From NCBI GenBank assembly GCA_002104905.1, contig MCFE01000691.1, forward strand, positions 1 to 44,566: a DNA stretch of 44,566 nucleotides, given 5' to 3'. The translations under genes were made by a program, and so were the position numbers. The number at the start of each line of letters is the position of its first letter. Position 1 is the first letter of the stretch. This document shows positions 1 to 44,566 of this stretch, piece by piece. Below the pieces are notes generated by a model that was not told where the DNA came from, searched no databases, and was given only the letters and a program-made list of their open reading frames with translations. Origin of the DNA: Basidiobolus meristosporus CBS 931.73. Taxonomy: Eukaryota > Basidiobolomycota > Basidiobolomycetes > Basidiobolales > Basidiobolaceae.

Positions 1-335
1 TGTGGTGGTCAGATAAGGAGATATTGACCATATATGGTCACTAAATTAGCGGATTTCGTCGTTTTGGCCGATGCTCAGTATTGGAGCATGGTGTGAATGG
101 CCCTACTGGTACTTGCTGAATCCCAAATGAAACGAATGTAGCATCATATGGCAGCTTGTGGATGACGGAATCCCTTTAGACCATTGTCATGCTGACGGAT
201 CTATAAATAATCGTCATACATGCTGCTGCATCTATTGATTACTCGGTTAATGCTGTGGGAATGTGGTGATCCAATGTTGAACTTTCTAGGGTTTATTGAG
301 TCGATGCGAATACAGCTGAGCTTCGGTGCAGTTCC
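1..335. other. gap, no gene seen
   Basis: AT-rich leading stretch downstream of the mtf1 stop codon. No reading frame, tRNA fold or repeat was recognised. It presumably holds the 3' flank of mtf1 and the flank of a gene outside the window. Confidence 0.5.
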
Positions 336-1773
336 TCACTCCTTGGGAAGATTCTCCTTGCGCATGTAGATGTCTCTAAATGGGTCTTGGTTGAAGTAGT
401 AGGCCACCTCCTCAATCTGCTCCACCTCTAGATCGCGCACTGGCACACTTGTGTCCCAGGTCAGTTTCGACAGGTGATGGTCTAACCCGGGGCTGAGGGA
501 TCTAAGCCAGAGCTGAGTGGGTGGGTGGCTAATGAACCTGGTTGTTTGTTCCACTTACTTGACAGCTTTGTTGATTGGGGCGGTTTTCTTGTTGAAGAGA
601 GTGCGTATTACAAACTGGAACACATGCTGCGGCACTAGAGGGAAGCCATCAGCTGACCATACGACGGAACAGTCGCCATCAATCGCCATCAATCGCCCTC
701 ACGTACCTTTGGACTCCAGCAGCTTGGGAGTGAACATCAGGACCTGGTAGTTATCCTGGAGGGTAGTTGGTGTTTAGTAAAGCCAACGGACCATCCCAGG
801 GGAAGCATACGGTTACCTGTGGGTACATGCCCTCCTCCGGGATCTCCTCGATCAATTCGATGTCACTGTAGGCTTGGGCGATGACCGATGTGGAAGTGCG
901 GTAGCGGGACTTGATGGGGGCCAGGAATTTCTAGGAAAACCTTTAGCACAGGAAGCAGGCACGAGACGATCAACAACCGTGGTTACTTTGCCAAAGTCGA
1001 CGGGACAGATGGTGCATATCCGGACGCGACCGAATTTCTGGAAATCCAAGGACTCGCCGATGTCGTTGATGGCATAGTTGATATACATCCGGTGGGCGTC
1101 CGTCTTGTACACCGTAACCACCACCAGCAGATCCTCGTTCACTAGGGGGATTCGGCATGTTAGTCCAGGTGCGATGCGCGCGTATCAGGCGGGGCTGGGG
1201 TTACCGTGGGTTTTTTCTCTGATAGGCAGGCTGCCGAGGTACTCGTCTTGGAGGAGCTTCTGGGTGGTTCTGTACGCATAGGGATCCGCGCGGAAGGGTA
1301 CAACGCGGGGATCCGCCTCGCTGAGTTTCTTGGCGGGCAAACCGCGAATCAGAACAACCTTCAATAAATCTCACGTTGCAAAAAGTATCCGTACTGTTAA
1401 TTCGTCGTAGAGTGGAACGCGGGGCTCTACGCAGATGATTTTTTTGGGCTCGCATTGTAGAAAGCTTCGGGTGTGCAGTCCAATGCCTATGGCAATACGG
1501 AGCCATTAGTGTCCGGCGCGGCAAACAAATATGAGAAACCGCCTCTATACCTGGCAGACAATCCAAGATCACTTTGTCCCGAATGACATTTCGGCCAATT
1601 TTCTCGGCTATTTGATCTGTAGGAATGGGGTTAGTGTCCAGCGCAACGGCACCTCTCCCGGGACAGAGCTTACCGGCGAACTTCTGCTTCGCAATCCAAT
1701 GGGCCCGATGCTTGGGCACTTGTTTCCAGCTCGAGAGAGGGAAAATAGGCGGTAGCGCTTTGGGAAGAGGCAT
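336..1773 (-). CDS. mtf1: mitochondrial transcription factor B / Mtf1 (rRNA dimethylase-like)
   Basis: Eight-exon model (1551-1773, 1395-1486, 1205-1358, 987-1141, 817-930, 707-755, 559-634, 336-492) that splices in frame to 339 residues, close to yeast Mtf1 (341). Mtf1/TFB2M is the accessory factor that lets the phage-type mitochondrial RNA polymerase melt promoters. It is built on the KsgA/Dim1 dimethylase fold. Seen: an N-terminal NPIPTDQIAEKI block, the degenerate SAM-fold strand with IICVEPR, then ADPYAYRTTQKLL, the FGRVRICTICP strand and a C-terminal helical part ending near PFRDIYM. The order and wording resemble yeast Mtf1 (DPYDWSTYSNLI, YRFGKVKMLLWMP). One intron (1359-1394) is only 36 bp. 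The start is the ATG before PLPKALPP. It is divergent from the complex I gene. Whether it kept methylase activity cannot be read from the sequence. Confidence 0.8.
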
Positions 1774-2128
1774 TTTGCACAGTTAGCCAGCTGTAAAACG
1801 AGATTTCGGAAAATCAAACCAATCCTGCATAAAAGACCATCTAATTTGCGAACAATGGGGGAAGAAAAGATCACAATCCCTCCGCCCTAACCCGTGACTG
1901 GAAAATTTTGCCCAAGGCCGAAATTCGATATTAAGCAGGTGAATGCGGTAGCAGTCCGGGAGAGATGTGGATTTTTCAGTTACTAGCTGGGGAAACAAAG
2001 TTGGCCCCAAACTATTAATTTTGACCAGGGGCTCCACCCCACGAAAATATCATTTCGTTTTGGTCAAAATATTCCCCTCGGTTATTACTAGTGTCTGAGT
2101 GAATAACCACGAAACGCTTTCTAACCAA
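1774..2128. promoter_or_regulatory. divergent promoter region between mtf1 and NDUFS1 homologue
   Basis: The 355 bases between two start codons facing away from each other must carry the promoters and 5' leaders of both genes. Both products are nuclear-encoded mitochondrial proteins, so co-regulation is plausible. No TATA box or known factor site was firmly identified. Confidence 0.5.
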
Positions 2129-4437
2129 ATGTTGCGTCAAATTTCACACTCTGGGAACCTCCGTAAAGCTCCCACTTTACTTCGCAACGTTCGAGGTACG
2201 TAAATCCTCCCCGCCTCCTTTCCTTTCTTTCCTGAGGGCTGGCTCTCTGGCCGGGTTTCCCCGACCACCAGCCTCTTAGCCCCCTGGCTGTTTCCTCGGC
2301 TTACTGACCTTCGTTTCTAGCCTCCCGTTGTTTCAGCGTCACCGCCGCGCGCAAGGAAGAGATCGAGATTTTCATCGATGACAAGCCAGTGAAAATCGAG
2401 CAAGGCGCGGCACTCATCCAAGCCTGCGAAAAGGCTGGTGTAGATATTCCCCGGTTTTGTTACCACGAGCGTTTGTCTGTGGCCGGTAACTGCAGAATGT
2501 GCCTTGTGGAGGTCGAGAGATCTCCCAAGCCAGTGGCTTCCTGTGCCATGCCCGCAATGCCCGGTATGAAGATTCGCACCAACTCCCCCTTAGTGAAGAA
2601 GGCTCGTGAGGGTGTGATGGAGTTTTTGTTGGCCAACCATCCTCTTGATTGCCCCATCTGTGACCAGGGTGGTGAATGCGATCTTCAGGACCAATCGATT
2701 CGTTACGGCTCGGACCGCAGCCGTTTCTCCGAGGTGGTCGGTAAGCGTGCTGTCGAGGACAAGAACCTTGGCCCCCTCGTCAAGACCTCCATGAACCGTT
2801 GCATTCAGTGTACTCGTTGCGTTCGATTCGCCAACGAGGTTGCCGGCGTTCCCGAGCTTGGTACCTCCGGCAGAGGTAACGACATGCAAATCGGCACCTA
2901 CGTCGAAAAGGCCCTCAACTCGGAGATGTCTGGCAACTTGGTTGACCTGTGCCCAGTTGGTGCCTTGACCTCCAAGCCCTATGCTTTCACATCCCGTCCC
3001 TGGGAGCTGAAGAAGACCGAGTCCATCGATGTTCTTGACGCCATTGGCAGCAACATCCGCATCGACTCCCGTGGTGTCGAAGTCATGAGAGTCCTGCCTC
3101 GTTTGAACGAGGAGGTCAACGAAGAGTGGATCTCGGATAAGACTCGTTTCGCATGCGACGGTCTCAAGAGACAGCGTCTTACCACTCCCTTGATCCGCCA
3201 AGGAAACACCTTCGTTGCCGCCACCTGGGCCGAGGCGCTCGGTGAAGTTGCCGAGAGATTGAGACAGGTCAAGCCTGCTGAGATGAAGGCCGTCGCTGGA
3301 CAATTGGCTGATGCCGAAAGTATGGTGGCCTTAAAGGACTTGTTCAATCGCTTGGGCTCGGAGAACCTCACCGTCGACAGCCCATTGACTGGACACTCTC
3401 CCGTTCACGGAGTCGACGTCCGCTCCAACTACCTGTTCAACTCCACCCTCGCTGGGGTTGACGAGGCCGATGTGGTCCTTCTCGTTGGCACCAACCCTCG
3501 CCACGAGGCACCCATCCTCAACACTCGTCTCAGAAGAAACTACCTCCACAACGGCCTTGACATCGGAGTTGTCGGGGAGTCTTCGGATTTGACATACGAT
3601 TATGAACACCTCGGCGACAACGCCGCCGCCATCGAGAAGTTGCTTTCCGGGGAGCATCCATTTGCCAAGCGCCTCGCCGAAGCCAAGAAGCCCATGATCA
3701 TTGTTGGCAGCGGGATCTCGGAGCATGAGGATGGCTCCTATGTATTCAAATCCCTCTCCGAGTTCCTCCAGAAGCACGAGTCCAAGTTCTTCCAAGAGGG
3801 CTGGAACGGCTACAACGTTTTGCAGCGCGCCGCCAGCACCGCGGGTGCCTTCGATATCGGCTTTGTTCCTCAGGCCGAATCCACTGAGGCCAAGTTCGTC
3901 TATCTCCTAGGCGCTGATGAGATCCAGTCCTCTGACATCCCCAAGGACTCTTTCGTTGTCTACCAAGGCCACCACGGTGACGTCGGCGCCAACTTCGCCG
4001 ATGTCATTCTTCCAGGTGCCGCCTACACCGAGAAGAGCGCCACCTACATCAACACCGAAGGCAGAGCTCAACTCACCAGAGCCGCCGTCTCCCCACCATC
4101 CGGTGCCCGTGAGGATTGGAAGATCATCCGTGCGCTCTCGGAGGTTGCCGGCGCTACCCTTGCCTATGACGATGTCACCACTCTTCGCGAGCGCATGAGC
4201 GACATCGCCCCCCACCTGGTCCGCTACGAATCGGTCGAGGCCACATCCCAAGCCAACTTGGGTCTCGGCCAGCTCTCCAAATTGCAAGGGTCCCCCAAGG
4301 GAAGTCCATTCCCCGCCGTCATCCAAGACTTCTATATGACCGATGTTATCAGCAGAGCCTCCTCCACCATGGCCAAATGTTCCGCAGCATTTTCTCGTAG
4401 CTCCACCAAGGAACCTTTAAAGATCGCCCATGCTTAA
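2129..4437 (+). CDS. NDUFS1: NADH-ubiquinone oxidoreductase 75 kDa subunit (complex I)
   Basis: Two exons (2129-2195, 2321-4437; intron 125 bp) give about 726 residues, the usual size for this subunit. It is the largest subunit of the peripheral arm of mitochondrial complex I and carries three iron-sulfur clusters between FMN and quinone. Seen: a short basic presequence ([19 protein letters not shown]), then the N-terminal 2Fe-2S ferredoxin domain with cysteines from about residue 69 ([15 protein letters not shown]), the 4Fe-4S binding segment [14 protein letters not shown] and the CIQCTRC motif. A molybdopterin-oxidoreductase-like domain follows. The true start is the ATG in exon 1: the long second-exon frame has no ATG before the ferredoxin domain, and exon 1 supplies the targeting peptide. 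All cluster cysteines I can check are present. Confidence 0.96.
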
Positions 4438-4636
4438 GCATCTGTCTAACCCCCACCCATTGACTCTCCCCCAACACATGTCACGCTAGTTTAACTTCAC
4501 CGCATCAATTCTCTGTAGAAGAAACACCCACACTATATAAAATACCGACAAAGTCCATTAAATCACAAGCTTTATTATTCAGCAGGGATTCTAGTTATTC
4601 GGCACCATCAGAAGGGATTCTAGAATGGAGGCGGGG

Positions 4637-6081
4637 TCATTGCTGCCCCTTGGAGAACTGGATCACCGCATACTTGCCGGAGACCATCCAATCGGCGTCG
4701 ACCTGCTCCAGTTCCTCCGCTTGGCCCTCCTTCAGGCCAACAATCACGTCGCTCTTGTTCGTTCTCAATGCGCACAAGGCAGGGAAACCCTGCTCGGTGG
4801 CGAGTGGCCCGATGGCGGTGGTGAACGGAGTGACCGTGGGCCACGCGCAGTCATACACAAGCTTGCGGTAGTTCAGGTCGCCTTTGAATAGCAGCAGGGA
4901 TGACCGGCAAAGGCCCTCATAGAGGTCGGGTGCTTGGGATCGGATGTGGTAGAAGGCGTAGGGGGAGGTCCAGAACTTATGGCTCTGTAGCTCCCAGACC
5001 CCGGACTTGAGGTATTCGGCCCAGCGCTGCGCCAGGTCATGCAGCCTTGCGTCTTGTGCCTCGCCGAACCCGGCAAGACAGGTTTGGATGGTCCACATGA
5101 AATCCACTTCGGTGGTGTCCGAGACAAACCATGGATCGGCTTTGCAGTGGAAGTGGATTTTGGAGGCGTACTGCTTGTGGATAAGCCAGTCGGCTAAGAT
5201 CAGATCGCCAAACAACTCGAACCCTTCAATGGTAAAACTGGTTAGCCCGCTGACAGAGGGGACGGTCTGAATGGAGTCCTCTACAAACCAGCATTGTCCA
5301 GAACAAAATCGATCCTTGCGTTCTTCAACGTCTCCACCTTCTTCCACATGGGCTCGAGGTCGTTAGCGAGGATGTACTTCTCGGCATCCTCCTTTCCTTT
5401 CTGCAGCTTCTCTATATCCTCAGCCTTCAGGTTGACCAGCAGCGACAGGTCGGTCTGGTTTCCCCACAGCGAGATCAAGGCCAGTTCGTAGAAGGTCTCC
5501 TGTACGGCTGAACCGGGAACCTTGAAGAGCGAGTCGGCTCTTTTGGCTAGCTCGAGGACTGCTGTGCGAGAGGCCATAAAGGTGGCTTCCTTTTGCCGGG
5601 TAAATGGATCATAGCTCTTCCAGTGCTTGGACAGGCGAAAGATCTCGCGGATGCGACGGTAAAGATAGCACTCGGAAAACAGCCAGGTGGCCTTGAACCA
5701 GGTCTGACCGTCGAAATGGGTATGCAGGCAATCGTTCCAGAGGGAAACGTCGGTGTCACCATCCTCCTTGATGTCTCTATCAAAGGAAACGGGTCAGAAA
5801 CAGAGTGGAGGCCGGCCCTCACACGCACAGGCCTACCTTAGCTGACGGTCTCTTTGGAGTTCGTAACGTAGTTCGCCGATATCTGAGATGATGGCTTTCG
5901 CCTCAGTCTTCTTCTCGACATTCTCCGCCTCATCCGGCAGTGCGTTGTAGGAACGATACAAGTCGTCAACGATCTTGGTCACAATCACCGGGAGTCTGTC
6001 CTTGATGGTTGTGTAGGCAAAGGTGCCCAGAGCCACCCCAGAAAGTGGCTTGCAAGGTGGATTGGCTGGGCTGGTGGACAT
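4637..6081 (-). CDS. ARMT1/DUF89 family damage-control phosphatase
   Basis: Three exons (5837-6081, 5289-5776, 4637-5223; introns of 60 and 65 bp) give 439 residues, close to human ARMT1 (about 441) and yeast YMR027W. The DUF89 family comprises metal-dependent phosphatases that hydrolyse phosphorylated metabolites such as fructose-1-phosphate. The human protein was also described as a glutamyl O-methyltransferase. Seen: the N-terminal family motif FAYTTIKDRLPVIVTKIVDD, the WNDC segment and the metal-site signature FVLDNAGFELFGDLILADWL, which is rebuilt exactly by removing the second intron. A DADWMVSGKYAVIQF end follows. The first ATG (MSTSPANPP) is used because the frame upstream has no ATG. 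It converges with the complex I gene, leaving about 200 bp between the stop codons. Confidence 0.9.
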
Positions 6082-6620
6082 TTCGAAGGCAAGCCGGTGT
6101 TCGATGATATGCCGCAACTAATATCTGCTGATCGTATCCTGCTGATCGTATCACCCCAACAAAAGGCCAGGGCTTAATCGATGAATCTCGATCAATCCTT
6201 TGCGATCAACCAGTTGCATGCCCAGTGATATGACGTTGATTTACCAAATGCCCTCGCACTGCCATGACCAGACGTAATTGGTTTGGCCATGTTCAACAGC
6301 TCACCCACCACTCGGACAGCATTTGGCTCGAATCCAGCGGCTGTGGTAAACCAATGTCGATTGACGGGCATGTGACCAGATTCGCAACCACTGCTGAAGA
6401 CACTAGGATATAATGTCTAGCCTTCTGATTTAGTAGTCACTGGAGATTCGTATACAATATTGACAGGAAATTTTATTTCGTGATTTCATTGCCGATTTCA
6501 TTACCGGGTTTTCAGAAGCGTCAGCATTCTCCTCTCCTCTCCTCTCCTCTCCTCTCTTAATTCTACCGTCCTCCTCGTTGAGGCACTTTGTATGCTCTGT
6601 CACACAAGTAGCCAACCCAA
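6082..6620. other. divergent intergenic region ARMT1 / Ppz-like
   Basis: About 540 bp without a gene. It contains a 14-bp direct repeat (ctgctgatcgtatc, twice near 6125-6152) and a polypyrimidine microsatellite just ahead of the presumed 5' leader of the phosphatase gene. Both genes are transcribed away from it, so it should contain both promoters. Confidence 0.5.
6527..6557. repeat. (CTCCT)n polypyrimidine microsatellite
   Basis: Five-base unit cctct repeated about five times plus a partial copy on the plus strand. Pyrimidine tracts just upstream of the transcription start are common in fungal promoters, so it may act in the phosphatase promoter. That role is an inference. Confidence 0.8.
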
Positions 6621-6712
6621 GTAAGGCCCATTTCCGCTCCCTGATCTGCCGCTCTCACCATTCTTTTGTGTGCATCCCGAGTCTCCTTCAATACTAACCC
6701 TCCTCAATACAG
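6621..6712 (+). other. probable 5'-UTR intron of the Ppz-like gene
   Basis: A canonical donor (gtaagg) follows a pyrimidine-rich leader. About 75 bases later there is a textbook branch site (tactaac) and then an acceptor (caatacag). The 92-bp segment lies wholly upstream of the ATG at 6788. Seen directly: the three splice signals in order. That it is spliced is inferred. Confidence 0.5.
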
Positions 6713-6718
6713 CAGCTC

Positions 6719-6763
6719 CACACACCCACGCACACGTACACGCACACACACACGCACACGCAC
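6719..6763. repeat. CA-rich imperfect microsatellite in 5' leader
   Basis: An imperfect (CA)n run with G and T interruptions lies immediately upstream of the phosphatase ATG, so it is probably transcribed in the 5' leader. Confidence 0.7.
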
Positions 6764-6787
6764 TCCTAGTAGCTTGTCTTCCGCTCC

Positions 6788-8076
6788 ATGGGAAACAATT
6801 CCTCCAAAAAATCCAAGGGTACCTCCGACAACGAGGCTCCAGTTGGAAGGTCGCGAAGGGGCTCCATCCCCTTTATCGACAACTTCAAAAGCAACGGGGA
6901 TTCCGAAGCGAATGCCAACACCCTCGAATCGATCCTTGTGCGGCGCAGAAGTTCCGTCGGCAGCAACGAGCTCGGGGTGGACGCGCCCACCACGCCCACC
7001 AGAAACTCCTTCATCTCACTATCACGACGCGGAAGCTCCGACAGACGCCGGTCCCTGAATGTGGACGATATGATCAGTCGATTACTGGAGTCCGGCTATT
7101 CCGGAACTGTCCCCAAAATCCCGTGTTTAAAGGAGACCGAGATCATGGCGGTTTGCGAGGCAGCCCGGGAGATATTCCTGTCGCAGCCAACGCTAGTCGA
7201 GATCTCGTCCCCGGTGAAGATCGCCGGAGACATCCACGGGCAGTTCACGGACCTCCTGCGCCTCTTCGACATGTGCGGCTTCCCGCCCACCGCCAACTTC
7301 CTCTTCCTTGGGGACTATGTGGATCGAGGGCGCCAGAGTCTCGAGACGATTCTGCTCCTGCTGTGCTACAAAATCAAATACCCCGAGAATTTCTTTCTGC
7401 TCAGAGGCAACCACGAATGCGCCAATGTCACTCGAGGTATGATTGTTCACACATGGGGTGCGTCCTTCTTGTGTTAAGTGTATTTTCTGTAGTGTACGGC
7501 TTCTTTGACGAATGCAAACGGAGATGTAGCATCAAGATCTGGAAGACCTTCATCAATGTGTTCGACACCCTGCCCATAGCCGCCCTCGTTGCTGGCAAGA
7601 TCTTCTGTGTCCACGGGGGGCTTTCGCCGCATCTTCATCATATGGACGACATCCGGAAGATCGAGCGTCCGACCGATGTCCCGGACGAAGGCCTGCTGAT
7701 AGATCTGCTTTGGAGCGATCCCAGTGAGACGGTTGCCGACTGGGAGGACAACGAGCGAGGCGTGTCCTACTGTTTCGGGAAAACGATTGTAAACGAGTTC
7801 CTTGCCACGCACGAACTGGACCTCGTATGCCGGGCCCACATGGTGGTGGAGGATGGCTACGAATTCTTCAACGGCCGCACACTAGTGACGGTGTTTTCCG
7901 CGCCCAATTACTGCGGAGAATTCGACAACTACGGAGCGGTGATGAGCGTGAATGAGGACCTGCTGTGTAGCTTCGAGTTGCTGAAGCCTGTAGATACGCC
8001 CAAACTCCGCCCGGGAAGCCTGCAAGGGGCCCCCTCGTCCCCGCCAGCTCAAGACGCGAAAGCGTCTTCGTTGTAG
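6788..8076 (+). CDS. Ppz-type serine/threonine protein phosphatase (PP1-like)
   Basis: Two exons (6788-7436, 7493-8076; intron 56 bp) give 410 residues. The start [10 protein letters not shown] is a clear N-myristoylation signal shared with yeast Ppz1. A basic, serine-rich extension follows with four RRxS-type sites (RRGS, RRRSS, RRGSS, RRRS) that look like PKA targets. The PP1-type catalytic domain starts near residue 100: GDIHGQ at about 147, [21 protein letters not shown] and [11 protein letters not shown]. The intron falls inside [15 protein letters not shown], and removing it restores the conserved block. Ppz phosphatases act at the plasma membrane on monovalent-cation homeostasis and cell integrity in fungi. 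The extension (about 100 residues) is much shorter than in yeast Ppz1 (about 340). The usual RAHQVVEDGYE reads [11 protein letters not shown] here. Confidence 0.92.
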
Positions 8077-8259
8077 AGCAGCCAAAATAGAGATTGTCAC
8101 ATATACGTAGATTTCGATATGTTTCCCCCTTTTTGTACACTCCACTCCACCCCTATAGTTCTACTCTGTTTTTCTCCATATTCTCCTCAATATCCACCAC
8201 TCACACGCTTTAACTAAAAGAATGCTTTATTGAACCTAAAGAACCCGCACACAGATGGT

Positions 8260-10497
8260 TCATTGGTGCGCACTCAACATGCGCGCACAATCGAAGTCCC
8301 ATTTGGCTCGCCATTGATTGGCCTTGCACTGCTCCTTAGTCCACGGGTAACCGTAGGTGATTGGGCTGAATATCAGGTAAACGTAGAGCACGGTGAGCAT
8401 CATGGTGAGCACGAGCATGGTTCGTGCTCTGAAGTGCAGGGGGCGAATCAGGTGGTCCAGAGTTGTGCACGTCAGCAGGATTGCGAAATACAACGCCGGT
8501 AGATAATGATGAAGGAAAAGCTGACGTGACATCAGGAAGAATGGGAGGAAGTGCAGGGCCCAGCCCACGAAGTAGAGCCCCACCGAGGATAACCAACGAT
8601 GTAGCGTGTCTAGGTTGGGGGTTAGTGAGAGTCGTGTTGCACTCCGGTTCAATTACCACTTACCATCTTGGTAGCCACGCTGGCGACGAAGCACCAGGAT
8701 CCCTCCGAAGAAGCCGCTGAGTCCCAGACACAGGGTGGTGATCCACCAAACGACTGGGTTGCCCAGGAGATAGACTTGTGAATGCTCCTTTCCCCAGAAA
8801 CTTATCCCTCGCCTCAGCAAGGGCCAATCAGCAGGCCGAGAGCCATATGGATGATACGACGCCAGCCCGGCATTGATCTTCCACATGGTCCGGTGGAGCT
8901 CGGTGAACTTTTGCAGGAAGCTCTGGTGCGGGTAGTTCGCTTTGGCGGAGTCTTCGGGCAGACGTGCGTCGGTGACCGTGTCGACCATCCACAGAGTCTT
9001 GGCTGGTTTGGCCTGTCTCATGCAGGCGACCTCCAGCTGGTCGAATCCCCATTTGGGCAGCTTTTTCTCGCTGGAGTAGAGATCACAGCTCATCCGGGTG
9101 TGGACCAGCTTGAATTTGCTGTGGAACGCCATGAGCCGGTCTGCGGACTCCGGGACGTCCCTGTCATGGTCGTATATGACCACCTTCCAGAGATCATTGT
9201 CGTCTCCCCACTCGTAGCCGCTGACCTCGAAATGGATCTTGCTATTGCTGACCGGGGCTTTAACGCTGTGGCTGTGCAAGCGTTTGTTGGTGACCGAGTG
9301 CAGCAGACGTACTACGTCCCCGTTTTTCACCCACTCGAGGCCGGTTTGAGTGGTGTTCGTCTTGGCCTTGGTGATGACCCAGTCGTTGTGATAGTCTCGA
9401 TGGGAATACAATGTGACCTGTTGCTGCCGACTTCCCGATGGGTAGAAGTGTGGGTGGGAATGAAGATACCCGCTATTCGTGGCCACATGACGGATCTTGA
9501 GCTTGGCTCCGTAGGCGATGTCCCGCAAGGTGTCAGGAATGCTCCCACCCTGGAGCGAGCTACGGAACTGCGGCGACATGAAGCCGTTGCCAGTCCCACT
9601 CTTGGCCAGCCACATGAGATGCACCTGAAACAAAGACATGTAAATCGCGCCAGGCAGGAGAATCAGACACACACCTCGGGCCAGGAGCTCTCTCGCGAAG
9701 CGACTGGGGGTGATCGAGAGGTCTCCGATCAGATCCCACAGTTGGGCTAGGGTCGAGACTCCTATGGTGGCGTAGAGGAAAAGACCGACCCATTTGACAC
9801 TGCCGGTCAGCCCGAGCGAGACCCCGGTGGCAGTTAACCAGAACCACCACTTCGCAGTGAACGGGGTGGTGAGTTGGTTCTGAAAATGAACCCACGCGAG
9901 TATAGTGAGCGCGGTGAAGAACACCAGGGGAGAGTCTAGGAGTATGTGGCGGAACTGGGCAGTGTACGAGTTCTCAAAGGTGACTACGAAGGCGCCCAGT
10001 GATGCAGCCAGGTGGGAGCAGTGGGCACCGCGTAACGTAAAGTAAGCAATGGGAACAAGTAGCCAGCCTAGCACGGCAGGGAGCAGGCGCATGGCAACAT
10101 AGGGCACGTTCGGCTCGACGTAATCCAAGCCAATCTTCTCGAACATGAAGCTACCGTCGAAGCCTGTGACATAGCCGACGGCCGCAATCATCATCTTCGC
10201 CAGCGGCGGATGAACATCCATGAAAAACTCGCGTTTGATGTACTTGCTAGCGAACCCGCCGAAATGGACCTCGTCAAACACCACAGAACTGGGCTCCGAT
10301 ATCCGGTAGAATCGCACCAGCGCAGCGATCAAGGTGATGGCCGAAACCACCGCCAGGTGGGATGGGCGAACGGTGGCCGGAGCGGACGCTTCGAACCCCT
10401 TCAACTTCCCATTGTTGTCAAGCTCGACCGCCCCGTGAAAGTCCACCCCCTTGTCAAGATTCTTGCGTTTACGCACCGAGGGTACAATTGCCACCAT
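8260..10497 (-). CDS. dolichyl-phosphate-mannose-protein mannosyltransferase, Pmt4/POMT1-like
   Basis: Two exons (8664-10497, 8260-8609; intron 54 bp) give 727 residues, normal for the PMT family. PMTs transfer mannose from dolichol-phosphate-mannose to Ser/Thr of secretory proteins in the ER. Seen: the catalytic luminal loop with FDEVHFGGFASKYI and FFMDVHPPLAKM (the DE motif), several hydrophobic spans, then a central MIR-repeat region (SGYLHSHPHFYPSGS, LLHSVTNKRLHSHS) and a multi-span C-terminal half ending near CKANQWRAKWDFDC. The loop wording and the YGYPW ending resemble Pmt4/POMT1 more than Pmt1 or Pmt2. The start is the first ATG (MVAIVPSVRKRKN). The upstream frame is open but lacks an ATG. 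Substrates cannot be inferred from sequence. Confidence 0.92.
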
Positions 10498-10798
10498 CCG
10501 AAGAGGAAAAGTATGGCGGAAAAATAAAGCAGCTGGACTGGAAAGTGGCGTATATTTATTCGGATTCAATCATATAAACATTGACGTGCACCATTGACAA
10601 CAACTTCTTATTTTTATGACTGTTGATGCCTAGTGCCTGCCAATCGTTGCGAGATGCTATGACAACGGTCAAGCTAAAATTAGCCAGAAGAGGATGCTTT
10701 TAATTTTGTATAGAGACTGTATATTAAATTGTACTGCTCCCTGAGGATTACGTGATGGGAGGAAGAAAGGTATATGTGAGCGTGATAGCAAGACGGCA
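10498..10798. other. intergenic, promoter of pmt and 3' flank of GEM1
   Basis: About 300 AT-rich bases between two minus-strand genes. They should carry the pmt promoter and the GEM1 polyadenylation region. No repeat or RNA gene was seen. Confidence 0.5.
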
Positions 10799-13653
<2,855 letters not shown>

Positions 13654-13984
13654 GTGTTTATCCAGCGAAGTACAGACAGAGGAGGGAAATATGTCTACAG
13701 GTCAGGAAGCGGCTTTATCAAATAAAGATAAAATCGTTTCGGGCTTATTTAATGCTGGATTTGGTGTTAAATCAAGCAGGCAATTTGATTAGCACCTGCC
13801 AGACCATTTGCCCCAAACGCAATGCCCATTCCCAGCGCACAATCAAGTCTAGATCAGAGTGACGCGTTGGGTCTGATTGCTGCCAGCACCGGTCGAGAAT
13901 GGGGGGAGATTGATCTACACTGGTGAATATTCCATATTTCAGATGAGCAGGAACCCTTGAGCCCAAGCACTTTATTTTTGAACT
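13654..13984. promoter_or_regulatory. divergent promoter region GEM1 / eIF4E
   Basis: The 331 bases between two start codons pointing outward contain no gene. They must hold the promoters of GEM1 and the eIF4E gene. No specific element was recognised. The base composition shifts towards AT from about here onward. Confidence 0.45.
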
Positions 13985-14947
13985 ATGACTATTGACCAAG
14001 TCCCCGTTCTCCCACCAGCCCAGCCCGCACCCATGTCCCTTCCAGAACTATCCAAACTCTCTCTCGAGCAAACAAGCGAATCACACCCTGTCTCCGAACC
14101 AGATCCACACGGAGGGGACCAACCTCAGTCCCGAGCAGACCCAAGCCCCCAAGAGGAGGACGACATGGTCACAGTGTTCACCGATCCGGCCAACTTCAAC
14201 GTCAAGCATCCTTTAAATAGCTCTTGGATACTCTGGTACGACAATCCTGGGAAAAAGACCAACCAGCACAGTTGGTCCCAAAACTTGAAGCAGATCATTT
14301 GCTTCGACACAGTCGAGGATTTCTGGGGGTAATGTTCTTAGCCACCCACGCTGCTCAGCGTTGACAACTAAACCGAACCCATTTCCTTTCTCTACGCGCA
14401 GAATATGGAACAATCTGATTCCGATCAGCGACCTGAGCGCCGGCTCGAATTACCACTTCTTCAAAGAAGGGATCAAACCCATGTGGGAAGACCCAGCCAA
14501 CGACAAGGGAGGAAAGTGGGTTATTCAGCTACCGAGGAAGACAGGGGAGCAAATCAATCAGCTCTGGCTTTACACGGTATGTTCGGTGTGTTGTTGCCCA
14601 GTGGGCTAGGGGTATTGATTCCGGTCTGTGCAGGTTCTCTCATGTATAGGCGAATCCTTTGCCTACGAGGATGAGATCTGTGGCTGTGTTGCGTCCATCC
14701 GTAAAGGCTTCTACCGGCTGGCTCTGTGGACTCGGTCTTCTGATGACCAGGAGATATGTCTATCTATTGGGTATGTACTTTGCTCACAGTATCGCTCAGA
14801 GCCACTCAACGAACAAGCCGTTTTACTCTCTGTAGGACACATCTGAAGGAGACATTGTCCCTTGGGCCCAACCAAAGCCTAGGCTTCCAGGCACACTCCG
14901 ATGCATCCAGAAGTGGCTCGTTCAAGAAAGACCGCTTTGTTGTTTAA
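13985..14947 (+). CDS. eIF4E: mRNA cap-binding translation initiation factor eIF4E
   Basis: Four exons (13985-14328, 14402-14576, 14634-14770, 14836-14947) give 255 residues. eIF4E binds the m7G cap and recruits eIF4G. Seen after a Pro/Ser-rich, acidic N-terminal tail of about 65 residues: HPLNSSWILWYD, the cap-stacking tryptophan in QHSWSQNL, the dorsal-face motif DTVEDFWG, the second cap tryptophan with its glutamate in KPMWEDPAN, a LALWTR strand and the typical ending SGSFKKDRFVV. Every splice junction restores a conserved block. The dorsal face that receives YxxxxL-phi ligands is intact, which matters because a 4E-T-like ligand gene lies 10 kb downstream. Confidence 0.96.
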
Positions 14948-15082
14948 CCACAATCCCCTAGTCAGATAAACCATCAACAAACCCCATTCAATGAAAATGT
15001 AGATGTAAATGAATGCCATTTCAATGTTTAGTTTAAGGTGGCGACATGGAGCAATTAGTTGGATTACAATTTATACAGCATT

Positions 15083-17359
15083 TTACGATTGTCCAACGGA
15101 TGGAAGCAAATCAATAGCCACGGCCTCCATATTCTGAAATATACTGACCATTTCCTGCTTGTCCGGAGGTTGCGGTGTTGCTTGGGTGTTGCTTGGGGTG
15201 TTGCTTGGGTATTCATTGTATCTCTGAGGGGGATAATAACTGTTGCCTGGCTGAGAGTAGGGAGGATACGCTGCGGAGGCGGCTTGTTGGCCGTAGGCCT
15301 CCCCGCCGCTTGAAATTGACTGGCTGCGCTGTTGGTGAGGCCTGTAAGGATCCATAGAGCCTTCGGGTGGGTAGACGGAGCCTGGTCTGGTCTGTGCTGC
15401 GGTGCTTCCGTATGAATAGCTGTTGCTTCGGCTGAGAGATGGGTTGTACATCGGCTGGGGCGGGTACTGTCCATACGCCGAGTCTCGAGAGAGATTGGCA
15501 GGTAAATAGGGATTAGCTTGATGTCGGGCTAGGATGCTGATAAATAACTCAGTCGAGCAAAGCAGATTTGGATATGAACCAATACTCACTGTTGCCGTAT
15601 CTAGCTACTGACGACTCCATCAAATTGTTGTAGGTCGACCGAGCTTCGTGAAACTTCTCGTTCAGCCCAATCAAATCATCTAGAACCTTTGGCTCAGTAA
15701 CTGCAAACCAGCTGGTGATCAATGCCCCCCACTAACCTTTCTTACGGCCATAAGACCCGATCAACTTGACCAACTTTGGGCGCAGGGAGAGGGAAATGTT
15801 GTAAAGTGTCTGTGATGGACCAAGGGTTACCAACCACCATCCATGGTGTACGCACGGGCACGCTTGTTTACCTGAAGCTCTTCGTTCTCCGTCAAGTGGT
15901 CCCTGTGAGGGTCGATTTTACCGAGCACCTGGAGCAACCTATCAACGTTATGCGCCTCAGCCATGACCTCTTCCTCATCCTCCTGGTGGGGCGAGGAGCC
16001 ATGTTGCGATTCTGGTAGCTTTTCCTAAGGCGAAGCCTGAATCAACGGAACCGCTAAGGCGAACTACAGTGATGCTGTGCAACTTACAACATAGTTTACT
16101 GGGAAGATCCCAATTCGACCCCTTAAATCACCTTTCCACCACTCCTTGTACTTGGTCTCGACAACTGTGATTACATCCCCCTTGTAAAACCCTAGCTCTC
16201 CGCTCTCGGTAGCCTTGAAGTCAAAGAGAGCTCTAACCCGGGTGGCCTCTAGCGACTGCTTAGGCTCGATTTTCTGAAAAATATGGTCACGCACCATTCA
16301 CACACCAAAAACGTAACGCGTTAAGAGAGGCAATACCTTCGCTTGGGCTCCATTGTTCGTGGCAGCGCCTGTGTATGCGCTACGCTGCTGAAATAAATTT
16401 CCATTAGCATTTGCGTGCTCCCGAACGATGGTTCATGAACTCGTTATTTACATAATTTTTGCGACTTTCATTCTCTGATAGCGATAACGCCAATGCAAGC
16501 TGTAGCTCGTCTTCCTCCTTAAGCTTATCCAATTCGGACTAGAAATTCGCCTATATGAGTCTCGTTCACTTTGGAATCATGTATGAGGTAGACAACACAG
16601 TACCTGCGTAGGCTTTTTGGGGGCTTGGGGTGTGGGAAATTGGTAATCTAAAGAGAGGTTGAGAAATCAAGAACAGCACCTCCACATAGCAGAAAGAAGC
16701 ATACTTTGTTCTCTCAGTTGGGAATATGTCTCTTGCATTAAGCTCAAGGTGGAATCATTGCGAAATTCGAAATTCCATTGTTGGATAAGTTCAAGTATTC
16801 TGTTCTTAACGAGCTCGTGGACATTCTACGAACGAAAAAATATTAAGTACTTCCTCCACGGCGGCTACTGTTGATGCTGAATATGTCTGCTTACACGATC
16901 ATTTAACATTCGAACGAGGTGAGTGGTGAAGGCCCTAGAGCAGATTTCCCGATGCACTTCGATTCCGCAGTTTTTTACCAAAGCCTCCGTCAGCTACAGG
17001 AGGGGATGTGAGCCATCATGGAGAACTCTCAAGTAAAGTCTATGCGCTTACAGTCAAAGCATAAAGAAGCACATTGGCGTTACGATGTGTCAAACGTTTG
17101 GAGACCGCAGCGACACAATCTCTGCCTCTGTATACCAAATAATTAGAGGGCCTTCGCGTGAAGATGCTACAACTGCTTCTTACCCGTTGGCGGTTTTATT
17201 GACTCTGTCGCAGACGGCCAAAATGAGCTCCCAATCATCAGACGTTAGATTCTCACTAGTAGCATTGGCTAGTGAGAGTTAATTAGCAGCACGATCCAAC
17301 GAAAATAGCTAGCTGTACTTACCAACTGCCTCATCAAAAGGATTAGCATTCCGAAACAT
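15083..17359 (-). CDS. HSE1: ESCRT-0 subunit Hse1 / STAM
   Basis: Thirteen exons (17323-17359, 17184-17268, 17052-17127, 16895-16993, 16705-16825, 16604-16647, 16452-16538, 16337-16387, 16088-16273, 15872-16024, 15737-15809, 15590-15700, 15083-15528) give about 522 residues. The domain order is that of Hse1/STAM: N-terminal VHS (NPFDEAV, DDWELILAVCDRV, LYALTLTEALVKNCG), a ubiquitin-interacting motif (EEDELQLALALSLSENES), an SH3 domain (RVRALFDFKATESGELGF, WWKGDLRGRIGIFPVNYV), a GAT-like helical region and a Pro/Gln/Tyr/Ser-rich tail. With Vps27/HRS it sorts ubiquitinated cargo at endosomes. The exon 12/13 junction is ambiguous: donor gtgagt with acceptor catcctag, or donor gtattg with acceptor ttatcag. 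Both stay in frame. The intron 15701-15736 is 36 bp. It converges with eIF4E, 135 bp between stops. Confidence 0.92.
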
Positions 17360-17990
17360 GATTTGTGTATTTTAATGAGTACTTGGTGTGTATGATTATA
17401 AAGGGCTATGGGTTGGTAAATAGAAATAAGTTAAGAATATCTGAAGCCCAATCTTGGCTCTATACCAAATCACCATTCCAGCTACATATCTTGGCAAATC
17501 CCCTGACACGCCAAATGCCGGGAATAATGCTACCCAGACAAATCGATTACTCGAGTAAGTTTAGCAATTATTTGGGAAAGTTGTTTAAACACACTTAAAA
17601 CCATGTTTGTGCAGGAATTATGTATGTCAACATGTCCGGTATCGCACGTGATTTGGTTGCGTCATATAGAGGCTACGATGCTGTATCCCATCTAGATACG
17701 AGCCCATAATTTATTGCTTAATTACCTGTGCCGCCACTTCTCACCACCTATGGATCCTTCCAAACAGTGATCCAATCATCAAGTGATCTGAACTGACGGT
17801 GGAAGATACTGAGAATATGGGTGCTGGCCAATCATGAGGCAAGCGTCAAGTGTCACGCAAAATTATGTATGTAGCCTTAGTAGGACTTCATTTATTAAGC
17901 ACTATTTGGAATGTGCTGGGTGTTGCCTTTTGCCTCCTTATTTCCCTTACACCTTTGCCACTTTATCCCTCATTTCCAAGTCGACTTCTA
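17360..17990. promoter_or_regulatory. divergent promoter region HSE1 / V-ATPase e
   Basis: About 630 AT-rich bases without a convincing gene separate two outward-facing start codons. An E-box (CACGTG at 17645-17650) lies in it. Both neighbours work in the endolysosomal system, so a shared bHLH-type site is conceivable, but one hexamer is weak evidence. Confidence 0.4.
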
Positions 17991-18322
17991 ATGGGTGGAA
18001 TCGCTGTTCTTATCGTAGCTGCTGCTATCGCTGTTCTCTGTGTTGCTGCTTACTTTTTCAGCCCCAAGGGCCCTGATCAAACGTGAGTTTTTATTGTAGC
18101 CAAACAACATTTGAATTCACCCTAACCTTCAAATTCTAGTCTTTACCGTACCAGCATCATCTTGGCCCTTATTTGCATGTACCTTATGTAAGTCCATTCC
18201 GACCCTTCTTGCTAAGCCTTCGAATTTTCCTGACTTTTTTTCATAGGTGGGCAATTACCTATATGGCTCAGTTGAATCCTTTGATAGCACCAAAACGCTC
18301 TGATCTTAAGCCTGGCCATTAA
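17991..18322 (+). CDS. VMA9: V-type proton ATPase subunit e
   Basis: Three exons (17991-18082, 18140-18187, 18247-18322; introns 57 and 59 bp) give only 71 residues, normal for Vma9/ATP6V0E (about 70-81). It is a two-helix membrane protein of the Vo sector needed for V-ATPase assembly. Seen: a first hydrophobic span (GGIAVLIVAAAIAVLCVAAY), the short loop FSPKGPDQTLYRTS, a second span (IILALICMYLMWAITYMA) and the family ending QLNPLIAPKR. The ATG directly before GGIAVL is chosen because it gives the family length. Frames upstream are open but do not resemble the family. It is too short and too split to be picked up as one open frame. Confidence 0.9.
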
Positions 18323-18960
18323 AGATAGCAGGATTAGCTCGAGATGTAAACTTTTTTGTTTTCTCATATTCTTGACTCTCTGAGCACAATGCCACCTTCG
18401 CATCCGACTCTTTACTAGTAATGCAACCTAATATCGACGTTTTCCAATACCTTCAATGAATAAAGACCCTTTGACTCGATGACAGACACTGTTGTTCTGC
18501 TACTCGGGCGTATCACTTGATCCTGCTGAGAATTTAAAGTTTTAATGGTTACGCTAATCATGTATTACGGGATTACTCCCTTGGACTGGCAGATGTTTGT
18601 AGAAATTTGAAGTAACAATAGATTTTACTGGTTGGATCGCCTTCATGGAATACTCGGCAACATCCCAAAATAGCAGGCAGAAAGTTGCCCATATTTAATT
18701 AAGCTTAAAATGTGCACGATGTTTTCTTCAATGGAGTTCAGATCTACCACTCTTCCCCAGCATTTCTTTAAATGAAAATTACCCAATTCAGACAGGGTTA
18801 GGGATGGAATACAGAGCCCAGGTATGTCCAATTAGTTGTTTAGTAAGTCCAAATGGTTGTTTAATTTTCTGTCTAGATGAGCAAGGATATCCTGATTGTT
18901 GTTTAGCAAAATCTTTTTTCATTCTTTTTTCGCAATTCCGATGGTTGTTCAATTTGCTGT
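18323..18960. other. intergenic, no gene seen
   Basis: AT-rich stretch between V-ATPase e and the tandem repeat. From about 18830 it contains degenerate copies of the tgttgtttag phrase that makes up the adjacent satellite. No protein or RNA gene was recognised. Confidence 0.5.
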
Positions 18961-19114
18961 TTAGTTGTGATAGGCTGCTCACATTGTTGTTTAGCTATTC
19001 AATTTCCTGTTTAGTTGTGATAGGCTGTTCACATTGTTGTTTAGCTATTCAATTTCCTGTTTAGTTGTGATAGGCTGTTCACATTGTTGTTTAGCTATTC
19101 AATTTCCTGTTTAG
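18961..19114. repeat. 50-bp tandem repeat, three copies
   Basis: Copies beginning at about 18965, 19015 and 19065 are nearly identical; one c/t difference is seen in the first. Each holds gattcaat-like and ttgtttagctattc phrases. The repeat is built from a shorter motif (cctgtttag / ttgtttag) every 20-30 bases, also seen decayed upstream from about 18830. It lies about 250 bp ahead of the COX10 start. Confidence 0.9.
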
Positions 19115-19365
19115 CCAAATTTATTGCTTGACAGGATATCAATATTGCTCAGCTTTAGGGTCGAATTCTGGAATAAATTATTGTGAGGAAAAACTTTTTC
19201 ATTTCATGACTGGATGCTTTGATCACTCATGGAAATCCTAGCCAAACCGTCCCTTGGTGGCATTATTCCATTTTACTAAACAGACAATCAAAATATTCCC
19301 ATTTGGTAGAGAAACACGCCCCAGGTAGATAGTATCGTTGTTGTGTTCACTTTCTTCCAACCCAT

Positions 19366-20595
19366 ATGTCGCTTCACCTTGGTCGTCTTCTGGTTTGTCC
19401 ACCGAGAGCGAGGTTTTCTTCTCTTTCCACCATAAGGCAGGTTAAATTCTCCACCCTTCACTCTAGATATGCTTTCTCGAGAACGCTATTCGGTCAAAAA
19501 GGCTGCATTCAAGGGATCCCAGGAGTAAGGACTAGAGAGAGAGCCTTTCTCCCGTGCATAACGGAAATACGCTCCACCGTATTGCATTCCACCATCCCAC
19601 AAGAGGAGGAGAATACTCCAGTGATTGCTGATAAAGCCGGAGTAAGATGGAAGCCTATGCCAGAGTTAACCCTTGCCAAGCTACCCCAAGTTTACAAAGA
19701 GCTATCGAAAGCAAAGCTTGCCGCCCTGGTAGCTTTGACCACCATGTGTGGCTATGCTGTCGCTCCAGAAGCTGTAAATCTCACCACCATGTTTTGGACT
19801 ACAATTGGCACCACCCTTTGCATCAGCTCGGCCAACGCATTCAATCAATGGGTAGAGATACCATACGATGCGCAAATGAGTAGAACTCGCAATAGAGTTC
19901 TAGTACGCCATGCTGCCTCGCCGCTTCACGCATTTGCATTCGGGTCTGTCACTGGCTTATCCGGTATCAGCATGTTGGCGTTTGGTGTGAGTCCGTTAGT
20001 CGCCGCGTTAGGTGCGGCCAACATAGTTCTTTACTCGGCCATCTACACGCCACTCAAACGTATCTCCATTGCCAACACTTGGGTAGGAGCCATCGTAGGC
20101 GGCATCCCACCCATGATGGGCTGGGCTGCTTGCACAAATGGCTTAGAGCCGGGGGCTTGGTTGCTCGGATTTATTTTGTACGCGTGGCAATTTCCCCACT
20201 TCAATTCATTGAGCTGGAATCTGCGTGCTGATTACTCCAAAGCCGGGTTTAGAATGATGGCAGTGACGGATCCTGCACTTAATGCGCGTGTATCTCTGCG
20301 CTACAGTCTTGCATTACTCCCACTATCCTGTATAGCACCCATGCTTGACGTCACTACCTGGTGGTTTGCGGCGGATTCATTCGTGGTCAATGCAATCCTG
20401 GCTCATGGGGCATGGCGTTTCTGGAGGCATTCGGACGAAAAGACAGCCCGAAAGCTGTTCTTCGGCTCTCTCATCCATCTCCCACTCATCCTTGCTCTGT
20501 TGATGATTCATAAGAAGAGCAAAAATGAGGAGCAAAAGAAGCTACCGTATGCCGAGCTGAAAAACGCGCAAATCATCAAGCGAGAATTGAGCTGA
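19366..20595 (+). CDS. COX10: heme O synthase (protoheme IX farnesyltransferase)
   Basis: Intronless gene of 409 residues. COX10 attaches a farnesyl group to heme B in the inner mitochondrial membrane, the first step to heme A for cytochrome c oxidase. Seen: a basic, Ser-rich presequence (residues 1 to about 45), then the UbiA prenyltransferase domain from about residue 110, with the first Asp-rich substrate motif starting at about N157 (NAFNQWVEIPYDAQMSRTRN) and the second loop region around YAWQFPHFNSLSWNLRADY (HFNSL plus a basic segment). Several hydrophobic spans follow. The ATG chosen gives the presequence. It is notable as one of only two single-exon genes here. Confidence 0.95.
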   Translation: MSLHLGRLLVCPPRARFSSLSTIRQVKFSTLHSRYAFSRTLFGQKGCIQGIPGVRTRERAFLPCITEIRSTVLHSTIPQEEENTPVIADKAGVRWKPMPELTLAKLPQVYKELSKAKLAALVALTTMCGYAVAPEAVNLTTMFWTTIGTTLCISSANAFNQWVEIPYDAQMSRTRNRVLVRHAASPLHAFAFGSVTGLSGISMLAFGVSPLVAALGAANIVLYSAIYTPLKRISIANTWVGAIVGGIPPMMGWAACTNGLEPGAWLLGFILYAWQFPHFNSLSWNLRADYSKAGFRMMAVTDPALNARVSLRYSLALLPLSCIAPMLDVTTWWFAADSFVVNAILAHGAWRFWRHSDEKTARKLFFGSLIHLPLILALLMIHKKSKNEEQKKLPYAELKNAQIIKRELS

Positions 20596-20919
20596 TCAGC
20601 ATAAGCCATTCTTGGCCATTCATTCATCCTCACTAACTTTATTTTCTGAATCGACTCTGCATATTTCTCAATACACTGCTTCACTCAAATATATGCGATA
20701 TTTTGTTTACGGTCAAAGGGGTTGTGTGATATTGTGGGAATCTCTTGCAAAATACCGCTTTTTAGCAATTAAATAGCTTGAAGGAATCAAGTGATTTTTT
20801 TTGATAAAAAAAAGAAAAAAAATCCCGAAAAGGTCTAGGAGCGAAAGCCAGGCAGCCATAATATTAGTCACATAGAAGCCATTAGAGAATAATTTCCCTG
20901 CCACCAGCCCAATTGCAAC
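20596..20919. other. intergenic COX10 / YTM1
   Basis: About 320 bp with no gene. An A/T-only inverted repeat (gatttttttt near 20793 facing aaaaaaaatc near 20815) could form a hairpin. It holds the COX10 3' end and the YTM1 promoter. An open minus-strand frame here lacks an ATG. Confidence 0.5.
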
Positions 20920-22572
20920 ATGGAAGAAGGTCCACAAATACAAGTTCGCTTTACCACGCGCCAAACCCAATACGCTGTAACAGATACCCCAATTGTGGTT
21001 CCCACACGCCTCAAAAGATATGGACTCTCAGAGATTATCAACCATTTGTTGGGCCTAGGTAAGCGAAGGTTTTGTTAATGCTATTAATGATGCCACGATT
21101 CGGTCGACCCGTGTTCCGCTCCATACAGCCCGACTTACGCTATTGCTGGTTTAGAGAAGCCAAAGCCCTTCGATTTCCTTATTGATGGTGAATTCCTGAG
21201 AACTAGTCTAAATGAGTATTTGGTGGAGAAGGGCCTGTCCACTGTAAGTGTATGAAGCAAAGGCCCTCACAACCCGGTCTTCTGATGGTATTATGCACTG
21301 TAGGAAAACTTGATCACCATCGAGTATGTCGAATCCATGTTGCCACCCACGCCGTTATCTGGATATAAACACGACGATTGGATTGGTGCGATCGACAAAG
21401 AGCAGGAAGGGTATGATGGATCAATGGTCGTCCGATAGGCTCAATACTCATTCCACGTTTGTAGGTTCTTTTTGACCGGATGCTATGACAACAAGGTTCG
21501 TGTTTGGAACAAATCTGGCGACTGTGTGGAGACGTTTGTTGGCCACGAAGGTCCGATCAAGAGCGTTAAATGGATGAAGTCCCAAGGTAAATACTAGAGC
21601 AGCTCCACCGAGGCGTATATATATTCACGTCGTTTGCGCATATTAGATGGTGGCTTAAGACTGCTCTCCGGCTCTCACGATCAGACGGTTATTGCCTGGG
21701 AATACTCTCCCTCTGAGCAGTCATATGAGATGCTTTATCAATGTGTCGGACACAAAGGCAGCATTGAATCCATTGCGGTTCATGAGTCTGGCGATCATTT
21801 CTTGACTGCCTCATGGGATGGTTCCATCAAATTCTGGAACACCGAAAGCGTGGAGGAGGAGGATTCCAGCGCAGTTCAAACCAAAAACAAGAGAAGAAAG
21901 GCTGCCAAAGAGAGCGATGTCCCCACCAAAGTAATCCCTACACTACGGCCATGTGTACAAGGCTTCATATTAATCACAGTTATTTCATAGACTCCACTCA
22001 CTACATTGGATGGACATGTTGGCTCGGTATCATCCATCATCTACAACCAGTCCAACTACAACCAGGCATTCAGTGGTGGTTGGGATCATTCAATCCGAAT
22101 CTGGGATCTCGAGTCTCGGGTCAACGTTAACACCAAGGTAGGCGAGGGTTGTACGCTGTTGTTGCACTCGCTTTACTAATCTTGCCATCTACTGTAGAAT
22201 TGCGAGAAGGTAGTTTTAGACGTGGACTTCTCCGAGAAGTCTGGCCTTCTGGCGTCAGGCCACTCTGACCGCTCAATTCGCTTGTGGGATCCTCGCTCCG
22301 ACGATTCGGCTGTGGTTAAGCTTACTCTTTCTTCGCACCAGAACTGGGTTTCGTCGGTATCTTGGTCCGAGAAATCCCCGTTCATGCTGGTTTCTGGCTC
22401 ATACGACTCCAACATCAAAGTATGGGATATTCGTAGCAAAGCTCCTCTGTACACCATTTCTGGGGCTAGCCAGCCTGACCAAAAGGTGCTTGCTGTGGAA
22501 TGGTCCAATGACATGATCTTGAGCGGTGGTGAGGACTGTTCCTTCAAGATCCATTCGGCCAAACTTGAATAG
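20920..22572 (+). CDS. YTM1: ribosome biogenesis WD-repeat protein Ytm1 / WDR12
   Basis: Seven exons (20920-21058, 21155-21243, 21304-21410, 21465-21586, 21647-21930, 21991-22137, 22198-22572) give 420 residues, the usual Ytm1 size. Ytm1 joins Nop7/PES1 and Erb1/BOP1 in the PeBoW complex for 60S assembly in the nucleolus. Seen: the N-terminal NLE/UBL domain (VRFTTRQTQYAV, LKRYGLSEIINHLL, PFDFLIDGEFLRTSL), through which the AAA protein Mdn1 removes the complex. Seven WD-type blades follow (VRVWNKSGDC, VIAWEYSP, IKFWNTES, IRIWDLES, IRLWDPRSDD, IKVWDIRS and a final CSFKIH). A basic insert (KNKRRKAAKE) after the third block resembles a nuclear signal. The first intron uses the acceptor at 21154; the earlier cag at 21128 would cause a stop. 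Confidence 0.94.
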
Positions 22573-22814
22573 ACTGGGAGCTAGCGCATGTTACATAGAT
22601 GATCCAGTTGCCTCCACCTCTTGTTAGTACACATAATACATATCTGAATTGAACAGTAAAATAAATTCTGCTATTTATCCACAACCGCATGATTGGCCAT
22701 ACACTGATGCACATTGCCATTGTTTACTTTAATTGAATGTGTTATGATTTTGATGTTGTTCATATATTCTTGATACCTGCTTGTTCCCTGTCTTCACCAT
22801 TCAACCTTTAAACC
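22573..22814. other. intergenic YTM1 / ADIP-like
   Basis: About 240 AT-rich bases between two plus-strand genes. No gene or repeat was seen. Confidence 0.45.
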
Positions 22815-24599
22815 ATGTATGAGGATGATTCCATAGACGAACGTTACTTGAGGCCGAGCACAGACGACAGCTTTACTGAAGAAAGGTAAGCTTGGTATTG
22901 AGGCATGCCCCCCAATGCTTTGATTGACTTGGTGTGGTATTACAGCCCTGTCGAGCACCCAGCCTATCGCTGCGAATACATAAACGGCCAGCTGGCTGCA
23001 TATGGGTTTCCTTCAGATCTGAACCTACTGGAACCAGACAAGGAAAGCTCGAAAGAAATAATCAATATTCTATTTGTGTTGTTAAAGCAACGACAGGTCA
23101 ATACACCTTTTGACCTTTCTTCATCAATACGACAACCTTCCCAACAGTTCTTCTTATTCTAGCAAGATGTTCAAATTCGAGACGACCTTGAGGAGAAAGC
23201 TCGACGCCTCCACGATGACTATGAAAGAGTATCCGCTTTGTTGGTATGTATAATTCGCAACCTACCCTCCAGCGGAGTTTTAATTCGAGAATCTTCTCCC
23301 ATTGAAGCTGAAAGAAAGGTCTCGACTGGAAGCAAGTGAACGTGAGGTCGCAAACTTCAAAGCAAAACTCAGGTAAATTTCAGCTTGACGTAGGCTTTCA
23401 ACTCCACCAATAACCTTGCGTTTGTGCTAGTGTTTCCGAGAAGAACATCAGAGAGCAGGTAGAAAAATCCCGGAAATTGAATGAAGAGTTGACCAAGATG
23501 AAGTCCAACCTGCAGTTAATCAAGACTCAATATGCGGTTTGTTGCGATGGCTTTTTGCCTCGCTGTATCTTTCACTAAGTGTAAACTTCAACTTTACAGC
23601 ATGAAATACGCAAAAAGGATACCGAGAACATCAAGTTAAAGGACCGTATACAGAAAGGCACTAGCGTAGACAAATCAAGCAAGAAGCCGCAAATTAGATT
23701 GTTGAACCCGATAGCTCCAGTGAAAAGTATCAGACGTACCGGATCATCCATCTCAGATGGCGGCAAGGTAATTTTTCGACCAAGGAAAGTAGGTTTCATC
23801 AAGCTAACTATATACGTAAACGTAAACGCAAACGCAATTCCCGTTTCAGCCGGCTGATCTCACAAAAGACACATTGATGAAATACCAAGAACGCGAAGAA
23901 AAGATCATCCATGAAAATGGGCAGCTTAGGAACACACTATATGTAATTCACCAAGAGCTAGTCAAAATGCTTGAATCCGACTCGATACAAGCCCTGGGTA
24001 TGCAAGGAAACGAAAGCGTAGTCGCCAGTACGGACATCAAACATGTAAACCGAGCCCACTTTTCATCTCACATGGACCTCATTAACGCATATTTCAGGAA
24101 CTCAAGCTAGAACACTTCCGATTGCCTTGTGAATTCATCATCAACGACATCGATAGTGAGACAAAGGCTCTTGTCGAGGAGTTGCATCTCATTCTCGAGA
24201 TCATATCATCTATGGATCTGGAGCCAAAAACCAGCAATACAAACGATGATGCAGTCATAGCTTTAACCACCAAGCTCGGTAATGTGTTGTGCAGTCCACT
24301 TTTAATATCCGAAGCTAACATTGTCCATTGTAGACAAGTACAGGTCAATCATTGCTGAGCAGCAGAAGCTACTTGAGCTCGCCGTGAACAAGCAAAATGA
24401 CGCGACGGCTGTCAAGGACTTGGAGAGGTTAGTTGCTCTATGCTGACTTTTTACCGGGTAGTTGTTCATATTGCTTCACGAAATTTCCAGAAAGCTTGAA
24501 GACAATGCTATCGATCTGATACCATCCAAGATGAACGCATGTACACTTACTCCCGCAGATAGTCCACAGCTCAATATCGACAGGAAGGATTTGAACTGA
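22815..24599 (+). CDS. ADIP/Msd1-like coiled-coil protein (SSX2IP family)
   Basis: Ten exons (22815-22885, 22946-23096, 23163-23243, 23308-23372, 23431-23536, 23600-23767, 23850-24044, 24098-24278, 24334-24427, 24491-24599) join in frame to 406 residues. The first 200 residues resemble the ADIP (afadin- and alpha-actinin-binding) domain: EYINGQLAAYGFPSDLNLLE, then a coiled coil with LLKQRQQDVQIRDDLEEKA and HEIRKKDTENIKLKDRIQKG. Family members include vertebrate SSX2IP and fission yeast Msd1, which anchor microtubule minus ends at centrosomes or spindle pole bodies. A basic linker and a second helical region follow. Function by analogy: microtubule anchoring. The family call rests on recognised motif wording only, and the C-terminal half is not diagnostic. 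Confidence 0.75.
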
Positions 24600-24757
24600 G
24601 CCTCCTTGCTCTAGCATGTAGAACATGTATCGATTGATTGCGCTTGTATAAATAAATAAATGGGCAACGATTCTTGCGGTTGAATATATGTTTAATTGTT
24701 TGAGCGTAGTAGAAAATAGAGATAAGCTCATTGGGGCTGCTAAGATTTCGGTCAAAG

Positions 24758-27700
24758 TCAACGCATCGAGAGTCGCTCGATTTCTTCAACTGTCATCATC
24801 CTACCTGACATACTATTTTGAACTGGTCTGCGAGCAGGGTCATACGGATGTGGGGGCTGCCCATCTAGTTAATCAATAGATATTAGGATCAGTTTCGTTA
24901 GGTTCGGCCGAGATATACTGGTGCTTACTCAAGTAGGGAGGAGGCCTCATCGGAAAACCTCCCATATTGCCTGGCAGAGCTTGCTCTCTTCCAAATTGAT
25001 CGCGCGAAGCATAGGGGGAAGAGCCTGGGGGTATCAAATATGAGTTCTGTTGGAGGTTAGGTACGAACTGGTCAGGATGGAGTGATTGTTGACGTAGGAG
25101 GTGTTGCTGCTGAAGCATGGGGTGGTGTTGGTTCAACAGTTGGTCAAAGAACACCGGAGGTCTTTGTGTACCACCACCACCACCGCCTAGATTGTAAGGG
25201 GAGGGGTGGTCTGATCGGTATAGGGGTGTTTGATTGATATTCATGTTGTTCGGTGAAGAAAGTCTTGTGCGATTTGGGGATTCCTCATAGGATACACCGG
25301 ATGATTGCGACTGGTGAGATGCCATTGGTGCGCTGGCGGATATGGGCTCCATCCCACTCCCCGAATTACCCATTACTTGGGCGGGGTAGTTCGAGCGCGT
25401 GGTTTGGGGCTGGTACTGACCAGGTGGATTAGGTGAGCTTGGCGCGTAAGGAGAAATGGGTTTCTGGACTGGAGAGTAAGCTCCGTTGTTCGGTTCATTT
25501 TTGCCACTCAGTTGTCTATAAACAGAAGTCGGGATGTTTCCTCCAAATAGGGCAGCGATGGATTTGGGAGTAGGCTTGTTCTCCGCAGCCAAGGGCTCTG
25601 GCTTCTTAGTGGAAACAATTGAAGGATCCCCAAGTGCACTTGGACCGGGCAATTGCTTAGGATTTGCGAGCTCGATAGACTTGTTTTCATTGTTGTCCAT
25701 GGAGTCATTCGTTGCCTAGTTGAAGACACTTAGTGGAGCTTTCAAAAAGGAATTACTCTAATGAAGATTACCTTGTTCTTATTCAGCCGTGCCATTATCA
25801 TATTAAATCCAGTCTTATCTTCCGTATTGTCCTGAGGTGCCTGGTGTTTTGATGGTGCGTTGACTCCTAGGCTTTTCAATATATCAGCTTCGGATGTCAT
25901 GTTTGAATGAGATTGCTGCTGCCCAGGATTAGGCCTGAATTGGGATTGATGTTGACTTTGTGGCGGCTTGGCACCCAATTGCTTGAAAATATCTTCCTCC
26001 GTTAACATTCGTCCAGGGGCATGAGAGCCCGAGCCCAAAGGTTGTGCTCTAGGTGGTTGGCCGGTATGTTTCGAGGTACTTGCAGTAACACCCAAGGTTT
26101 TCAGTACGTCGGCCTCAGATAGCATCTTTTTGGTTTGCGCTGTACTAGTCAACACTGAAGTAGGCGCCAAATTGGTATGGGCTTGACTGGCTTGACTGCC
26201 CATCAATATCCGGCTTAACATAGCAGACTCTTGTAGTTTGCTAGGCTCGGAAAACCTTTCCTCCGCCATGTTCTCTTTTTGAAAGAGTCTGAAGAATCGG
26301 GAGGAGCCTTGAGCGGTATCTCCTTCGTTATTTACAGGGATTGACTCTCGAGTTGCGCTTACTGGAATCGTCGGCATATCCCGATTGTTGAGCAACGGCT
26401 CCATACTTTTCTTTTCATCCTTGAAGTTAAGACCACCCGGGCCAAATAAATAATCAATATTGCCCTGAGCTGGTTCTCTCCGAGAATTTCCATCCTCAAA
26501 CATAGTGTTCGTAGCGGTGTTCATTGTGTTCTGTTGCGTCATGTCTACTCTTGGCTTCATGCCTCCCCAGCTCTCAACCTGTGCTGCTTTTGGATTGGGT
26601 TGATATTGCGGTTCATTGCTACTAAGGTCCAAGTTCGGCTGCGACTTTTTAGTGTTTTGTTCATTCAGCTTGCTTTTCCAAGCTTGAATTTCATCAACGT
26701 AGCCAGTTTCATCGACAGTGCTGTACGAATGGCCATCCTGTTTCCCACCTTTCTCGGTTTCTGGGTCATAATTCATCCATTCGGGTGTATCCTGCTTACT
26801 ATTATAACGCTGATGCTCTCCGCCAATGTCCAACTTCTTTTCCAATAACTGCTGAAAATGTCTGTTGCGATCCTGTAGATTCCCATCTTTCCCGCCTATG
26901 GAAGAGTTAATGTTGAGCAGAGAGACAGCCGCCAATCTTAAAGTTAGCAACTTACCAGTCCTACGGCTCTGACCAGACCCTTGATTGTTGCGATTGCGGC
27001 CTCCCTGATTTTCTCGTGAGGAATTCTTTTCAAACTCCTCTCGGGTTTCACGCGAGCCTTTTCTGTTGGTGCCATTCTCTCGCTCTTTAGAGTAGTTACG
27101 TTCCCGCTCGACATTCGAGTTGGATGAACGCTTGCTATTATGTTCACCTCGATTGTCATCCTATGAGCACAATCAAGTTAGCCTCGCCACGCCGAAAAAA
27201 TCTGGCTTAGAGAATACTAACGTTTCGTCCATTTCGCCCATTTGCTAAATGGCGAGGAAGATTGTAACTATTTTTGGAGTTGCGGGATGAAGCCGATCTT
27301 TCAGACGATTTTGCATTCACCATTGCTTGCTTTTGGGAAGAAGCGAAACTCATTTTTGGGGGCCCGAGCACAATACTTTTTTCTAATAGATGTACGGTTT
27401 GTTAGAATTCTCTGTTTGGGACGATTTCAATGAAGTGCTATACCTCCGGGTTTGTTTGAGGTTTCTTCACAGTGCTTATCTGTAATTTTCAAGTACAAAT
27501 GTCCATTGGTTGTTAGCAGGGTAGCAATGGGGAGGCGCATTCGTTGGTGGTAGCATACCAGTTTTCCTGTCATCACTTGTGTTAAAAGGTTTCCTATAGG
27601 GAAGGTAGAGCGTTACCATATAGTGAGTTTGTCATATTAACATAGCGCCAATAAACCTACTTTCTTTCTGCTTCAGACTCGCGATAGCCTGATTCATAAT

Positions 27701-28161
27701 AGGTGTCGCTAGTGTATGTAAATAAGAAAATGAATGCCTGTTTATAGACATGCAGAAATAAAGTGTACTGACCCAATCCAGGTAGTAACATCAGGGAAAG
27801 TGTCAGGGCATTTGACCAAAGGACTTTTGGATAGTACAAGAAGCTGATCCACGCTGTATTTGACTGAGCGTTTCATCTTTGGGAAAGGCTTCATTTTCTC
27901 GCTTTCATTTTCTGGTTTTCTAGCTCTTTTTTCTTCTGCATCACCGGCTTCCGTGCTCTGAAGATTCTTTGACGCTTTTCTCCCATTTTTGTCCAATAAA
28001 GCACCTTTAGTCATTGGCTGAGAAGCAACAGGATCAGCAAGATTCGTGCTCAGAGTGGGCGAATCGTTACTTGAACTAATTGAACTGTTTTCAATTAACG
28101 ATGCTACTGTGGAGTTTAAAAGCTCACTAATACTATTGTTACTCTCGTCGAATGTTGCCAT
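24758..28161 (-). CDS. 4E-T-like eIF4E-binding protein
   Basis: Nine exons (27773-28161, 27661-27708, 27559-27593, 27444-27479, 27222-27382, 26956-27160, 25772-26895, 24929-25715, 24758-24864) join in frame to 963 residues, about the length of animal 4E-T (985 in human). The protein is mostly low-complexity Ser/Asn/Gln/Pro. Near residue 100 is KYSVDQLLVL, an exact YxxxxL-phi eIF4E-binding motif placed near the N-terminus as in 4E-T/Cup, followed by SIVLGPPKMSF. A repeated motif (E-x-D-[IV]-[LF]-K-x-L-G) occurs three times mid-protein. The C-terminus is Gln/His-rich. The last exon is inferred: a strong gtaagc donor at 24928 splices to an ending with MTVEEIERLSMR; without it the frame stops 18 codons later at 24873. 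4E-T carries eIF4E into P-bodies and links it to decapping. The exon 1 donor (gtcagt) is weak. Confidence 0.7.
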
Positions 28162-28957
28162 GATGACTAAACTATCGATCAGTGAAAAAGTAAGTAAGAT
28201 GTTGGATGATGGGCGGGTTTACTAGCTACGCTGGCTCATTCATCTGCATGAGTTTGTATCCACAATCAAGGGATTCTAGTACATATGTAAAGAAACGCAA
28301 TATATCATATGTATGCTAAAGGAACTCACTTGGGAACTGTTTGGAGAAGATACTATTGGTCAGCTTCGAACAGGTTAAGCTATGAATTGATGTGATAGTC
28401 TGATGGCAAAGCCGTGAAATGAATATATTTCAATCAAGAACTATCAGAATCCTCAAATATCAAGAAAAACTCTGAAATAAGACTTTAGGGAAAACCGGGT
28501 GAGAAACAATACGATTTGTTCAAAGCAGGCAAAGTTTGGTGGTTGGAGAAAGAAGACCAGCTGGAAATTGCTGACTATGAGTATTATAGCCAAAAGGAAA
28601 TTTCGTGGCATCTTACCCGAATTATAACCACCTACTGATCCAACATTGGAAATATGGTTATTCTATAACCGAACTGAAATGAAATTGTGCGATTTTGCAA
28701 CTGCGGCTACGGTTGGCCTTGCTATCTGTGTATGCCACGAATATATATAACTCTCTGGATAATGCGTAAACAACTGTTCTTAATATGGAAATCTCCGAAC
28801 TAGTCTAGAAATTTACTTTTCAATGCATAATGCAATTCCCAAGCAAATCAAAACATCATGTTAATTGGCTGCCAACGGCTGCTAAAAGAGAACACTAGGT
28901 GGAATTTGCCTCTGCTGCCTGAAGGCATGTGGCGGTGATGAGGGGGGAGGGGGAGGG
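28162..28957. promoter_or_regulatory. upstream region of the 4E-T-like gene
   Basis: About 800 AT-rich bases between two minus-strand genes. They should contain the 4E-T-like promoter and leader and the 3' end of the nitrilase gene. I see no ORF, tRNA or repeat. A G-rich run (ggggggagggggaggg) lies at 28942-28957, next to the nitrilase stop. Confidence 0.45.
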
Positions 28958-30483
28958 TCAAGGCCGACCAACACTAACGTCTGGGTACACGTCGAACCGG
29001 CGCTGAGTGGTGATTGGGATCCCTTGTCTTGTGGCACTCAATTTGTCGAGGTCTGGCCAGAGAGATGCATTAGATAGCTATGTTGAGTAGAATGTAAGAT
29101 CACCTACCGATGGCTGCATAGACAATATCCTCCATGTGGCCAGTGGTTGCAACCACCTCGCCACTGATTTAGAGTGAAGTTAGTATTTGCAACATTAGAT
29201 TATTTCCTCTGGTGACTCATACTTTGGATCAACCACAGTAGAATGGCCCCACGCCGCATATCCTGAGGAGGTATCCCGGGCCGGCGAGCATGCGGCGACA
29301 TACATCTGTCAGATATATTAAGTATTTGGAAGAGTTCGAAAGGGAGGCTTCTTACGTGGTACCTGATTATCAACTGCCCTGTATCAATAAGTTAGCCGGG
29401 AACCTTATCAAACAAGTGATGTGTGTACCTAGCGCGTTGGAGGAGCTCCCAGTGGAGTGGTCCAGTAGTCATGTTAAATGCCCCGGGATACAACATGGCA
29501 ATGCACCCTGTATAGATGTATATATATATATGAGTCGATAACAAAAAGCCTATTCACTCCTGCCAAAAAGATTACCATTGCGTGCAGCTATCATCGCTAG
29601 CTCTGGAAATCTTATATCGTAGCATATCCCGATGCCAATCCTACCATACTCTGAACATCTCGTGAGTAATAGATCGATTTGGTTGGTGCACTAATAGATT
29701 TACCAGTCTCGAAATGCGTCACCTTATTGCCTGGACTTAAGGTATCACTCTCCTGCAGTATGTTAATACAGAGAACAAAACTGGACCATTCTACGAAAAC
29801 GCCTTACCCAAAACCGAATCTTGCCAGGAATATCGATGTTGAATAGGTGAATCTTACGGTGCTTTGCGATCATCTCCCCTTTGTCCAAACGAAGCAAAGT
29901 AAGAGCATGGTTTATGGTGCATATTGGTGTCTGACTACCTTTTGGATTGTAGATTGTGCACGTGTTGTAGAGTTTATCGGCATCTTTTTCTGGGATTGAA
30001 CCTGGAAATACTTAAGTTTGTGTGTTGAAGTTAATGGCGAGGTGATTTCTTTTTATCTACCTCCTACTAAATAAACCCCCGCTTGCTAAGCTTGTAGTTA
30101 GCATTTCCAAGGCCATTGGGAAAGTACCTAACGCTACTTGCCTTTGCTACTTCGGACAACGCTTTGACAGAATCGCCTGGAATGGTTTCAGCGTATTGTG
30201 GAAAGTATTGGGTCCCGTACGGAGAGTTGAAGCATTCCTACGAAATCTATTGAGTTGGAATATATTGCAGGTAAGGTGTACAGAGCATACTTACTGGTAA
30301 TACAACTATGTTGGCGCCATTCTTGGCTGCCTCCAAAACGCGCTCACGGGCTACGGTAAGATTAGTGACTTTGCAGGAGTCTACTTTCTGCTGAACCAAG
30401 GCCAACTTAAACGACTTCCCAGTGCTCGAACTATACCACCGTCTTTGGAGAGGTTTGCTCAAATTCCAGGTTCGCTTCAACAT
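28958..30483 (-). CDS. omega-amidase / NIT2-like nitrilase, probably mitochondrial
   Basis: Twelve exons (30295-30483, 30138-30237, 30061-30081, 29939-30001, 29808-29878, 29704-29752, 29576-29650, 29429-29507, 29363-29378, 29223-29305, 29108-29163, 28958-29052) join in frame to 298 residues. The carbon-nitrogen hydrolase triad is present: Glu in VVLPECFNSP, Lys in HRKIHLF and Cys in [42 protein letters not shown] and HSTVVDPNGEV also match NIT2. Omega-amidase hydrolyses alpha-ketoglutaramate and alpha-ketosuccinamate. The first 25 residues ([20 protein letters not shown]) look like a mitochondrial presequence. Two exons are tiny, 21 and 16 nt, and both carry residues the family requires. Confidence 0.92.
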
Positions 30484-30727
30484 AATTAAGCTTTCACTGG
30501 ATGGTATACCACACTACTGGAAAGATATCGAACTCCATGCACTTTATACTCCCCTTCGGAGCCCAATCAGATGACATCATTCAAAATTGGTATCTAGTGC
30601 TACCATTGATATTGATGAAGCGCACAACCAAGAGTCAGTCAACATACAATACTCATTCTCATTTAAAGCTTGTCAAGTCGGGCTTCAGGTATTCAATTTT
30701 ATCCATGTTTATTTGGTCAAGTATATC

Positions 30728-31759
30728 TCAAATTCCTACTAAATGCCACATAGCAGCCAGCAAGAGAAAGTATATGGAAGGGTGCGCAGCTTTGTGTTCG
30801 GTAGTTGCGACACTTCTAACGGAGGGGTGGGTAAGCTTAGGATTCAACACACGGTCGATCACATGTAGCACCCCATTGCTGAGCAAGATGTTTCCCTTCT
30901 TGATTATAGCGTTGTTGACGAATATCCTGCCATCTCTGATTCGAATAGTTAGATTTCCCCCCGAACCAGAGATGTATTGATCTTGGTCGGACATTTGTTG
31001 CGTAAATATCAGTGAGGGGGTAATAACATGATATCTGATCAAGTCAACCTCGGACTTGGCGGAATCCGGCCCCTGGCTAGTCAGGTTGGAGAACTTCCAT
31101 GCCGAATTTTCTGGTACAAAATATGTTAGACCTACAAGTTGATCAATGGGCGTGGCTAATTTCTGTGACTTGGTGAAACTTAGGAAGTCGGTTAAATTTA
31201 AGGCGGTTAGTGTTTGGCTTGGATAAGTTGGCGGGGTAAATACGTTATCCACAAGGTTAAGCAATCCATTAGAAGCAGGCAGATCGGATGCAGTGACATT
31301 GGCGCTGAGAATACCAAAGCCAACCTGGTATTGTCTAATAGGCTTCTTAATCACTCGTAACTCCAGGTTTTGAGGCTGTGCTACTGGCAAATGCACGAAT
31401 CGTGGATCTTCCAGCAAGGTGCTGATTACCTCTGAGGTGACTATCTCATCAAATTTCTTGATATCACGCGACAAGTGATACTTGAAGACTGAGGCCGCAG
31501 TATTTGCCTCAATTTTGTCGAAGGCAATGCCTTGTAAGGCGGAATCAATTGGAGCAAAGATAGTGTACGGACTGGGACCGGTTAAGATATCCTTGAAATC
31601 TGAGAATCCCGGTTGGCTTATTATTGAACTGAATATCTTTAGGTTCGGATTACTGAGAATATTTTGATAGAGGCTGTTACTAGTATTCTGACCCAATACT
31701 AAGTAACTATTTAGAAGTAGCCACCTAATCCCATGTAGAAGCGCTATTCTTTTTGCCAT
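30728..31759 (-). CDS. secreted two-domain fasciclin (FAS1) protein, possibly GPI-anchored
   Basis: Intronless, 343 residues. An N-terminal signal peptide (ALLHGIRWLLLNSYLVLGQ) leads into two FAS1 domains, about residues 30-170 and 180-310. Each has the FAS1 hallmarks: YTIFAPIDSALQ and TYFVPENSAW for the first conserved region, and NGLLNLVDNVFTPP and NGVLHVIDRVLNP for the second. Several NxT/S sequons fit an extracellular protein. The C-terminus is a hydrophobic stretch (IYFLLLAAMWHLVGI) after a polar segment, as in a GPI-attachment signal. Fungal FAS1 proteins are linked to adhesion or cell-wall roles; no ligand can be inferred. It is divergent from the tyrosinase gene, so the two secreted proteins may share control. 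Confidence 0.88.
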   Translation of the reverse strand: MAKRIALLHGIRWLLLNSYLVLGQNTSNSLYQNILSNPNLKIFSSIISQPGFSDFKDILTGPSPYTIFAPIDSALQGIAFDKIEANTAASVFKYHLSRDIKKFDEIVTSEVISTLLEDPRFVHLPVAQPQNLELRVIKKPIRQYQVGFGILSANVTASDLPASNGLLNLVDNVFTPPTYPSQTLTALNLTDFLSFTKSQKLATPIDQLVGLTYFVPENSAWKFSNLTSQGPDSAKSEVDLIRYHVITPSLIFTQQMSDQDQYISGSGGNLTIRIRDGRIFVNNAIIKKGNILLSNGVLHVIDRVLNPKLTHPSVRSVATTEHKAAHPSIYFLLLAAMWHLVGI

Positions 31760-32574
31760 CTCCTCTGTGGGGAAGCCGTATTGCTGGTTAAGCGCTAATG
31801 CCCTATAAAATATGAAAACCCTTTCAGAACACTGCTATGCTATAGGTTCATATGGCTCGGAGAAAACCTTCTACCTTTTCCGGGGTGTTTTTTTACAACA
31901 CTTGGGTTATGGATCCAGTTAAAATTTACAAGAGCCCAAAAGTGGGGCAAAGATATGAAGAAATCCGACGAAACTTTACAAGATCAGGTAGTGTTAAGAC
32001 TCTCCAAACGATTAAATCATGGAATCAGATTCCATTTTATCTGTCTTTCAGTTATGAATACGGTATATACATCCTGCATGATCGCGGAATTTTTCTAACT
32101 TGAATCACTTCCTGAGTTGTTATTTGATTCGGCAGTGAAGTATGTTTGAGCAAAAACTATATATTACTGGTCGGAGTGACTTCTTAAATTGTGGGAGAAG
32201 ATAGACGATTGCTTTCCATTTACTATACTATGTGTTGTTTGGATAATTGGGCTATGGTGAGGGTCCTGTCTATCCAGTGTATTCCTTGTAATTTAAATGC
32301 TTCAAACATTGGAGCAGGAAGCGGCTCTCAATGTTAAAAATATGCAATTAATGATGAAGAGTTAGGGGTACTGGGCAGAAATCAACAAGAGGCAACGTGA
32401 TAAAAAGCTGAAACAAGCTGCTTGCCTCCGAAGTACCGAATCAATTTTAATTCTTTATAAGTTGCATGATTACCAGCCATATCCCGATTGATCTTGAGCA
32501 CTTGTTTCCATTCAAAGCTTTTTGCTATATCAAGTCAGTTGGGTTAGATTTAAGTTACTATACAGTGACCAGGA
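31760..32574. promoter_or_regulatory. divergent region fasciclin / tyrosinase
   Basis: About 815 AT-rich bases between the two start codons. TATA-like strings lie at about 31804 (tataaaatat, readable on both strands) and about 32456 (tataag, about 115 bp before the tyrosinase ATG). An 83-codon ATG frame at 31853-32103 has no family resemblance and is not called. Confidence 0.45.
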
Positions 32575-33933
32575 ATGAAATTCGATACAGTCTTATGGCT
32601 CTTGCCTCTTCCTTTCATGGTACACGGTGCATGTCAAGGCGTTCGGAGGCGATCAGAGATTCGAGAATTGAGTGAGGCAGAAATGTCCTCTTTCATTGGC
32701 GCCATTTTGGAGCTTAAAAGAAGAGGAAAATATGACGGATTCGTAGTGCAACATGTGGATGGTTTTCCTTTCGCACATAACTCGCCAGCGTTTTTTCCCT
32801 GGCATCGAAAATATCTACTCAACTTTGAGGATGCTCTTCGTGAGATTGATCCCGATGTTACCGTGCCTTATTGGGTAAGTATTGCTGATCACCTGTATGC
32901 CAGTTTTATAGCTGAAATTTCAATAGGATTGGACTCTAGATTCGCAAGCTCCAGAAGCCAGCCCAATATTTACATGGTTTGGTGGGAACGGAGAGGGTGA
33001 AGATAACTGCTTAAAAAGTGGGCCATTCGCAAATTGGCGAACGTCAGTACCTGAACAAAAATGCCTACAGCGGCAGTTTGACCTGCAAAATGGGTTGATT
33101 TCACCATTACAATCCCCGGAGTTACTGCATGAAGATATAGCCACATCAAAGAATTATTCAACATTACAAACAGTCATCGAGATGGGAACTCATAGTTTGG
33201 TGCATGTTGGTATTGGTGGCGAAGGAGGAGATATGAGCTTTGAATACAGTTCAAATGAGTAGGTATTACATTCTTTCGTGTGCAAATGTTGCAAAACTAA
33301 TTCGTTGTAAACTTTTCCCACCAATGTAGCCCGATATTTTGGCTAGTCCATTCTTTTGTGGATAAAATCTGGTCAACTTGGCAGTCATTTGATCCAAAAA
33401 ATGCGCTAAGCTACGATGGAATTAATCCGGCAACAAACAAATCAGTTGCATTAACTGATGTACTGGACGTTTTCGGAACACAAGTCAAAGACGTAATGAG
33501 TACGAAAAAGCTATGCTACCGATATTCTCAAACACCAGCAATTCCAATGCCAAATAACGACACGTCTATCAGCAGACCTAGTCATTCAGGATCCTCGGAG
33601 AACGATATAATTAATATCATAAAGCGTAGGTTTGGTGAAGTTGCCACTTCAAATTCCTATAGAAAACGAACAATACTATATGGAGACATACCGGCATATT
33701 TCGATATTTATGGTGGGCCAACGCCTGATGACCGAAGCGAAAAATATCAGCTTAGAGTTCCAATGGGGCTACCGCAAAAATTCATCAATAAGATGGGATA
33801 TCCTACTAGAACAGTCCGAACAATTGAGAATACACATGGGAGATTAACAAGAATAATCAATCTAAACAAGGAATATATTTCACCAGTTTCCCTAGCAAAA
33901 AAGCTACAAACCGAATTGAGTATTTTTGGTTGA
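32575..33933 (+). CDS. secreted tyrosinase-family copper oxidase
   Basis: Three exons (32575-32874, 32927-33258, 33330-33933) give 411 residues. Tyrosinases hydroxylate monophenols and oxidise o-diphenols at a type 3 dicopper site, often for melanin or wall cross-linking. Seen: a signal peptide (MKFDTVLWLLPLPFMVHGAC), a CuA site with three histidines in order (VQHVDG, AHNSP, FPWHRKYLLNFEDAL), then VPYWDWTLDS. The CuB site has MGTHSLVHVGIGGEGGDMS and NDPIFWLVHSFVDKIWSTWQ. The last motif normally reads HH; here it is VH, but the retained histidine is the one in the family pattern (one residue before x3-D). The second intron splits the D of DPIF and only one junction restores it. There is no long C-terminal lid domain or membrane anchor. 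The stop lies 9 bp before the tRNA array repeat. Confidence 0.93.
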
Positions 33934-33942
33934 AGTTCAATT

Positions 33943-34139
33943 TTTGTAGCGATTTCAATGTATAGTCACCACTTCCCCAACATTCTATAGCCAGACACAC
34001 ATATGCTGGCTTCTTTCCAGCCAGCCACCATGTAAATAACGACTAGATTCTACGCCGGGGAGTCTGGAGCCGCCACCTTCAAAAGCACGGTCGCCTCCCT
34101 CGAGAACTGTCCAGAAATACCGATGATGCATCCTCACTC
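33943..34139 (+). repeat. element E, left copy
   Basis: Begins 9 bases after the tyrosinase stop codon, so it overlaps that gene's 3' flank. It contains a small hairpin (gctgg...ccagc near 34010-34030) and the phrase acgccggggagtctggagcc. The second copy at 37705 differs by single-base losses in short homopolymers (caaaagcacggtcgcc against caaagcacgtcgc) and one inserted t. Confidence 0.9.
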
Positions 34140-34263
34140 ACCCACCATTACCCGGCAAAGGACGGCTGGGCCCCAGGGGTGGAGGGATCTGGCGCAGAGC
34201 ATATCCACAACCCATCACCATGATAGGCCAAAAGCGGGGAGTGAGAAAAATGAAAAATAAATG
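34140..34263 (+). repeat. segment L, left copy
   Basis: GC-rich block (cacccaccattacccggc onward) between E and the first tRNA. The same block is the unpaired loop of the second palindrome centre at 41466-41566, so it marks the other fold-back point. Confidence 0.85.
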
Positions 34264-34334
34264 TGCGCTAGCTGGGAGTCGAACCCAGGCCAACTGCTTG
34301 GAAGGCAGTTATTCTACCGCTATACTACTAGCGC
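34264..34334 (-). tRNA. tRNA-Gly(UCC)
   Basis: Full cloverleaf: acceptor GCGCTAG/CTAGCGC, anticodon arm ACTGC-CTTCCAA-GCAGT, T arm GGGTTCGACTCCC. No intron. A T5 run (terminator) follows about 10 bases after the 3' end. Copy 1. Confidence 0.96.
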
Positions 34335-34679
34335 CTGTTAGTTATATAAAAAATTAGAAATAATATTCTATTAATTTTAATTGGTACTACTGGCAATGCT
34401 TTCCGGCAAACCTGTCGGACAGCCTCCCTAACTTACATCCAAATCCTTGGATAGTATGCCAACAATCAATGATCGGGCTCAGCCTGGATACAACCATGAA
34501 AAATCGAATAAGGCATGTATCCAAAGGGGGAGGGACGAACCAAAAAAGGGACCATTTCCCTTGTACGAAAGTAGGGAGTTGTGTAGGAATGAGCATCCTC
34601 ATCGAATAGGCAATGTAAAAGCGATAGATTCTAGTGAAACAAAAGGTGTACAGATATAGAAGTTAAAAAGAAAAAGTAT

Positions 34680-34752
34680 CGCCCAAAGGGGGGCTCGAAC
34701 CCCCGACCCTAAGATTAAAAGTCTCATGCTCTACCGACTGAGCTATTCGGGC
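34680..34752 (-). tRNA. tRNA-Lys(UUU)
   Basis: Acceptor GCCCGAA/TTTGGGC, anticodon loop CTTTTAA, T arm GGGGGTTCGAGCCCCC. Followed by actttttcttttt, a strong Pol III terminator. No intron. Copy 1. Confidence 0.96.
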
Positions 34753-35109
34753 TCACACAATCTAGTGAGATCTATGTATATGAATACCTTCAAATAATAT
34801 GTACGCATACATGCACACGTATGTGCTCCAATATAGCAAAACCAATTTCCCAGCCATACCACTGTTAGCTGGACAGTCACCTCCACCTCCTACTAGAGCC
34901 TGCCACTTGTCTGCAGCGGAATGATACACAAACGCTGATGTGAATTGGGTTAGGGGATTCATGAAATACAAAGCCACGGAGACCTATACCTACCAGGCCT
35001 ACGCCAGTAACAGGTATAACCTCTGAGCCATTCCCCATGGAAGAACTACCGTGTGGGAAGTAATCATAGGGCTATAAGAATTTTCTACAAAGAGTACATC
35101 ATCAGTAAT

Positions 35110-35191
35110 GACACTTTGGCGGAGTGGTTAACGCGGTGCCCTGCTAAGGCATTTCCCTATGGGAGCGCAGGTTCGAATCCTGCAGGTGTCG
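35110..35191 (+). tRNA. tRNA-Ser(GCU)
   Basis: Class II tRNA with a variable arm (CCCTATGGG). Acceptor GACACTT/AGGTGTC, anticodon loop CTGCTAA. A T7 terminator follows. No intron. Copy 1. Confidence 0.96.
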
Positions 35192-35262
35192 TTCCTTTTT
35201 TTCATGTATTCTCATTGATACGAAATCATTTTAATGTATTGGAACAGCATTATCTTAGCAAT

Positions 35263-35332
35263 GGTGGGGTATAGCATAGTAGATAGATAGTCTACTGGAG
35301 GTGCTGATGGCCGAGTTCAAATCACGGAGGAT
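35263..35332 (+). pseudogene. tRNA-like relic
   Basis: A perfect five-pair anticodon-type arm (GTAGA-TAGATAG-TCTAC) is followed by a B-box-like T arm (CCGAGTTCAAATCACGG, one mismatch), but no matching acceptor stem and a minimal D region. It lies where a tenth tRNA would fit in the spacing. The loop lacks U33, so it is not a working tRNA. Copy 1. Confidence 0.35.
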
Positions 35333-35808
35333 TGATAGCGGCCGGCTGTTTGGCCTTAGAAATAATACACCCGGTTATGCAAAAATTTTTCATAGTTGGC
35401 ATAGTGTTTGCTGGGCTCCCCAACTTTAAAATAATTCTCAATTTTTAGCCAACCCTAGACGTGAGACACAGATGTATAAAATGCAACCATGAAGCTACCA
35501 GGATTCCACAAAAGGCACCAGATACTTGTAACAAAGCAATTCGTTTCCTGCTTATGATTAGAAGTTTGATCTGATGCATGATATTGGAGCACCAAACCTC
35601 GTGACAAGGAGATACTATGGATCGCGTAATTTCATAGGAGACGCCATGGCAAGTTTCAAGCTTCAAAGAATGACAAGAAATGCGTATAGATCTCCAAAAC
35701 AGCCTATGTGGCAGGAGAGTAGATTAAAGCCAAGAGAATCGATCATACAGTCTTGGAGAGGAAACACAGCATGATAAACGGCAAGCGCAAGAAAGCTAGG
35801 TATATAAT

Positions 35809-35880
35809 TCCTCATTGGTCCAGTGGTTAGGATTTCTCGCTTTCACCGAGACGGCCGGGGTTCGATTCCCCGATGGGGAA
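35809..35880 (+). tRNA. tRNA-Glu(UUC)
   Basis: Acceptor TCCTCAT/ATGGGGA, anticodon arm TCTCG-CTTTCAC-CGAGA, T arm CGGGGTTCGATTCCCCG, discriminator A, then a T4 run. No intron. Copy 1. Confidence 0.96.
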
Positions 35881-36252
35881 TAATCTTTTGTGTACTTTCG
35901 TTCATAGCTTTTTACTAAAGAGAAACGACCCGTTTCAATGGCAGTATACGGTAATTCTTGGGCGGACTCCTTCATGCGGGCCAAAAGCTGCCCATATATA
36001 AAAATAAATACAAACATATCCCACCAATATCCTATGTTGAAATATGGGCCCAGCCCCAGAGCGTCCAAGCGAGCTTACCTAAAGGTATTCCGAGGAGGTC
36101 CTGCCACAGAATGTGTGATCACCCTAGCGAAATGAGAGCAAGAATTCTCGGCTGTCACAAAATCTACATCGAGTACAGCACACAAGTAACCATCCGTTAG
36201 TATACAAACTTACAGTATGCCAATAGCTTATTTGCCAAAAAAGTAAAATACT

Positions 36253-36326
36253 CACCCCCGGTGGGACTCGAACCCACAATCCTCAGATTAGAAGTCTGAT
36301 GCCTTATCCAATTAGGCCACGGGGGC
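36253..36326 (-). tRNA. tRNA-Arg(UCU)
   Basis: Acceptor GCCCCCG/CGGGGGT, anticodon loop CTTCTAA, T arm GTGGGTTCGAGTCCCAC. T4 and T6 runs follow. No intron. Copy 1. Confidence 0.96.
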
Positions 36327-36452
36327 AATTAGTAACAGAAGAAGCGGTTGCGTGCTAAAGACTAAATCGATTTCCTATTTACCTTTCTAGACATTCTAAT
36401 GCAAAGGCATTGTACATGATATTCCACCTGTATTGGAGCTAAGTGCTCTTCC

Positions 36453-36474
36453 ACTGTAGAAATTTATCTACAGT
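36453..36474. other. hairpin in Arg-Met spacer
   Basis: Perfect 8-bp stem ACTGTAGA/TCTACAGT around a 6-base loop. Kept in copy 2 (39231-39252) and copy 3 (43778-43799). No flanking RNA gene features were seen. Confidence 0.7.
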
Positions 36475-36674
36475 AGGCCTGAGCTCAAAAACAAACCAGT
36501 AGTATGCTATACTTTGCTCATCTTAGCAGAGTGCTCCAGATAGTCAGATTATGAACTCAGCATATTCTTACCAATAAGCAGTGCTATGAAGATAGAAGCT
36601 TATGTAGGCATTGCCTTCTACAAAAAAATCTACTTGACAGAAACGTAGACTGCAACCCGCCAGGTGCAAAAGAT

Positions 36675-36747
36675 TGCTCCCTGCCAGGATCGAACTGGCG
36701 ACCTTCAGATTATGAGACTAACGCGCTGCCAACTGCGCTAAGGAAGC
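36675..36747 (-). tRNA. tRNA-Met(CAU), elongator type
   Basis: Acceptor GCTTCCT/AGGGAGC, anticodon loop CTCATAA, T loop TTCGATC rather than the initiator form, so elongator. A T4 run follows. No intron. Copy 1. Confidence 0.94.
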
Positions 36748-36799
36748 TTCTAAGCTACGGGGAAATTGGTTGCTATTTGTCATTTTTGAGTCTCCTGTA

Positions 36800-36819
36800 G
36801 TGGTACGAGAATGTACCAC
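36800..36819. other. hairpin in Met-Pro spacer
   Basis: Perfect 7-bp stem GTGGTAC/GTACCAC around gagaat. Unchanged in all three copies. Confidence 0.65.
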
Positions 36820-37048
36820 CAGCAGTTATGAATAGAGCCGGGCTCAATTGTACTCATCAGCGCTAATATCGATTTGAAACTCGAGCAAAAACCGGAGACT
36901 GCATATCCATGCTAGGTTCTTTGTATTGTCCATATAGTTACTCCTCTTCAATAGATACATAAAAACATACAATCCCTTGAGGAAGTGTAGTTGATATGTA
37001 ACAATGTACAATGGTTCACCGAAATACATCAAAAACCAAAAAGAGATC

Positions 37049-37120
37049 GGGCTCCAGCGGGAATTGAACCCGCGACCTCTCGCACCCAAAGCGAGAATCA
37101 TACTACTAGACCATAGAGCC
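37049..37120 (-). tRNA. tRNA-Pro(UGG)
   Basis: Acceptor GGCTCTA/TGGAGCC, anticodon arm CTCGC-TTTGGGT-GCGAG, T arm GCGGGTTCAATTCCCGC, then a T5 run. No intron. Copy 1. Confidence 0.96.
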
Positions 37121-37286
37121 GGATTTATGGGTAGTAGCTTTACGATTTAGATCATTTTCAGTCCGTAGTAAACCATATAGTCAAAACGATCTCGGATTTT
37201 ACTTAATTTGTAGAGTCAGATCAAGGAGGAGAGATTCATTACCTCCAAAATATAGGTTTTCTCTACAAGAACTAAAATCAAAAGAG

Positions 37287-37358
37287 CTCTCAGACCGGGA
37301 ATTGAACCCGGGTCTCCCGCGTGACAGGCGGGGATACTTACCACTATACTATCTGAGA
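37287..37358 (-). tRNA. tRNA-Asp(GUC)
   Basis: Acceptor TCTCAGA/TCTGAGA, anticodon arm CCGC-CTGTCAC-GCGG, T arm CCGGGTTCAATTCCCGG, then a T4 run. No intron. Copy 1. Confidence 0.96.
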
Positions 37359-37411
37359 TTACATATTTATTATGTACATACTTTTCTGCACAAACCTAAT
37401 ACTCTATATTA

Positions 37412-37427
37412 TGGCGGAGCTCCGCCA
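37412..37427. other. 16-bp perfect palindrome in Asp-Gln spacer
   Basis: TGGCGGAGCTCCGCCA reads identically on both strands. It is mirrored in copy 2 (38278-38293). It could be a dimeric protein site; no match to a known site is claimed. Confidence 0.7.
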
Positions 37428-37612
37428 AAAACTGCATAATCCTACGTAAACGAATGGTAGGGGAATCCTCTTGAATATCTGGGAACACGGAAATAAAAAT
37501 ACTAATCCATACTCTGATAGATCGAGTTACCCTTCTGGAAACCCATATGATGCTATTAAAAAGGACAGTGATAAAAAAAGTCCTGGTAAATGCTGAATCC
37601 CAACAAAAGATG

Positions 37613-37684
37613 AGGTCTCGCCGAGAATCGAACTCGGATTACAGGATTCAAAGTCCTGGGTGCTAACCATTACACCACGAAACC
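37613..37684 (-). tRNA. tRNA-Gln(UUG)
   Basis: Acceptor GGTTTCG/CGAGACC, anticodon arm AGGA-CTTTGAA-TCCT, T arm CCGAGTTCGATTCTCGG, then a T4 run. No intron. Copy 1; last gene before the central fold-back. Confidence 0.96.
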
Positions 37685-37704
37685 GCCTTTGTTTCATGTA
37701 AAAA

Positions 37705-37898
37705 TTTGTAGCGATTTCAATGTATAGTCACCACTTCCCCAACATTCTATAGCCAGACACACATATGCTGGCTTCTTTCCAGCCAGCCATCCATGTAAAT
37801 AACGACTAGATTCTACGCCGGGGAGTCTGGAGCCGCCACCTTCAAAGCACGTCGCTCCTCGAGAACTGTCCAGAAATACCGATGATGCATCCTCACTC
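37705..37898 (+). repeat. element E, central copy
   Basis: Second direct copy of E, at the far end of array copy 1. The first 85 bases are mirrored by the inverted partial E at 37917-38005; the remainder forms the unpaired loop of the central palindrome. Confidence 0.9.
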
Positions 37899-37916
37899 GT
37901 GATCTAGCATATACTG

Positions 37917-38005
37917 GTGGCTGGCTGAAAGAGCAGCATATGTGTGTCTGGCTATAGAATGTTGGGGGAAGTGGTGACTATACATTGAAATCGCTACAAA
38001 TTTTT
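37917..38005 (-). repeat. element E, inverted partial copy
   Basis: Reverse complement of the first part of E (from the ggctggct phrase to aatcgctacaaa). It has an extra g in the gggggaagtgg run and a shortened gctgaaagag segment compared with the other copies. Confidence 0.85.
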
Positions 38006-38020
38006 ACATGAAACAAAGGC

Positions 38021-38092
38021 GGTTTCGTGGTGTAATGGTTAGCACCCAGGACTTTGAATCCTGTAATCCGAGTTCGATTCTCGGCGAGACCT
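38021..38092 (+). tRNA. tRNA-Gln(UUG)
   Basis: Mirror image of the gene at 37613; sequence identical. First gene of inverted copy 2, about 340 bases from its mate across the fold-back. Confidence 0.96.
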
Positions 38093-38346
38093 CATCTTTT
38101 GTTGGGATTCAGCATTTACCAGGACTTTTTTTATCACTGTCCTTTTTAATAGCATCATATGGGTTTCCAGAAGGGTAACTCGATCTATCAGAGTATGGAT
38201 TAGTATTTTTATTTCCGTGTTCCCAGATATTCAAGAGGATTCCCCTACCATTCGTTTACGTAGGATTATGCAGTTTTTGGCGGAGCTCCGCCATAATATA
38301 GAGTATTAGGTTTGTGCAGAAAAGTATGTACATAATAAATATGTAA

Positions 38347-38418
38347 TCTCAGATAGTATAGTGGTAAGTATCCCCGCCTGTCACGCGGGAGACCCGGGTT
38401 CAATTCCCGGTCTGAGAG
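38347..38418 (+). tRNA. tRNA-Asp(GUC)
   Basis: Mirror of the gene at 37287, identical, with the same T4 terminator. Copy 2. Confidence 0.96.
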
Positions 38419-38584
38419 CTCTTTTGATTTTAGTTCTTGTAGAGAAAACCTATATTTTGGAGGTAATGAATCTCTCCTCCTTGATCTGACTCTACAAATT
38501 AAGTAAAATCCGAGATCGTTTTGACTATATGGTTTACTACGGACTGAAAATGATCTAAATCGTAAAGCTACTACCCATAAATCC

Positions 38585-38656
38585 GGCTCTATGGTCTAGT
38601 AGTATGATTCTCGCTTTGGGTGCGAGAGGTCGCGGGTTCAATTCCCGCTGGAGCCC
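38585..38656 (+). tRNA. tRNA-Pro(UGG)
   Basis: Mirror of the gene at 37049, identical, with the same T5 terminator. Copy 2. Confidence 0.96.
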
Positions 38657-38957
38657 GATCTCTTTTTGGTTTTTGATGTATTTCGGTGAACCATTGTACA
38701 TTGTTACATATCAACTACACTTCCTCAAGGGATTGTATGTTTTTATGTATCTATTGAAGAGGAGTAACTATATGGACAATACAAAGAACCTAGCATGGAT
38801 ATGCAGTCTCCGGTTTTTGCTCGAGTTTCAAATCGATATTAGCGCTGATGAGTACAATTGAGCCCGGCTCTATTCATAACTGCTGGTGGTACATTCTCGT
38901 ACCACTACAGGAGACTCAAAAATGACAAATAGCAACCAATTTCCCCGTAGCTTAGAA

Positions 38958-39030
38958 GCTTCCTTAGCGCAGTTGGCAGCGCGTTAGTCTCATAATCTGA
39001 AGGTCGCCAGTTCGATCCTGGCAGGGAGCA
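38958..39030 (+). tRNA. tRNA-Met(CAU), elongator type
   Basis: Mirror of the gene at 36675, identical, T4 terminator. Copy 2. Confidence 0.94.
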
Positions 39031-39378
39031 ATCTTTTGCACCTGGCGGGTTGCAGTCTACGTTTCTGTCAAGTATATTTTTTTGTAGAAGGCAATGCCTA
39101 CATAAGCTTCTATCTTCATAGCACTGCTTATTGGTAAGAATATGCTGAGTTCATAATCTGACTATCTGGAGCACTCTGCTAAGATGAGCAAAGTATAGCA
39201 TACTACTGGTTTGTTTTTGAGCTCAGGCCTACTGTAGATAAATTTCTACAGTGGAAGAGCATTTAGCTCCAATACAGGTGGAATATCATGTACAATGCCT
39301 TTGCATTAGAATGTCTAGAAAGGTAAATAGGAAATCGATTTAGTCTTTAGCACGCAACCGCTTCTTCTGTTACTAATT

Positions 39379-39452
39379 GCCCCCGTGGCCTAATTGGATA
39401 AGGCATCAGACTTCTAATCTGAGGATTGTGGGTTCGAGTCCCACCGGGGGTG
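39379..39452 (+). tRNA. tRNA-Arg(UCU)
   Basis: Mirror of the gene at 36253, identical, T4 and T6 terminators. Copy 2. Confidence 0.96.
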
Positions 39453-39824
39453 AGTATTTTACTTTTTTGGCAAATAAGCTATTGGCATACTGTAAGTTTG
39501 TATACTAACGGATGGTTACTTGTGTGCTGTACTCGATGTAGATTTTGTGACAGCCGAGAATTCTTGCTCTCATTTCGCTAGGGTGATCACACATTCTGTG
39601 GCAGGACCTCCTCGGAATACCTTTAGGTAAGCTCGCTTGGACGCTCTGGGGCTGGGCCCATATTTCAACATAGGATATTGGTGGGATATGTTTGTATTTA
39701 TTTTTATATATGGGCAGCTTTTGGCCCGCATGAAGGAGTCCGCCCAAGAATTACCGTATACTGCCATTGAAACGGGTCGTTTCTCTTTAGTAAAAAGCTA
39801 TGAACGAAAGTACACAAAAGATTA

Positions 39825-39896
39825 TTCCCCATCGGGGAATCGAACCCCGGCCGTCTCGGTGAAAGCGAGAAATCCTAACCACTGGACCAATGAGGA
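39825..39896 (-). tRNA. tRNA-Glu(UUC)
   Basis: Mirror of the gene at 35809, identical, T4 terminator. Copy 2. Confidence 0.96.
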
Positions 39897-40372
39897 ATTA
39901 TATACCTAGCTTTCTTGCGCTTGCCGTTTATCATGCTGTGTTTCCTCTCCAGAACTGTATGATCGATTCTCTTGGCTTTAATCTACTCTCCTGCCACATA
40001 GGCTGTTTTGGAGATCTATACGCATTTCTTGTCATTCTTTGAAGCTTGAAACTTGCCATGGCGTCTCCTATGAAATTACGCGATCCATAGTATCTCCTTG
40101 TCACGAGGTTTGGTGCTCCAATATCATGCATCAGATCAAACTTCTAATCATAAGCAGGAAACGAATTGCTTTGTTACAAGTATCTGGTGCCTTTTGTGGA
40201 ATCCTGGTAGCTTCATGGTTGCATTTTATACATCTGTGTCTCACGTCTAGGGTTGGCTAAAAATTGAGAATTATTTTAAAGTTGGGGAGCCCAGCAAACA
40301 CTATGCCAACTATGAAAAATTTTTGCATAACCGGGTGTATTATTTCTAAGGCCAAACAGCCGGCCGCTATCA

Positions 40373-40442
40373 ATCCTCCGTGATTTGAACTCGGCCATCA
40401 GCACCTCCAGTAGACTATCTATCTACTATGCTATACCCCACC
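40373..40442 (-). pseudogene. tRNA-like relic
   Basis: Mirror of the relic at 35263: an intact anticodon-type stem and B-box-like arm without an acceptor stem. Copy 2. Confidence 0.35.
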
Positions 40443-40513
40443 ATTGCTAAGATAATGCTGTTCCAATACATTAAAATGATTTCGTATCAATGAGAATACA
40501 TGAAAAAAAGGAA

Positions 40514-40595
40514 CGACACCTGCAGGATTCGAACCTGCGCTCCCATAGGGAAATGCCTTAGCAGGGCACCGCGTTAACCACTCCGCCAAAGTGTC
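40514..40595 (-). tRNA. tRNA-Ser(GCU)
   Basis: Mirror of the gene at 35110, identical, T7 terminator. Copy 2. Confidence 0.96.
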
Positions 40596-40952
40596 ATTAC
40601 TGATGATGTACTCTTTGTAGAAAATTCTTATAGCCCTATGATTACTTCCCACACGGTAGTTCTTCCATGGGGAATGGCTCAGAGGTTATACCTGTTACTG
40701 GCGTAGGCCTGGTAGGTATAGGTCTCCGTGGCTTTGTATTTCATGAATCCCCTAACCCAATTCACATCAGCGTTTGTGTATCATTCCGCTGCAGACAAGT
40801 GGCAGGCTCTAGTAGGAGGTGGAGGTGACTGTCCAGCTAACAGTGGTATGGCTGGGAAATTGGTTTTGCTATATTGGAGCACATACGTGTGCATGTATGC
40901 GTACATATTATTTGAAGGTATTCATATACATAGATCTCACTAGATTGTGTGA

Positions 40953-41025
40953 GCCCGAATAGCTCAGTCGGTAGAGCATGAGACTTTTAATCTTAGGGTC
41001 GGGGGTTCGAGCCCCCCTTTGGGCG
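40953..41025 (+). tRNA. tRNA-Lys(UUU)
   Basis: Mirror of the gene at 34680, identical, T5 terminator. Copy 2. Confidence 0.96.
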
Positions 41026-41370
41026 ATACTTTTTCTTTTTAACTTCTATATCTGTACACCTTTTGTTTCACTAGAATCTATCGCTTTTACATTGCCTATT
41101 CGATGAGGATGCTCATTCCTACACAACTCCCTACTTTCGTACAAGGGAAATGGTCCCTTTTTTGGTTCGTCCCTCCCCCTTTGGATACATGCCTTATTCG
41201 ATTTTTCATGGTTGTATCCAGGCTGAGCCCGATCATTGATTGTTGGCATACTATCCAAGGATTTGGATGTAAGTTAGGGAGGCTGTCCGACAGGTTTGCC
41301 GGAAAGCATTGCCAGTAGTACCAATTAAAATTAATAGAATATTATTTCTAATTTTTTATATAACTAACAG

Positions 41371-41441
41371 GCGCTAGTAGTATAGCGGTAGAATAACTGC
41401 CTTCCAAGCAGTTGGCCTGGGTTCGACTCCCAGCTAGCGCA
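41371..41441 (+). tRNA. tRNA-Gly(UCC)
   Basis: Mirror of the gene at 34264, identical. Last gene of copy 2; its 3' end points into the second fold-back. Confidence 0.96.
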
Positions 41442-41465
41442 CATTTATTTTTCATTTTTCTCACT

Positions 41466-41566
41466 CACCCACCATTACCCGGCAAAGGACGGCTGGGCCC
41501 CAGGGGTGGAGGGATCTGGCGCAGAGCATATCCACAACCCATCACCATGATAGGCCAAAAGCGGGG
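41466..41566 (+). repeat. segment L, loop of second palindrome centre
   Basis: The single copy of L lies between arms ending in tttttctcact (41465) and starting agtgagaaaaa (41567). It is in the same orientation as the left copy at 34140. Confidence 0.9.
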
Positions 41567-41590
41567 AGTGAGAAAAATGAAAAATAAATG

Positions 41591-41661
41591 TGCGCTAGCT
41601 GGGAGTCGAACCCAGGCCAACTGCTTGGAAGGCAGTTATTCTACCGCTATACTACTAGCGC
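41591..41661 (-). tRNA. tRNA-Gly(UCC)
   Basis: Third copy, identical. Faces the copy-2 Gly gene tail to tail across segment L. Confidence 0.96.
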
Positions 41662-42005
41662 CTGTTAGTTATATAAAAAATTAGAATAATATTCTATTAA
41701 TTTTAATTGGTACTACTGGCAATGCTTTCCGGCAAACCTGTCGGACAGCCTCCCTAACTTACATCCAAATCCTTGGATAGTATGCCAACAATCAATGATC
41801 GGGCTCAGCCTGGATACAACCATGAAAAATCGAATAAGGCATGTATCCAAAGGGGGAGGGACGAACCAAAAAAGGGACCATTTCCCTTGTACGAAAGTAG
41901 GGAGTTGTGTAGGAATGAGCATCCTCATCGAATAGGCAATGTAAAAGCGATAGATTCTAGTGAAACAAAAGGTGTACAGATATAGAAGTTAAAAAGAAAA
42001 AGTAT

Positions 42006-42078
42006 CGCCCAAAGGGGGGCTCGAACCCCCGACCCTAAGATTAAAAGTCTCATGCTCTACCGACTGAGCTATTCGGGC
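42006..42078 (-). tRNA. tRNA-Lys(UUU)
   Basis: Third copy of the 34680 gene, identical, same terminator. Confidence 0.96.
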
Positions 42079-42435
42079 TCACACAATCTAGTGAGATCTA
42101 TGTATATGAATACCTTCAAATAATATGTACGCATACATGCACACGTATGTGCTCCAATATAGCAAAACCAATTTCCCAGCCATACCACTGTTAGCTGGAC
42201 AGTCACCTCCACCTCCTACTAGAGCCTGCCACTTGTCTGCAGCGGAATGATACACAAACGCTGATGTGAATTGGGTTAGGGGATTCATGAAATACAAAGC
42301 CACGGAGACCTATACCTACCAGGCCTACGCCAGTAACAGGTATAACCTCTGAGCCATTCCCCATGGAAGAACTACCGTGTGGGAAGTAATCATAGGGCTA
42401 TAAGAATTTTCTACAAAGAGTACATCATCAGTAAT

Positions 42436-42517
42436 GACACTTTGGCGGAGTGGTTAACGCGGTGCCCTGCTAAGGCATTTCCCTATGGGAGCGCAGGTTC
42501 GAATCCTGCAGGTGTCG
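42436..42517 (+). tRNA. tRNA-Ser(GCU)
   Basis: Third copy of the 35110 gene, identical, T7 terminator. Confidence 0.96.
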
Positions 42518-42588
42518 TTCCTTTTTTTCATGTATTCTCATTGATACGAAATCATTTTAATGTATTGGAACAGCATTATCTTAGCAAT

Positions 42589-42658
42589 GGTGGGGTATAG
42601 CATAGTAGATAGATAGTCTACTGGAGGTGCTGATGGCCGAGTTCAAATCACGGAGGAT
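42589..42658 (+). pseudogene. tRNA-like relic
   Basis: Third copy of the relic at 35263, unchanged. Confidence 0.35.
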
Positions 42659-43133
42659 TGATAGCGGCCGGCTGTTTGGCCTTAGAAATAATACACCCGG
42701 TTATGCAAAAATTTTTCATAGTTGGCATAGTGTTTGCTGGGCTCCCCAACTTTAAAATAATTCTCAATTTTTAGCCAACCCTAGACGTGAGACACAGATG
42801 TATAAAATGCAACCATGAAGCTACCAGGATTCCACAAAAGGCACCAGATACTTGTAACAAAGCAATTCGTTTCCTGCTTATGATTAGAAGTTTGATCTGA
42901 TGCATGATATTGGAGCACCAAACCTCGTGACAAGGAGATACTATGGATCGCGTAATTTCATAGGAGACGCCATGGCAAGTTTCAAGCTTCAAAGAATGAC
43001 AAGAAATGCGTATAGATCTCCAAAACAGCCTATGTGGCAGGAGAGTAGATTAAAGCCAAGAGAATCGATCATACAGTCTGGAGAGGAAACACAGCATGAT
43101 AAACGGCAAGCGCAAGAAAGCTAGGTATATAAT

Positions 43134-43205
43134 TCCTCATTGGTCCAGTGGTTAGGATTTCTCGCTTTCACCGAGACGGCCGGGGTTCGATTCCCCGATG
43201 GGGAA
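43134..43205 (+). tRNA. tRNA-Glu(UUC)
   Basis: Third copy of the 35809 gene, identical, T4 terminator. Confidence 0.96.
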
Positions 43206-43577
43206 TAATCTTTTGTGTACTTTCGTTCATAGCTTTTTACTAAAGAGAAACGACCCGTTTCAATGGCAGTATACGGTAATTCTTGGGCGGACTCCTTCAT
43301 GCGGGCCAAAAGCTGCCCATATATAAAAATAAATACAAACATATCCCACCAATATCCTATGTTGAAATATGGGCCCAGCCCCAGAGCGTCCAAGCGAGCT
43401 TACCTAAAGGTATTCCGAGGAGGTCCTGCCACAGAATGTGTGATCACCCTAGCGAAATGAGAGCAAGAATTCTCGGCTGTCACAAAATCTACATCGAGTA
43501 CAGCACACAAGTAACCATCCGTTAGTATACAAACTTACAGTATGCCAATAGCTTATTTGCCAAAAAAGTAAAATACT

Positions 43578-43651
43578 CACCCCCGGTGGGACTCGAACCC
43601 ACAATCCTCAGATTAGAAGTCTGATGCCTTATCCAATTAGGCCACGGGGGC
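43578..43651 (-). tRNA. tRNA-Arg(UCU)
   Basis: Third copy of the 36253 gene, identical. Confidence 0.96.
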
Positions 43652-43999
43652 AATTAGTAACAGAAGAAGCGGTTGCGTGCTAAAGACTAAATCGATTTCC
43701 TATTTACCTTTCTAGACATTCTAATGCAAAGGCATTGTACATGATATTCCACCTGTATTGGAGCTAAATGCTCTTCCACTGTAGAAATTTATCTACAGTA
43801 GGCCTGAGCTCAAAAACAAACCAGTAGTATGCTATACTTTGCTCATCTTAGCAGAGTGCTCCAGATAGTCAGATTATGAACTCAGCATATTCTTACCAAT
43901 AAGCAGTGCTATGAAGATAGAAGCTTATGTAGGCATTGCCTTCTACAAAAAAATATACTTGACAGAAACGTAGACTGCAACCCGCCAGGTGCAAAAGAT

Positions 44000-44072
44000 T
44001 GCTCCCTGCCAGGATCGAACTGGCGACCTTCAGATTATGAGACTAACGCGCTGCCAACTGCGCTAAGGAAGC
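44000..44072 (-). tRNA. tRNA-Met(CAU), elongator type
   Basis: Third copy of the 36675 gene, identical. Confidence 0.94.
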
Positions 44073-44373
44073 TTCTAAGCTACGGGGAAATTGGTTGCTA
44101 TTTGTCATTTTTGAGTCTCCTGTAGTGGTACGAGAATGTACCACCAGCAGTTATGAATAGAGCCGGGCTCAATTGTACTCATCAGCGCTAATATCGATTT
44201 GAAACTCGAGCAAAAACCGGAGACTGCATATCCATGCTAGGTTCTTTGTATTGTCCATATAGTTACTCCTCTTCAATAGATACATAAAAACATACAATCC
44301 CTTGAGGAAGTGTAGTTGATATGTAACAATGTACAATGGTTCACCGAAATACATCAAAAACCAAAAAGAGATC

Positions 44374-44445
44374 GGGCTCCAGCGGGAATTGAACCCGCGA
44401 CCTCTCGCACCCAAAGCGAGAATCATACTACTAGACCATAGAGCC
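44374..44445 (-). tRNA. tRNA-Pro(UGG)
   Basis: Third copy of the 37049 gene, identical. It is the last complete gene in the window. Confidence 0.96.
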
Positions 44446-44566
44446 GGATTTATGGGTAGTAGCTTTACGATTTAGATCATTTTCAGTCCGTAGTAAACCA
44501 TATAGTCAAAACGATCTCGGATTTTACTTAATTTGTAGAGTCAGATCAAGGAGGAGAGATTCATTG

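Follow-up and report, generated by a model that had tools for sequence, protein, structure and literature searches.

The right end of one contig of Basidiobolus meristosporus CBS 931.73 (MCFE01000691.1; the whole stretch of 44,566 nucleotides is called the window) carries nine different tRNA genes in a forward, an inverted and again a forward copy. Whether such a mirror-image array is a genuine feature of the chromosome, and what kind of tRNA gene organization it belongs to, is the question raised by this locus. The strain was sequenced with PacBio (PMC7466969). The window also contains an NDUFS1 frame, which is 100% identical to the B. meristosporus protein over 99% of the query.

ARAGORN, run on the whole window, identified 25 tRNA genes of nine kinds (Gly-TCC, Lys-TTT, Ser-GCT, Glu-TTC, Arg-TCT, Met, Pro-TGG, Asp-GTC and Gln-TTG), all within nt 34,263–44,445. 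Rfam agrees with 25 matches of 58–70 bits, all 25 being tRNA. No introns were reported in these genes, also with the intron search switched on, and each of the nine genes in the first copy (copy A) is followed within 40 nt by a run of four or more T. The unit repeats with a period of 3,762 bp, and no open frame of at least 200 residues is present in the array. Together with the alignment of the arms, these results bear out the initial annotation, which had described 25 intact, intronless tRNA genes of nine isotypes in units of about 3.8 kb, arranged forward, inverted and forward, with no protein gene.

The array begins at nt 33,943, ten bases past the stop codon of a tyrosinase-like frame whose PF00264 score of 21.2 bits is slightly below the curated cut-off of 22.6. 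At the other side the third copy runs into the contig end, so the array may be longer than the assembled part. In the genome, a 601-bp query from the unit matched over its full length at three places, each within the window, and at no unit copy on another contig that could supply the right flank (40 of 53 candidates scored). A search for a homeologous empty site with nt 31,900–33,960 returned only two short weak matches elsewhere. No short tandem repeats were detected at score 40 in nt 33,900–37,960, which covers the unit. The features are collected in Table 1. The methionine gene of the unit is distinct from the AGCAGCG.. kind, which we take to be the initiator.

Table 1. Coordinates of the tRNA array and its borders in the window.
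Feature	Position	Strand	Remarks
Tyrosinase-like gene, last exon-like frame, borders array	33301..33933	+	PF00264 E 0.0004
Copy A unit, nine tRNA genes, array left edge	33943..37704	+	3,762 bp; first bases of unit recur at 37,705
CTCACTC, left half of 7-bp inverted repeat	34133..34139	+	
GAGTGAG, right half of that 7-bp inverted repeat	34239..34245	+	
tRNA-Gly(TCC)	34263..34334	-	ARAGORN + Rfam
tRNA-Lys(TTT)	34680..34752	-	ARAGORN + Rfam
tRNA-Ser(GCT)	35109..35192	+	ARAGORN + Rfam
tRNA-Glu(TTC)	35808..35881	+	ARAGORN + Rfam
tRNA-Arg(TCT)	36252..36327	-	ARAGORN + Rfam
tRNA-Met(CAT), not the AGCAGCG.. kind	36675..36747	-	ARAGORN + Rfam
tRNA-Pro(TGG)	37049..37120	-	ARAGORN + Rfam
tRNA-Asp(GTC)	37286..37358	-	ARAGORN + Rfam
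tRNA-Gln(TTG)	37612..37684	-	ARAGORN + Rfam
Start (194 bp) of next head-to-tail unit	37705..37898	+	Five single-base indels vs 33,943-34,139
Fold-back centre 1	37892..38000	.	Joint 37,898/37,899, indel-rich on both sides
Copy B, inverted, nine tRNA genes, probably false insert	37899..41466	-	3,568 bp; inverted arms
Copy B tRNA genes	38021..41442		Gln 38021, Asp 38347, Pro 38585, Met 38958, Arg 39378, Glu 39824(-), Ser 40513(-), Lys 40953, Gly 41371; ARAGORN + Rfam
Fold-back centre 2	41460..41570	.	Joint at CTCACTC (41,460-41,466), loop ~92 nt
Copy C, seven tRNA genes, truncated at contig end	41467..44566	+	Continues 37,705 unit if B omitted
Copy C tRNA genes	41590..44445		Gly 41590(-), Lys 42006(-), Ser 42435(+), Glu 43133(+), Arg 43577(-), Met 44000(-), Pro 44374(-); ARAGORN + Rfam

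The inverted arms pair nt 34,236–37,740 with 37,965–41,469 (coordinate sum 75,705), nt 39,954–41,356 with 41,675–43,077 (sum 83,031), and nt 38,465–39,953 with 43,077–44,565 (sum 83,030). The mirror sums first proposed for the two centres thus hold, but the copies are not fully identical. Copy A differs from copies B and C by substitutions at nt 36,443 and 36,630, which B and C share; at nt 35,752 each of the three copies differs from the others, and single-base indels also separate them. Nt 41,460–44,565 of copy C are 99.87% identical to nt 34,133–37,240 of copy A.

The window array is not alone. At least ten different tRNA units are repeated in the genome, mostly head to tail. The ten types have 9, 9, 10, 12, 12, 13, 14, 14, 17 and 17 genes per unit and together cover 27 anticodon types and 20 amino acids. 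Nine of the ten measure 3.5–5.9 kb; the tenth, at about 10.1 kb, contains a retroelement. ARAGORN made 460 tRNA calls in 289,420 bases, window included, these being stretches picked for having tRNA hits. A run of four or more T lies within about 40 nt downstream of 446 of the 460 genes, versus 20% of 5,000 random 41-mers. No 5S RNA was found in 10 loci, where all 140 Rfam matches were tRNA. The initial annotation was correct that the DNA is fungal and that a multi-isotype array is present, but missed that the genome has other unit types (at least ten in all) and that units usually join head to tail.

Successive units are nearly perfect copies. In 13 comparisons on 10 other contigs, two indels and one mismatch were found in 11,713 bp. 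Tandem units are 100% identical over 10,830 bp in contig C964 and 99.95% identical over 3,991 bp in C418, and the first two units of C615 are identical across 3,488 bp. Gene order is also partly common to different arrays. The ten unit types have 100 oriented neighbour pairs in common, against a mean of 8.5 and a maximum of 23 in 5,000 shuffles; this count leaves out C1291 (99.35% identical to C339) and C713 (the same 12 genes as C1258). With C1291 kept, the pairs number 133 versus 11.1 in 2,000 shuffles. The window unit has only three neighbour pairs in common with the other types, a number reached by 208 of the 5,000 shuffles.

Exact copies of five isoacceptors lie almost entirely on contigs with tRNA clusters. 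The genome-wide counts were 28 for Lys(CTT), 8 for Lys(TTT) (on C426, C615 and C970), 18 for Gln, 11 for the initiator-like Met and 21 for Trp, 86 in total. Contigs with observed clusters hold 84 of these copies, 75 inside the stretches read and 9 elsewhere on the same contigs; the other two are on C1107, a contig outside those read. The five isoacceptors and their search patterns were drawn from array genes, so diverged dispersed tRNA genes would be missed. All 62 tRNA family matches listed lie on contigs with at least two tRNA genes together (63 of 3,931 candidates scored). The single copy of Ser(TGA) is within a six-gene cluster in which no tandem repetition was observed.

Many common tRNA genes of B. 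meristosporus appear to be organized as repeated blocks, in the manner of rDNA. Each array consists of a unit of 9–17 different intact Pol III tRNA genes, repeated mostly head to tail. Jointly holding genes for all 20 amino acids, the arrays are probably the main source of the common tRNAs, as rDNA is of rRNA. Gene conversion or unequal exchange presumably maintains the near-identity of copies within an array. Different arrays retain parts of a shared gene order, with mostly diverged spacers.

In several arrays a Ty3-type retrotransposon lies immediately 5′ of tRNA genes; 12 of the 23 terminal-motif matches listed sit 9–12 bp upstream of a tRNA gene. The element matches 11 Pfam families, one of them below cut-off, including Ty3_capsid (8.6e-15). 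Both the gag-pol domains and the insertion beside Pol III starts expected of a Ty3-type element were found. It resembles yeast Ty3 in having capsid, reverse transcriptase, RNase H and integrase, and in inserting next to the tRNA gene start. Unlike yeast Ty3, it has a single frame of 1,462 residues and an LTR of about 310 bp, and inserts 9–12 bp from the mature 5′ end. B. meristosporus can be cultured, which opens the copy number of the arrays, their homogenisation, Pol III occupancy and Ty3-like targeting to experiment.

The inverted copy was examined at its joints. At centre 1, the 194 bp leading up to the joint contain 5 inserted or deleted bases and the 99 bp beyond it 9; the inner 150 bp of the arms contain 8 indels. 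The arms at centre 2 have 2 indels in the inner 150 bp, and the loop matches the left-edge copy. When nt 37,899–41,466 are omitted, a continuous unit in register is obtained with six single-base indels in 758 bp. A join in register has a chance of about 0.45%, an observation made after the fact. Within the window, the head-to-tail arrangement consists only of the 194-bp unit start and copy C, once B is omitted. Eight fold-backs were compared in the genome, excluding suspected ones in C1306 and C1107, where only opposite-strand pattern hits were seen. In each of the eight, the innermost 150 bp of the arms contain indels, 32 altogether, versus none in 5,669 bp of the outer arms. Two of the eight sit in the retrotransposon rather than in tRNA units (C615 and C964). 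No inverted repeats were found in the remaining 33,942 bases of the window; fold-backs are thus not everywhere, which counts against an artefact.

We therefore regard the locus as the edge of one tandem multi-tRNA array among many, and the inverted copy as most likely an artefact. Copy B interrupts, at a poorly supported joint, what is otherwise an unbroken head-to-tail unit, and probably derives from a fold-back read or from assembly rather than being a regular feature of the array. The alternating layout proposed at the outset is present in the assembly but is weakened by the indel-rich joints and by the tandem register without B. Copy A lacks the two substitutions common to B and C, hence B is not simply the molecule of A read backwards. 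A plain missed adapter at centre 1 is rejected in its simple form because of these substitutions and of about 90 nt missing per turn. In favour of an artefact, palindromes occur in 0.5% of reads of unamplified PacBio control data, with false positives and missed adapters mixed (PMC6218980). Against it, HiFi and Mas-Seq data are described as virtually free of foldback reads, for three PacBio samples only (PMC12870357). Mirror-image arrays in older PacBio assemblies call for read-level checks.

It is possible, though we think it doubtful, that the palindrome is real. The array would then have grown through template switches at short inverted repeats while a break was repaired. The outcome would be a forward-inverted-forward triplication, and arrays of this genome would often grow in the same way. 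Duplication with inverted triplication occurs in human genomic disorders and offers a likeness. CTCACTC is present at both outer edges of copy B. Against an artefact, centre 2 is almost clean, its loop matches the left-edge copy, and it falls at a 7-bp inverted repeat, a position that a genuine fold-back rearrangement could take. The two substitutions separating A from B and C point the same way, and fold-backs of tRNA units recur in C615, C1258 and C16. Poor consensus could alternatively arise from bad read mapping at real palindromes. If the inverted copies were real, fold-back switching at short inverted repeats might keep the arrays in flux through repeated triplications, beside a Ty3-type element targeting the same sites; we hold this only tentatively. 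The indels at all eight joints, absent from the outer arms, and the two fold-backs within the retrotransposon speak against a real palindrome.

It is improbable that the arrays serve mainly as structural elements, whether in place of telomeres or as boundaries of centromeres or heterochromatin, and supply tRNAs only secondarily. In centromeres of the fission-yeast type, inverted repeats flank a CENP-A central core and tRNA genes form the boundaries. The loops at the two centres in the window are about 90 nt. A structural role would accord with the gathering of retrotransposons in the arrays and with the telomere role proposed for Entamoeba arrays (PMC2652664). Against it, the arrays provide genes for 20 amino acids, with terminators, and TTAGGG is found at the very end of contig C1, about 190 kb from the arrays read at 145–155 kb. 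Overlapping TTAGGG matches in the genome number 6,978 forward and 73 reverse, with 0 and 12 for the control. Arrays that replace telomeres are expected where a canonical telomere repeat is lacking; its presence here disfavours a telomere role. That the whole repeat, tandem copies too, was assembled falsely from a few clustered tRNA genes is very hard to credit: arrays do meet contig ends (C970, C426, C615, C964 and C1258), several array contigs are short (10–25 kb) and fold-backs are frequent in them, but there are ten different unit types with near-perfect successive units, arrays lie in or beside tRNA-free sequence on the longer contigs C426, C680, C1268 and C1, and C1117 and C680 contain decayed copies with CpG loss, unexpected of fresh artefacts.

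The organization into head-to-tail multi-tRNA units can be compared with known systems. In Entamoeba, long tandem arrays built of uniform multi-tRNA units hold almost all tRNA genes (PMC2652664). The likeness drawn in the initial annotation is supported: both have near-identical head-to-tail units with several isoacceptors each, and a neighbour order partly common to arrays, there of different species. However, Entamoeba units have 1–5 tRNA genes versus 9–17 in Basidiobolus. Some Entamoeba units include 5S RNA, whereas none was found in the 10 Basidiobolus loci and the window. Short tandem repeats lie between the genes in E. histolytica and E. dispar, but the window unit has none. In E. histolytica, no sequence resembling a telomere was found (PMC2652664), whereas B. 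meristosporus has TTAGGG. With ordinary telomere repeats in the genome, array formation is separable from the telomere-replacement idea for Entamoeba.

Other cases differ further. A long-read assembly of Phytophthora infestans has tRNA genes largely in tandem arrays, but this is an oomycete with same-gene, dimeric or trimeric units and 7,519 genes on chromosomes; the paper calls dimeric and trimeric tRNA arrays infrequent in fungi (PMC9584435). Human 1q23.3 has a copy-variable 7.3 kb tandem unit with five tRNA genes on both strands, yet it is a single locus, its gene copies are also found elsewhere, and it binds CTCF (PMC4041453). Tandem tRNA arrays are also present in the animal Hydractinia, for which large multi-isotype units are not described in the accessible portion of the source (PMC11067881). 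No tRNA arrays of this kind from fungi or Basidiobolus were found in the open-licence PMC literature, which does not prove their absence. If the arrays indeed hold the main tRNA set, B. meristosporus would be a further, separate case of rDNA-like multi-isotype arrays, this time in a fungus, and its units would be the most gene-rich among the described cases compared.

According to ARAGORN the window carries 25 tRNA genes at its end, all intact and representing nine kinds, in agreement with the 25 tRNA matches from Rfam. A forward copy of the set is followed by an inverted one and then by another forward one that the contig end cuts; the repeat period is 3,762 bp, the left-edge sequence of nt 33,943 reappearing at nt 37,705. 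Comparison of the inverted arms confirmed both the array coordinates and the mirror sums of the initial annotation. The assembly comprises 89.0 Mb in 1,311 contigs, one of which, C970, is the window in its entirety, and the sequencing is described as PacBio (PMC7466969). Outside the array (nt 1–33942) the GC content is about 0.52 over the first 16 kb and then falls to about 0.43, and a short tandem repeat is present. The NDUFS1 frame is 100% identical to the protein of B. meristosporus CBS 931.73 and shows 92% identity to that of B. ranarum, yet a second B. meristosporus copy, located on a different contig, matches it at 90%, which may point to an old duplication or to a hybrid genome.

The inverted copy is probably an artefact rather than a genuine palindrome. 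Eight fold-backs, the points where a sequence turns into its own inverted copy, were compared: two each in the window and in contigs C615 and C1258, and one each in C16 and C964. Over the innermost 150 bp, the arms of all eight contain indels (8, 2, 6, 4, 1, 3, 3 and 5; total 32), while the outer arms, 5,669 bp, contain no indels and two mismatches. Such clusters fit joints resting on few raw reads. The first centre of the window has five single-base indels over the 194 bp leading up to the joint, and over the next 99 bp nine bases are inserted or deleted; the second centre shows far fewer indels. Removal of nt 37,899–41,466, which has CTCACTC on both edges, leaves the two forward parts as a continuous head-to-tail unit in register. 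The join shows six single-base indels over a total of 758 bp, of which five belong to the poor stretch preceding the first centre. An in-register join would occur by chance in about 0.45% of cases, as judged after the fact. However, the first forward copy differs by two substitutions that the other two have in common, about 90 nt are absent at each turn, and the 33,942 bases outside the array contain no inverted repeat. Foldbacks were also reported as virtually absent, or at 0.03%, in three recent PacBio data sets (PMC12870357). By way of background, unamplified PacBio data contained palindromes in 0.5% of reads, with false positives and missed adapters mixed (PMC6218980). The palindromic layout proposed from the initial annotation is unlikely to be real.

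The array of the window is not isolated, and other contigs carry like arrays. DNA and tRNA-family searches of the genome gave regularly spaced matches on many other contigs. Stretches were read on 21 of these, picked for having such matches, and together with the window (289,420 bases) they yielded 460 ARAGORN tRNA calls. Ten unit types were defined, each with 9 to 17 tRNA genes; between them they account for all 20 amino acids, with 27 types of anticodon. The calls of "Asp with intron" are read as tRNA-Tyr(GTA) with an intron of 10–13 nt, judging from their sequence. A close pair of Ser(AGA) and Ile(AAT) genes resembling a dimeric tRNA gene is found in C426, and also in C275, C418, C439, C1268, C249 and C1306.

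Units and other features of the tRNA arrays and of the window
Feature	Location	tRNA genes	Length or period	Remarks
Unit	C964	17	5,227 bp	
Unit	C275	17	5,488 bp	
Unit	C339	14	5,488 bp	
Unit	C1268	14	~4,315 bp	
Unit	C1258	12	~4,328 bp	
Unit	C418	12	~5,898 bp	
Unit	C426	9	4,007 bp	
Unit	C615	10	3,488 bp	
Second unit type	C964		~10.1 kb (period)	Retroelement between copies
Ty3-type element, example	C964 (L011:3026-7411)			Also on other array contigs
tRNA cluster (L040/L038/L041)	C216:10700-12730	6		Rarer isoacceptors Val(CAC), Val(TAC), Thr(TGT), Ser(TGA), Ala(TGC), plus a His gene
Arg(TCG) set (L028)	C231:6092-9834	4		~1.0-1.4 kb apart, amid diverged repeats
Ser(AGA)/Ile(AAT) pair	C426:127190-127350	2		~5 bases apart
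Relic array copy	C680:183416-185000			
Short tandem repeat	Window 18948-19114		~50 bp (period)	
NDUFS1 frame	Window 2308-4434			

Units within an array are nearly identical: 100% across 10,830 bp in C964, 3,488 of 3,488 bp in C615, and two indels plus one mismatch over a total of 11,713 bp in 13 comparisons of successive units from 10 contigs. Between unit types the spacers are mostly dissimilar, with short exceptions. The ten types nonetheless have 100 oriented neighbour pairs in common, versus 8.5 expected and a maximum of 23 in 5,000 shuffles; the window's unit contributes only three, with those of C426 and C615, a number reached in 208 of the 5,000 shuffles. Near-identical units together with shared gene order suggest old duplicated arrays, each of which has homogenised itself. 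The tRNA genes look functional, since a run of at least four T lies within about 40 nt downstream of 446 of the 460, versus 20% of random 41-mers. Relic copies also occur. A stretch of C1117 matching the C615 unit is nearly without CpG (observed/expected 0.02 versus 0.72–0.78 in three arrays), and the C680 copy bears transitions at 28 of 102 CpG bases, as if silenced copies had been methylated.

Several arrays harbor a Ty3-type LTR retrotransposon of 5.38 kb, with LTRs of about 310 bp and a single gag-pol frame of 1,462 residues. Twelve of the 23 terminal-motif matches listed, those with a tRNA gene within 400 bp, lie 9–12 bp upstream of the tRNA 5′ end; the remaining 11 include some far ends of these same elements and, perhaps, matches of an 8-mer by chance. 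Exact LTR ends number 39 in the genome, of which at least 28 lie on contigs with tRNA clusters. The telomere repeat is the ordinary TTAGGG, which among the matches listed ends contig C1, about 190 kb from the arrays read there.

Exact patterns found Lys(CTT) in 28 places genome-wide, Lys(TTT) in 8, Gln in 18, initiator-like Met in 11 and Trp in 21; 75 of these 86 places fall within the stretches read, another 9 on other parts of those contigs, and the last 2 on C1107, outside the contigs read. The patterns derive from array genes and would miss diverged dispersed genes. The tRNA-family search is without this bias, and all 62 matches listed (63 of 3,931 candidates scored) lie on contigs with at least two clustered tRNA genes. 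The Ser(TGA) pattern occurs in one place, the C216 cluster, which shows no tandem repetition in the part read. Thus the sampled common isoacceptors reside in arrays, and at least one rarer one was not seen in a tandem array. The Arg(TCG) set of C231 is a different kind of tRNA repeat, perhaps also present on C13 and C552, where similar DNA matches have like spacing.

Tandem tRNA arrays were at first reported only from Entamoeba (PMC2652664). Later reports add Phytophthora infestans, whose units hold one to three genes (PMC9584435), Hydractinia (PMC11067881) and a single human locus, where each 7.3-kb unit contains five genes (PMC4041453); in fungi, dimeric and trimeric arrays are given as infrequent (PMC9584435). 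The literature searched yielded no report of such multi-tRNA arrays for Basidiobolus or another fungus. Compared with the known arrays, the B. meristosporus units hold more genes, the loci tested contain no 5S, the window's unit is without short tandem repeats, and the telomere repeats are normal.
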